Shown: positions 1 to 64,000 of the stretch, piece after piece
Layout: each line of letters opens with the position of its first letter
How positions within the stretch are numbered: position 1 is the stretch's first letter
Assembly: GCA_033439255.1 (NCBI GenBank)
Contig: CM065879.1
Coordinates: 1,964,501 to 2,028,500 of the forward strand
Source: Hericium rajendrae
Lineage: Eukaryota; Basidiomycota; Agaricomycetes; Russulales; Hericiaceae
Length of the DNA stretch: 64,000 nt
Direction: 5' to 3'
The notes under the pieces: generated by a model
The model's input: the letters and a program-made list of their open reading frames with translations, nothing else
What the model was told of the DNA's origin: nothing
Databases searched by the model: none
Program-made: the position numbers and the translations under genes

Positions 1-559
1 AGCGGTTTGCAACGAACTTACGGCATACTTGATCCTCAAAAGGGAGAGCATCGGGTCTAGTTGCTGTTGTCAGCTCCGGTTATCGAATCATAGCCTTGCA
101 GGGTTACTGGCATCTTCGGTTCTATGCGGTATGCCTACGGCTTTTAGGAGACTTTAAAAGGTATGTGCTTCGACATGGAAGCTTTTGCTTGGAGCAGTGC
201 TAACCAAGTCTGCACAGGGCTATGATTGCGGGGGCGTCAGTATCCTTGCAGGTACTTCGTGCCCCCTGACGTCGACATGAGGTACCAATCCGGAAATTCC
301 GTTCTTCACTGGAACACTCGTGATGTTCTGTTGAACGGCGAAGGCTCGTCGAACGCTATATTGAGGGCGTAAGCACCACCCTAATCCAACGCGTCAATGC
401 GGAGGTAATCAGAACGCTATGACCGTGTGTATCACCTTCCTCTGGTTCAGATCGCATGAACTGCCATTGCATTTAAGTAAAGACACTATCACATCTATAT
501 TTCGAGGTGTCTCGCCGCTAAATATGACCGCAATGTTGCAGATTCATCCACTCAACATT
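1..559. other. 5' edge and upstream region of the P450 gene
   Basis: No coding exon is recognised here. In-frame ATGs at 524 and 533 lie upstream of the chosen P450 start and could extend its N-terminus by a few residues. Nothing else is supported. Confidence 0.4.
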
Positions 560-2689
560 ATGTCCTGGTCATTCTCCTGGCCTGAAAATGCCCTGCTCGG
601 TGCTGGTATTCTCGCCGTCGGGGTGTGGCTTTTGAACCGAGCATCATCTCTACGGTCGACGCCTTTTCCACCCGGGCCCAGAGGATGGCCCCTTATCGGC
701 AATGTTTTCGACATGCCTTCGTCGCGAGCGCACGAAGTCTTCATGGAATGGGAGAAGACATGGGGTGCGTTGATAGTCGCGTTCCTCGCCACCGGTTCTT
801 AATCTCAAAACTAGGTGGCATTATTCATGTCAAGTTGTTCGGACAGTCGACGATCATCGTCAACTCGTTCGAAGCTGCAACAAACATGTTGGACAAGAAA
901 AGCGCGGTCTACTCTGACCGACCAGTCCTCGCGGTCGCAGGCGAGATGGTGGGTCTAAAGAATAGCTTGGTCTGCTATCCGAACGGAAGCCGACTTCGCG
1001 ATGCGCGAGCCATGTTGCATCGTTTCGTCGGCACTCGAGCGAGCATGAAGCAGTACCATTCTACGATTGAGGCGGAGATGCATCGTTTGTTGAGGCGAAT
1101 ACTCGAAAGACCAAATCCAGATGATGTGCAAAAGCACATTCGCTTGTGAGTCACTCAGTTCGCATTGACTTCACATTAGGTACTGATCAGCGACAGGACT
1201 GTCGGTGCTACCATTATGATGATTGCTCACGGCTACCGCGTGAGGGAGAAAGACGATCCTTACATTGATATAGCAGAAGTATGGAACAGAGGCTTTGCGG
1301 AGGTCATGGAGCCCGGCGCCTTCTGGGCAGATACGTTTCCCATCTGTAAGTTCGAACGATACGCAAAAACGAGTTAAAGTAAGTTGCCTTCCAGTGTTAC
1401 GTGTGCCCAGTTGGTTCCCTGGGACGTCTTGGAAAGAGCGAGCGAAGGCGGTTTCCATCGCCTTTTCGAACTTGGCTGATGTCCCGCATCAATTCGTCAA
1501 GGAGCAAATGGTCAGTCTGTGGACTGCTGCGATTGGCCATCCCGAAATCTCATTATGTCTCCAGGAAAGAGGGACTGCTATACCATCCTTCACGTCTGCC
1601 CACCTGGAGCAAGAAGGCTTTTTGTCTGAGAGGGAGATCTTGGTTAAATACGTGGCTTCTTCTATCATGGGTGGTGAGTGCATGCGACGTGCGCAAGTCG
1701 TTCCTTGGGCTAATTGAGAGACTAGCTGGTGCTGATACGGTACGCCGGACCTGTGGATACCATAATCGCACTTCTGACGTAGATCGTGATCCACAGACGG
1801 TCGGCGTTGTTTCTGCATTTTTCTTAGCGATGACACTCTACCCAGGTGTACAGCGCAGAGCACAGGCAGAACTGGACGCTGTGGTAGGCAACGATCGGCT
1901 TCCTTCTTTTGAGGACCGTGAGCGTCTCCCGTATCTTGATGCCCTCGTCAAGGAAGTCCTGCGCTGGAACCCAATTTTACCACAGGGTACGTGTGTTAGA
2001 TTGAGCGACATTGTCGAGCTTAAGCTTCGAGCTCAGGCGTGACGCACTGCACGACGGAGGACGATATTCATGATGGATACTTCATTCCCAAGGGTGCGGT
2101 CATCGTGCCCAATATATGGTATCTTCCGACTGCCGTTTGGTCGGGACCGGACATACTCCTAACTCTAAATCTAGGAAATTCTCTCGCGATGAGAGAATAT
2201 ATAAGAATGCAATGGACTTTATTCCCGAGAGATTCCTCGCCAGTGAATCGAAGGAAGCTGAACTTGATCCACTCACTTACGTCTTTGGTTTCGGGCGCAG
2301 GCGAGCCATCTCAATGACTACGACAGTGAGACTGTGCTGATACCTCGTATGAGTAGGATTTGTCCAGGTATGAAAGGGAACATGCGCACCCTCGAAGACT
2401 GACCGTTGGCGATAGGCATACAAATGGCGCTCGCGCAAGTATTCATGGCTTGTGCTATGTCGCTATCGGTTTTCGACATCTCGAAGGTCGTCCAGGATGG
2501 AAGAACGGTAGAACCACTTCAAGACTTTACAGGCAGTATGATCAGGTACATAACTCCCAAACTCGAATCCTGAATAGATGGTGAATTTCCTTGTGTTACT
2601 CTAGGCACCCAAATACGTATGAATGCTGCATCAAACCACGCTCCGAGAAAGCAATCTCGCTCATCAACCTAGCAGAATTCGCAAATTAA
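560..2689 (+). CDS. Cytochrome P450 monooxygenase, multi-exon
   Basis: A heme-thiolate monooxygenase of the microsomal fungal type, expected to sit in the ER membrane and take electrons from P450 reductase. The start at 560 opens with MSWSFSW and a hydrophobic anchor, then the proline hinge [13 protein letters not shown]. Later exons carry the ExxR of helix K (KEVLRWNP, near 1960), the PERF region (near 2225) and the heme loop FGFGRR-ICPG. The last exon has the usual C-terminal [16 protein letters not shown] pattern and stops at 2689. About ten short introns are needed. Two oddities: the heme loop is split by a probable GC-AG intron (2301-2356), and after CPG the next intron (2368-2415) seems to leave out a few residues that normally follow the cysteine. 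Fold identity is certain; substrate is unknown and function is not assured. Confidence 0.85.
2301..2356 (+). other. Probable GC-AG intron inside the P450 heme loop
   Basis: The exon before reads FGFGRR up to 2300 and the conserved ICPG follows from 2357. The 56 bases between begin GCGAGC and end GTAG, so joining the signature requires a GC donor. The length matches other introns in the gene. Confidence 0.6.
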
Positions 2690-3270
2690 CGACTTATCTC
2701 GACAAGTAGGTATGAGACTCTCCAAGTTGCGTAAATCTGCTTCGAGGACGTTCGGCCCCGGGACGTTGTGAGACAGCACTTCGTTGCGGGAACCTCTGAA
2801 TAACTTCGATAGTGGCTCACCTTGTTCGAAGCACCGTCAAATTTCTGTTAATACATATCACATATGTTGAAACGCGGAGCATGAGTGCAGATGTTACTGT
2901 AAATTTATGGAAGTTTGCTGTAGGTGAGGGTGTGGACATAGAGCAGAGTTCGCCGGGCCCTCAGACTCTGACGGTTCGGAACCGCCCGCCTGCGATAACC
3001 AGCATCTGAGCATCTTGACCTTTGACTCTTCCTGTCAGACGAGATAATCCTGAGGGACAAAGGTCGAGTCCCGTCTATTCTGCCTCTCCGAGACTACCTT
3101 TGTTACGCCTTCACGTCATCGCCCAATGACTTAATGAAGCCTCAGCTCTGGGCTTCGGCGCTCTGCGCGTTTCGCAGTCACTGACGGTCAAGAAAGAGGC
3201 CGATGCGCTGCGCACGACTTGTTGAACCTCCTGACGCACTTCAAGTCGTCCAAGAAACACAACTTCGAGG
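2690..3270. other. Intergenic region between P450 and DNA glycosylase genes
   Basis: No recognisable gene. A short open stretch at 3261-3360, in another frame, overlaps the first exon of the glycosylase. A further 5' exon of that gene could lie here, but no conserved block supports one. Confidence 0.35.
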
Positions 3271-4410
3271 ATGTCGTCACGGACGAGCGCCTCGACAGCA
3301 CTTCGAACGTCGAAGAGGCTGAAGGGGAGGGCAAAGCGCGGGTACGCCTCGTCCAAGGCGTTTACGCCTCTGCCTGATCACGTCGCCGAGAATCTCGACG
3401 GTGAATACGTTCTCTTTTCTTCGCCGTCCCGAGACTCATGCATCCGACCCCGTCCAGTCCTGTTCTGCGGTATCAAGTGAGTCCGTGCCATTCGTCAGCG
3501 AAGGCAGCTCCTAACCGCAGAAATCAAACCAGCCCGGGACGCATGACTGCGCAGCAGCGACACTACTTCGCGGGTCCCTGGAACCATTTCTGGAAATGCC
3601 TTGCGCGCTCAGGTAAGTACGCCAATTGCGAGCCTGCGCATGCGGCAGAGCTGAACGTTTCGCCAGGCCTGACGTCGCGCCTCCTGCCGGCGTCGGAGGA
3701 CTACACCCTCCCCAGCCTCTTCAACCTCGGACTAGTCCGTTCGTCTTTCCTTCTACCCGCCCGAGCTGACCACCGCCCACCCAGACCAACCTCGTACAAC
3801 GACCATCCTGCGAGGTACGCCCGATGCTTTCAAAGGATACACCCGCTCACAGGCACTCCGCGATCCAGGCAGTCCAGCTTACTGCCACCGAGATGGCGTC
3901 CTCCGTCCCCGCGCTCCTCACGAAGATCAGGCGCCTGCGCCCGCGCGTGGTGTGCTTCGTCGGCAAGCTCATGTGGGGGAACGTCGAGCGTGCACTCAAG
4001 AAGGGCGCGGTGGCCCCGCCCGGCGCAGACCAGGCGACGTCGAGCCCCAGGTCTTCCTCGCCTCCCACGCATGGGAAGGGAAAGAGGAAAGTGAGGAAAG
4101 GGAAGATGGGCAAGAAAGGCAAGAACGAGGGATATGGGCTGCAGCCGCTGAAGGTCGTGCACGATGTGGCGGAGGTAAGCAGGGACGCGTTCGATTGGGT
4201 TTTTGCGTGTTTGGGCTGATGGGTTTGCAGGACGGCGCTGTGCGGGAGACGCTGTTCTTCGTCGTGCCGAGCTCGTCTCCGCGTGTCGTTAGCCATCAGC
4301 TCGACGACAAGGTGGAGCTGTTCATGCTGCTGAAGGAGCAGGTTGATCAGGCGAAGCGGGGTGTGCTGGACACGAGTCATATGTCTGTCGTGCCCTTGGC
4401 CCCCGAGTGA
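3271..4410 (+). CDS. TDG: TDG/Mug-family G/T(U) mismatch DNA glycosylase
   Basis: Removes thymine or uracil from G/T and G/U mismatches to start nuclear base excision repair. Six exons are needed. The first carries RAKRGYA and LPDH. The second begins VLFCGI and joins across an intron to SPGRMTAQ, corresponding to the active-site GINPG block of the family. Then come HYFAGPWNHFWKCLARSG and EDYTLPSLFNLGL-TNLVQRPS, almost identical to the central block of animal TDG. RPRVVCFVGK follows, and the last exon has ETLFFVVPSSSPRVVSHQLDDKV. A basic lysine-rich insert (near 4070-4120) separates the two halves of the C-terminal region. The family usually has Asn where this protein has Ser before PG, so catalytic strength is open. 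The N-terminus is uncertain; 3271 is the first ATG in frame. Confidence 0.85.
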
Positions 4411-5177
4411 CGACTTGCTGTATGTTTTTTGTTTTGTTGTCGCTTTCTTTTGCTGTGATTTGCTTAGATCCTCTTTCATTTTGTGTTCTGTGTGTCGCTT
4501 GGTTGTTCGATACTAACATCGTACTAACATCTCTTCTGCTGTATCTTATATTCGTCATACATTTGCCTTGATACTTGTCGGGTGTATTAGCATCAGTAGT
4601 AAGTACAAGCCTCGACCACGTCATGTCGACCCTGCATGTCGAGATCTGATACACATCGTCTAACTTGAAGATGACCATCGTCTTTATGATAAGATGTGAA
4701 ATTGGCGTGGGTGCGCAAGAAAGACTCCGCTCCTGGCTTTTACCCCAGGTGGATCACCGCATCATGTCATAAGTTGCATGCTGCCTCTTCACGTCTGCTC
4801 TATACACCTGTATCGTCTGCAACGAACAGCAAGTCTCCTTCTGCAAGTTCTCCAAAGTGCGTTTGTCGATGTGATGCCATGTGAGAGCTGCGGGTATCCG
4901 CCTGCAACATCCGGCCGTTCTAGAGCTCGAGCAAGGCCCGTGATTCGATCAGCCTCCAATTTGTATGATGTTTTCCTTCTTTTTGCCCTCATCGACCAGA
5001 CGACCTCCTCGTTCCCTCGAGCTCCGTTTACTCTACGCAAGCCTCGAGATAGTGTTCGACCGTGTGTCTTTGCCTTTTGAACTTTTTCACGTTGACCTCC
5101 TATAAAGTTCGTACTTCCCCCTTGTCGTTCCGTGTTTCTCCTGACTCCAAGGATCCGTATGCCCGTAGGCCGAAATC
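4411..5177. other. Intergenic region with the F-box gene promoter
   Basis: No gene recognised. The 3' part is CT-rich, as is usual for basidiomycete promoters, and contains a TATA-like CTATAAAG at about 5100, some 75 bases before the F-box start codon. Confidence 0.45.
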
Positions 5178-6503
5178 ATGTCGGACATCAACGACATCCC
5201 GCTCGAGCTCCTGCTCTGCGTATTCTGCTGGTGCACCGTCGCCTCTGCCGATGCACCCCTACAAATCGCTGCAGTGTGTCACACCTGGCGCACGCTCGCA
5301 CTCCGCACACCCGAACTATGGACCCGCCTCGACCTCCGCTTCGCCCGCTCACCCAATGCCGAATTTCCCGACGTTTCTGAAACCCGTGCGATCGAGAAGA
5401 GTGACGTGTGGATGCAGCGCGCGATGCAGTCCGCAGTCGACGTATCGATTACCATCGTCCACCAAACGATGCGGCTGCCCATGGCCAACTTCATGTTCGT
5501 CCCACTCCTCGCCCTTCCGACCCCTCTTGTCTTCTCCAAGACCACGCTGCACGACTCGCCGCTCGCGCAGCGGCTCAGCAGGCGCCTGTCGCGCATCGGC
5601 GCGCTCGCCATCTGCGCCCCGACCGAGCTCGACGTCCGCGCCTTCATGACCTCGCTCTACACCGTGCCCGCTCCCTCCGCACTCACCACCCTCCGCCTCA
5701 CCGTCAGCGGCGCCTCATCCGGGCCCGCCACCCCCAGCGCACCCCCCGACGAACACCCCACCGAGATCGCGCCCTGCGCGTCCGACGTGCACGTCAACAA
5801 CCTCGCCCTCCCCTCGCCCTGGCTCACCCTCGCGGGCCTCACGCACCTCACGCTCACGCGCCGCCTCACCCTCCCCGCGCTCCCCACCGCCCACATCCTC
5901 GACGTCCTCGAGCACTCCCCGCACCTGCACACGCTCGCGCTGCACACCCGCATCGCCGACACGCCCAGCGACGCCTCGCTGCGCCCCACGCGCGTGCTCC
6001 CGCTGCCCGCGCTGCACACCCTCAGCCTCACCGCCAACGCGCTCGCGGACGTGCTCCTCGCGCTGCGCACGCCCGCCCTCGCCGCGCTCGCGCTCACAGA
6101 CCTCGACGGCCTCGCGCCCTGGACCGCGCGCGCGCTCGCCGCGTTCCTCACCGCGCGCCCGCCGCTGCGCCGCCTGCGCCTCGCGCGCCTGCGCGGCGCC
6201 GAGGCGGGCACGTGGGAGTGGTGCCTCCCGCGCGTGCCTGCGCTCGCGCGGCTCGAGCTCGTGCAGTGCGCGGGCGGCGGCGAGGTGCTCGCCGTGCTGC
6301 GCGGCGGCGCGGTGTGTCCCGTGCTGAGGGAGCTCGTGCTCGAGCGGTGTCCGGGCGTGTATGCGGGCGTTGAGCCGTGGTTCTGTGCGGTGCGGACGGG
6401 CGTGCATGTGCGGATCGTGGATGAGCGCGAGGAGGGGCCGGAGGGCGGGCGGGCGGCGTATTTGCGTGAGATGGAGGGGCGCGGGGCGGTTGTGGGGCAT
6501 TGA
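5178..6503 (+). CDS. F-box protein with leucine-rich C-terminus
   Basis: A single-exon protein of 441 residues, presumed substrate receptor of an SCF (Skp1-cullin-F-box) ubiquitin ligase. Residues about 3-50 form the F-box: INDIPLELLLCVFCWC, then a short loop and the AAVCHTWRTLALRTPELW helix typical of agaricomycete F-box proteins. The rest is rich in Leu and Ala with repeated LxxLxL spacing, consistent with degenerate leucine-rich repeats that would choose the substrate. GC content rises strongly towards the 3' end, which creates long open frames on other frames; these are shadows. The target is unknown. This is one of a family that is usually large and fast-evolving in mushrooms. Confidence 0.8.
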   Translation: MSDINDIPLELLLCVFCWCTVASADAPLQIAAVCHTWRTLALRTPELWTRLDLRFARSPNAEFPDVSETRAIEKSDVWMQRAMQSAVDVSITIVHQTMRLPMANFMFVPLLALPTPLVFSKTTLHDSPLAQRLSRRLSRIGALAICAPTELDVRAFMTSLYTVPAPSALTTLRLTVSGASSGPATPSAPPDEHPTEIAPCASDVHVNNLALPSPWLTLAGLTHLTLTRRLTLPALPTAHILDVLEHSPHLHTLALHTRIADTPSDASLRPTRVLPLPALHTLSLTANALADVLLALRTPALAALALTDLDGLAPWTARALAAFLTARPPLRRLRLARLRGAEAGTWEWCLPRVPALARLELVQCAGGGEVLAVLRGGAVCPVLRELVLERCPGVYAGVEPWFCAVRTGVHVRIVDEREEGPEGGRAAYLREMEGRGAVVGH

Positions 6504-7309
6504 TGTTTGTTCGTTCTTGCTTCGAATCGGTCTTGCATCTCACGCTGTATCTAATATACTCATTTTGGTTCTTATGTCGTATGTATCAGAGTCTTCTGTA
6601 GCATCTGTGCTATCCATTTCTTACTGTTTATTCCATGCCGATAGGACTGGATTTGTTAGCCTATGACTGCAAATGCCAAAACAGCTCCTGGAGAGCGTGC
6701 GCTTTGCACTACCTAGCTCTCAGTAAACTTCATCGAGCACTTTCAAACCATGTCGGGTCGAACGAGGTCGCATGAGGCGCAAAGGAGACAACTCAAGGAA
6801 GAATATGAAAGACGTCTGAATGTTTTCAGGTTATGGGTTATCACAAGAGAACAGTTCAAAATACAGCCTGATTTGCATGGATCGGGCAACAACTGGAGAT
6901 AACGGATGACTTTCCATCCTTCTCAGGGTGTAGATTGTTGCTCCGGCTTGCAGCGCGGCTTCCGAAGATGTGGATATGGATGACATCCTGCCGTTCTCGG
7001 GTCGCAGTTGTTGCAAGGGGAGTGTCAGCCTTCAGAGACTCAAGGTGGGACGAAATGGTACCCTAGGGGCTGAATTCACCTCCCTTTGTGGTCATTGCTA
7101 CATACCTTTGATGTGTTCACGGCGTGTCCTTGACATTAGCCGTCCGCGGTATATGGCTCACGATGGGGTTACAGCATGGCATGCATGGGATGGGCATTTT
7201 TCATGTGGTGCGCAGTAGTGGCATGGGGATACAGACGCGACGTGCGGTGCGATGCAGAAAATGCAAATAACCAGAAATAACAACGAAACAGACAGAGAAA
7301 GGGATACAA
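6504..7309. other. Convergent intergenic region between F-box and RPP1 genes
   Basis: No coding exon recognised. It holds the 3' ends of two genes transcribed towards each other. Confidence 0.35.
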
Positions 7310-7881
7310 TTAGTCGAACAGACCGAAGCCCTATCGCTCGCGTCAGTCTCCTGTTCCGTGAAGGCTGAGTGGAGGCACGTACCATGTCCTCGTCCGACTC
7401 CTCCTTCTCTTCCTCCTTCTTCTCCTCCTCCTTGGGTGCCTCAGCAGCAGCGGCACCGCCCGCGGCCGCACCGCCGGCCGCAGCCGTGACGGGCGCGCCG
7501 CCACCGGCGCCGACGTTCGAGAGGAGGTCCTTCACGTTCTTGCCCTCAAGCGCCTTGGCGAGGAGGGTCGCCCATATCGGCTCGACCTCGACGTTCGCCG
7601 CGGAGGTCAGAGCGACAATTTTGTCGGACTGCGGACGAGTCAAGTTATGCGTTCTCTGGACGTATCATTGGGACGTACGGTGATTTCGATGCCGTCGTCC
7701 GCGAGGATGAGGGCGGCGTAGGTCGTGGCGAGTTCAACGTTGGCCTGTGGAAGTACAGTCAGCGACTTGCCCTGCAGTACATCCGGACCCAAACGATGCA
7801 ATCCAACCCATTTCACGGCAGCTGCCCGTCCTGCAGCAGCAACCACGGTAGACTACACAATACGGAACGCAAACTCACCAT
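7310..7881 (-). CDS. RPP1: 60S acidic ribosomal protein P1
   Basis: A component of the ribosomal stalk that recruits GTPase translation factors. Four coding exons on the minus strand: 7879-7881 (only the ATG), 7679-7744, 7383-7628 and 7310-7330. The product begins [23 protein letters not shown], continues into [20 protein letters not shown], and has the Ala/Gly hinge, an acidic Glu/Lys tail, and the universal stalk ending SDEDMGFGLFD. The total is about 111 residues, as expected for P1. The final six residues, which bind elongation factors, are on their own tiny exon. The start codon is cut off from the rest by an intron directly after ATG. The gene is divergent from the PH-like gene. Confidence 0.95.
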
Positions 7882-8174
7882 TTGGAAGTGCTTGAGAGGG
7901 ACGATGGGCGTCGGGGGCGTTGATGTCGATGGTGGTAGCGGCGACGCAAAGTTTGTCACTGGAGGGGCGCGAGAACCGGCAATCTCCGAGAGCACACATG
8001 CGGGCCGGTGGGCGCTAAGGCTGCCTCCGACGGCTGCGTTGGACCCACATGCGTCTCTTCTTCCCGACGTCCTTCCCGTTCCCTGCCCTTCCTGTACTGT
8101 TTATCGGCCGTGGATTAGAGGTGTGTAGTGCTCGTAACTCTTATTCTTGTAAATTCTAGGTATCCGCGCGCCGA

Positions 8175-10608
8175 ATGTTCCCCGAGCGCCCCCACGATTT
8201 GTTCCCCATCGCCTGCCGCGTCGGTGCGTAGCTCTCCGCACATATCGCGCATACACTCACCCTTAGCAGTGAACACCGACCAGTGGCTCGTCACGCACTT
8301 CTCCGCGTCCTGGAAGGTCTCCGAAGTCAAGCACTACATCCTCTCCAAGGTCTGCAGCCCGCAGACGCAGGGCTTCCACTTCCACTTCCCTCCGCGGCAC
8401 CGCCCCGTCTCGCCCATCACCTTCGCGAGCGTCAGCGAGGACCACACGCTCGACTCCGACTCTGACGCCGAAGACATCTTCGCGTTCGAGCCCGCGCGCC
8501 GCACGCCCGCTCCCGCGCCCGCCACCCCCGTCGCGCCGACGAGCCCCGTCACCGCGCATGCGGTGCAGCAGTACCCGCTGCTCGCATTCTCGACCGGCCA
8601 GCTCCTCGAGGATGACTACTCGCTTGCGTGGTACCACTTGCGCCCGCACGAGCTGCTCGAGCTACACCCCGCGGGCGCGGTCGTGCGCCTCCCGCGTGAG
8701 GTCATGGCCGAGTATGTGCAGCCATACTTCGAGGCGCGCGTCAAGGCGCTGCGCACAGTCTGGAGCGACAAGGACTCCGTCAGGGTCGAGAAGGAACGCG
8801 AGACGGCGCGCACGGGGAAGGGCCGCGCGGACGCTGGGGCGAAGGGGAAGAAGAACGCGGACGCGGCGGAGCCTGTGGGCCCGGACAGATCTGCGCTGCC
8901 TGTCATCCGGCGCAAGCGCAAGACGAAGCTTGAATGGAAGGAGCGCTGGCTTGTCGTAAGCCAGGGCATGCTGCATCTTTTCAAGGAGCGCGCAGTAAGT
9001 CTATCTGCACTTGCCATAGGATGCATTCGGCTGTGCAGCCTCACCTTCGTTGTCTCCCGTACTGACCTACACGCTGACCCAGGATACAACGCCGGTGCAC
9101 TCGTCCGCACTGTCATCGCTCTGCGCCCTCCGCGGTGCAGAGGACCTCTTCCGCGGCACGTCGGGTCCGCGGCCCAGCCCGCACGTTATATGCGCGAAAT
9201 TTCGTTCTTCGGACTCGCCTTCCTCTGCCAATGCGGGCACAGAGGGCCTGCACGACGTTGCCGCCTCTCCGACTACAGAGGCGTGGCTGGACCCTTGGAG
9301 CGGGAGCACAATACCACGGGAGGGTGAGGATGCTAGCGAGGCGTCTGGTAGCAATGGTAGCCGGTGGATACGGCGTGGATCGAAGGAGAAGGAGGAGGGC
9401 AAGTCGCGGAAGCATAGCAATGGCAGCCCTAAAATATTTGGGGAAGGGAAGAAGGGGAAGGAGAAGGAGGGGAGCGCCCCAAGGTCAGAAGGCAGCAGAG
9501 CCTCCGGCAGCGATCCGAAGGCTGAGGCCGGAGAGGGCATATGGCTCATCCTCGACATGATTGATGAGAATTGTGGGTGATTTTCCGTTTCTTCTGGTTG
9601 TGTTCCAACTCGGCATCTTTTATAGACTACGACAACCTCCTTCGCGTACTACACCGGACATCTCCAGATGCTGCGACTACTTTCGTTCCACCCACGACTA
9701 CACCCCAAACTCCACCAACACCGCCTGATTCACCGCCGCTTGCGAGCTCGTCCAAGTCACTCCCTTCGCTCCCCTACCCCGAGTGGCGCATCGACATCGC
9801 CCGAAAGGCGCAGAAAGCCGGCATGGGCGACGTCGGACGCGCGATGAGTCTAATCATGTGGGGCGACGACCGCGAGGCCCGGCGCCGCTCCGACTCCACA
9901 GCCACGACCCTCAAACCTGGCAGGCCCAAGAAGGGCGCCTTCGACATCACGGACCACACGCTCGGGGAGTTCGGCACGGACGACAGCAGCGACGACGACC
10001 TCGACAGCGAGGTAGAATGGGACGGCTGGGCGGCGGACCTCCAGCGCACGCGCAGGCCCCCAGCCTCCCCGCCGCCCGTCTCCCCGCCCGACATGCACGG
10101 CGAAAGCGACGCCGTGCGCCGCCGCCTCGGCACCTCCGTGCTCTCGTCCCCGTCCTCCGCCGAGTCGCTCTGGCGCGCGGCCTCGCCGCTCAGCCTCGCG
10201 CCCGCGAGCCCGCCGCCCGACGCGCCCGAGCTCGACCGCGCGCGCGCGGCGCTGCCCGTGCCGCTGTCGGGCACGACGACGAGCACGGTCAGCGCGCGCG
10301 GCGTCGTGCGTGCGCGCTCGCTGCGCGCGGTGAACGAGGACGGGCGCGGGCGCGGCGTGCCCGTCGCGATGGCCGTGCTTGCGGAGGACGCGGACGCGGG
10401 CGCGGGCGCGCCAGTGCGCGCGCGGGAGAAGGGCAAGCGCGCGGCGGCGCGGCGCGAGACGGAGGAGCGGCGGGGGCAGCGCGGGCTTGCGCGGGCGGTG
10501 CGGCGCACGAAGGCGTTTAGTCCGGATCGGCTTGTGAAGGGGCTGGATTCGGCGCTTGAGTTTGTGGAGGGGCGGTATGGCGTGGGGTCGTCGTCGACGG
10601 TGGGCTGA
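8175..10608 (+). CDS. Conserved basidiomycete protein with ubiquitin-like and split PH-like domains
   Basis: No named function is recognised. The N-terminal part (VNTDQWLVTHFSASWKVSEVKHYIL) looks like a ubiquitin-like or Ras-association fold. After an acidic low-complexity stretch, KLEWKERWLVVSQGMLHLF matches the first strands of a pleckstrin-homology domain. GIWLILDMIDE followed by DNLLRVLHRTSP looks like its closing strand and helix, with a long basic Ser/Gly/Lys insert between. The last 300 residues are disordered, acidic then Ala/Arg-rich. Three introns fit: 8224-8269, one after HLFKERA, and one after MIDEN. The start at 8175 gives MFPERPHDLFPIACRV; an upstream exon cannot be excluded. 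It is probably a membrane-associated scaffold, which is inference only. Confidence 0.6.
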
Positions 10609-11430
10609 TTGGGTTAATTTATTGATGACCTTGTTTTGGTGTGTTCGTCTGTATCGTTATAGTACTGTAGTCGTTACTGCGATAAGTTATCACTTGCGGC
10701 TTTCTGTTGCTGGTCTACTTCTTTGGGCATGACATGTCGTGTTGAGCTGTTTGTGATGATGCCAGATAACAGTGCTAGCATAGTGAGCAGCATTTCGCGC
10801 TGCAGGAAAAGGTGCGGCTTAATTCATCGGGGGCCGTGGCGCGGTGCGTTCACGCTACCCCAATGTTCAATCCACTACTTGTTCAGTTATTCTCATTAGT
10901 TAGCATAATGCCAAGGTCCATCAAGAAGTCCTCTGATGCCTTTTCTTCATCTACATGTCTGAGCGAACGGGAGTCACGGCCGTTCTCGTTCTCACTCCTA
11001 CGCGCCAACGCACAGGATCAGTCGGAGCAGTGTCGGAGCGCGAAGCGCAACAAATGATCTCTTTCCCGGGTCGGCAAAACATCGGCAAAACCACTGTGAA
11101 CTGATTCTAGGACGACGTTACACGGGCACTGCGCCCTCCGTCATGCAATGGACACAATAAACCATATGACTTGTGTTCAAGGTCGAGCAGCCATGGAGGG
11201 TTGTGTCGATCAGGATCTTTGCCAATGAAACGAGTGTGCTAGATGACAGTCACCATCGTCGCAGTGTGAGTCCGAGAAGGACCGGGATTGAGCTCGAGAT
11301 GACAATGGGTCGAGAACGTTTTCTTGTTCACGTCTCGGAAACTTAACAGTGGTGAGTTCAAAAGGTCAATGTACATCTGCTCTTAACAGCCTCCTTCAAC
11401 AGCGTGTGCAACTTCAAGCTCGTCGAAACA
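10609..11430. other. Intergenic region
   Basis: About 0.8 kb with no recognisable coding exon or repeat. Confidence 0.35.
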
Positions 11431-13000
11431 ATGTCGTCGACACAAGAAGCTCAAGCTCAGCTCCCGCCCAGACGGAATATGCAATACGATAGGGCCGACT
11501 CCGCTGGCGGCTCGTGGGCCGATTTGACTTCAGTCACTCAGTACATCTCGGCAAAAGCGGCCTCAACGTGTCGCGCATCATTCTGGGCTGCATGTCCTAC
11601 GGAAGCCCCGAGTGGTTCCCGTGGCTGCTTGGCGAGAAGGAAGGCCTTGAGCACATCAAGGCTACATATGATGCTGGGATCCAAACGTTCGATACTGCCG
11701 ATGTGGGCGCCCTTTTATTGTGTACGACTTGGCACGGTCCAGCTGATTTCGGGCCGATCTCATAGGTGTACTCTCATGGTCTCTCCGAGGTCATCCTGGG
11801 CAAGGCAATCAAAAATTACAACTTACCCCGCGATTAGATCATGGTCATGACCAAGGTCAGTTTCTTATTCCATGTCTCATCGTGTCCTCAAATTCGCTTC
11901 TCCCCGTTGCAGATCAACGGTCTCGTCACAAAGTCCGCCGGAGAGAAATACTTCCATACCGGCGAGGACCCCGAAAAATACGGATACGTGAATCAGTCAG
12001 GTCTGAGCCGCAAGCACATATTCGAGGGCATCAAACACTGCCTGGAGCGGCTCCAGCTGGACTATATTGATATCCTGCAGTGTGAACATTACGCTTCTTT
12101 CGGTTTCTTTTGGCGTGCTCAGATGTATGAGTTAAGCCATCGGTTTGATCCAAACACGCCCATCCCTGAAGTCGTCAGTGGTTCTATCTGTGGGCGATTT
12201 TGTGGGTTGACACGTTACAGATGCATGCATTGCACGATGCCGTCTAAGCCGGCTACGTCCGCTACATCGGCATGAACTCGTGCTACGCCTGGCAATCAAC
12301 ATGCTATACCGCGAGGAAGAGCGTGAGATGATGCCCACCCTGAGGGTGCGCTCTCCTAATTTACGACTCCTTAGCAGATGGCCGAGTATACTTTCTTGCC
12401 TGACTAGCACTTCGGCATCGGCTCCACTCCCTGGTCCCCGCTCGTGCGCGAGCTGCTCCCGCGTCCGTTCGGAAGCCAGAATACAGCTCGGGGCGTATTC
12501 GATCCGTATGTAAACACTAGCCCCATCCTTCTTGATGTTTGATCATATTGGACTTTTTCTATGGCAAAAGCTGTATTTGAACGAGCATGCGGGCAGTGAA
12601 GCCATCATCAAGCGGTAAGCGGTTTCTTCGGTTGCTTTCAGATGCATGAAACTGAGCCGGTAGGTGGCAGGGTCGAGGAACTTGCTGCGAAGAAGGGCCA
12701 CTCGATGGCGCAAATCGCGCTGGCGTGGATATTGACCAAGGATGGTGAGTCGATTGGTTCGTCCCATTTTGAGTCGTGGGTCCAACGCACGTCGGACTCT
12801 GCAGTCGTCTCTGCGCCTATCGTGGGCACGATATCTCTCAAGAACCTCCATGACATTCTTGGTGAGTGGCAGGCGAATTTGTGCGAACCTAGGTGCTGAA
12901 GAGTGTCGTCATAGGTGCATTGGACGTCAAATTAGATCAGGAGGAGGTCAAATATCTGGACGAGGCATACCTGCCTCTGCCTGTGCTGGGTCATGCTTGA
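11431..13000 (+). pseudogene. Aldo/keto reductase pseudogene (yakc/AAD-like)
   Basis: Exon blocks of an NADPH-dependent aldo/keto reductase lie in order on the plus strand. They are [122 protein letters not shown] and VGTISLKNLHDIL, ending VLGHA near 13000. Two lesions stand out. The conserved [13 protein letters not shown] has TAA in place of the Lys codon near 12250. Directly after CYAWQ the roughly 25 residues that precede YREEEREM in relatives are missing and the frame changes. The first exon also does not join cleanly. The TIM-barrel enzyme cannot be made whole, so this reads as a recent pseudogene. Confidence 0.75.
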
Positions 13001-13266
13001 GTCTATACGATTGACTCGATTGGAAACAGGGATGATCTCTAAAATTCTTATGCATTTGTAGCAAATAGTCTGCTGATACGAGAGTTCAAACGGCCTTCAA
13101 TCATGCAATCGGCCCTTCGCGATACTGGTGTGCAGCGCTTGCATCCTACCTTCGACAAGAACAGATTTGACAGAGACATGACACTAGCAATGAAATCCAG
13201 ATCATCGGCGCATGATCACTGATTCTACAATTCTTGACCTATTCGTACACATTCTAATGTCTTGAC
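13001..13266. other. Convergent spacer
   Basis: Short region between the 3' ends of the reductase pseudogene and the MFS transporter gene. Nothing recognised. Confidence 0.3.
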
Positions 13267-15629
13267 CTACAACATATATCTGAAGTCCGGTGCGCGGTCT
13301 CCCATCTCGCGCAGCTCTTTGTCCGTGTACTTGTGTCCGCCAGCCGCAGCCACGCGGTCGCGCTCGCGATTGATGCGGATGTAGAGCAGCACCACGATGG
13401 GCACCGTCACGAACCCGATGCCGACGAACATCAGCATGATCCCGTCTGCAGAGTCTACATGTGAGTACGGTAATGAGGAGTATGGGAGGCAAGACGCACG
13501 GCCGATAATGTAACGCGGGGCGTCCTGTGTGCGGAAGACGTTCGACGCGATGGCGCCGCTGAAGTTGCCGATGCCGATGTGCAGCGCCATGCCGACGCCG
13601 CGCTTGTACTGCCCCGCGACGTTGTTCCCGAGCCTGCGATCATTAGCACCACACACATAACAGCAGCAGGAGAAATAGCACGTACCAGCTGACGACGCCG
13701 GGGAACGTCGCATACGCGCCGGCGACGCAGAAGAACGTGCCGAAGTACTTCGCGCCGGCCACGGCGTTTGAGATGTTGATCACGAAGCCGATGAGGAGCA
13801 TTGTGAGCCCTGCGATAATGAATGGCGAGCGCATCTGGATGTGGTCGGACCAGATGGCGAAGACGAAGAGCGTGATCGCTGCGCAGATCATGGGTCAGAG
13901 GTTCGACGGTGGCACTGGGAGGAATACGTACTTGCGAAGATATAGGGCGGAACAGTGAGCAGCTGGCTGATTGCTGTCGTGTGGCCAAAGGTCTCAATGA
14001 TGGATCTATATCGGAGGGTATTGGATGAGAATTAGAGTTGGGGTGGTATTTTTTGCTCACGGAAGGAACAGCGAGATGCCGTACACTAGATACGACGAAA
14101 ATATGAGGATCATGGTAAAAGAAACCAAGGGATTTGGAAGCTTACGGGGCCCGATGACCGACATGTACACCAAAATATGCAACCATATTTGCCAGTCTTT
14201 GAATGCGGCCCACAAATGGCGCATTTCGAATTGCTCTTCTTCGCCGACGGACGAGTTGTCGTACTCTGAGAACAAGTGAACAACGATCCATGTCAAACAG
14301 TCAAGGCTCGGAGCCTACTTTTCTTCCAGATGACAAAGGCCTTCTCCTCAGGCGTCAAGAACTTGGCCGTCGAAGGGAAGTCGACAAGGACGAAAAATGC
14401 GATGAACCCGACGACGACGGTGGCGATACCTTCGAGAATCTGCATGTTCAGACAGGCAAAATTACACGCTTCATAAACAATCAAGTGGGGATCAGAACGT
14501 TGGCACGCACGAAAATCCAGGACCAGCCAAGCAGACCCTTAGTTCCGCTCATGAACGAAATGCCGAATGCCAGAAGACCCGAAAACGCTCCTGCAAGAGA
14601 CGCCGCCCGAAGAAGAACCCAACGCGGAATTGGAGCATTGCCCTAGGGTACCATAGTGTCAAGCTTGCGCGAAGCGTCAGCGGCGTACACAATAAGACAC
14701 AGAAACGGGAGACTCACTAGTATACCACACCGGGAAATAAGCCAGCTTCTGCAACACCGAGGCACACCCGAACACCGACCAGCTGAGGATAGCTGCAGTA
14801 ATAATGTCCATGTTTGAAAGAACGTACTGCGGGAGATGTTTCAGGAACACGTACTTCTTCACTAGTCCCATGAGTGTCATGATCACGCCCCATACGACGG
14901 TAATGCCCGGGAGCCATCGAGAAGGACGGAACTTTTTCAACACGAGGCTGTACGAGTGGAATCAGAAAAGTAAACCAGATCGGAACCCGGTAGCTCACTT
15001 GGCTGGACACTCGAAAAGACAATATGGCTTCGGACTTGTTTCAGAATTTGATCAAGTTGTTTCGTACTCAAGACTCACAACAAAATACATGGTCTGCGAG
15101 AATTTCACAGTTAGCACATCTTAACATTGAAAATGAGATTGCCATGGACTCACGAGGGCAATATTGTACTGGTTCCCAACCAGACCTAGCTGGGTCGTCA
15201 GGCCCTGCAGTTTCGCATTTCCTGTGAGGCGTGCCTATAAGCCCGCAGCTACAGTCGCATCATAACGTCACAACCAAACGTACCAATATTTCCTAAGAGG
15301 CGCGCAAAAGGTCATATGATCGCGTCTGAGCCAGATGACCACCAAAAAGCACTCGGCGAAGACGCACCTCGATCCAAGAAGCTCATGAGGTACATCAGTG
15401 CGAGGATAGGCATGAGCCGGCGATCAATCTTGCGATAGAGGGCCTTCTCTTGCGCCTTCGTCAGCTGTGGGGGAGGCGGAAGCCCCGTGTCGCCAGCAAA
15501 ATCCAGCACGGACGGCACGTCTGCCCCCTTGGAGCTGGCCTTCTCGTCAGTGGGCGACGGGCTGTGGACTTCTGTCGCCACCACATGGCCCTTCTCCAGA
15601 GAGGATGAATCTTTTTCTGGAACGGCCAT
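13267..15629 (-). CDS. MFS transporter, anion:cation symporter family (Dal5/Tna1-like)
   Basis: A plasma-membrane carrier of the allantoate/nicotinate permease group of the major facilitator superfamily. The first exon starts at 15629 and encodes a soluble, acidic N-terminus ending ALYRKIDRRLMPILALMYLMSFLDRG, the hallmark of the first helix in this group. Later exons show FGCASVLQKLAYFPVWYTS, EGIATVVVGFIAFFVLVDFPSTAKFLTPEEK, AFKDWQIWLHILVYMSV and the end DRAPDFRYML, all family features. About ten exons are needed, with introns of 45-80 nt. The size, near 500 residues, fits 12 helices. The substrate could be a vitamin, allantoate or a small organic acid and cannot be read from sequence. Convergent with the reductase pseudogene. 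Confidence 0.8.
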
Positions 15630-17872
15630 AGCTGCGATGGGGCCCGGGTAGTGATGGGGTCGTCAACGAGGGGAGAGACGAAAGGCCTCGGAGTGTGAGG
15701 ACCACAATGTGGGGCATTTTAAGCATTATTATATCCATGGAGTTCATGATGCCGTTCCGTTTCACGTTCACCGGTGCTTGGGTGCAGTGGGATCAGCTGG
15801 TGCAATCTGCACGAAAGCGTGCCCTGAAGAGGATGACAGATTTCCTCCGCGGAAGCTAGGGAATTTGCATTCGTTCCTAGCTAGATTATGTCATGTGAGG
15901 TCCCCCACCGTTTCTGCCTGAACAGATAGAAGAGTGTGTTAATGACAGAACGTCTCGTGAGCGATCGGGGGTGCTTGGCTCGCGCCTGATCCCTGCCAAC
16001 GTACTCCAATATTAAGATCTCTATGCCTTGGATGTCAGTTGCGACATATAGGCTCATACGATATATCCGCCAGGGTTTGCAAATGGTACCGATACAAGCC
16101 GCATGTCCTGACTGGTATGGTTTCGGTGTGGGGAAACGAGGAGAAAGATGGAAAGGGAAGCACGTACGGTGGCTGTGCACCTCGTCCAATTCGAGTTTGC
16201 CGTTTAGTTTCCTGCTTGCTCTCCACCCTTACCGCTCTCTAGGTTTCGTCCGTTTCCACCCTCATAGACACACACGCAGCTGCCGCACTTGCCTTTAAGA
16301 TGACCATCCCCGCGAGTGCAATCCAAATCTTCCTTTTGAGGCGCGAGTTCAAACATAAATCGATTTGCATTGAGTCGCGAATTTCTCGCGCGTCCCTGTT
16401 CTCTCGACTTCTATTCAAAATTATGGTGCATAAGGTCGGTTTGACCTTTCAAGGCTATCAATACATCGGGATAGCATGAGAAGCCAGCTATTCTGAGAAG
16501 GCCCTTATCTGGCTTCACGTTGATGCTAATAGCAGATTCGTCCAAAACAGTCGGGAAGGCCTCACGTACATAAGACGGCCTTGCGCGACACGAGATTGCG
16601 GCGCTTAAAGGTGGCCAGGATGACGATGGTGCGTTGGATCAGGAATTCTATTGCTCGCCTCTGACTGGTTTCAATCATCCTTCGCTGTCCAGCCTGTCAT
16701 GCTGGAAAATCCTGAAGACCTCAGACCTGGTGCGACGCGGACTAGGGATTGCCAATACCGTATCTGAGTCTGTTTTGAGCGTGTGCGTCGCTCGGCTTCA
16801 ATCTCCAGCCGTTCCCGTTCTCCTACGTTATGTTCTCATATCGCTTGTCCAGGAAGCGAAGTCCGGGAGCGCAGGTGTCATCACCTCTATATTTATATCT
16901 ACCCATCTAAGAATGGGATGCCTCATCCGCGGATTGGTCCAACGTGTCAACCTCTCATGCTGGCTCCAGCGACGCAGGGTTTAGTCTCTCTGCATCACCT
17001 TAAAAGGAAGCAAAGCATATGCCGCTCTTGCCGCCCTCTCACAGCCTCGCACGCCTGTGAATTACATCCAGTAGCTTGCATGGAGGAGTGGGTTACTTCG
17101 TGAGTTTTCTCTCGCCAATCCTTCCCCTGTTTCTGTCTTCACGGTCCGCTCAAATATACTCAAAGCATGCGCCCAAAAAGTCAGGATCATTTGCACAAAA
17201 TGTCTTCTCCTGTCATGCTGTTCTAATGCAGGAAGGAAGAGATCGTTGCTGGTTTCAATCGATGGTCCCGGAGTCCGATCCCTACAATCCGCAAGCTGGA
17301 TAGCACCCGATACCAAAAGGATACCATGGCGCAGGAGCATCCTCGACTGCCTCCGTGACTTTATTACTTCAACTTCATTTTCACCATGTCAACGTCAGCA
17401 TCGTCCAATGTCTCATGAAGCACAGCAGACGTGAGGCTGGATCAAGCGCAATTTCCGCTGTACAGCACCCGCGACGCATTGCGAGATAGCCGCGTTTCCC
17501 TATTTCTGCTTTCGCTGTAGTGTCGTACCATCATTCCGGAAAACATCACGTTCAGGCGCCTTCCACGTGCAGATGGTGCGAATCTCAAGATATGACAAGG
17601 CATAGCCCCACCAAACAGGTCGTCTTGCATTAGACACTCGTGAGTGAAATACATCTTAGACCCTGATGCTCCGCTCATTCAGAAGGCTGCATCTAGCTTG
17701 TCCCTCTTCAGATCGAATCTTCCTCAGCTCTGCGATGTGACGATATGTCTTCCCAGCGGCATCTCCAACACGATTGATATTTTCGGCACACCTGGAGGAA
17801 CATCGCGATGAAGGCGGTCAACGGTCTGTATTCCTCCGGATATATTTTACATCTCGCATCCAACTTGAAGCG
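15630..17872. other. Gene-poor region of 2.2 kb
   Basis: Read on both strands. Only short open stretches without conserved blocks are seen; no gene, RNA or repeat could be supported. Confidence 0.35.
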
Positions 17873-19490
17873 ATGTTCTCTCGAAAATTGAAGTCAGTAT
17901 TCGCAACTTCTGTGTTATTCGTCTTCTGCCTGTTGGGCGATGCCGTTGCTTTGGGAGGAACGTGCGAAATACAACTGTGTTCTCTCTGGAGAAACATCAT
18001 GATTTTCTTCCTATCATAAAATGCTGATCGCTTCATATAGTACGGCACTCGGCAAAATTTTGCCCAATTGGCGGTCCCAACCCTACAGACCGTGGACACC
18101 AATGCTCCTGATCACCAATGTGTGTTTGCCAAGTCAAGCACGGAGGCTGCGGTCCGTCCGAATACCGAGACGCTCGACATAGTTCTCATATACGATCCCT
18201 TGGCCGCGAACCTCGTCATCACGGTGCCTCCTGTCGATTCTGACCGTTGTTACGCCTCCTCGTTCTATGATCCGTGAGTAATTTTCTTCTCTCTGCATAG
18301 CACCTAATTAATAGAAATGGCAGATACGGTGACAACTATGCGAACATTGGCAGCGTCAATGCTAGTGCGGCCGGGCAGAACCTCCTGCGAATCGTCAGCG
18401 AGGCGAACGCGCAGCCAGGCCTCCAGATCGCCAATGGCTGCGGAGATTACTTGGGCTATGTTGACTCTGCAACGATATATGGGATCCTGCTGCCCCGCAT
18501 CCCTGTTCGTGACGGTGGGGTCGTCCCTGCCCTGAATCGAATTCAGGGCGCAACAGCGTCGCGCCTGTTGCTGCCTTCTTCGCTCGGCACTCATGCCCCT
18601 CCTCTTACTATCGCCACCCTCACGTCAGACCTCAGTAACGATGCCCTCGAGGCGACCCTCCAGCTGACCGCGCCTCTTGCGCGCTGGAACCTGCCGGAGG
18701 TGCCGTCCGATCAGTAGCGCGTCGCATGCAACCTGTTGGCCGCTGGGATCTCGAACGGCACGTACACGCAGCCCCCAGGCGTCAGCCTCGCGGCATGGCC
18801 CGTGCAGCACAGGCCGCAAGGATCATGCAGCCTGGCACGAACGTGAACTTGGGAAACGGCTGACAGGCACTGCATCCCGCGCTGCGCGGGGACGTTGGGA
18901 CGAGATATGACATCCGCGCGTACGTCGCGGATGTGGGCTACCTCCAATTCCAGGCCTCTGAGGCTATATATCCTTTTTTAGTGATCAATGACAGCCTGGA
19001 CCGCTTAACCTTGGGCCACACGAGGCGTACATGTTCGCGTTCTCCGCACGGCCTCCAATTGAGGGCTTCTGGAGCCTAACAGCGTACGCCTCAGACACCA
19101 TTCCTGCTTTTCAACCCGATGAACGTGTGCGCATTGGGAGATAAGAGTAATTTCACATACGCGGACGGGTCGCTCGTATATGGAGACTCGGGCATGGCGT
19201 CGAACAATGGTCCCCCAGCTTCTCGTGCAGCCCGCTGACATGGCGCCTCCCGCAAACTGGACTGCAAAGTAAAGAGGTCCCTTCATCTAATTTTCGAGAG
19301 CCAGTCCTGACGCGATTTCTATGCACAGTGGGTTGTCGATCGAAGCAGGGGGGGGCAAAAATTTTGCTTTGGCTCGCTCCAGCGAATCTAGAGCGCGTAG
19401 CTCAGCTATACCGTTGTTCCAGTCCGTTGGTACGGCTCAGCAAGTGCGTTGAGCGATGGCTCGTATGTCTATCCTGAGGTTATGAAAGGT
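17873..19490 (+). pseudogene. DUF1254/DUF1214 secreted-protein pseudogene
   Basis: Blocks of the basidiomycete DUF1254-DUF1214 family appear in order: a signal-peptide-like start at 17873 (MFSRKLKSVFATSVLFVFCL), TLDIVLIYDPLAANLVITVP, RCYASSFYDP-YGDNYANIGSVNASAAGQ, CGDYLGYVDSATIYGILLPR, then PPANWTA, GGGKNFAL and WYGSASALSDGSYVYPEVMK near 19430-19490. The coding frame fails: a TAG at 18715-18717 replaces a codon within the conserved WNLPEVPSDQ...RVACNL region, and the stretch from about 18780 to 19230 matches the family only in scattered frames. The ends of both domains are still recognisable, so the gene died fairly recently. The biochemical role of the family is unknown. Confidence 0.7.
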
Positions 19491-20288
19491 TTTGAAAGGG
19501 AACACCCTCACTATCTGACTATGCCTCAATTTATCCTCATTGATGCTCCTCGGAAATAAAGGCTCACCATCGCATCGAGAACATGCCAATGATCAAAGCC
19601 ATCTACATGGAGAAGACAAACTTTGCATCGCGATCGTGACTGCGAAACGACCTTACTGTTCTCTTTCCGCAACGACGCAGCGAATATGACCTCATTTGTG
19701 AAACTACTGTGAAGAGAACAGAATTTAGCCTTCGGGAGACAAAGAGGCCTTTCCTTGGCGATCCTGGTGTGTACTACCTATTCTAGTCTGCATTCTACCC
19801 TCTCGGGCACACAGTGCTCTCTAGGATTCACAGCACTAGACGAAGTTCGTGACTTCTGTGAGTAGTTCTCCCACCTTCCTATCGTTTTTCAATTTACTGT
19901 TGATAGATGCCTTCTATCAGCATCGTCGCACTCCCAATGGGCTGGTTGTGCACTTGGGTGCGATAAGGTATCCGAGTACAGATGCCGAAGAAGACAAGCA
20001 CAAACCGCGCGGCTGTGTCCGCCGTCACCTGTTCCTTCACTGTGAATGAGTGGAGAAACCAGCAAAGGTCTCATCCCCAGAGGGCGTTGATACAGTCCTT
20101 TGCAATGCCCGGTTACAGAGCAGTCTCCGTAATCGAAGTCATAGTTCCTAACGTAGCCCCCCCGTCCAACGTGCACGCCAGGGAAGGCGAGTACATATAT
20201 AGCTGACATCCTCTGCTGCTACCATCAGCTACATCCACTCGCCGACTTATATTCACAACACCCGTGTAGTTTTCCACAAACTGCGAAT
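19491..20288. other. Intergenic region and promoter of the STAND gene
   Basis: No gene recognised. A TATA-like ACATATATAG lies near 20193, roughly 95 bases before the start codon of the STAND gene at 20289. Confidence 0.35.
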
Positions 20289-23200
20289 ATGTCGCTGCCA
20301 CACCCGAGCCGCGTACGTGCGCCACGACGCACGAGCACGGCATTCGTTTCACTGGTGGAATATATGGAGAAGGAAAGCCAAAACCCTGTCATAGGTAAAT
20401 TTGCTTCTTGAATAATGTCAGCTTGACATGCGTTGAATGATATTATCCACCAGAAGTAGATCGCACACGAGCACGAAAACGTGTTTCGATGGCTTTAAAA
20501 GGGACGTCGGAATTCTTGAGCCTAGTCCAAGAGTCAGTGCCTTTGGAGCCTGTGAAGGCCGCCATCGCTGGGATGCGGAGCACTCTGATCCTGGCTTCAG
20601 TATGTGGCCTGAGTTAACGACTGTGCTAATGCGCTGATGATGTTCTCAAATAGACGACCATACAAAACACAGAAGATCTCGTTGAGATAGATAGTCGCTG
20701 CAACAAGATAGGGCAATGTCTACTACGTGCTACGCTTGGGGGCCGGGAGGTCAGCACGGAGTTTCGTGAAACTCTACGTGACTTGGATAGGTATGGACGG
20801 CCTCCTTCGACGCTATTGTTACTGATGCACGATTCTCTCTAGAGTCCTCGCAGAAATGTCAGAATCTGTCCGCACGAGGGCAAGCAGAAGGCTCTTCGTT
20901 CGCGTTGCCTCGGCCTTCATGGACAAAGATGAAATCGAATCCTGGAGCCGCGAGCTTGACCAGGTTTTGCAAATATTTCAGGTAAGCAGCGGTGATCTTG
21001 CATGTATCTCTTTCGTTCTCAAGAGTACCTCTGCAGGCGGAACTGGGAATTGAAGTGCATCAAGTTCTTCACAGAGTCAGCGACAATGTAGAGAAACTTC
21101 TGCTTTCCGAACGACATGGGTATGTCTCCGCGCCTGAATAAGCCACCCCGCTCATTATTTATTCTTCGGTAGTGACAACCCTCCGCAAAGAGACCCACCA
21201 CCGCCAAAGCCCACCGTGTTCTTCGGACGACGAGACTTAATGATTCAGACTGTCACGATGCTGTTGACGAGGCAGCATGTTGTCCTCCACGGTATAAGAG
21301 GGGTGGGCAAGAGCACCTTGGCAAAAGTTGTTCTCAACGACCCCCAGATCGTGGAGACATTTAGGGACAACCGCTTTTTTATTCACTTCGGCAACATCGG
21401 CAATCACGCCTTCCGCTTCGAAACATTTCTGTCTCGCATTGGCCAAGCCTTGGGACTGACCCTTTCCGGGACGAACTTTGAAATGTCGGTCATGGGCTTC
21501 TTGGCGGGAGCACAGACCCCGGTGCTCCTGACTTTCGACAACGCAGAAACCTTTTTAGATGCCCCATGCAGGCAAGATTTGCAGCACATTGGCGCAACGA
21601 TAACTGCTATTTCCAACCTGCCATCAGTCACTATTCTATTGACCAGCCGCTCGACAACGTTACCTCCAGATTTTGCGGCACAGACACTCTCTGTCGGGAA
21701 CATGGAAGAGGAGACTGCATTCCAACTTTTTCGAACAACCTATGCTTCTGACATCTCTCTGGATGTTATTCTCCCTGTCTTTTCGGCCTTGGACTTCCAC
21801 CCTCTTTCCATCAGTCTACTCGCACAGACTGCTAGACAAAATCAGTGGAGTCCGGAAAGGGTCGTGGACTCTTGGACACAGAGGCATGTACGCCTTTTAA
21901 AGACTGAATACCGAAGCCTTGGGGAGACTTTTGAGCTATCCTTGCAATCATCCGTTATCCAGCGCCACGCGCAGGCGCTGAATTTTCTGCAAATCATTGC
22001 ATTTCTTCCTACAGGTGTGGATGAAAACAAGCTGCAGGACCTTTTTCCTGACGTGCTCGACGTTCACGGTCTGGTTGATACCCTCTACAATCACTCCCTG
22101 GTCTACCGGGCCGGAGACTTCATCACCATGCTAGCTCCCATCCGGCTTTACATCACCGATGCGTACAATCGGACGGGCATTCCCCTCTTAGACGACATCC
22201 GTCGCTATTATTACAAGCGACTGCAAGAGCCCATGGTTGGTGACTCTGGTGCATGGATAGCCGCAGAAGATGACAACATCGAGCAAATCATCGCACTCGA
22301 TCTGTCGATGCACACACGACAAGAGATCGGCTGCAATGCCTGCATCCATTTTATACAGCATCTTATCCGGCACAAGCGTCGCCCGACGACTCTTGACGAA
22401 CTCGTCGGGAAGCTGCCGGAGGACGACTCAAAGTACATCGAGTTCTTTGGCCTGCGCTTTCCTCGCCTGTTCGGCAGGAACCGCACGACGGTCCGCAAAG
22501 GGACTTGCACCTTGACTCTCGGGCTTCTTGCCGCGCAGATAGGTCATAGCGCAGAAGCCCTTACTCTTCTATTGGACTCGAAGCGACTGTTCGCCCTGCT
22601 CGACGATTGGGACACTGTCTGCATCTGTCTGGAGTTGATCGGGCAGATTTACATTTTACGGGGCCAAATGAACGCGGCGAAGAAGATATTAGAAGAGGGG
22701 CTCAAGATATCGAAGCGTGCGAAGGATCCCCATGGTGCGCGGTTCAAGCTCATTGTCACGCTCGGCTGGGTCAAAATCCTGGAGCTAGCCAGAGACCGCA
22801 GGAGGATCCCTGACTTTGAGGAGGCCCAGGCCTTCTTCACGCAGCACAATGATACCGCCTGGGTCACATACTCGCTGAACCGTCGGGCTTACGCCGAGCT
22901 ATACTGCAAGAACTTCGACGCAGCGAGAGACTGCCTGCATGAAGAGCTTGCGCTGCACACGGAAGCCAATAATGACCGCGGATGCATGGGCAGCCTGATG
23001 GCGCTTGCTGAGATCGCTCTGGCAGAGGGAGTGCGGGACCTAGACGAAGCCAACAGGCTGCTTGACGAAGCCCGCGCTCTCGCCTTGAGGATCAATGACA
23101 TGCAGAAGGCCAGTCTCGCACTCGCTGTGAAGTCGGCATTGTCGGCAGATGTCAGGAATTTTTCTCTGGCTAGATCGCAGATTGAACAGGCCAAACGGGA

Positions 23201-23579
23201 AATGACGTTTGCGGAGGAGAACGAAAACTTCCGGCTGGTCTGGTGCATCTACCTCTCCGCGCGCAACGAATTCATGGCACATGACTACGACAGAGCAAAG
23301 ATGCTTTTCAAGGAGACACTGAAATGGAGCAACACGGAGTCCGACACCTATACTGCCGTGAGGAGTATGAAGGCACTGGGAGAGATTGCTCTTCTCCAAG
23401 GCAACACGGAGGAGGCTAAGATGTGGGGCGAGCAGGCGGACAGGCAGTCCCAGGTGTCAGGTGTAGCTTCGTATCTGCACGACATCAAGTATCACTGCTG
23501 TCTCATGAAGAACAGCTTCGAAGGACGACGGTTATATCAGGATGGCGGGCTTCCCTCTCCTGGTGTCTTGTCAGTCTAG
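20289..23579 (+). CDS. STAND NTPase: MLKL-like helical domain, NB-ARC, TPR (fungal NLR-like)
   Basis: A multidomain switch of about 980 residues. The N-terminus spans several short exons (20289 to about 21175). It encodes a helical region containing EFLSLVQESVPLEPVKAAIAGM and IDSRCNKIGQCLLRA, resembling the four-helix N-domain of MLKL-like proteins common in mushroom NLRs. The large last exon opens with a proline stretch and FFGRRDLM. It then has the P-loop GIRGVGKSTLAK, the Walker B region VLLTFDNAETF, the sensor ILLTSRST, and a winged-helix part. From about residue 560 there are repeated helical pairs of TPR type (for example YILRGQMNAAKKILEEGLKISKRA, EIALLQGNTEEAKMWGEQA). In other fungi such proteins sense non-self and trigger cell death; here that is inference. 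All motifs look intact. Confidence 0.8.
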
Positions 23580-23955
23580 TCGCGGTTATCTGCCCGAGTC
23601 TGTTAGTCACAGCCTTTCCCATGATTTATGACCCTTTTTGAACTTATCCTACTTGCTTTGCATGCTTGTCCATTAGCTTGATCACCCTTCACGCGTGAAG
23701 GCATCGTCCCTGAATATACTTAAGTATCTGCATTCGTATAGTTGCACTTGGACTGTCAACGATGGAATATCATATCTGCCTCCTTGCGGCATCTTGGTCA
23801 GGTTAGAGGAAGGTAACACATCATGTATGTACCATCAGACATATATTTACTGACATTGCTAGAAGAATCGACGTAAGAACGAGTCTACGGAATCCGTGTA
23901 GGGAAGAAATATGGAATGAGCTTGACAGTCAGGTAAAAGATAGCCAGCTCACAGG
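23580..23955. other. Convergent spacer
   Basis: Region between the 3' ends of the STAND gene and the minus-strand nucleotidyltransferase-like gene. Nothing recognised. Confidence 0.3.
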
Positions 23956-24737
23956 TCACACCTGCCAGTATTCTTTCCGTTTGTAAATTTGCGTCATCCG
24001 CCTCTTTTCAACATCCAGCACAGCCTGCGAATATGCCGTCTCATGGCAAAGGCCGATCTTCGTCCACGTGCTCTTGGTGCTCGGTTCATCGAAGCATACA
24101 AAAAGCGATGCGCGGATCCTCCCCATCGCAACGAGATGCAGCGGCAGCCACTCCTCTCTCGCATACTCGAGCCGCTCCCTCTCCACGATGACGAGAAGAT
24201 ACCCCAGATCTGCGCGACGCTTCGCATTGCGGAATTCATGCCAGCCCTGCAGTTTCAAAAGCAAAAGCAGGCTGAGAGGCGCGACGGGCAATCCGCCGCG
24301 CCAGACGATGTGCTCCGCGGGCACCGGCGGGATGTTCAAGGCGGGCGGGACGAGTATGTCGACTTTGCATGACTTTTTGCTGGCGCCGGCTGGCTTGTGC
24401 CACAGGACGCGGTAGTGTTTCCGCGGGTCCTTGGAAGGGACGGTGTAGAACGCGTCGTCGGCGTCGACGAGCAGCTGTTGGACCTCCTTTTGGGTATAGC
24501 TAGCCGTTACAACCACCAGGTCTACGTCCTGCGGATGTGAAGATTGTCAGTATCGAATGATGTGTAGAGTGCATTGGTAGGAAAGGTCACGCTCACGTTG
24601 GGTACGCGGGGAGCACCCCAGAGCGCCGCCGCGGCGCTTCCAACAAGAAAGCTGGATAGACCACGCTCTTTCAGGATGGCCACTGCTCGCAACGCAATCG
24701 AAAGTATCTTCTCCTTCCTATTTGTTGTGTCGGGCAT
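23956..24737 (-). CDS. Nucleotidyltransferase-fold protein, copy A
   Basis: Two exons (24597-24737 and 23956-24528). The first carries FLVGSAAAALWGAPRVPN; splicing joins Asn to DVDLVVV. GS-x(n)-DxD followed by a third acidic residue in SCKVDILVPP is the arrangement of polymerase-beta-type nucleotidyltransferases. The rest is helical, with GGLPVAPLSLLLLLKLQGW. It is paralogous to the genes at 39470 and 40799: the same exon break after Asn and the same order of motifs. Relative to copy B it lacks about ten residues (RAKQFVDVTD in B) in the C-terminal helical part. No family name is certain and no substrate can be proposed; antitoxin/toxin-type and AbiEii-type enzymes share this fold. Convergent with the STAND gene. 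Confidence 0.65.
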
Positions 24738-25795
24738 ATAGGCAGCGGACAGCAAGAGGTTGTGGGTTTACTTGGAGGTGTAATCCGTGGGTCATCGATG
24801 GGTTTCGAGATATGTATGGCCAAGTTCGACGAGAACAGAAATAGGACCTGCAACGCGTTGATATGCAGGCCATAGAAGCTCTCTTCAGGATTCTGCTTCC
24901 CACCAAGAAGGCTTTTGCTTTGCGAATTAGCCCGTATCGCAGCCAGTGAAGTCCTAAAAGTGGTTCCTTGTCGGCATGTGCTCCACTGAACGATTCTAAC
25001 TGGCCTTGTTAAGTTTGTGATGGCCCCAAGGCTCAACGTTCACTCCAAACTGCTCATATAATCGCGGGGTCTTAGTATGAGACTAGCAAGGCTCGAAGTT
25101 TCGAATTGACCGGATAGGCATTGGTGTAATAACATGCGAGCGTAAAAGGACACACCAAATTGATATATCTACGCCTCAAGACGGCGACGTTTCGGAGGCA
25201 CTTAAGATTGAGCGTGGTCAGCACCATCTGGTTGCTTCAGTCAGCGCGACAGGTGGGACAGCCTGTCATCGCCTTATTTCGCTTGGACTGCATGGTTTTT
25301 TAGACTAAAAACCCTCGCGAAATATATCAGTGGTTTTAAGTCCTTCGCATAACGTCAAGACCATCTTTGCACTTACTTTGCTCGTGTATCCGAATCCTTC
25401 GCCTGCCAATATCTGGTAGGCCGCCTAGACGCCGACCCTATTCAACTTCGTTGTATGGCGACTGCATCCGAGCCTTGAGGTCAGCTGGATGCCAATCTGG
25501 TGGTCCCAACTTAAGGGATAGTGTGATCACAGATTCGGTGTACGAGTCGGACACTGTCTCGCCCTGACTCTCAAGCATCGACAGGCATCGACAGGATATG
25601 AGATGTTTGATAGACGCCCGCTGTAATGACAGCTGTGCAGGACACTGGACAGCACTCCTAGAAAGGCGCCCAAGGACATATAAGTCACCGTCACCAGAAC
25701 AATCCCACAGATGTACAGATCCATACGCACCGTCAATCGCCCATCGTTTGGCGACGGGTGAGCCCAAGTCCCACCGGTGCACCGTCATCGCCAGC
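24738..25795. other. Divergent intergenic region
   Basis: About 1 kb between the start of nucleotidyltransferase copy A (minus) and the HeLo/receiver-like gene (plus). No coding exon recognised. Confidence 0.35.
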
Positions 25796-27406
25796 ATGGC
25801 CGACCCGATCGGTATCATCACCGCCGTCATCTCGACAGCGGTCGCCATCCAGACCTGGATCGACCAGCGCAAGATCAAGGACTCGAAGATCTACGAGCTG
25901 CACTTCACGCTCTCCCGCATCGCGACGATCCTCTCGCCCCTGCAGCCGGCCCTGCAATCCGACGCGCACGACGACCACCTCGCCATCCCCGCCCACAAAC
26001 ACCACACCGACAGCAGCAGCGCGCCCGGTGCTCACAAGCGCTCCACCTCCTTCTCCTCCATGGACTCGAGCACGACGGCCGTCTCCACCGCCGCCCCCAG
26101 CGAGTGGAGCCGCCTCGACCCGACGCTCATCACCTGCTTCCAGGACATCGGCGAGATCCTGAACCGCATCAAGGACGACCTCCAGCTGTGGACGGCCAAG
26201 CGCTCCAAAGCCGCCGCGCTGCTCGACTTCCTGCGCCCGTCCACGATCATCGACCGTATCCAGGAGCACGACCAGCGGCTCTCGCGCCGGCTCGAGGTGC
26301 TCGCGTTCGCGATGCAGGTGCACGCGCTGAAGGCCGCGCAGAGCCCCGGAAGCGGGGGGCGGGCGCGGGCGCTGCAGCAGGAGGCGGAGGCGAAGCTGCC
26401 GGAGCTGCTTGATGAGGTGCAGAATGCCGAGGTGCGGCGGTTCTGGGCGGAGAGCGTGGGGAAAGACGTGCGTGCTTGCGGATAGCTTTTTTCTCACAGT
26501 CGGGATGTTCTGATCGGGTCGACGTCCAGTGTTCGTTCATTGCGGGGGAGGAGCTGTGCAGGCAGCTGGGGCTGTGGTTGCACGTGTCGCTGGACGAGAC
26601 GACCTCCGATACGCTACTGCTTCGCTTGGACGAATATGCTATCGGAGGGGTCACGCCGTCCAGCCTCGACGCGTTCGTGGGCCGACAGAGCATCGAGAGC
26701 GCGATATCGACCCTGGGCGTCGTTGGAAGTAGGCTCCCGTTCTCCAGCCGTGCTTCAGAAGCTGCTGAATATCTGATGTTGCGTAGGTCTTGACTTAAGG
26801 AATCGGTTCCAGGACATCGACCCCAGCACGATCAAGCCGCTGCTCGTGTGGGTGGATGACGTGCCGGAGAACAATATGTTTGCCATCGAGCCTGCGAGAG
26901 AGCGGGGAATCACTGTCATCGTGCTGACTTCAACCGCCACCGCCAAGGTATGGGTGGAAGCCAACGAAGGTGCGTGTGCGGTAAAGCCCTATAGTATCTT
27001 CGTTTGGACAGCTTTTTTTGTCCCAGGTCTCTTGCGGAGAGCGGACTATGCGCGCCGCTTGCGCTTTATTTCGGATAACTGCCGCTGGGAGGCAGATAAC
27101 ACCGCGGCGACGGAGAACTACCTGAACATCTCCGCCGGAGAGGCCATGCTACGATATCTACGCGGCCGTCAGTACCAGGCGCCGGTCTTGATCTTTTGCG
27201 GCTTGAGCATCCGCTCGACGGAATATGTGCTCTCTTTCAGCCGCACTGGATCGACGGTGATCTCCACCGTGGTCAAAGCGTATATCGACAAGCTTGCGAG
27301 GGGGGAGGATGACGACCATGCCTGGGAAGGGTTCGACGTAAAGCGTGTGTTCACTTCCGGGTTTCGACCGCCTCAGAACTTATGGAAGACTGTGAAAACG
27401 ACATGA
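25796..27406 (+). CDS. HeLo-like N-terminus fused to a receiver-like C-terminal domain
   Basis: About 480 residues in four exons; introns run 26468-26529, about 26731-26787 and about 26971-27027. The N-terminus MADPIGIITAVISTAVAIQTW is hydrophobic and helical, like fungal HeLo/HeLo-like death-effector domains, and is followed by a Ser/Thr/His-rich linker and long helices (STIIDRIQEHDQRLSRRLEV). The middle exon has LLLRLDEYAIGGVTPSSLDAFVG. The C-terminus starts KPLLVWVDDVPENNMFA and continues into RLRFISDNCRW and APVLIFCGLS. This spacing matches a response-regulator receiver fold: an acidic pair after strand 1, an Asp after strand 3, and a small residue after strand 4. A receiver-like unit behind a HeLo-like domain, with no kinase, is unusual. 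The fold calls are inference from motifs. It may act in non-self recognition or signalling. Confidence 0.6.
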
Positions 27407-28156
27407 GTTTGCTCGAAATTGGTGGCCGGAGATCACTCGATGGTCCTAGGCCAATGCACTCGACATCATGAGTTGTGGATCCAGAATCACATCACGTTGA
27501 AGTATTTCTGGAGAGATGGATATCAGTGCAGCCACCTGTATTTTTGACAACCGATACCAAATTAAAACCATACAGCATTGCACCGTTAAATTCATCGGAA
27601 GGCCGGCTCTGAAGTGGCCCATAGAAGCATGTCGATATCTTGCAACATTCTATATGGATGATTTGTGCGATGCTCTGTCAGCGATCTTCAGGCAAGTCAT
27701 GCGATATGACTGCATAAGAACGCCGCGCTCCAGATCGGGGCTGAATATTGGGCGTCCGTCCGCCAATAGGAAGCTTGCATGATCTTCCAATCAGGCGCTC
27801 CGAGCGAAAATAGATATTAGTGGAAACCTGTAGAATCGACACGAGTAAACTGAGATAAAACTTACATGCCGCATTGCAAAAAAACGTATCGTACAAGGCC
27901 GTCCACATAACTGAGTCGCAGCGGCCTTCAATATCGACAGCCTTCGCCTGACAGCGCAGGTGAGGCTCTAAACACTGTCGAATACTTACGCGTCGCGAGG
28001 ACGAACGCGTCTGTGGCTGAGGATGGATACGTTACTCATTCAATAGAGCACGTGGGGCACGTCATAGTGATCGATGAGGCGCGTATCCGATAAATACCGC
28101 GCTCTCTACCCACACAACCACCTCCTCTCCTTTGCACCATCCACAACACCGCAAAT
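27407..28156. other. Intergenic region and Mn-SOD promoter
   Basis: No gene recognised. A TATA-like GATAAATA lies near 28089, about 65 bases before the Mn-SOD start, followed by a CT/CA-rich leader. Confidence 0.4.
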
Positions 28157-28933
28157 ATGGTTCACACTCTCCCCGATCTCCCCTACGCGTACGATGCGCT
28201 CGAGCCCTACATCTCGAGACAGATCATGGAGCTTCACCACAAGAAGCACCATCAGACCTATGTGAACGCGCTCAACGCTGCGGAGGAGGGCTACGCTAAG
28301 GCCGCCTCCCCCCGCGCCCGCATCTCTCTCCACGCCGCGCTCAAGTTCAACGGCGGTGGTATGTCCTAGTCGTTTGCGGAGGGACGGCGTTGGCCTGATA
28401 GCCTTGCACAGGTCACATCAATCACTCCCTTTTCTGGAAGAACCTTGCGCCCGCTAAGGGCCACGGCGGCCAACTGCAGCCCGGCCCCCTCGCCGACGCC
28501 ATCAACAAGTCCTTCGGCTCGCTCGACAACCTCAAGAAGGAGTTCAACGCCGCCACCGCGGGCATTCAGGGCTCCGGCTGGGGCTGGCTCGTACGTTTCA
28601 TACGCTCGCACTCGCACTCTGACAGAAGCAATTAACCGCCCCCAATAGGTCTTGGATCCGAAGACCAAGAACCTCGCGATCACCACGACCGCCAACCAGG
28701 ACCCGGTCACCTCACAGATCCCCATCATCGGCGTCGACATCTGGGAGCATGCCTTCTACCTGCAATACCTCAACGTGAAGGTCGACGTGAGTATCTGATG
28801 CTTTGTCTCGGAGACAAACGCATAATGACGTCATCGCGCCTGACAGTACCTCAATGCCATCTGGAACGTCATTGACTTCCAGGAGGCCGAGAGACGCTTC
28901 AACGAGGGCGTCAGCGGCCAGTTCAAGCTCTAA
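28157..28933 (+). CDS. Manganese superoxide dismutase, without targeting peptide
   Basis: Converts superoxide to oxygen and hydrogen peroxide. Four exons, about 200 residues. The mature sequence starts at once with [20 protein letters not shown], so there is no mitochondrial presequence and the enzyme is probably cytosolic or peroxisomal. The metal ligands are all present: His in [12 protein letters not shown], His in [11 protein letters not shown], and Asp and His in [19 protein letters not shown] and the end [10 protein letters not shown] are also standard. Introns follow GGG, WGWL and VKVD. Length and motifs indicate a working enzyme. It is upstream of and codirectional with the caspase-like gene. 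Confidence 0.95.
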
Positions 28934-29485
28934 ATGCGCCGCGCATTGAAAGTGAAAGAAGGTTGAAGCAGGAAGCACAGAAGTAAACGACTTTGTTTGT
29001 ATGCTCGTTGTATGAATTTGGAGCGCCATATCTGTTGTCAATGTAACAAAAATACATTCTCTGGAATCGTTTCTGTCTGTTTTGAGTTGTGCATTGCCAG
29101 GACAAGGTTTCGAGTGCTTGGAATGACGTGGTGATGCACTTGACACTTGTTCTGATACATCGATCTGCCTGGTGATTTGTAGAAGCAGTCCAGAGATATA
29201 GATGGCGGTGGTATTTGCATGCACCGCTATACTCGGGTCGAAGAAGTACGAAGGACGCAGCATGCAACTCTCAGGCACAGCCCAAATGAGAGGTATTTAG
29301 GTATCTATCGCTTCTATGTGCCGATGAGAGACTCTTGTTTCCCATCTTGAGCTGCCCAATCCATCAGCCCATACTCTGCTAGCATCCCGGAAGAATTCAT
29401 TTGTAGCAGTTGGGGGTGCGTCCTTGTCCTTTTGGCGAAGCTATCCGCAGTGCCACATAATGCCTCGAAATGTCCGCAGGAAAAT
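28934..29485. other. Intergenic spacer
   Basis: Region between Mn-SOD and the caspase-like gene. No gene recognised; presumably the Mn-SOD 3' UTR and a short promoter. Confidence 0.35.
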
Positions 29486-31534
29486 ATGTTCGCATCCCCA
29501 CCCTCACCCTCATCGTCCTCGTCCCTATGGGCCCTCATCGTGGGCATCAACGAGTACCAGGACCCGAACCCCAAGCTCAAGAACCTCACCCACGCCGTCA
29601 GCGACGCGCACGCAATGCGCCACTTCCTCCAACGCACCCTGCGCGTCCCCGCCGCGCACCTCCTCACGCTCACCGACCAGCGCGCGTCCTACACCGCCAT
29701 CCTCGGCGCCTTCGAGCGGCACCTCCTCGCGAACCCGCGCGTGCGCTCCGGCGACGCGCTGCTCTTCTACTTCGCGGGCCACGGCGCGCGCTACGCCGGC
29801 GCGCCCGGCACGGACGACGGGCACTCCGAGGCGCTCTGCCCCGCGGACCGCGGCGTCCGCGCGGCGTCCGGCGCGATCGGGTACGATATCGCGGACAGTA
29901 CGCTTGGACGGCTGCTCGCTGCGCTCGCGGCACAGAAGGGCAGCAACATCACCGTCATACTCGACTGCTGCCACGCGGGCAGCGGCACGCGGGCGGCTGG
30001 AGAGCCGGGGGAGTTGGACGGCCTGCGGGCGCGCTGGGCGCCGCCGATCACGGACGCGCAAGCTGTGCGCGCGATGCACGACGACCCGGAGGGGCTGAGC
30101 TTGCTCGCCGGCGGCGGGACGCGCGGCGCGGCGGTGTGGAGCGCGCCGACGCGGCATGCCGTGCGCCTCGCGGCGGGCGCGCCGCCGTTGCACGGCGCGG
30201 ACCTGACGACGCACGTGCTGCTCGCCGCGTGCCGCCAGAGCGAACAAGCGTACGAGGACACCAAGACGTCGACGGGGCTGTTCACGGCGGCGCTGCTCGG
30301 CGCGCTGAATAAGGACGGGCTGTCGCAGCTGACGTATGAGGGCCTCATGGTGAAAGTGCTGGTGGGCATCCCGGGGGACAAGGGGAAGCACAAGGGGACG
30401 CCGATCCAGCATCCGCAGTGCGAGGGGCGGAACAAGCAGCGCGCCGTCTTCGACGGGCGCGCACTCGGGTGGAATCGGCGCCTGGTGCCCATCGCGTTGC
30501 TGTCGAAGGGGCGGGTGCGCGTCGAGGCCGGGGCGGTACACGGCGTCGCGCTCGGGGCCGAGTTCGGCGTCTGGCCAGAGAAGAACGCCACGATCGACGC
30601 GCCGCGCGGGAGGCTGGTTGTGACGGAAGTCTTCTCGGTGTACTCGTTTGTCCAGGCAGAGGCTGGATTCGCGCCGCAGCACGGGTGGTACGCAGGCGTG
30701 TCGTGGTGGGCCAATGCCGGCGATCCATATTACCCGGTCCACGTTGCGTTCAGGGAGGAGACGGCGCAGGACGAGTGCCAGCGTGTGCTCGCGGAGCGCT
30801 TGCAGCTGGCGAGCAGCGGGCAGTCGCGCAATGGGATCGAGGTCGCAATCGTGCTTGGTGAACCGGCTGTCCCGCTCATCTCGGTGCGCGATCGGGTCAT
30901 GAAGGTGGAGAGGACGGATCCATGCACGGGCGCCGTGGAGGTCGAGTTGCCGTGCCCAGGCCCGAAGGAGGGATTGGAGCTGCTGAATCGCATCCTGCGG
31001 TTCGAGCTGCACCTTGCGCGAACGAACCCGGTGAACCTGCTGCTGCGCGATCTCGAGTTCAGTATCGTCCGCGTGGACAAGGGAGGCATGCCCGTGTCCC
31101 AAAATCTGTTTGACGAGCTGCACCGCGCGTTCCTGCCCAATGATGGCGCCAACCACCACTTCATCGTCACGAACAAGGGCTCCAACCCGCTCTGGGTCTT
31201 CGTGTATTACTTCGATCCCGCGACGTACACGGTCGCCGAGTTCTACGCGCCGCCGTCGAACACGATGGAGCCGCCCCTGAAGCCGAACAACAAGCTGATC
31301 ATCGGGAACGCGAATTCGGGGGTCCATCCGTTCTCGTTCATTATGAAAGAGGGGCTCGAGGAGGATTCAGGGTTTGCGAAGATATTTGTCTCGGAGACAT
31401 ACACGGACCTGGCGATGCTGGAGGAGCAGGATGAATTTATCTATGTGGATCCTCGGAGGACCCGGGCGGGCACAACCCTCAGCAAACATGGGGTCTGGGA
31501 TTCGATGGTGACGACGATCACTGTCAGACGATAG
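29486..31534 (+). CDS. Caspase-fold (peptidase C14) protease with long C-terminal domain
   Basis: A single-exon protein of 682 residues. After a short Ser/Pro start the p20-like domain begins LWALIVGINEYQ (about residue 15). It contains the catalytic His in LLFYFAGHGARY and the catalytic Cys in ITVILDCCHAGSG, with HVLLAACRQSEQAYE and GLFTAALLGAL further on. This is the dyad of metacaspases and related C14 proteases, which cut after Lys or Arg in known metacaspases. There is no zinc-finger or Pro/Gln-rich prodomain. The last 400 residues are a separate folded region (for example HFIVTNKGSNPLWVFVYYFDP and HPFSFIMKEG) that I do not recognise. The first in-frame ATG is 29486. The gene is GC-rich, and a long open frame on the minus strand is its shadow. 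A role in cell death is possible but not shown. Confidence 0.8.
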   Translation: MFASPPSPSSSSSLWALIVGINEYQDPNPKLKNLTHAVSDAHAMRHFLQRTLRVPAAHLLTLTDQRASYTAILGAFERHLLANPRVRSGDALLFYFAGHGARYAGAPGTDDGHSEALCPADRGVRAASGAIGYDIADSTLGRLLAALAAQKGSNITVILDCCHAGSGTRAAGEPGELDGLRARWAPPITDAQAVRAMHDDPEGLSLLAGGGTRGAAVWSAPTRHAVRLAAGAPPLHGADLTTHVLLAACRQSEQAYEDTKTSTGLFTAALLGALNKDGLSQLTYEGLMVKVLVGIPGDKGKHKGTPIQHPQCEGRNKQRAVFDGRALGWNRRLVPIALLSKGRVRVEAGAVHGVALGAEFGVWPEKNATIDAPRGRLVVTEVFSVYSFVQAEAGFAPQHGWYAGVSWWANAGDPYYPVHVAFREETAQDECQRVLAERLQLASSGQSRNGIEVAIVLGEPAVPLISVRDRVMKVERTDPCTGAVEVELPCPGPKEGLELLNRILRFELHLARTNPVNLLLRDLEFSIVRVDKGGMPVSQNLFDELHRAFLPNDGANHHFIVTNKGSNPLWVFVYYFDPATYTVAEFYAPPSNTMEPPLKPNNKLIIGNANSGVHPFSFIMKEGLEEDSGFAKIFVSETYTDLAMLEEQDEFIYVDPRRTRAGTTLSKHGVWDSMVTTITVRR

Positions 31535-32768
31535 CTCGTCAGAGGTGAGAATAGAAGCGGCATACCTCCTGTGTACTATCGTACATAGAACATTCCACAA
31601 ATTTATGGACTGGAGCCTTCCAATGGAGCAGAGTATTCACCGGCGTGAAAAGGGAGCATTCACACAGGCGGGCGCGATTGCCTTGGAACTTTGCTCGTGG
31701 CATGCTACACTTGCAGCAGGTACGCTGAGCACGCCGCTTGAGGACGGAGAGCTCACAGGATGCTTATCCTGTCCTATCTGGTCAATCGCTCCACAGTGAG
31801 CAGAAGAAAGGCTGTTCCGGGTGCAAGCCTTCGTACTTACCACATCCACGTTACTTCTCCAAATGAGACCCCATGCGCATAGCCTTGTACACATCGGGTA
31901 TCACGTCTAATCGACCAGAAGTCCCTCAAGCTAGCTTTTGGCTTTGCGAGACGACACATCGGTTTGGGCTTCCGATTTCTCCGAAGTTCGAGGGTGCTGT
32001 GTGGACATGGTACCTCTACATATAAAATCAATACGGCAACATTGCGGCAGACGAGGCATTGACGTCTTCGATGCACTTCGGTGACGATGTCCGATTTGCA
32101 GAGACGTCTGCCATCAGATGAGATATACAAGGGAAGAATCCCCAAGCGTCTAAGCTGCCTTATCTATGAATTGAATTGAGTGAACGAGGCGAGGAAGGTC
32201 CGAAGTGGGTCACTGACTCACAGCATCAGTTGACCCTGCGAAGGCGTCACCGCAAACGAACTGGCTTTTAGCTTTGATAAGGGAACGTGCATGGCGTCTT
32301 GAAGGAAAACGTCGAGCAGAATTTGTTCGGTCGATTCAATTCAGTTCTACGTCGTCAACTGCAACGTGTAGAACGCCTGATGTCAGAGCTGTGTCGGGGT
32401 TCGTGACGCATGGGGAAGCGAAGCTGAAGTGAACACGTCAATGAATAAATTCGCCAACGAGGCGAATTACCTGCAGCCGCTAGAAGGACCGCCCTGAGCC
32501 ATCGATGGATGAGAGCGGTCATCTGTGCGAGGACAGGTGATATTATTGTAGGTCCCTATTTTTCACTTATTTGCCACGTGTGGCCGCTCTGAACTATACC
32601 CCATGGGCGACCCTCAGGTCCCTCCATCTTTTGTTTCTCCCTCCCTCCTTCGTCCACCCCACCACCTACTCCGCCGTCGTCCGGCGTAGCCCCCCGTCGT
32701 CTTGCGTGTTTCGCAGACGTCCTGCTCGCCGTCGTTGTCGCATTCGCATTTGCTTCCGTTCTGCTAAG
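31535..32768. other. Intergenic region upstream of the Zn2Cys6 gene
   Basis: About 1.2 kb without a recognised gene. A CACGTG E-box palindrome lies at 32575-32580, and a CT-rich leader runs from about 32600 to 32768. Confidence 0.35.
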
Positions 32769-34554
32769 ATGCTTTCTTGGTCAGGCTATCCCACGCACCC
32801 CCACGATCAACAGCATTACGGCTCTGCGAGCACTACCGAATCATACGGCTTCCCAGCTGTCTCGCCGGGTGAGAACGGCCACACACCGTCTTCTGGCGGT
32901 AGCGAGTACGGCACCTCATCGTATGCTTCCCTCGACGTCGTACATCAAGAAGCGCCGTGTCGTTCCCAGCTGTCGCCTGTCGAAGCGACGAGTCAATCAT
33001 TTGCTGGCGGTGACGCGATGGCATCCGAGGGAGGTGTGGATGCGCAGTATCCACATCCTTACGAGCACCACCCATACCAGGAGCTTGCCCCACCTGTCTC
33101 GCCGCAAACTGGATATTATCCACCCTTAGCGCACAACGTGAGCATCATATGACATTATTGCTCGACCAATATTTATCTGAAAAATTTCCTTAGTTTATCG
33201 ACCCCCAACTCTACTACGGCTATGGCAATGAATGCCCATCTGGATTAGTTCCAGGGTATCCGCTCGCCGACGATGCCTATGCGATGCGTCCGAATGCTAC
33301 GCTGTCATATAGCCACCGATATATTCGACAAAATTCGCGGTTTGTCCCGCATCTGGAGCTCCACGACCCAACGCACCATGCGACCCGTTGCTACAGCCTG
33401 GTGTCACCCACAGAATCCACATACTCCGAGCTTCGCAATGCTCTGAGCGAGCCCCCCATTTCCCCGGTGCAGCGCGATCGCCATGCACAGTACAGTGCGC
33501 CGGCGCGCTCACCAGTTGCGTCTCCGTCAAGTGACGTCGAATCTATTGCATACGCCTCAAGCCGCCCATCCGTCTCGCGCTCATCGTCTGAGCTTCTCCA
33601 CGCTCTGGACGAAAGCCAGGTGCGCTGCCCATCGCGGCTCTCTGGTATCATAGAACCCACTTGCCCGAGCACCGTGGAATCCACTTCACGCCAGACCACC
33701 GCAACGCCATCAACGGAGGACCCACCTGGCGAGACTAACCTAATTCGTACCAAATCCAAGCGTGCAGAGTCCCCGCCAATGGACCACCTCCCTTGGCCCC
33801 CTGAGATAGAGGGCACGCGCAAGGCACAATCAGCCGACGCTACTATGTCCGCGGGCTCTTCTCGCCCCACGACGTCTCCGCAGGATTCGTCGCCAAAGCC
33901 GATCAAGCAGGAACTGCAGCCTCCGCTGCAGCGACGCGCACAGAGCCAGCAGACCACGACGCCCACGACGCCCGGCCCCACGCCCTTCCAATTCATCCAG
34001 GACGGCTCCGCCTTCCCGTTCCAGGTCCGTCCGCTCTCCTCCCCGCGCCCCGCCGCTCACCCGTCTCCGCAGAAATCGCCCTCGCCTCTTCCATTCCCCA
34101 TCGTAACCTCCGCGCCGCCGACGTCGACCGACGGCCTGCGCATCGCGCCCGCGCCGCCGTCCCCCGAGGACGAGCAGAAGGCGCTGCAGCTCGTGCACCG
34201 CAGCGAGCTCGCGAAGGACCGCCGGCGCGCGCGCAAGAAGCCCGCGATGGCGTGCCTCTTCTGCCGCGAGCGCAAGATTGCGTGCGGCCCGCCCGTCCCT
34301 GGGTCGAACGACCCCGCGTGCAAGTGAGTCTCCGCCCTCGCCCTCGTGTGTCGTGGTGCGTGCTGATTGATTGGATGGGGTGCAGTCAGTGCGCGCGCCG
34401 GAATCGCAAGTGCGAGTATCCGACGGAGTGTCGGCGCGGGCAGCACAAGCGCGGCGCGAAGCCCGCCGAGGACCCCGATCCCGACCCCAACCCCGACGGC
34501 GTTGGCGACGCGCAGCCCGTCGCGCCCGCGTGCGCCTCTGCATCTGCGCACTAA
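32769..34554 (+). CDS. Fungal Zn2Cys6 transcription factor with C-terminal zinc cluster
   Basis: A nuclear DNA-binding regulator of about 540 residues in three exons (introns near 33140-33194 and 34325-34386). Most of the protein is disordered and rich in Ser, Pro and Thr, as expected of an activation or repression region. The binuclear zinc cluster is at the very end: MACLFCRERKIACGPP (four residues before the intron onward) then QCARRNRKCEYPTEC, giving the six cysteines with the basic RxRK between the first two and the CEYP ending. A basic RRGQHKRGAK tail and an acidic Asp/Pro tail follow. In most relatives the cluster is N-terminal; this layout is seen in a smaller group. The target genes are unknown. 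Confidence 0.85.
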
Positions 34555-35291
34555 TCCCCGCCCGATACCCCGCTCTCGCCGTGCTTTCGCGCTGTCCATA
34601 TCTGTATCACACCCACATCAAGCCCGTGTCTATAATCCCCCGCGTCGCACCGTTCATGTCCCCACTCACCGCTCGTTTCGTCGCGCGCCTGCTATCGTGT
34701 TTGTCCTCGTCTAGCATGCACTCTGTTCGCATTTTGTTGGTCGGATGGAGCGCATAATCGTTATGCATTACCTATGTAAAGATATTGATACTGATACTGA
34801 TACTGATACCTTGGCACGGATACCTTGCACTGTTCTGTTCGCTGCTGTATATACCGTTGTCGTGATTAATTGGAGGTCTGCCAGCGGGTTGACTGGTGGC
34901 GTTGTGTTTTGGTATTATCTGCCTGGCGAAGAAGATAAGTGGATGCTGTGTGAGGTGAAGTCTTTGGAGGTTCGGACCACTTCGAAGACTATAGGCACAA
35001 ATGTTACAATGTCAGTAGGACCGCCTCCCAAATGGCGGGATTTGATGGCGATCTGAGACGTCGAGCAGCAATTGATCAGAGAGATCGACTATCATCTCTC
35101 CCAAGGCCTGCCGATGGGAGAACCAGCAGCCCCCAAATTACCTATAAACCTACAGTCTGAAAATTGCAGCTGATCTATAATTGCCGCAGACAGCGAATCG
35201 AAAGAAAGGCCCGTCGACGACAGTCCATCGCACAACAAGCACGCCAAAATTACAAGGGTAACAACAGTACGACCGCTTCCGCTTCATCTTC
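34555..35291. other. Convergent intergenic region
   Basis: Region between the 3' ends of the Zn2Cys6 and PRE1 genes. A short GATACT microsatellite lies at about 34787-34810. No gene recognised. Confidence 0.35.
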
Positions 35292-36114
35292 TCAGAGCGT
35301 GACCTCGCGCACGCCGTCCTTGTCCACGACCCTGATCTTGTAGTTCTCGGGCGCGACGACGAGGCGCTTCGACGTTTCGTCGATCGCGCGCTTGAGCACG
35401 GCGAGGCCCTCCTCGAGCGTCGCGTCTGGGTTGTGGTATCTGCGAGGCATCAGCAGCTGCCTTCCAACTACACAAAAAAAAGGCCGCGCAGAGACGGGCG
35501 GTCTTGCTCGCAAGTACGCAGACGCAGACGCTCCACTCGCCCCATAGACGATCGCCTCGAACATGAATAACAGCCCTCAGACCACCCGCCCGCCCCACCC
35601 ACCCAAACTCACCGATCAAACGTGCTCAGCGCAAAAAACGACCCGTACCCATGCGCCGCAAACGGCACCGTCGCAAGCGTGCCCAGATAATCAATCCAGT
35701 ACAAGTGCGGCTTCTCCTCGGCGGTGTCGAACCCGCCGACGAGGAGGTTGACCGCGTACGGGTGGCGCGAGCGCAGCGACGTCGCGAGCTCGCGCCGGAT
35801 CCACGAGGCGGCGGGGAAGGGCCGCAGGGGGTGCACGTGCCGGATGTGGTACAGGCGCATGTTGCGCTCGACGTACTCTGCGAACTGCACGGTGTCGCCT
35901 GGTGGTAATTTCAGCACGATAGGTCAGAGACGGATTGGTGGTGGGGTGTATGAGATAGCGCACCTGGCTCGCCGGAGTAGGCCATGAGGAGGTGCGGGCT
36001 GAGGGTCTTGATTTTGTCTTCGTCGCTCTTCATCTTGACGATGGAGCGCGCGGCGGTCTGGTCGGCGGCGACGAGGACGTAGTCCTTGCCCGTGAGCGCA
36101 AATGAGCATTCCAT
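35292..36114 (-). CDS. PRE1: 20S proteasome subunit beta-4 (Pre1/PSMB2)
   Basis: A non-catalytic beta subunit of the 20S proteasome core. Three exons on the minus strand from ATG at 36112-36114. The first has MECSFALTGKDYVLVAADQTAARSIVKMKSDEDKI. The second has DTVQFAEYVERNMRLY and NLLVGGFDTAEEKPHLYWIDYLGTL, ending STFDR. The last has HNPDATLEEGLAVLKRAIDE and ends VVDKDGVREVTL at 35292. All match beta-4 in order and length (about 210 residues). It begins with Met-Glu and has no propeptide or catalytic N-terminal Thr, as normal for this subunit. The second intron is long for this window (about 170 nt). Confidence 0.92.
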
Positions 36115-36406
36115 CGTGCGGTGTCTGCGGGGGGGAGGACGAGGAAGATGGAGAGAAGGGGTAGGAGGAGAAGACGCGTATGTGCGGGAGACGAGCGTGG
36201 CTGCGACGCGTCAGTGACCTATGGCGCTCACGTAACGCGCATGACGTGATGTCAGAGGGGCTTAACATCACCACCACTTACAAGTTGCTTCACGAGATTT
36301 TATGACTCTCCAGCTAGTCTATTATTGGGTTGCATTCGTAGAAAGATAGAGTATTACATATGTGAACCGTCCACTGTACATTGCAAAACATTTATCGCAC
36401 GCCGAA

Positions 36407-37878
36407 TCATTGATTCCACGACAGCAAACTCATATCCCCAAGCCGTCTGATGAAATGATAACTCAATCAGATACAGTCGGGCGCACACGACGACGAAAAC
36501 GCACCTGGGCTTGAGGAGATGGCGCACAGTGCCGATGATAGCAAGCGCCACGAACAGCGCCGACGACGCAACATACGCCCAGCCCAAGAACGGGTTCTTC
36601 CCGCCAATCCACGACACCGTCGACACGACGATCGACTTCGTGCCCGAATAATTCCGCACCGGGAAGTCTGTACCAAACGCATCAGCATCAGCACCACACC
36701 ACAGCAGCGCCGGAACCACGCACTCATGCCCACGATGACCTCGTACCGGCCCTGCACGAGCGTGTCGTCGTCGTTGCGCCCGTACAGCTTCGTGAACGTC
36801 GGCAGGCCCGACGTGCGCATCCAGTTCTGGAAGCGCTCGTCCGCGCGCAGGTCGGGCGGCGGGTTCTCCGCGGTGTACCCGTCCGGGAAGCGCAGGGCCC
36901 AGTTCGGCGGCGGCGTGAGCAGGTCGAGGTTCGAGCCCGGCGAGCTCACGTACTTCTTCCGCTCGCCGTGCCACGCGATGCCGTTCGCGGTGAAGTCGTA
37001 CGTGTTCGCGGCCCCCGCGGACGGGTTCAGCAGCGTCAGGTTGCTGAATGTGTCTGCGTGCGAGTGAGCGGGTGAGTCACGGGAGGACGGCAGAACGGCG
37101 TACCGTTGAACAGGGAGTTTGCGATGAGGCCGCAGGGGTAGATGGCGCGGTTGTTCGTCGTCGCGACGGGCTTGCAGTTCCCGTTCTGCAGATCGTGGAT
37201 CGAGCGGTTCTGGCCCTTGAGCTGGTCGGAATCGTAGCTCTGGACGTAGCGCCGGTGGTTTTGGAAAAAGTTGGTGAGCTTGTAGTAGAACAGGATCGAC
37301 GCATCGAGGTCGTACGGCACGTCGAACTGGACGAGGCATTGCGAGCGTGCGGTGACGTCGGGGTTGTCGTTGTTCTGGATGAAGGCATACTGCGGGTTCT
37401 GGGACGGGTGCTTGTCCGACTCGGAGGATCGAAGCCTGTAGTTGAAGTGCGGGACGTCGACGAGATTATTCCGCGCATCTTGGACGTTGGCGGCGGGGGT
37501 CAACGTGTCGCAGTCGGTGTAGTTGACCGTGATCTCCGTCACCTGCACAGCGTCGGCCTGTGAGCGAGCGACCCCTCGGCAACGGAGACAAACGCACCAG
37601 CGAGCTTCCCCACACGAGCAGCCCCCCAATCGGCGCAAACAGAATGCCGATGATGAAGAGCGTCGGGAGCACCGTCTTGGGTGTGAGAATGGGCTGCCAT
37701 GCCTTCAGTCGTTGCTGTTTGAAGGCGGTGTCTGCAATGCTGCATCAGGACCGTGGAGACAGGGCAGGCAGGCAACGAGCTGCTACTCACTGGCTGGCCG
37801 CTTCCAGCTGCCCTTCTCCTTCTTGGGCGCGGGATCGGCGCCGTCGATATTCTTCTTTTTCCTGGAGAAGAGACCCAT
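36407..37878 (-). CDS. CDC50: Cdc50/Lem3-family P4-ATPase (flippase) subunit
   Basis: A membrane glycoprotein that helps P4-ATPases leave the ER and flip phospholipids. It starts at 37878 with [16 protein letters not shown]. The exons give [38 protein letters not shown] (first membrane segment), then a luminal domain with [56 protein letters not shown] and [32 protein letters not shown]. The second membrane segment and a short basic tail [15 protein letters not shown] end at 36407. Two membrane helices, the NxF/YxGxK block and the paired luminal cysteines are all present. Six or seven exons; about 400 residues, as in yeast. Confidence 0.92.
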
Positions 37879-38317
37879 GAGATGGTGGTGGTGTGGAAGG
37901 CGGGGCTCGATGGGCGCAGTCGTCGAGTATCGGGCACAGCTCCGTTACATAACACCTCCTCCGCGTAACGGGTGTTGTCGGCCCGCGTCACTGAAACTGC
38001 ATCAGCACCGGTGTGTCCGCGCTTGGCCACGTCGCCCTCGGCATCGACAACAGCCTTTCTACCATGTCGACGCTGCACGCTTTACCTGTTTCGTTGACGA
38101 GTACAAAGGCCAGGTAATGAGATCACGTCCTACAGAGATGGTGGCTTATGGCCTAGTGGCCTTTGGACAAAAGCTTGTCGGTAAATTGCCTCGTTTGCAC
38201 ATATAAAATGCATCCCCGTTCTATCCAACATCGTCAGAACCACTTTATCTCCTCGAATTTAAGGTGGATTTCCATGTAATTTACCTCCAACCAATACTGA
38301 ACATTTTACAGCTTAGC
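37879..38317. other. Divergent promoter region
   Basis: Region between the CDC50 start and the small charged protein gene. A TATA-like ACATATAAAA at about 38199 lies roughly 120 bases upstream of the start at 38318. Confidence 0.4.
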
Positions 38318-38611
38318 ATGACAGCCCCTCCAACCGACCCTCTAGAACAAGAGGTCGAATACGACGGCGATAGCGAATCATGGGACTCGGCATCCGACAT
38401 GTCCTCTGAAAGCGATTTTGATCATCACGATTCATGGATCAAGTCGCCGGCGTACAAAAGGACCTTGCGCACGAAGAAGGTGGCGGCACTCTTGTGCCGC
38501 AAAGTGGCATTGCAGCGCAACTGCATGCGGCGCAAGCGCGCGATGCGCAGAGCTCGTATAAATGTGCAGAAGATAGCGAAAATAGCTTCTGCTCGCGGCT
38601 TATGTTTTTGA
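38318..38611 (+). CDS. Small hypothetical protein, acidic N-terminus and basic C-terminus
   Basis: An open frame of 97 codons with a good TATA box upstream. The first half is acidic and Ser-rich (EVEYDGDSESWDSASDMSSES). The second half is strongly basic (RKVALQRNCMRRKRAMRRARI). No family is recognised and no intron is needed. Its final 70 coding bases (from 38541) begin a 188-bp unit that is repeated immediately downstream. Such a charge-split small protein could bind nucleic acid, but nothing proves that it is expressed. Confidence 0.4.
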   Translation: MTAPPTDPLEQEVEYDGDSESWDSASDMSSESDFDHHDSWIKSPAYKRTLRTKKVAALLCRKVALQRNCMRRKRAMRRARINVQKIAKIASARGLCF

Positions 38612-38905
38612 AACGACTCTAGGTTGCTTAAACATATTGTAATATGGTACGCCCTTATCGGTTACTACTCGTCTGAATCACCAACTCTTTTGACAGAGTG
38701 CCTCATGTGTCATCTGGGTGTGCCCGTTCGATGCGCAGAGCTGGTATAAATGTGTAGAAGACAGCGAAAATAGCTTCTGCTCGCGGCTTGTGTTTTTGAA
38801 GTGATTCTAGATTGTCAATAACTTACTGTAATATGGTACGCCCTTAATAGTTACTACTCGTCTGAATCACTAACAGACAGGGTTTCGTTCCACAGAATGT
38901 CTCAT
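38541..38905. repeat. Direct tandem duplication, unit about 188 bp
   Basis: The unit starting CGATGCGCAGAGCT at 38541 reappears at 38729. Both copies share the run GAAAATAGCTTCTGCTCGCG, then TGTAATATGGTACGCCCTTA and TTACTACTCGTCTGAATCAC, with substitutions and small indels. Copy 1 covers the 3' end of the small open frame plus flank; copy 2 is non-coding. Confidence 0.85.
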
Positions 38906-39469
38906 GTTTATACTGCGCTGTCGCCGTTCCTACCAAATTACCGTCTGAACAGCCCGTCTGTCTGTTAGACGCGCCTCTTTCGAATCCCCTGCAGGTGCGA
39001 TGCGATACAAATGCTGCCACATATATGCCCTGACGAAAAAATCAATGATATACTTTGGCCCCCTCACGAAAACCACCACTGGACTGTACAGTGAATGTAT
39101 CGATTTGGTACGTCGATTCTGTCCTGTTCTAAGCGGTCCGAGCCAGCTTCGTTATGTCTCCAATGAGTTGAGGGTTTCAAATTGTCTGATTAGTGTTAGC
39201 ATAACGTGCGAGCACCGAGAAGGTTCTTCTTTGGGTGCAATTCGATTTGATATTGAATGCATAACTCTTCTTGGTGGGAAGTAGAATCCTACTCGGGGCT
39301 TCCATGGGCTGTTTTGGGCATATCAGCAACGTCGACGCATGTTTCAGATTCTATTTCTATTCTCCTCGATTCTTGCCATCTATGTCTCTGTATACCTATC
39401 GATGAGCCGCCATCGGCTTATATCCACAAGCCGACCACGATCATTTGCTCTCCCCGCCTACGCTCACGC
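38906..39469. other. Intergenic region
   Basis: No gene recognised before the start of nucleotidyltransferase copy B. Confidence 0.3.
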
Positions 39470-40227
39470 ATGACAATCAGGACGAATGAGATCACCGCGA
39501 TCGCCTTGCGCGCCGTGACTATCCTGAAGGCGCGCGGGCTGTCCAGCTATCTTGTAGGAAGCGCGGCGTCAGCGCTTTGGGGCGTGAACCGCGACCCCAA
39601 CGTGAGTGTGGCCCCGCCCACCAGTCCACCCCATACACGGTTACATGGTTCCAAGCTGACGACCGCTCCCGGCAGGACGTAGATCTCGTCGTCCCAACAA
39701 CAATCTATACCCAAGAGCAGCTCAAACAGCTGCTCGTCGACGCCGACAGCACATTCTACACCGTCGCATCCACGAACCCACGCAACCACTACCGCGTGCT
39801 GTGGTGCATGCCCCCCGGCCGCGCCGCCTGCAAAGTGGACGTGCTCGTCCCGCCCGTCTTCAGCATCCCGCCCGTGCCGCCCGCGCGCGTCGTCTGGCGC
39901 GCCGGGCTCCCCCTCGCGCCGCTCGCGCTGCATCTGCTCCTCAAGCTGCAGGGCTGGGACGACCACCGCAAGGCGACGTTCCGCCGCCCCGATCTGCGCG
40001 CGAAGCAGTTCGTGGACGTCACGGATCTGGGGATGTTGCTTGCCGTCGCGAAGAGGGAGGGGCTTGATTTTGCGAGGGAGGGGTGGTTGCCGGCGGGTCT
40101 TGTTGCGATGGGGAGGATGCGTGTGTTGTCGTTTGTGGCTGTGGCGGATCCTGGCTCTAGGGAGGCGTGGGCGGATGTGGGGATTTATCATGAGACGGCA
40201 TATTCGCGGAATGCGTTGTATTATTGA
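39470..40227 (+). CDS. Nucleotidyltransferase-fold protein, copy B
   Basis: Two exons: 39470-39601 and 39676-40227. Exon 1 ends YLVGSAASALWGVNRDPN and exon 2 begins DVDLVVPTTIYTQEQLKQLL, giving the GS...DxD of a polymerase-beta-type nucleotidyltransferase; the third acidic residue is in ACKVDVLVPPVF. The C-terminal half is helical: PLALHLLLKLQGWDDH, DVTDLGMLLAVAKREGLDF. About 227 residues. All three presumed metal ligands are present, so this is the copy most likely to be catalytic. It lies in tandem with copy C (572 bases apart) and 15 kb from copy A. The substrate is unknown and the family identity is by motif only. Confidence 0.7.
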
Positions 40228-40798
40228 TCGGAGTCGGGTTGTGCAGAGCTACAAATGAACAAGGGAGCAGTGTATTAGTGCGCACGGTGGTGAGCCTGTC
40301 TAATGGTCATCCTTCGAAAGTTCATTCTCCACTTCCTTTCTTGATTTGATAGGATTTACGGGACGTTCTATCAGTGGGGTCTCGGGTCTTCTGTGACGAT
40401 ATCAGCTGCGTCGAATTTTCCAACGAGAATACGAAGCACGATTGCCTGCGGATGCTTGGGCGCGTGCTAACTAGCAGGACAGCCATCCTCCGCATCAGAG
40501 CTTGATGGCGCAGATCTGGCATTGCGCAGCCTGGGAGCAAGAAGCGCAGAACCATCAAATCCGCCTTCCTCAATGCATGAGGAAATTCGCGATGGCGGCA
40601 CATGCCTGAGACGAGACTAATCTGTCCTCTACAGGACTGCATTCGCCCTCCTGCGGATGGGATCTCGCTGTTTATGCGGGCACGTTTCGAACATGTGTGC
40701 ATCTTATTTCCATGGAGTCGAAGCTTGCTTGCCTATAAGTACTGCTTCCACGACCAGCCTTGCCATCGCCACCTCAACGAACGCATTGTATGTGAACC
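40228..40798. other. Spacer between tandem paralogues
   Basis: No coding exon recognised. Confidence 0.3.
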
Positions 40799-41583
40799 AT
40801 GGCAAGCCCTGCACTCACAAAAGACCAGGTTCTCACAGTCGCAAGGCGAATTACAGAACTAGTGGGTGGGCTGCCCCATTATTTCGTCGGCAGCGCCGCC
40901 TCCGCACTCTGGGGTGCCAGCTGTGCTCAGTTTCCAAACGTGAGCTGCCTACTTTACTCCACTCACATCCGGGCGCAACACGTAACTTAAATACTATGCA
41001 GAACATCGAGCTCGTCTTGACCCAACGGGACTTTGCCGGGGAGGGTGTGGATAACATCATTGTCGCCGTTATGGAAAACGCCCTCGCTAACGTTGGCGAC
41101 GGCGACTTCTTCTTCAAGGAGTCCACGAACCCCAGAAACAACTATCTTGCGCTGTGGTTCGCCCTTGAGGCAGGTGCAGAATGCAAAGTCGACATCCTCA
41201 TCCCGCCCACGCTCAAGGTGCCATTCATTGCGCACTGGCAGACCCGCGTCCCGCGGCGCGACGGGCTGCCCGTGGCGCCGCTGCTCGTGCACCTGCTGCT
41301 CAAGGTGCAGGCCTGGGCGGATCACCGCATGTCCCCGCGCGCGGATATCCAGGCCAAGGAGCCGGACGACGTCGCGGACATCGGCGAGCTGCTGGAAATT
41401 GGGAAACGGGAGGACATGGATCTTAGGCTGGCCCAGGAGGAGTGGGGTGCCTGGCCTTGTCAGTTCATGGCGAAGGTTAGGAATTTCGTTTGGGTATACC
41501 CAGAGACCCGAGGTGCATGGAAGGACGTCGGGTTGGATTACGATGTGATCGTGTACAAGGACGGCGTGGCCTATGAGCCTTAG
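40799..41583 (+). CDS. Nucleotidyltransferase-fold protein, copy C (active site altered)
   Basis: Two exons: 40799-40939 and 41002-41583, with the intron in the same place as in copies A and B. Exon 1 has YFVGSAASALWGASCAQFPN. Exon 2 begins NIELVLTQRDF where the paralogues have DVDLVV, so the two presumed metal ligands are Asn and Glu. The third acidic site is kept in ECKVDILIPPTLKV, and the helical half is conserved (LPVAPLLVHLLLKVQAWADHR, DDVADIGELLEIGKRED). About 240 residues without stops. The altered DxD suggests a non-catalytic or differently acting copy. It has diverged furthest from the other two. Confidence 0.65.
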
Positions 41584-41713
41584 AGGCAGTCTCAGCTATC
41601 CCGTATGGTGCAAGGGGCCGGAATCTACTGGCCTGTGTATCCTAGAAATGTATATCAACTGTATCCACAACAAAATCTCTATATGTAGCAAAGCAGCCAG
41701 CGCCGCCCCCACC

Positions 41714-44358
41714 TCAGCGCTTCTCCCCCTCCTTCGCGCGCCGCCGCATCTCGGCGTCGTCCGCGCGCACGAGCTCCTTGTGCCGGATCATCGTTGCGGC
41801 CACGACGACGCATGCCGCCGCGAGCGCCGCGTTGAGGATGAACACGGTGCGGAAGCCCTGCGTGTAGCCCGCGAGCACCGCGCGCGCGGTGTGCGGGCCG
41901 ATGGCCGCGGGCGGCGCGGAGGCCGAGGGCGAGAGGAAGGGGTAGAGCGCCGTGGGGTCGTTGATGATCGTGCTGATCGTCGCGGCGGGCAGTCCGAGCG
42001 CGATCATTTTGTGCCGCAGGGCATTGTTGCTATGCGCAAACGCAGGCATCGTCAGAACGCGACAGGAGGGCAGGCGGGGGCGCGTACATGATGGTGCTTC
42101 CCACCGCGAGGGACAGCGTCCCGCCGAGCAGCCTGACGAACTGGGACGGCATCAGTAAGTACGCAGTACCGGCGATGGCGTGAGTACGTACGTTCCGCAC
42201 CGCGGTCACCACCGCCATGTCGCGTCGTGACACGCTCGCCTGCGCCGCGACCGTCGTCGTCTGTAGCGTCTGCGGGCCCGTCAGCACTCGCACGAGATGA
42301 GGAGAAAGCTGCGTACCTGGCCGCCGCCGATGCCGGAGAGCAGCATGTATACGACGGGCACGGCGCGCCGCGTCGATTCGTTTATGGTGGAGAGCAGGCC
42401 GCAGCCGATGGTCCAGACGGCGAAGCCGACGTAGATGATCGTCTGCGGGGTGCGGGAGATCTGTGAGATACGACGAGGGGAATTGTGCGGCGCGGCGTAC
42501 CCGATAGCGGCCGGTGCGCGACACGATCACGCCCTACACATGGTGACGAGCGGGATAAAACAGCGTCATTGAGTGGCGGGATAGTTGCTTACGGAGACAA
42601 AGCTAGCGACTGTCTGGCTGACGAGCACGGGCAGCAGAAATACGCCCGAGCGGATAGGCGAGTACCCGAGTGCGACTTGGAAGAACTGCGGGAGGTAGTA
42701 CAGCGAGGAGTTGAATATGAAGCCGCTGTGGTCGTAGTTGCCCAGAAATTAAAGTCAGTGGGCCGGCCGGGACGCGGGCAAGCGGAAGCGGCGTACTTCA
42801 CGAACATGGTGATGTACACGCCCGTGACGGTCTGGTGCTTGAATATGTACACTGGTCCGCCATCAGCACGCATCTTGCAGGGTCCGGGGAATACGCACTG
42901 GGGATGATGGGCAGCCGTGCAAATTTCCATTCCCATATGCAGAACAGGGCGATGACGACGAAACCTGCCACGAGCGAGCCGAGCACTGGCCCGGAATTCC
43001 ACGGGAAGGTGATTCCACCCTGTGCACCGCGGTCAGCGTTTCATGTTATGAAAGAGAGAAAGGTGGATATACGCACCCAAATGAGCGGAAGCATGAGGAG
43101 TGTGCAGCCGCATAGTGTGAGCGCGGCGCCGATCCAGTCAATTGTGACAAGCTTCCTATTACAGCTATTAGACCGTTTTCCCGGTGGGGTCAAGGACCGG
43201 GAGGACGCACCGCTTGATATCGCCCTCGACAGTTTTGAGCGGGAGGATGTAGGTCACGATGACGATTCCGCACGCAGAGATGGGAAGCGTTACCCAACAG
43301 CACCACTGTTTTCCTGTTCAGCGAGAAAATGGAAGCGGTGAAGAATGAGACGGAAACATACGCGCCAGGAGGCTTTCTCGCTGAGCACGCCTCCGACGAG
43401 CGGGCCGATGCCGAATCCAAGTGCAATGACAACCCCGATGATGCCTTGATACTTTCCTCTGCAGATTATCAATGTAATTAAGGATGGGAAAATACGTCAA
43501 TGAGAATAAGACGATGCATGGAAGCGCTGCGCGAGGTAATCAGACATGCACGTACCGATCTCGAAGAGTTACAACATCCGACATGATGATCTGCGCCATG
43601 GATGGAATTCCGCCACCGCCCGCGCCCGCAATACCTGCATCAAAGATCCAGTCTTCTCGGACGTGATAGATAAGAACGGCACGATACGTACCCCGGAAGA
43701 CGATGAGCTCGGTCACGTTGCGCGAGAAGCCCGCGGCGAGATTGCCGAGCATGAACACGCCCATGGCCACGCAAAGGATCGTCTTGCGGCCGAAGATATC
43801 GGATAGACGTCCATAGAGCGGCTGAAAAGCAGTCGAGGTAAGGAGGTACGTGGACGGGATGAACGACGCAACGGAGCCTGCGTATGGTTGCACATCAGCA
43901 GCCTTACCTGCTACCTGCTATTCCTCGAGGCACGTACCTGCATGGAACGACCGGGCGATGCTGGGGAGCGCAGTTGCGACGAGCGTCTGGTCGAGCGTGG
44001 AGACAACGAGGCAGACCGCGAGCCCTGCGAAGACAGAGACAACCTTCCGGAAGGGAAGCAGGTTGGTCTGGTCCGTCAGGGTGTGGGCGAGATGGCGCTC
44101 GGAGGCCGGGGTGGTCATGCCGGCCTCGAGCTCGAGTTCGGACCTGCTCTTCCGATCCATGTCGTGAAGTGAAGGCGCGAGCGTCGGGGTCGCATCCGTG
44201 GACATCCGTGGTGTCAATGGAGGGCGCGTCTCGAGGGCAATGGTCCCTGCTGCGTCGGCTTTCGCGATCGACATGTCCGTATACGAGGGTGGCGGGGAGA
44301 TCAGCGTAGTCGCACCCGACGTTGCTGCGCCGGCCTTTAGCTCTGCGTCCGATTGCAT
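41714..44358 (-). CDS. MFS multidrug transporter, DHA (14-helix) type
   Basis: A proton-coupled exporter expected in the plasma membrane. It starts at 44358 (MQSDAELKAG) with a long soluble N-terminus, then VFAGLAVCLVVSTLDQTLVATALPSIA, the typical first helix of DHA2 transporters. GRLSDIFGRKTILCVA is the MFS motif A. AGAGGGGIPSMAQIIMSDVVTLRDRGKYQGIIGV is the motif C region, followed by GFGIGPLVGGVLSEKASWRW. Further exons give LYYLPQFFQVALGYSP, SRTGRYR, VYMLLSGIGGGQ and TVAAQASV. The last exon encodes a late helix and ends AEMRRRAKEGEKR. About a dozen exons with very short introns are required; no stop or frame problem was noted. The closest named types are fungal toxin and azole exporters; the substrate is unknown. 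Confidence 0.82.
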
Positions 44359-44908
44359 GGTAAGTACTAGCCCGAGGCAAGGCACTTAGAGTACAACCGC
44401 AAGGCTCTGCGAAAAAGAAAGGTCAGTGCAGACTGGTGAGGGGGTCAAAAAGAAAGAAGAGAATCGCCGGGGTCATTTGTTTCTCTTGTAGATTTCATTT
44501 TCGGAGGATTGTCCGACAAAACATAAGTAGACAGTGCACATGCACGAGTCCAATCTGCGAAAGATCTTGAGATATTTATACGACAGCGACCAGGGACGCC
44601 GTTGGACCGCGGTCCGCCGGTAAACTTGAGATAAGATAAGATTACCCGGTTGTCTGCTCTGCTCGAGTACAGGTCGTCTCTCGACGTTTCAGTCAACGAC
44701 CATTCCTGCGTTCGTCCTACTCATATGGGGAATGTGAAGTAGTGCCAGTCTTGGGTGTCGTCACGGAGAAAGCTTTGTAACTGCAATCTTTGATCTGGGG
44801 CGCTTGAAAAACATTGCGGTAAGCGTGGTTGATGACGTCGATAGGCTCCGCTCCAGCGTTGCAACACGACCTACACCTCTTGCTCTCGAATGCGTATACA
44901 GGAAACCA
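44359..44908. other. Divergent promoter region between MFS and MCU genes
   Basis: No gene recognised. In-frame codons upstream of 44909 could extend the MCU presequence to 44804, but no ATG context favours this. Confidence 0.35.
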
Positions 44909-46273
44909 ATGTTCCACCCTGCCCGCCATGTCTTCTCACTGGCAGCATGTTTCCAGAGATACCCTATTTGTAAAACTTCCAGCAGATCATACGGCGTCAT
45001 AGTCCAGAACCGAAGGCGTCACACGACACCATTTACTACCGCTGGTCCGCTTCGCCGACGATATACCACACGCGCCAGCGTCCAAGGAACACAGGCAGAT
45101 CTCGCGAATACCGAGAACGTCTCTGCCGCCCATGCCCGCTTTCTCGCCGACTCGTCGACAGGCTCGACATGGCACGAGGGAAAAGACAACATCGGGACGT
45201 CCGAGCCAGGCAGCGAGAACGACGCGGCATCCGTCTCAGAAGGCAGAGGTGCGCCCATCTCCCGCCACAGCCTCATATTCACACTAAAATCCACCAGGCA
45301 AACTCCTCCCGACGACCTCCCACCTCTTCCAGCTCATACTCCCCCTCGGGCACCTCACCACCCCTGACTCTGACAAACCGCCCCCGCCGACCGTCTTCCT
45401 CCTGCACCCTGCCCAGCCCCTCACGCACATCGCGCGCCTCATCCTAACATCCCTTCCCCCGACGCAGACCGACATCACCTTCCGCTGCGCGAGCGAATCC
45501 GGCGGGGAACCGCTGCAGTGGAGCCCGAGCACAGACGTGGGCGACTTCATCCGCGCCGCTGCGCGTGCTTCCGAGTTCCAGATCCACATCTCCCCTGCCC
45601 CTTCGCTTGACAACTCCACTGGCAATACTGAAGATGGCGCGGACATTACAGTGCAGGTGCCCACCTTCGCCGCGCGCACACATTTTCTGCGCGCGCGCCT
45701 CGCGCGGCTGCGTTCCGAGCACGATAAAATGGACGCGCTCAAGCAAGAGTGCGACCGCGCGGCGCGGCGCGGTGCGCGCCGCATGGCGGTCGGTGGGTTC
45801 GGCATGCTTCTTGTATACTGGGGCACCGTCGCGCGGCTCACGTTCTGGGACTACGGCTGGTGCGTTGCATGCCCTTTCGCTTTCGCGCAGGTGGAGGGAT
45901 ACTGACGGTGTGCAGGGACGTGATGGAGCCGATCACCTACCTGTCGGGGCTGTCGACGGTCATCGTCGGCTACCTCTGGTTCCTGTACCAGGGCCGCGAG
46001 GTCTCGTACTCATCCATCCTCTCGCAGTCCGTGTCTACACGGCAGACTGCGCTCTATCGCGCGCGGGGGCTCGATATTGAGCGCTGGAGTGATATACAGG
46101 CGGAGGTGCGCCGGCTGGAGCGCGAGGTCGAGGGTATTCGGAGGGATTACGATGGAGGTGTCAGGGGCAAGGCGGAGGATGAAGCGGAGGATGATGAGGC
46201 GGAGGATGGTGAGAAAAGGGATGAACAGAAACAGGAGGACGGGAAGGAGGCGGAGGATCGAGCGGGAAGTTGA
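44909..46273 (+). CDS. MCU: Mitochondrial calcium uniporter pore subunit
   Basis: The pore of the inner-membrane calcium channel. The N-terminus from 44909 (MFHPARHVFSLAACFQRYP, then many Arg and Ser) reads as a mitochondrial presequence. The soluble matrix domain follows in exon 2 (TSHLFQLILPLGHL). A coiled coil (RLARLRSEHDKMDALKQECDRAA) leads into the first membrane helix. The selectivity filter is WDVMEPITYL, the fungal form of the WDxMEP motif, followed by the second helix LSGLSTVIVGYLWFLYQGREVSY. A C-terminal coiled coil and a long Glu/Lys-rich tail end at 46273. Two introns: 49 nt after SEGRG, and one that splits the filter Trp codon. About 415 residues. The Asp and Glu of the filter are intact. 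Confidence 0.92.
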
Positions 46274-46653
46274 TAGGGTTGGCGGGTCACGCTCTTTGCA
46301 CCGTATTGTTCAACACGCTTTGGAGGATCTGTGTAGCCCTACATAATCTCTCAATATATCTGACCCACGTAACTGACGAAACCGTGCAGGTCATCTACAG
46401 TTCATGAGCAACGTCATCTTTGCACACGGTTATATTGTGGAGCATAGCTGGCTCTGCTGGTTAGCACATGTCCAAAATCCACTTCGGTTTACCCTGTGCT
46501 TACCTTGCACTCTCTCGCCGTTTTGCCACTGCAATGAATGGGCCCGGTGGACATTGGCTGATGGAAGATGTTACGCCCCAGGACGGGGGCGTTCCGCGTG
46601 TGGCCGTGTACTCGGAGTCATTACACCCGCCATGTGCCCGGCTGCGCCCATCT
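46274..46653. other. Intergenic region
   Basis: No gene recognised between MCU and the hAT-like MITE. Confidence 0.3.
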
Positions 46654-46661
46654 GATATTGC
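46654..46661. repeat. Target-site duplication, left (GATATTGC)
   Basis: Eight-base direct repeat, identical to 47138-47145, flanking the MITE. Confidence 0.85.
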
Positions 46662-47137
46662 GAGGGTTTACGGTTTCTAGAAGTGTCTCAACCGTCTCAA
46701 CCGTCCCGATCGTCCCAACCGTCCCGATCGTCCCAACCGTCCCAAAATGCTTAAGTAAGCCATTCAATTGTGGACAGTTGGGACGGTCGGGACGGTCGGG
46801 ACTGTCCCGACTGTCCAACCCTAACCCAAACTCAATATCTCACATCCCTCGAAAATCAATATACCCGCCAACCCAACCAACCTAACCACCAACCCAACCG
46901 CCAACCCAACTGCCAACCCAACCCATCCCAACCCCAACCGGCGTGAGCGTGAAAAGGGACTGCGTGGTGGACAACTCGAAGAGGTGTCCGAATAAGGCAA
47001 CCGTCCCGACTGTCCAACCTGTCCAAGCCGACCATCCCACCGCGGGACGCCAACCGTCCCGGGGTGAGACGGTCGGGACCATTGGGACTGTCTCAGCCGT
47101 GGGAACGTCGAGACACTTCCGGAAACCGTAAACTCTG
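46662..47137. mobile_element. Non-autonomous hAT-like MITE, 476 bp
   Basis: The terminal inverted repeats begin GAGGGTTTACGGTTTCTAGA on the left and, read in reverse complement, CAGAGTTTACGGTTTCCGGA on the right, continuing through AAGTGTCTC. An exact 8-bp target duplication GATATTGC flanks it. Eight-base duplications and termini of the CAGRG type indicate the hAT superfamily. The interior holds no gene. It is made of subterminal clusters of GGGACGGTCGGGAC-like units and their complements, plus a stretch of AACCC/AACC repeats near 46860-46935. Such repeated subterminal motifs are typical transposase-binding regions. It would need a transposase supplied elsewhere. Confidence 0.85.
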
Positions 47138-47145
47138 GATATTGC
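47138..47145. repeat. Target-site duplication, right (GATATTGC)
   Basis: Right-hand copy of the eight-base duplication. Confidence 0.85.
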
Positions 47146-47534
47146 AACCTCGATCATACCGATGAATGGCAGCATTATGCATGGTGCAGACTGGAAGTAT
47201 TGAACGTGTTGAGAGCTGCATACCGTGGCGGGCACCCACCGAGGGCCACTATCCATGAGAACAATGTGAGCATATACCAATTCGTCGTAAGTGATACCAG
47301 TTTCTCAATGCAGGCGGAGCGTTCATATGGGTCACTGACATGGCATGCAGCTACTGCAGACCTCTTTTTCAGCAGACATACCGGATGCGGAGGTGCAGAA
47401 GTTGCTTGCGATGTACTGAACGTGGACAAGGACATGTCACGACTGTGTGAAACAGTCGCATATAACTTACCATTCAGTAGCGGTCAAGGACATCACATAT
47501 AAATTTCGACATTTTCCATCTAACTCGCACGTAA
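47146..47534. other. Intergenic region
   Basis: Region beyond the 3' end of the broken phosphotransferase gene. No gene recognised. Confidence 0.3.
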
Positions 47535-47670
47535 TCAAACACCTTCTGGCCCGTCGACGTCTGCCCTCCACACGGCAAACGAAGAGACGAACAAGTCGTC
47601 CCCGTGCCACTGCAACAGCCAGTCCACCAACTGGCGAGCCTTCGATCCAGCGTCGACAACCTTCATATAG
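47535..47670 (-). pseudogene. Severed C-terminus of phosphotransferase paralogue 1
   Basis: On the minus strand this reads YMKVVDAGSKARQLVDWLL, then QWHGDDLF and VWRADVDG, to a TGA at 47535. It matches the last exon of the intact paralogue at 58677 (YMRIVEAGSNARRLVEWLL). The rest of the gene lies 8 kb away at 55699-56983 on the same strand. The two parts share the block CCTTCATATAG / CCTCCATATAG at the break, so the mobile element between them separated them. Confidence 0.85.
47660..47670. repeat. Target-site duplication of the foldback element, left
   Basis: CCTTCATATAG, matched by CCTCCATATAG at 55688-55698 (10 of 11 identical; the last seven bases exact). The length fits the 9-11 bp duplications of Mutator-like elements. 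Confidence 0.7.
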
Positions 47671-47679
47671 GTAGATATT

Positions 47680-48064
47680 CAGTTAGACAGAATTAATCTG
47701 CGGCTGTAGTAAGGCCTGACAGAATTAATCTGTCACCTTTAGGATTAGCCACATTACGGTTCAAACCGTAACACGATCTCCCACAGTAGTACAGATCAAC
47801 TCGTAATGAAAGGTCCTGAGCCGCGTAGTCTAGCAAAACAATGTAGAGACCGAGAATCGAACCTAGGACAATTCACCGGTTCATCATGAACATAGACACA
47901 ACTAACCACTGAGCCAACGTGCTGTTGAAGTAAACATAAATTTATATCTAATGAGCCATTATTTCGCGAAAATTTCGACTTAGCAACATTTCCGTAGGTC
48001 ATAACCTGGACGGATACACTCGTAATTACAGCTTCATCTGTAAATATCAAGTTAGTGAATTATA
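47680..48064 (+). repeat. Left terminal inverted repeat of the foldback element
   Basis: Reverse complement of 55298-55682, with a handful of substitutions. It includes the complement of the tRNA-like A and B boxes (B box complement near 47852-47862). Confidence 0.85.
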
Positions 48065-48122
48065 ACCAACAAACAATAATAATGAAGAAAACCTATGGAC
48101 ACAACTTTCAAAGCTAATACTG

Positions 48123-48172
48123 ACAGATACATCTGTTCTTACAGATATATCTGTCTTGACAGATGTATCTGT
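48123..48172. repeat. Three spaced 14-bp palindromes
   Basis: ACAGATACATCTGT (48123-48136), ACAGATATATCTGT (48141-48154) and ACAGATGTATCTGT (48159-48172), each separated by four bases. The outer two are reverse complements of each other and the middle one is self-complementary. They lie at the centre of the foldback element, just left of the Ty3 insertion. Confidence 0.8.
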
Positions 48173-48185
48173 AATTTATGCCTTT

Positions 48186-48608
48186 TGTCACGGATCGCTC
48201 CATTTCTCTCCGCCTTCTTCTCTGCCATCAAGGCATCGCGTCGGTCATGTGCTCCAGCAGCCCCATCACATGTTCACTTCCTCACATGACCTGGGGCTAT
48301 CCTTCACCCATGCCCTTGTTCCCCTTTGGGACATCCTATTGTTCTCCCTCCCATTGTTCTCCTTTTGGCCACCATTGTTCTCACTCGATTGTTCGACCCG
48401 TTATGGTGTCCATTGTTCTTTTCCCATTGTCGTCCCAGTACTTATAGGCTCCCTGTCGCTCGCCTATTTCCCTAGATTGTCTATTTCGTCTGTACCGTAC
48501 TGTACCTCCAATACAGGTCACTGCGCTGCTAGTCGCTCTCTGCTCTCTCGCTCCCATCATCGCTGGTGACTTGGGTGGTTCTCTGCTGTCTACGACCGAG
48601 TCTTGACA
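48186..48608 (+). repeat. Left LTR of the Ty3 element
   Basis: 423 bp, TG...CA termini, 420 of 423 positions identical to the right LTR. It contains several copies of the motif CCATTGTTCT or close variants. Confidence 0.93.
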
Positions 48609-48649
48609 CCTGGACAATCTCTACACCCGCCTCACCTCCCTACTATTGC

Positions 48650-50834
48650 CCATCATACCTTTCTTCTTTGAACCCTTCACCGCCGACATCTTCACCGAAT
48701 CCCGACATCCATTCCATCAACCTCATCTCCCCTTTCCCATCGCCAACACCATCGAGGGTAGTGCACTCATCCCCCTCCTCTGCTATTGTGCTGTGAAGCG
48801 TTGGGAAGCCGAAGGAGTTTGGTTTCAATTGAGGTCGTGGAAACCACATGCAGGTGCTATCTCCATTGCCTTATACGTTCGAATTCGAGTTTCCTTTGAC
48901 GTCGACTTGCAAGAATTCACGTTCGGTGCCTCGGATATCGCTTACCACTGTCGCCAACCCAACCGAGGATCCCCTGCAAGTATCCTACCATCGACCTCGT
49001 TCCCCTTTTGCACACTAGGTCTCTTCACCCCCGAACCCTCACCTGAGCCTGTGTGGGCCAGAGAACGCCTCGGCCACCGATTCCTCAGAAACCCGTACTC
49101 GGACCCCCTGTACCCTCGTGCTCTTGGTCGTCGCCCAGTTGCGGCTGACTTCTTCTAGACCTCACCATTGATCCCACCGACCCCCGTTTCCAGACCACAG
49201 AACCATACCCACTCGGCGTCTTCGCCTCGCTCGACGAATACTTCATCTACACCCTTTCTGGCATCGTTCGAATAGACTTCGTCACTCCGGACGAGGACGA
49301 CGACGGTCCCGCACAGTGGTACTTCGCCGATCGTGACGACCAGGCAGACCTCGAGCTTAACGACTTCGACGTCGCAGCTACAGAACACCGTCGCCAACAC
49401 CCCGCTACCCCGCCGCTTCCCACCGTCACCCTTCCTAGTGCAGATTCTCCTCCTGCTCGCACCACCCCACTTGTCGTTCCCCCAGGTATTACCTTCAACC
49501 CGGTAACCAACAACTACTACGCATACCGCTCTGACACCAATCGGCTTGTAGTCAGTTGGAGACCCAGCCTCGTAGAAGAAAGTGACCTGTGGTTTTGGCA
49601 GGCCAGTACCCTCTTCTTAACCACTGCAGAACTCGCACTCTCTCAAGCAGTTATAGAGAATCTCGCTCAGCAACAAGCTACCCACCTCGATACCCTTCGG
49701 GCCCCACCACCACCACCTGTTTCGACGCCTACCCCAGTACCAGTCCCCTCACCTGCTCCACCCGTTGCCGCTGTTGCATCGACATCCACCGTCAACGTCA
49801 AACCAACCATTGCCACAGCCCCCCCTGTTCAGCCATCCATCGACATGTCCAACCCTGAGATCGGCGTCAAACCTGCTCCCTTTGAGGGAGATCGTTCCAA
49901 GTCCAAGGAATTCCAGCTGCGTATTCGCTTATTCCTTCGCGCCAACTCTACCCGGTATAAAGATGATACCGCCCAGATCTCCCTCTTCCTCGACCTCTGC
50001 CAGGGCCCTATCGCCGGCCAGTGGGCCACCCAGCGCGTCGAGGAGATCCTTGAGGATGACGATCTCGTGGCTGCAAAAACATCTCCAGCTCATGTTCCCC
50101 GTTACGCCAACCTCACCGCCCTTCGAACTCGCTTCAACTTGGACTTCTCTCCCCTTGACGACTCCAAGGATGCCTCCCATGCTATCCAGACCCTCCAGAT
50201 GGGTATGCGCCCGGTAGTCGACTACATCACTGAGTTTGAGTCCTTCGCCCCTCGCACCGGCTACAATGACATGGCCCTGATCGACTGGTTCCTGCATGGC
50301 CTCAACAGTGCCCTGCGCGATGATTGCCAGTGCAGCTACCCCACGCCCACCACCCTGGCTGAGTGGAAGGCGAGGGCCCGTGACAGGAATGCTGCCTACC
50401 TCATGCGCACCCGGTTCCAGAGTCCCCACCCTACAACTGGGCGCACCCCGGTGAGCACTTGCTCCCCTCAGTCCACATCTACTGGCCGATCTCGCACAGT
50501 CGCTGCTACAGGTGCCCCACTGTCCAAACTCTCGGAGCCTGACCGTGAGCGCCTCAGGTGTGAGAGCGGTTGCTTCCGCTGCCGCCAGAAGGGCCATGGC
50601 TTCCGCGACTGCCCCCTCAATGCCGACTCCAACCCCCGTGCCCCAACCCCTCGTGTCCGAGCGCTAGAAACCGGCTCTGCCCCGGGAGTAGCTCCAGAAG
50701 ATGCAGCCGCCGCCCTCGCTGTCCCCGCCATCAACAGGTCCATCGCCGACTTATCGTCGCAGTTGAAGGACTTGAGCGAGGAAGAGAGGGAAGAGGCAAA
50801 GGCTGCATTAAAGGATATGGTTGAGGGTTTTTAA
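48650..50834 (+). other. gag region of the Ty3 element
   Basis: Capsid-type region with a Pro-rich stretch, a retrotransposon gag block (FEGDRSKSKEFQLRIRLF) and a CCHC zinc knuckle (CFRCRQKGHGFRDCP) near 50570-50620. Boundaries are approximate at the 5' side. Confidence 0.85.
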
Positions 50835-50859
50835 AGCGCCCCCCGGTCACGTCGTCCGT

Positions 50860-53800
50860 GGGTGGCAAGAAACATTTCTTTGATCCGTCGAATCGCTTCT
50901 CTGTACTATCCGACCCCTGTGAGCAATCGTATCCATCGTCTTTGCGCATGTCCGCTATCACACCCAACCGTCAGACACCGTCCATTATGCTCCAGGCCAA
51001 GATTATCACTGCCCCGATCAAGAAACAAATCGACACTGAGGCACTTCTCGATAGTGGTGCAGAAGGCATTATTATGCACCCCGAGTTTGCCAAGAAACAC
51101 CAGTTCCCCCTCAAGAAACTCCCTAAACCCTTTCCCGTTCGCAACGTGGACAACTCCAAAAACATCATGGGCTGGGTCCGCTATTCCGTCAACCAGAACA
51201 TCCGCATTTACGCCAAGGACTCAACGTCCTTCCATGAGGAGACAGCTGAGTTCTATCTCGTTGATATTGGCGACTATGACATTATCCTTGGGACCGATTG
51301 GTTACAGGAACACAACCCTGAAATTGATTGGGTCTCTCGTCGTGTTGACATGACTCGCTGCCCTCCCTCTTGCACCCTGAATAAGCCCCCGGTCAAAAAC
51401 CTGTCCACTCGCTCAGAACGCCGCCAATCAGCCCCTCGTCCACCAGTCCTCAGTACCGCTGCTGTACTGCTCCCCCCACCTTGCCCCCTCCATTGCTCCC
51501 ACTGCCCCCGCCATTTGTTCCTGCCCCACTTTCCAAATACGTGATCCCTGCTCGCCGAGTCCAAGGTGTCCGTCTTCGCCGCATCCACCTGTCCAAAGTC
51601 CCTGCACGTCTGTTTACCGAGGATGATGACCCGCGACCTAACGTCGATGATGACTGGGTTGAAGAGGGTCTTCGCCTAGCTGGTGTTCTCCCTGACTGGG
51701 ACACACCACCCCCTCCAGATGACGACCCAGACTACCAACATACCATCCGTATCCGTCGCTCTTTCACCAATGCTCAGAAACTGGCTGAGCGTGTGGCCGC
51801 CCATGTTGCGGAGAAGTCCTTTGCTGAGATGGTTCCCCCTCAGTACCAGGATTTCCAACCCGTCTTCGATGAGGAATCCTCCCATCGCCTTCCTGAACGT
51901 CGCCCTTGGGATCACGCCATCGACCTGAAAGATGGTTTTGAACCCCGTTCATGCAAGGTCTATCCCATGGCTCCCACTGAGCAGGAGGACCTCGATTCGT
52001 TCCTTGATGACCAGGTCAAAAAAGGCTACATCCGTCCTTCCAAATTCCCTATGGCGAGTCCCTTCTTCTTTATCAAGAAAAAAGATGGAAAACTACGCCC
52101 CGTCCAGGACTATCGCACCCTCAACAAGGGCACCATCAAGAATGAATATCCCCTGCCCCTCATCTCTGAACTCATTGACAAGCTCAAGGGTGCCAAAGTC
52201 TTCTCCAAGATGGACGTTCGTTGGGGTTACAACAACGTTCGCATCAAGGAGGGCGACGAATGGAAAGCCGCCTTCAAAACCAACCGCGGTCTCTTTGAAC
52301 CCCTGGTGATGTTTTTTGGTCTTACAAACTCCCCTGCCACGTTCCAAGGAATGATGAATGAACTTTTCAAGGATCTCATTGACACAGGCAAAGTCGTCAT
52401 CTACATGGACGATATCCTCATTTTCACCGAAACCCTCGAAGAACATCGCGACCTTGTGCGCAAGGTCCTCCAACGCCTCCAGGACAATGACCTCTTCCTC
52501 AAACCAGAGAAGTGCTCTTTCGAGCAGCCCTCCGTTGAGTTCCTCGGTCTCATCGTCTCCCATAACACGCTTGCCATGGACCCCGTCAAGGTTGCAGGCA
52601 TCGCTGAATGGCCTGCCCCGTAACGTCAAGGATGTCCAGTCCTTTGTTGGCTTTGGCAACTTCTATCGACGCTTCATCCAGGACTTCTCCAAAGTCGCCC
52701 GTCCCATGTTTGACCTTACCAAGAAAGACCATCCTTGGGCCTGGTCTGCTGAATGTCAACATGCCTTTGAGGCTCTTAAAGCTGCGTTCACCTCGTCCCC
52801 AGTCCTTATCATGCCTGACCCGTCCAAACCCTACTTGGTTGAGGTCGATGCCTCAGACTATGCCACAGGAGGTATCCTATCCCAGCGCGGGGAGGACGAG
52901 CAATGGCACCCTGTTGCTTACATCTCCAAGGCCTTCACTGCCCCTGAACGCAACTACGACATTTATGACAAGGAACTCCTGGCCATCATCCGTGCCCTCG
53001 AAGCCTGGCGCCACTACCTGGAAGGCTCTCTCCATACTGTGGAGATCTGGACCGACCATAAGAACCTGGAATACTTCAAGTCTGCCCAAAAGCTGAGTCA
53101 TCGTCAGGCTCGCTGGGCTCTCTTCCTCACTCGTTTCGACTTCACCTTGATCCACAAACCCAGTATTCATCACCGGCCAGATGCCATGTCGAGACGACCT
53201 GACCATAGAGAGGGGGTGAACGACGACAACTCAGATCGTGTCCTCCTCGACCCCAAGTACTTCCAGATTCGTGCTACACGTCCAGCCGCTGTCAAGTCCA
53301 TTGGCAATGCTGATCTTCGCCAACGCATTCGCAATGCCAAGACCAAGGATATTGAGGTCGTTCAAGCCCTTGACGTGATCCTGAACAACGGTCCTCGCTC
53401 CCTCGTCAAGAACCTCCAAGAATGGAACTACGAGGATGGCCTCATCCTCTTTCGTGGCAAAGTCTACATCTCTGCTGACAAGGACCTTCGGCGAGATATC
53501 GTCAAGCTGCATCACGACACTCCCATGGCTGGTCACCCCGGACGCTACAAGACCTATGAGCTCCTCAGTCGCAACTACTGGTGGCCCGGTATGTCTGTCT
53601 TCGTTCGTGATTATGTGATGGCTGTGCTACCTGCCAGGCCACCAAGGTTCAAAATCACCGCCCCCATGTTGAAACAATCCCCAATGCCATCCCTACCCGT
53701 CCCTTCCAAGACATTACCTCGGACTTCATCGTCAAACTCCCAGAATGCCAAGGCTATGACTCCATCAACGTGGTCGTCGACCGTTTTACAAAGCACGTCT

Positions 53801-54830
53801 CCTTCACTCCTTGTAACGAGACCATTACCAGTGATGGCACAGTCGACATCCTTTTTGACAGGATTTATCGGAACTACGGCCTCTGGGAACGCCTCATCTC
53901 TGATCGTGGCCCACAGTACGCAGGCAAAGTCATGCGTGGCGTCTTTGACAAACTTGGTATCAAGTCCTCCCTCAGCACCACCTATCATCCACAGACCGAT
54001 GGCGAGTCAGAACGCGTCAATCAAGAACTCGAGCAGTTCCTTCGTACCTTCTGCAACTACCGTCAGGATGATTGGGTCCAATGGCTCCCTTACGCTGAGT
54101 TCTCGCACAACCACCGTATCCACAGCGCCACTAACCGAGCTCCATTTGAAATGCTCCTTGGCTATATTCCCACTGCCATCCCCACTGTCAACCCCACATC
54201 GTCTACACCCGCCATCGAGGATCGTTTCCGTCACCTCGAACAACTTCGCACTGAGGTCCAGGCCAGCCTTCAAACAGCTGCTGATCTCATGAAGCGCAAC
54301 AACCAGGACCATATGCACGACACCATCCACTTCCAGGTTGGCGACAAGGTCTGGCTCGATGGCAAGAACATCAAAACCACACGACCCAAAGCTAAGCTTG
54401 CTGATCGACGCCTGGGACCTTTCGAAATCACTGACATCCTGGGCCCAGTCTCTTATCGACTGAAGCTACCACCCACCTGGCGTATCCACCCGGTGTTCCA
54501 CACGTCCCTGTTGTCCCCTTACAAGGAAACCGATGCTCATGGTCCCAACTTCCCTGCACCACCACCTGACCTTGTGGAGGGTGAGGAAGAGTACGAAGTT
54601 GAGTCTGTCCTCGATGCTCGTCTCACTCGGAACAAACGTGGCATTGAATATCTCGTCAAATGGGCAGGCTACCCTGATTCAGAAAATCAGTGGCTTTCAC
54701 GTACCTCCCTTTCCAATGCCCATGGTGCAATCACCGACTTCTACACCCGCCATCCGCATGCACTCAAGGCTCCCAATCTTCGTGGACTCATCTACCTCGA
54801 TCCCGTCCATGCTCATCACGCACTCCAGGC
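50860..54830 (+). other. pol region of the Ty3 element
   Basis: In order, with approximate spans: aspartic protease (LLDSGAEG, about 51.0-51.3 kb), reverse transcriptase including the YMDDILIF block (51.9-52.6 kb), RNase H (52.8-53.2 kb), integrase with the HHCC-like and catalytic core parts (53.4-54.4 kb), and a chromodomain (YLVKWAGYPDSENQW, about 54.6-54.75 kb). The chromodomain places it among chromoviruses, which are thought to target heterochromatin. The region is broken. Confidence 0.85.
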
Positions 54831-54856
54831 GAAAGTGCGTCTTAGAGAGGGGGTGA

Positions 54857-55279
54857 TGTCACGGATCACTCCATTTCTCTCCGCCTTCTTCTCTGCCATC
54901 AAGGCATCGCGTCGGTCATGTGCTCCAGCAGCCCCATCACATGTTCACTTCCTCACATGACCTGGGGCTATCCTTCACCCATGCCCTTGTTCCCCTTTGG
55001 GACATCCTATTGTTCTCCCTCCCATTGTTCTCCTTTTGGCCACCATTGTTCTCACTCGATTGTTCGACCCGTTATGGTGTCCATTGTTCTTTTCCCATTG
55101 TCGTCCCAGTACTTATAGGCTCCCTGTCGCTCGCCTATTTCCCTAGATTGTCCATTTCGTCTGTACCATACTGTACCTCCAATACAGGTCACTGCGCTGC
55201 TAGTCGCTCTCTGCTCTCTCGCTCCCATCATCGCTGGTGACTTGGGTGGTTCTCTGCTGTCTACGACCGAGTCTTGACA
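54857..55279 (+). repeat. Right LTR of the Ty3 element
   Basis: 423 bp, preceded by the purine tract AGAGAGGGGGTGA. Confidence 0.93.
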
Positions 55280-55297
55280 CCTTTATTGTTCATCACA

Positions 55298-55682
55298 TAT
55301 AATTCACTCACTTGATATTTACGGATAAAGCTGTAATTACGAGTGTATCCGTCCAGGTTATGACCTACGGAAATGTTGCTAAGTCAAAATTTTCGCGAAA
55401 TAATGGCTCATTAGATATAAATTTATGTTTACTTCAACAGCATGTTGGCTCAGTGGTTAGTTGTGTCTATGTTCATGATGAACTGGTGAATTGTCCTAGG
55501 TTCGATTCTCGGTCTCTACATTGTTTTGCTAGACTACGCGGCTCAGGACCTTTCATTACGAGTTGATCTGTACTACTGTGGGAGATCGTGTTACGGTTTG
55601 AACCGTAATGTGGCTAATCCTAAAGGTGACAGATTAATTCTGTCAGGCCTTACTACAGCCGCAGATTAATTCTGTCTAACTG
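55298..55682 (+). repeat. Right terminal inverted repeat of the foldback element
   Basis: Inverted copy of 47680-48064. On this strand the tRNA-like A box TGGCTCAGTGG is at 55446-55456 and the B box GGTTCGATTCT at 55499-55509. Confidence 0.85.
55446..55509 (+). other. tRNA-like segment with RNA polymerase III A and B boxes
   Basis: TGGCTCAGTGG followed 53 bases later by GGTTCGATTCT fits the internal promoter of a tRNA gene. A T-arm of four of five pairs can be drawn, but the expected acceptor stem does not pair, so this is a tRNA-derived remnant and not a functional tRNA. Confidence 0.5.
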
Positions 55683-55687
55683 AACTG

Positions 55688-55698
55688 CCTCCATATAG
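55688..55698. repeat. Target-site duplication of the foldback element, right
   Basis: CCTCCATATAG, partner of 47660-47670. Confidence 0.7.
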
Positions 55699-56983
55699 CC
55701 CGGGTCAAGCGCAGTAACGCTCTGCATCGTGATTAGCTTTTGAATGCAATAGTTAACAAAATCAACACCCACCTCGGCGAAGATCTTCCTATATTCCGCG
55801 GCATCTTCAGCCAACTCAGCCCATCCCCGCGAGCACATCACGCCATCCAAGCACATGGGGGCGAATCGCCTGTCGAGTATCCCCTCGTCGACCAGCCAAG
55901 CGGGACAGTCGAGCGCAAGAAACGCGGGCACAACAGCGTGGAAGTCCCAGCCTAGGATCGCATGGATATGGCCCTCTTCCGACAAAATGTTCCCCATTGA
56001 GCAGATGGCTCGCATGAGGGTCGGGCGCCACAAGCGACCGTCATTGGAGGATTCTGCAGAGGGTGCGAGACGCTCAGCTAGAGCGAGGATGCCTTGCAGC
56101 TCTTTGCATGGCTTGGTCACCGTAATCTGTTCGGCGCGCTCCACGAGATGCGACACGTAAGCCTGGTAGGTCGCAAATGGGCCTACTGCATGCCTCGGGC
56201 CGACCTCGTAGCCTGGGATGAAGAGCGGCCCTATCTCCACAGACTGAGAAGTAGCGTCGAAAGCAAGTACACTCCCTATAGGTGCGGAGCTCGGGAGAGG
56301 AACCCGGGCAAGCTGCACGCTTATGTTCGCAAACTCGTGCAGCATGCGGAGCTGTTGAGAGTTGTTACTGTCAGTTCAATAGAACATCGTTATGCCAGAG
56401 TATCGAACAAACCTTAGTATCCTTGGTGGTTCCAAGCCTATCCCACTCACGAACGCCCCTGCATTTCTCCTGGAGCATCCAAGGTGGGCCATCTCGCACG
56501 CTCGGTTCGGACTGGGCCGTAGAGTACGAGAAGCAGCGGGGGACAGGAAAATTCGCGTGGCGTAAGAGAGATATCACCGCTACTTCACTCAGAACCTGGC
56601 GAGAACAGTGCTCCTGGCCTAACAGATCGATGGTCCATTGATTCGGAAGACGCGCTACGAATGAGATTTTGGAGTCTCCACGTCAGAGCGAAGTTCATAG
56701 GCCTGGGAGTTTGTGCGGCACGTCAGTGAACTGGCCTCTGAGGTAATACGGTCATACGTACGTCGTGATACCCGTCGGCAGAAGAGATCTGCTGTACCTC
56801 TACGATTCTGCGCCCGCCACAGAACTGCTCTGCGACTTTGCAAAGACAGACGAGGTCGAAGTTGAGGCCGTCTAGCTTGGTAACGTCTCCTGGAAACGTG
56901 AAGACGGGGTCGCTGGGGGGCTGGACGTCGATAGTGATAGCTGTTCCATCTCGTTCGAAGAGTCTCCACTGATAGGCGGGCAT
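55699..56983 (-). pseudogene. Phosphotransferase (APH-fold) paralogue 1, main part, decayed
   Basis: The minus strand starts at 56983 with MPAYQWRLFERDG. It includes LVCLCKVAEQFCGG, the GYHD exon end, then CFSYSTAQSEPSVRDGPPWML, MLHEFANISVQLARVP and FHAVVPAFLALDCPAWLVDEG, with SVTALDPGYMEAV at the break near 55700. It matches the intact paralogue at 58677-60137 exon by exon. Three kinds of damage are seen. There is a one-base loss after YELRSDV (near 56685) relative to the paralogue. The catalytic block HGDLDPNNIL is replaced by RAICSMGNIL, and VLDWE by ILGWD. The last exon is cut off by the mobile-element insertion. The loss of catalytic residues suggests that decay began before or soon after the insertion. 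Confidence 0.85.
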
Positions 56984-57164
56984 GTCAAGGAGGTAGTGCT
57001 GTCAAGTTCAAATTCGTTCCAGGATTTAACCCGAGAATAAATAGCTTGTACTCGCGGGCGCTCCCAGACCACGTTTCATACCACGACTTCATCCTAGTAA
57101 CCCGCTAGTTGGGTTTTCTGGCGCCAAGGGACGAAAAAATGGCACATAGACGAGATCATCATTG

Positions 57165-57659
57165 ATGATGGGAATATCGATGCTGAAGAATGAAGGCCCT
57201 CTTCTAGCAGGCGCGCCGGAGGCGGAGTTGCAGAAACTGGTTGAGATGCATCGACGATGGGCCTCGTTCAAGATTTTCCGCGATATCCTCAGCTACGAGG
57301 AATGTGAGAGGAAATCTTCACAAGAACGCCCTAAACAGGCGGCCATAAGGCGATATTTGAAGTCTCCAGAAAGCTACACAGTGCTTATGCATGAGGTAGA
57401 ATGTCATAGTCCCATGGTTGGCTTTGCGCCAAGAGACGAAGGAAGCCGTGGCACAGTCTTCCTTAAATATTCGATCATAGAGTTACGAACATTTCTGAAG
57501 ACGGTTAGTTTGCGTACAAAGAAGCTTTGCATCTTGAGAATAATATGCAGAAGATATTTCAACAACTCACTCATGACCGAAGCATTGGTTGGCGCCGCGA
57601 GGCACTCCTTGAGGACGCATGCGGCCCTCGGTCTACGTTGTAATGAATATCAGGTATAA
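57165..57659 (+). CDS. Hypothetical protein, uncertain
   Basis: An open frame of about 164 codons, divergent from phosphotransferase paralogue 1. It starts MMGISMLKNEGPLLAGAPEAELQKLVEMHRRW and contains no domain I recognise. A splice donor near 57505 and an acceptor before 57552 would give the alternative ending KIFQQLTHDRSIGWRREALL. The bases from about 57545 are related to 61926-61990, so the 3' part belongs to a duplicated segment. It could be a truncated gene or chance. Confidence 0.3.
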   Translation: MMGISMLKNEGPLLAGAPEAELQKLVEMHRRWASFKIFRDILSYEECERKSSQERPKQAAIRRYLKSPESYTVLMHEVECHSPMVGFAPRDEGSRGTVFLKYSIIELRTFLKTVSLRTKKLCILRIICRRYFNNSLMTEALVGAARHSLRTHAALGLRCNEYQV

Positions 57660-57689
57660 AGGAGAATATTGTAGTGTCAAGAGCACCAG

Positions 57690-57703
57690 AAAGAGAATTG
57701 AAC
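57690..57703. repeat. Target-site duplication of SINE-like element, left
   Basis: AAAGAGAATTGAAC, repeated exactly at 58086-58099. Confidence 0.8.
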
Positions 57704-58040
57704 AACACCACTCCGACTGGCCCACATCCTGCGGCGTAAGCCTGGTGGGCACTCCCAGCAGCCCTCAATGTTCCACGGGCTGCCATCTTGCCCCCCCCCC
57801 TCCCTCCCTCCCCCTTCTCTTGCTTCCTGTGCCCGACTTGTTCTTCAGGTCGGTGCTCGCTCTGTGTTCGCACAGAGGGGAGCATTTGAGTCGTATTTAT
57901 TCACCCGCGCACTCTATCTCAAGCTAAACGGCCTCCAATTACGGGTCACTCAACGTTCTCGGACGGGCGGTGGCTTATATTAGGGGGTCACACACATGTA
58001 ATGCTGCATGACGCGACAGCGTCGCAGAGCAATATGGAAT

Positions 58041-58085
<45 letters not shown>
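57704..58085 (+). mobile_element. Poly(A)-tailed SINE-like retroposon
   Basis: A 380-bp insertion ending in a run of about 47 A (58042-58088) and flanked by the 14-bp direct repeat AAAGAGAATTGAAC. These are the marks of LINE-machinery retroposition. The related sequence at about 62054-62075 reads straight through the equivalent point (GGAAAGAGGATCGAACGAGTTGCTG) and so preserves the empty site. The body has a C/T-rich tract (57791-57830) and no coding region; clear Pol III boxes were not found, so a 7SL/5S-type SINE, a tRNA SINE with a decayed head, or a retroposed transcript remain possible. The length of the pure A tail argues for a recent event. Confidence 0.8.
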
Positions 58086-58093
<8 letters not shown>

Positions 58094-58099
58094 TTGAAC
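58086..58099. repeat. Target-site duplication of SINE-like element, right
   Basis: Right-hand AAAGAGAATTGAAC; its first three A overlap the poly(A) tail. Confidence 0.8.
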
Positions 58100-58676
58100 G
58101 AGTTGCTGCCACCAGCCGAAGTCGAAGGCAAGAAATAGAATATGCGCTTTACATAATCCTGCCAGCCCGTCATCACGAATCCATGAACTCGGACGAAGTA
58201 CGTGTGTAGTGTTCTGTAGCTTTGTTCGGGATTCTAATCACAGACATGGCCAAGAGACAACGACGTCCGTAGTATTTTTCAATTTCGTATTTCGAACTAG
58301 TCTCCTTAAGCAGACTGAAGAAGATGCATATGATAGTCGATCAAACCGGCAAGTTGAAGCCGGTTCATGTACTCAAACACTACGCACACTGTCGAAGATG
58401 GCGTGAAGGCGACTCATGGCACATCTGCAGGCCTAGCAGTAAAGTGACTGACAACATCGGCAACGCACCAAGATACTTCGGAAACACGTCGACCCGGGGA
58501 AGGAAAGCATCGCTAGGGACCACTGAATGACCTTTTATTTGGGTCTCAGTCAAAGTGCTCGCTTTGACCCGCAATGACTCATCCTCCGTCTGACGCTTTA
58601 TCGGGAAGCACGGCAGAATGTATTGCGAAAGCCAGCCCAGCCAAGGAGAAGGAGAAGACAAGACAGGGCAGTTTCA
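58100..58676. other. Intergenic region
   Basis: The first 60 bases continue the segment related to 62060-62150. No gene recognised. Confidence 0.35.
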
Positions 58677-60137
58677 TCACAAGCTTTGCGTCCGTGGTCG
58701 GCCGGCGACGACTCCTGATAACAAAGCTGCGCGTTCCTCTGCAGGATGTACTAATTCGGAAAGCCAGTCCGACCCTTCAACGTCGAGTCTCCATGCGTCG
58801 AACGCAGTGCGGTGCATTTCGTGCTTGTCCCAGCAAAGCAGCCATTCCACCAGGCGACGAGCGTTCGACCCAGCCTCGACGATCCTCATGTAGTCTGGGT
58901 CGAGAGCAGTGACACTCTACACTTCGATCAGCACTTGGGTACCAGCGGCAGCGAAGGCAACGCTTACTTGAGCGAAGATCCTCCGGTATTCCGCAGCATC
59001 CTCCTCCGTCTCAACCCACGACCGTGTGCACGTCATGCCATCCAAGCACATCGGCGTGAATCGTCTGTCAGTTATCCCGTCGTTGACGAGCCACTTGGGA
59101 TAGTCGAGCGCAAGAAAGGCAGGTACGACAGCATGGAATTCCCAGTCTAGGACAGCCTCGATGTGACCCTCTCTGGAAAGAATATTATTCGGGTCCAGAT
59201 CGCCGTGCATAAGGGTAGGGCGCCACATGCGATTATCTTCGGATGGTATAAGGCTTTCGGCTAGGGTGACAACGCCGAGCAGCTCTCTGCAAGGCTCGTT
59301 CCCATTGATCTTTCTGGCGCATTTTACGAGGTGCGCTATTAAAGACTGGTATGACGGGAACGGGCCTGCTCCGCCTACGAGACCTGGGGCGTAAAGCGGT
59401 CCAACCTGAGCGGAGCCCGTAGTAGCATCGAAAGAGAGTAAACTCCCAATGGGCGCGGAGCTCGGAACTGGGACTCGGGAAAGCTGTACGCTTATGTTTG
59501 CGAACTCGTGTAGCATGCGGATCTGTGAAGTTACGAAGGTGTCAGTGCGCAGTGTTGCCACGCCATAACACCGAACGCACCTTGGCTTCTTTGCTAAGTT
59601 CAGAAATTATCCATTCGCCCGCTTTGCCGTTGCATTTATCCAGGATCGTCCACGGATTACCGTCACGCAGGCTTGCCTCGGATTGGCATGCAGAATGAGA
59701 AAAACAACGTGGAACGGGGATAGCTGACGTGTGGCGTAAGGCAGCCAACACCGCTACTTCGCTCAAGAGCATGCGAGAACAGTTATCCTGGCCCCACTTA
59801 TTGACAAGGGTTTGGAGGAAAGGTCGGGCTATGAGTGAGACTTTGGAGTCTCCGCCGTCAGTTCGAAGCTCATAAATCTGCACATCAATGTGACACATCA
59901 ATCAACTGGTCTCTCGAAACGTATTGAGATACATACGTCGTGATATCCGCCTAAAGAAATCCTCTGTGCCTCGGTAATTTTGAGCCCGCCACAAAACTGC
60001 TCTGCTATTTTGCAAACACTGAAGAGATCGAAGCTGAGGTCCTTCGGAATCGAGATTATGGGTTCATCGTAAGGCGAGATGTCGCCCGTCGTGATAGTGC
60101 CGTCTTTTTCGAAGACTCTCCAATGGTAGATGGCCAT
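58677..60137 (-). CDS. Phosphotransferase (APH-fold) paralogue 2, intact
   Basis: A kinase-like enzyme of the aminoglycoside/choline phosphotransferase superfamily (PF01636 type), common as fungal families with unknown small-molecule substrates. Four exons from ATG at 60137. Exon 1 is MAIYHWRVFEKDG... to GGYHD. Exon 2 holds the ATP-lobe (VLAALRHTSAIPVPRCFSHS). Exon 3 has MLHEFANISVQLSRVPVPSSAPIG, the catalytic loop MHGDLDPNNILS (Asp base, Asn metal ligand), the metal-binding VLDWEF, and PAFLALDYPKWLV. Exon 4 is SVTALDPDYMRIVEAGSNARRL to the stop at 58677. All key residues are present and no frame fault was seen. About 430 residues. It lies directly beyond its broken paralogue in the same orientation. 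Confidence 0.8.
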
Positions 60138-61045
60138 GTCAAGAGCTATGGTGGTCGCGGTCAAGTCAAGCTGGTTTGTGAATTGAAGGGCCAAATAAAT
60201 AACTTCTGTTCGCGGGCGCTCAACAGACCGCGTTCTGCATCTCGGGCCGATAGTGATGGTCCCGTACGCGGTTGCCTTTGTTCTGGCGCCAAAGAAATAG
60301 AAGGTGGCGCCCGCCGCAGACCGCTTTAGTCAAATCGTCGACAATACTAGAGCGCGAATCCTGACACGTTTGAACCGTGTATGAAACCGAGACATGAAGG
60401 ACATGACGGGCTTCTATGGTCAACGGTAGGAACCGTATGGCCTTTTGTGGGACATGGAACGAGCACTTTGAGACGAAGGAAGACGATCGCCTTGATGGAT
60501 ATGCATCGTTATCTTCCCGGAATATGAGTCCATCATGGACCTATCAGGTTTCTGAGCATTTGAGGGACGAAGCACACTGCCGTTGCGTGCACGGGCTAAC
60601 CAGGCAACATACCTTGGTTTTACGCTGATTTAGATACGTCTCGCAACAGACACCATCATTATGTTCAGCGCAGTGTCATATTAGGATCCATGATAACCAT
60701 CTTCGCACCTTGGATGATGGCAGGCAAGCATCAGATGATGCACCATTTCATGACTTCCATTTCTTAGAATCCCTGCTCGTGTAACGCCTAGGCCTCAGGC
60801 CTCAGGCCTCAAAGCTAAGGTGAATTATTGTGCTAATCGCCATCAGATAATCATCTTTTTGTTATTCACGAATGGTTGAGACATCCTGGTAAGATGTAAA
60901 AGCCCCGGTGGGTGAATCTTCAGGGAAAAAAAAGGATAGCAGGTGCTTACGCCAAGGAGAGGATAATATGAACTTCGGGTATTTTGATAGGATCATGTAT
61001 CATGGCGAGGCTGCCCTAGGCTAGCTTAGTCCTTCGTGCCCGCAA
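60138..61045. other. Intergenic region
   Basis: No recognised gene. A short CAGGCCT tandem repeat (about 60789-60810) is the only pattern seen. N-terminal parts of the decayed glutamine-synthetase-like gene were sought here and not found. Confidence 0.35.
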
Positions 61046-61757
61046 TGAAATTGTCCAATCATCTCCACGAGTGTACTGTATTGCAGTACGAGGTTGTTAC
61101 GGGCCCGTTGGCGCCGCTGCAAGCAGCTGATGCGCTGATCTTTACATGCCAGACAATCTCCAAGATCGCTTCCAAGCATGGGGAACACGCAACATTCGCG
61201 CCTCAACCCTTCGTGGACAGATTTGAGTCGCATATCTCCCGATGCCGCGTACCGATTTCCCATAAGCATCAATGACCAAAGAATTGACAATGTCATGAAC
61301 GCACTCGAGCTCTCATTGCGTACTCAACTAGCTCCGGGCCCCCGCGATACTGACGTTCCCAGCAGACGAACGTGCTAACCGACCACACGCCATGCGCCCG
61401 TACGATGCATGGGGGCGCGACAACCTCGAAGCGCCCGTGCGCGTGACGGAACCGACGGGTGCAATGCAATTCGGGGTGCACTATGTGGATGGAACAGCGA
61501 ATCCGTATATCGTGCTCTCCGGGATACTGTGAGCGGCTTTGCAAGGAGTCAAGTACCACGAGAAGTTGAAAGTAAACAGAGTGTAAAAAGGTGGCAAGAT
61601 ATGAGTCCATGAAGGAGGATTGCCCTCGAAATTGGGGAGACCAAATTGCCGAAGAGCTTGGCGGAAGCAAGACTTACTGCACAGTTTGGATGAAACTAGA
61701 CGAGATATTTTGTGATGCATTTCTAGAGAAGTACTTGGCGGTCAACAAGGTACGCAC
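61046..61757 (+). pseudogene. Glutamine-synthetase-like (GS I/FluG type) pseudogene fragment
   Basis: Three blocks match the C-terminal half of fungal glutamine-synthetase-like enzymes in order. YEVVTGPLAPLQAADALIFT with IASKHGEHATFAPQPF comes first (61090-61210). WGRDNLEAPVRVTEPTGAMQFGVHYVDGTANPYIVLSGIL follows (61409-61530, written here in parts: GRDNLEAPVRV, YVDGTANPYIVLSGIL). Then KEDCPRNW...FLEKYLAVNK (61615-61750). A TGA replaces a codon directly after YIVLSGIL (61530), several stops and a frame change follow before KEDCP, and the N-terminal half is absent. In intact relatives these regions form the ATP/glutamate site of an amide-forming ligase. This is a clear relic. Confidence 0.7.
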
Positions 61758-62230
61758 CCGGTTCTTCGACTGTTGTTCTTCACCACCCGAAGCCATACAC
61801 TGCAGCCGTTGCAGAGTTCTCTTTTGTGACACGCCAGAAGCGAAAGTTGCTTAGAATACATTGAGGACTTACAGAGCGTTCTGTCGCTACGAAAAATATC
61901 AGCATAACGTGCCGTCATCTATTTGTCCAGAAGACATTTCAACGACTCACCCATGATGCATGACGGAAGCATTGGTCGTCGCCGCAAGCTGCCACTAGAG
62001 AATACATACTGCATTTCGCTGCACTTAGTTGTTCAGAGCATCGGAAAGAGGATCGAACGAGTTGCTGAAGTGACTCGCCTGCGACAGCCGAAGCGCTCTC
62101 TGACAGTGACAAGAAACAACAAACGCGCTTTACGTAATCCTCACGCTTTAGGATGTCCCTCCGTCTGCTCAGAGTCATATCCCTCGGTCCATATCGATCT
62201 CCCATATCCTACCCGCTCTTCATTCGCATC
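61758..62230. other. Spacer with duplicated segment, promoter of ARC1
   Basis: 61926-61990 and 62051-62150 are related to 57545-57610 and 58088-58160. No gene recognised on either strand. Confidence 0.45.
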
Positions 62231-63878
62231 ATGTCCACCCAAGCGGCCATTGCAAAGCTGCAGAGCGACGTGCGCGCGCTCGTAGAAGGTGCCGCGAAGG
62301 CAGGCCCGATTGAGTTTGGCAAATCCGAGAAGGAGAAGGCGCAGGTGAGCGGGTGGATCGAGCAGGTTGCAAACGGCGATGTGGGCAAAGCGGAGGGGCT
62401 GAAGGTGTGTGCGAGTCTGCTAGGGTATGATGAAGCTAAAGACGGGCTATATAGGATCTGGATGCGAAACTGCTGCCGCTCACGTACGTCGTGAGCAATT
62501 ATCTTTCGGTAGCGGATGTCGCGCTCTATGGCGCCCTGCACCCGATATACGTGCGTTTCATATTCACCCGTGCCAGATTAAATGATGGATTGACTTTGTT
62601 TGTGTATGCCATGCCAGTCCCAGCTCCAGCCCGCACAGTACTACGCGTACCCCGCTGTCACACGCTACTTCGACCATATCCAATCCGCCGCACCTGTGCG
62701 CAAATCCGCAGACGCCCTCTCTCCCGCATTCGCACCCGTATCCATCGACCTCAGCAATGCTCCCCCGATCGAGCGTAAGGAGCCCGAGAAGAAGGCGAAG
62801 GCCACGCCCGCGTCCACTCCCGCTCCTGCGAAGGAGCAAAAGGCAGACGCGGCGTCTGTGCCCTTAGAGAAGGCGGAGAAGGCGAAAAAAGGGAAGAAGG
62901 AAGAGAACGGCACGGAGGCTGATGCTGCGAAGAGCAAGCCGAAGAAAGAGAAGAAGGGCGGTGAGCCCAAAAAGGCGGACAAGGCGGCCGCCGCGGAGGA
63001 GTCGAGCGAGCCTATACCATCGATGATCGACTTGCGTGTCGGACACATCATCAAAGGTAAGCAAGCATTTCTGCATGGTTGATTAGTTTTATCTTATGCA
63101 TCTGCGTTCGGGTAGCCGAGAAACATCCGGATGCAGACGGCTTGTACATCGAGGTAAGCTTTGAGATATTGCGAGTGACCGAAGTGTGAACAAGTGATTC
63201 ATTTGGGATGCAGCAAATCGACTTCGGCGAGGAGACAGGTCCCAGAACTGTGATCTCTGGCTTGGCCAATTACATCCCATTGGAGCAAATGCAGGATAGA
63301 TGGCTTGTCGGCGTCGTAAGTCAACTCATTGTTTTGTTCCCCTTGGGCGTCGTTGACCTGTCTTCCCGAAGTGCAATCTCAAGCCTGCAAACATGCGTGG
63401 CGTCAAGAGCTTTGCTATGGTTCTCTGTGTATGTTTTCTTCATGATACCGCATCGCGCCGGTGCTAATTCTTTCTAAGGCTACTGCTAGTGATGGAAAGG
63501 ACGCAGGCCTCGAGATTGTTAACCCTCCTCCCAACTCGAAGCCTGGTGAACGCGTCTACTTCGAGGGTGCAGAATTCGAAGGCATGTTGCCATATTTGCA
63601 ACTGCTCACCCTTAGGCGCTGATCAGATCTATTTCACCAGGTAAAGCGCCGCTGCCGCAGCTCAATCCCAAAAAGAAAATCTTCGAGGCTATTCAGCCAG
63701 GTATATCTCCCCTTTATTTGCCTCTACCGCGCTTTCTTAGTAAAATGTTATAGGATTCACGACGCTGGAGAACAGAGAAGCTGCGTGGATCAACCCGGTG
63801 ACCAAGAGCGTTCATCGGTTACGGACGAAAGATGGTGTCCTCTTGGCACCCACTCTCGTTGGCGCGTCATTGAGTTAG
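62231..63878 (+). CDS. ARC1: Arc1/AIMP1-type tRNA-binding cofactor of aminoacyl-tRNA synthetases
   Basis: A cytoplasmic scaffold that binds tRNA and methionyl/glutamyl-tRNA synthetases. It starts at 62231 (MSTQAAIAKLQSDVRALVEG) with a GST-C-like N-domain including YLSVADVALYGALHPIY. A Lys/Ala/Glu-rich linker follows (62780-63000), typical of Arc1. The EMAPII-type tRNA-binding OB domain begins SMIDLRVGHIIK, then [53 protein letters not shown] and PPPNSKPGERVYFEG. It ends VHRLRTKDGVLLAPTLVGASLS at 63878. Eight or nine exons. All diagnostic parts of the OB domain are present and no lesion was noted. Confidence 0.92.
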
Positions 63879-64000
63879 AAATATAGAGCAACACTGAATA
63901 TAAAGACGTTTAACGCAAGCATGTATTTTTCTTGTCTTTGGTCCGATGCGTGAATGCTTTACCGCCTTCTAGCTGTGGTTTGTCACGTCGGGGGATCTAG
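63879..64000. other. 3' edge of the window
   Basis: Presumably ARC1 3' UTR; nothing recognised. Confidence 0.3.

Follow-up and report, generated by a model that had tools for sequence, protein, structure and literature searches.

The window, a stretch of 64,000 nucleotides from the genome of the lion's-mane-type mushroom Hericium rajendrae, holds a minus-strand gene whose two pieces are separated by one mobile element nested within another.

A split host gene and its uninterrupted relative

The two gene pieces are as follows.

47535..47670, minus strand: C-terminal end of the host gene, including the stop codon; matches Hericium alpestre protein P0001
55699..56983, minus strand: APH-like host gene, main part, in several exons; matches P0001, its 3' side cut by the foldback element

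Protein comparison matched 72 of 84 residues of the main piece with P0001 residues 175-258, and 42 of the 44 residues at positions 313-356 are identical in the C-terminal piece. P0001 is contiguous across the exact point at which the foldback element is inserted, and both pieces match this single product, so that the comparison with a related genome proposed in an earlier, sequence-only reading of the locus upholds its claim that one gene has been split by insertion. The phosphotransferase label given to the gene in that reading stands only by way of a paralogue, P0002, which carries PF01636 (APH, the aminoglycoside phosphotransferase-like family) and shares 49% identity with P0001 by BLASTP and 60% in a multiple alignment. 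A 216-aa piece of the host gene matched no Pfam family at E up to 0.01, and P0001 matched none at E up to 1, PF01636 included. The catalytic loop HGD..N and the DW motif of the APH family are present in P0002, but in the multiple alignment the corresponding positions of the window gene do not preserve either of them intact.

A foldback element carrying a Ty3 chromovirus

The insertion that divides the gene is a foldback element at 47671-55691, a span that takes in the 7 non-inverted bases at either end; it amounts to approximately 920 bp once the Ty3 element inside it is left out.

47664..47670, no strand: left copy of the foldback target duplication, CATATAG
47671..48185, minus strand: left part of the foldback, comprising the non-inverted end GTAGATA (47671-47677), the B arm (47678-48079) and the central spacer
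55280..55691, minus strand: right part of the foldback, comprising the second CCTTT copy and arm start, the A arm (55283-55684) and the non-inverted end CTGCCTC (55685-55691)
55692..55698, no strand: right copy of the foldback target duplication, CATATAG

The inverted repeats already suspected of flanking the insert proved to be arms of 402 nt (47678-48079 and 55283-55684) that are 97% complementary, with 6 substitutions across the 387 sites aligned in their outer part. They stop short of the tips of the element, whose last 7 bp on either side are not inverted copies of each other and read GAGGCAG at one end and TATCTAC at the other. An imperfect 11-bp target duplication had been proposed, and this must be given up in favor of the exact 7 bp CATATAG; the longer match arose because part of one non-inverted end (GAGG) resembles the duplicated target. 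The longest reading frame inside the arms, in the window copy as in the uninterrupted copy L028, is 84 aa with a TTG start. Long inverted repeats, a short center, the lack of a transposase frame and a target duplication of fixed length together place the element among foldback or long-arm MITE elements.

Within the foldback spacer lies a Ty3 chromovirus at 48186-55279.

48181..48185, no strand: left CCTTT copy of the 5-bp Ty3 duplication
48186..48608, plus strand: left LTR, 423 bp
49845..50834, plus strand: gag (PF03732)
50858..51544, plus strand: aspartic protease (PF08284)
51481..52623, plus strand: reverse transcriptase (PF00078); the open frame stops here
52625..53620, plus strand: RNase H and start of integrase (PF17917, PF17921), in a different frame
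53770..54960, plus strand: integrase core (PF00665), SH3-like domain (PF24626) and chromodomain (PF00385), in a different frame
54857..55279, plus strand: right LTR, 423 bp
55280..55284, no strand: right CCTTT copy of the 5-bp Ty3 duplication

The exact 5-bp duplication noted earlier at the center of the foldback is present as CCTTT on both sides, and the LTRs and domains of a chromovirus were found between the two copies; the integrase-core match, at E 1.1e-6, scores 29.2 bits and falls under the curated cut-off of 32.6. Three differences over 423 bp separate the LTRs (0.71%), in agreement with the previous estimate of about 0.7%. With its LTRs, gag, PR-RT-RH-IN order, chromodomain and 5-bp duplication, the element resembles other fungal Ty3 chromoviruses, and it is an ordinary member of that group with interrupted reading frames.

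The foldback family in the genome

The foldback belongs to a family of 13 loci in the H. rajendrae genome, of which 10 are two-ended copies, two (L035 and L037) are one-ended and each carry a foldback end, and one (L038) is a 93-bp fragment. All 10 two-ended copies possess the same two non-inverted ends, GAGGCAG..TATCTAC, and nine are flanked by an exact 7-bp target duplication, the exception being L033, whose flanks agree at only 5 of 7 positions. Eight of the 10 are uninterrupted and measure 917-954 bp, while a ninth, L034, holds two other inserts. In the common layout, two inverted arms of roughly 400 bp each enclose a spacer of some 105 bp, with the short non-inverted ends outermost; the center is flipped with respect to the ends in 2 (L031 and L035) of 11 copies in which orientation could be read. 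The foldbacks form a small non-autonomous family with no frame long enough to encode a transposase. Matches of the foldback center to miRNA families lay far below the curated cut-offs and were read as reflecting the palindrome.

Arm divergence and the order of insertion

A divergence of about 2% between the inverted repeats had been offered as a means of dating the foldback insertion, and this use of the arms fails on two counts. Three of the six arm differences of the window copy are shared, side for side, with its relatives L027 and L034, and are therefore older than the window insertion; at least three of the six were thus inherited from a common ancestor. In part of the family, moreover, the two arms of an element have been homogenized. 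In a tree of arms, the two arms of the same element are sisters in L028, L030, L031, L033 and L036, and for 8 of 10 A arms the closest B arm is that of the same element. The mean A-B distance is 0.024 within elements as compared to 0.065 between elements, a value reached by none of 100,000 random pairings, although random pairing also splits subfamilies, so that the permutation test taken alone overstates arm homogenization. By contrast, grouping by side is seen for the arms of the window copy, L027 and L034, and also for those of L029 and L032, and homogenization is therefore not continuous. Because arms inherit old differences and can be homogenized, arm divergence is not a clock of insertion, and the locus serves as an example of why foldback arms should not be used as one. 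The ages of the foldback and Ty3 insertions are not separable by divergence here, and nesting alone gives their order. Of the earlier proposal that the sequence of events could be dated, what survives is the order itself, foldback before Ty3, as given by the nesting, both duplications and the uninterrupted H. alpestre relative.

Proposed history and alternatives

The history that very probably accounts for the locus begins with a non-autonomous foldback DNA transposon, which would have entered the last coding part of the APH-like gene, creating a 7-bp duplication of the target. The Ty3 chromovirus would then have entered the foldback spacer, duplicating 5 bp. A member of a small non-autonomous family, the foldback was presumably mobilized in trans by a transposase of the DDE type that leaves 7-bp duplications. 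The arm tree and spacer orientation show that in many elements the two arms are kept similar and that the center is at times flipped, probably through recombination or conversion between arms. The locus is a clean nested insertion with a known uninterrupted relative.

A different origin for the arms is suggested by a tRNA-like feature found in each.

47854..47916, minus strand: tRNA-like A and B box, left arm, directed outward
55446..55508, plus strand: tRNA-like A and B box (pol III type 2 promoter motif), right arm, directed outward, TTTT downstream

The boxes were called as a pol III type 2 promoter motif by the A- and B-box consensus. Each window arm has an A box, a B box, tRNA-like spacing and TTTT, and the box stretch aligns with host tRNA-Ile (UAU) with a score of 21, above the 200 shuffles of that gene (at most 14.5) and above all 4,000 shuffles over 20 tRNA genes (at most 18). 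These features would fit arms that are two opposed tRNA-derived SINEs spread by retrotransposition, an origin that is nonetheless improbable. The constant ends and the exact 7-bp duplications of nine copies fit a DNA transposase, and no single arm was seen as an independent repeat, the incomplete loci being foldback ends or the short fragment. Moreover, with 18 of the 20 tRNA genes at least one shuffle equalled the score obtained for that gene, and a tRNA family model found no match in copy L028 (E up to 10) or in the window stretch (E up to 1). The idea that the arms hold a true tRNA gene was likewise rejected, since ARAGORN at default settings reported none, giving weak matches only once its threshold had been dropped to 60% or below, the family models were silent, and the likeness to tRNA-Ile is local only.

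It is very improbable that the Ty3 element entered a foldback elsewhere and that the resulting composite of 8 kb subsequently transposed into the gene in one piece. Such a transfer is compatible with the outer 7-bp duplication, which flanks the whole composite, and with the lack of power of divergence to separate the two insertions, but no second composite with an LTR element at the same place in the spacer was seen in the other 12 foldback loci, and among the two-ended copies eight are uninterrupted and L034 has different inserts. Finally, near-perfect palindromes can misassemble, yet the notion that the arrangement is an assembly artefact, or that the two gene pieces are unrelated, is scarcely credible and is largely refuted by the contiguous orthologue in H. 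alpestre, by exact duplications at both levels, and by arms and LTRs that each differ at several sites.

Candidate transposases and related systems

For the favored history of sequential insertion, a helper transposase was sought through the foldback ends and through transposase domains. A genome-wide search with a 21-base end, allowing up to 2 mismatches, returned 22 matches, all in known copies, and thus no autonomous partner. With a 14-base end, one further exact match was unpaired and otherwise unrelated, and nine one-mismatch matches fall below the 14 given by a reversed-pattern control; 3 of these 10 further places were examined, and within that scope an autonomous partner sharing the foldback ends was set aside. 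The KDZ domain has at least 172 matches in the genome, and among the KDZ elements of this genome L082 and L083 continue to align over their full 3.5 kb, while the L072/L076 boundary gave no usable end. For two other candidate groups, hAT7 and the Mutator-like (MULE) elements, the genome has 33 matches to the hAT dimer domain and six to the MULE domain, none of them linked to foldback ends. The P-type transposase domain PF21787 had no match in the genome, but also none in 14 controls.

Because the 7-bp duplication coincides with abundant KDZ domains, a Kyakuja-like helper is plausible, and a KDZ transposase of this kind is the likeliest candidate, with somewhat less than an even chance of being the helper. 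Kyakuja elements, KDZ DNA transposons of Agaricomycotina, make 7-bp duplications, are without terminal inverted repeats and are reported from Russulales (PMC12730594), the order to which Hericium belongs. They differ from the foldback in encoding a transposase and in having CA..TG termini, which are absent from the foldback with its G..C ends GAGGCAG..TATCTAC, and it is the foldback that has long sub-terminal inverted repeats and no transposase.

The inverted repeats of Galileo, a P-superfamily element, reach the very ends of the element, whereas the outer 7 bp of the foldback are non-inverted. In Drosophila, Galileo is described as having Foldback-like long inverted repeats (PMC3573991) and as duplicating 7 bp of its target (PMC2775673), both likenesses to the present family, and some copies have non-matching 7-bp flanks (PMC3573991), as L033 does in part. 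The host here is a fungus, not a fly, and the P-type domain lacks a match in the genome, with the controls equally silent. Dada shares 6-7 bp duplications and inverted repeats that are sub-terminal rather than terminal (PMC3706591). Its repeats are however 7-9 bp as compared to about 400 bp in the foldback, and it sits in multicopy small RNA genes, whereas the target of the window copy is a protein-coding exon.

No description of the H. rajendrae foldback was recognized among the matches listed from open-licence literature, and one of the searches bearing on the family listed no match that mentions Hericium. The available part of the H. coralloides genome account, which reports 466 DNA transposons and names MULE, Novosib, PIF-Harbinger, PiggyBac, TcMar and Maverick, does not name a foldback (PMC8820905). 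A tentative and rather doubtful proposition is that a foldback with 7-bp duplications, non-inverted ends, an outward pol III promoter in each arm and mutually rewritten arms, if mobilized in trans by KDZ, would be the first foldback partner of the KDZ group. Small and well defined, the family lends itself to the question of which transposase in fungi produces 7-bp duplications on elements that lack inverted ends.

A nested insertion in an APH-like gene

The sequence-only reading saw in this locus a single minus-strand gene split by a foldback element that is itself split by a Ty3 chromovirus, and this nested insertion is real: an uninterrupted protein from Hericium alpestre (Russulales), P0001, is contiguous across the insertion point. 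When the main gene piece was searched, P0001 alone of 645 candidates had an E value under 0.001; it matches that piece at 72 of 84 positions (residues 175-258) and the C-terminal piece (47535-47670) at 42 of 44 (residues 313-356), and it reads through GYMKVV uninterrupted, with contiguous flanking residues, where the window has 8 kb. The empty relative that this reading wanted as a check is present, at the protein level, in H. alpestre.

By sequence similarity, the gene can be called APH-like solely through P0002, a paralogue of P0001 that carries PF01636; in a Pfam search, neither the window gene piece nor P0001 matched any family. Because the catalytic loop and DW motif of P0002 are not whole at the aligned places in the window gene, and because its reading shifts frame upstream of the insertion relative to P0001, the gene would probably encode no active kinase even without the insertion. 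The catalytic stretch is wholly missing from P0001 as annotated, which may reflect a gap in the gene model.

The foldback family

The locus is an ordinary nested insertion, and the foldback family, of which a literature search found no description, is mildly interesting. The window arms are 402 nt long and 97% complementary, and a search of the genome (46.8 Mb, 19 contigs) with one arm gave 26 matches that group into 13 loci: 10 two-ended copies (the window included), two one-ended copies (L035 and L037) and one fragment (L038). The ends GAGGCAG and TATCTAC lie outside the inverted repeat in 10 of 10 two-ended copies, and L035 and L037 are each one base off TATCTAC. The window copy is flanked by an exact 7-bp target duplication, CATATAG, and others by exact 7-bp duplications of CAAGCTT, ACCCTCG, GCTTTCC, ACTGGCT, TGGCCGG, CTCCTGG, CGGGAAG and GGTCCCA; in the tenth two-ended copy, L033, the flanks agree at 5 of 7 positions. 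The imperfect 11-bp target duplication proposed from sequence alone dissolves into the exact 7-mer plus foldback bases that resemble the target by chance.

Two other copies have features of their own. L027 (G000:C2:1754300-1759300), a close relative of the window foldback some 255 kb away on the contig that holds the window (G000:C2:1964501-2028500), has its 39-bp outer end repeated on one side (about 2908-2946), and L034 (G000:C10:266400-272300) is broken by two inserts (about 2300-2869 and 3481-3810), the second of which is short, is bounded by inverted ends (AGGCAGGCGAAATACAAAAGC) and has flanks compatible with a TA duplication.

Candidate transposases

Within the window foldback, ACAGAATTAATCTG occurs twice per arm in the outer repeat and the spacer holds three ACAGAT..ATCTGT sites; both motifs could be transposase sites. 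A genome search by the foldback ends found no transposase-coding element sharing them. The genome has at least 172 KDZ (PF18758) matches (one gene may give more than one), 33 hAT dimer-domain matches and 6 MULE matches; P-type transposase matches number 0, as do those in the controls. In the literature, 7-bp duplications are given for hAT7 (PMC12730594) and Galileo (PMC2775673), 6-7 bp for Dada (PMC3706591), and 7 bp for Kyakuja, which is without terminal inverted repeats (PMC12730594). Kyakuja shares its duplication length with the foldback family but ends in CA..TG rather than GAGGCAG..TATCTAC, and a KDZ transposase is a possible, if somewhat doubtful, mover of the family. KDZ domains are very abundant (L069-L078 are examples), and some of the loci are near-identical: L069 and L070, for instance, share 99% identity across 3.9 kb.

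tRNA-like boxes in the arms

In each window arm an A box and a B box face outward, together spanning 63 nt and followed by TTTT; they were located by pattern search with the A box and B box consensus:

47916-47854, minus strand, tRNA-like A and B boxes, left arm
55446-55508, plus strand, tRNA-like A and B boxes, right arm

The rest of the window has no match to the pattern, and random sequence built to the foldback's dinucleotide make-up gave none in 20 million bases scanned on one strand. Among 20 of the 58 tRNA genes listed in the host, the box stretch aligns best with the intron-bearing tRNA-Ile (UAU), its score of 21 exceeding the maximum of 14.5 in that gene's 200 shuffles and of 18 in all 4,000; tRNA-Ile (AAU) also aligns above its 200 shuffles, and the remaining 18 do not exceed their own. 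Since a tRNA model search gave no match in the window stretch (E up to 1) or in copy L028 (E up to 10), pol III transcription of the arms is put forward as a proposal.

The longest frame within the arms is at most 84 aa (window copy and L028, another family member) and is probably due to chance. It has a TTG start in each arm, at 47796-48050 (minus) and 55312-55566 (plus) in the window and at 2150-2404 (minus) and 2567-2821 (plus) in L028, and overlaps the tRNA-like boxes.

Arm divergence and the order of insertions

The sequence-only reading also dated the insertions by repeat divergence, which does not hold: the arm and LTR figures do not separate foldback from Ty3 in age, and the order, foldback then Ty3, is given by nesting alone. 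Six of 387 sites distinguish the two window arms. Three of these differences are common to L027 and L034, side for side; one is side for side in L027 and swapped in L034; in another the window's A-arm (right) base is found in L027's B arm; and the sixth is in neither, yet occurs in other copies. Neither window arm has a private base that the other lacks, though one private base is common to both. Taken together, at least half, perhaps nearly all, of this divergence is older than the window insertion or was exchanged.

In the arm tree, A and B arms are sisters in L028, L030, L031, L033 and L036 (support 0.85-0.99), and those of L029/L032 and of window/L027/L034 group by side. Mean arm distance is 0.024 within elements versus 0.065 between them; when the arms of the 10 two-ended elements were paired at random 100,000 times, no pairing gave a mean as low as the within-element one. 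That test also picks up subfamilies, so arm homogenisation rests on the tree. Of the 11 copies with readable orientation, two (L031 and L035) have the spacer inverted with respect to their ends.

The Ty3 element encodes gag, protease, RT, RNase H, integrase and chromodomain, and because these are spread over several frames the window copy is not intact. Its LTR family is large, with at least 42 matches listed from the best 40 scored of 396 first-look candidates. The two window LTRs carry different bases at three of their 423 sites, and at all three 29 of 29 other LTR loci fetched, among the 42 matches listed, carry the other base, which places the changes within the window copy; they lie at 48197, 48482 and 48497, and all are C-to-T or G-to-A. 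Elsewhere, at L038 1566-2096, the foldback fragment adjoins a full LTR of the same Ty3 family (97.6%), its arm sequence beginning immediately past the LTR end, and at L035 2104-2619 the foldback remnant adjoins a partial one (93.7%).
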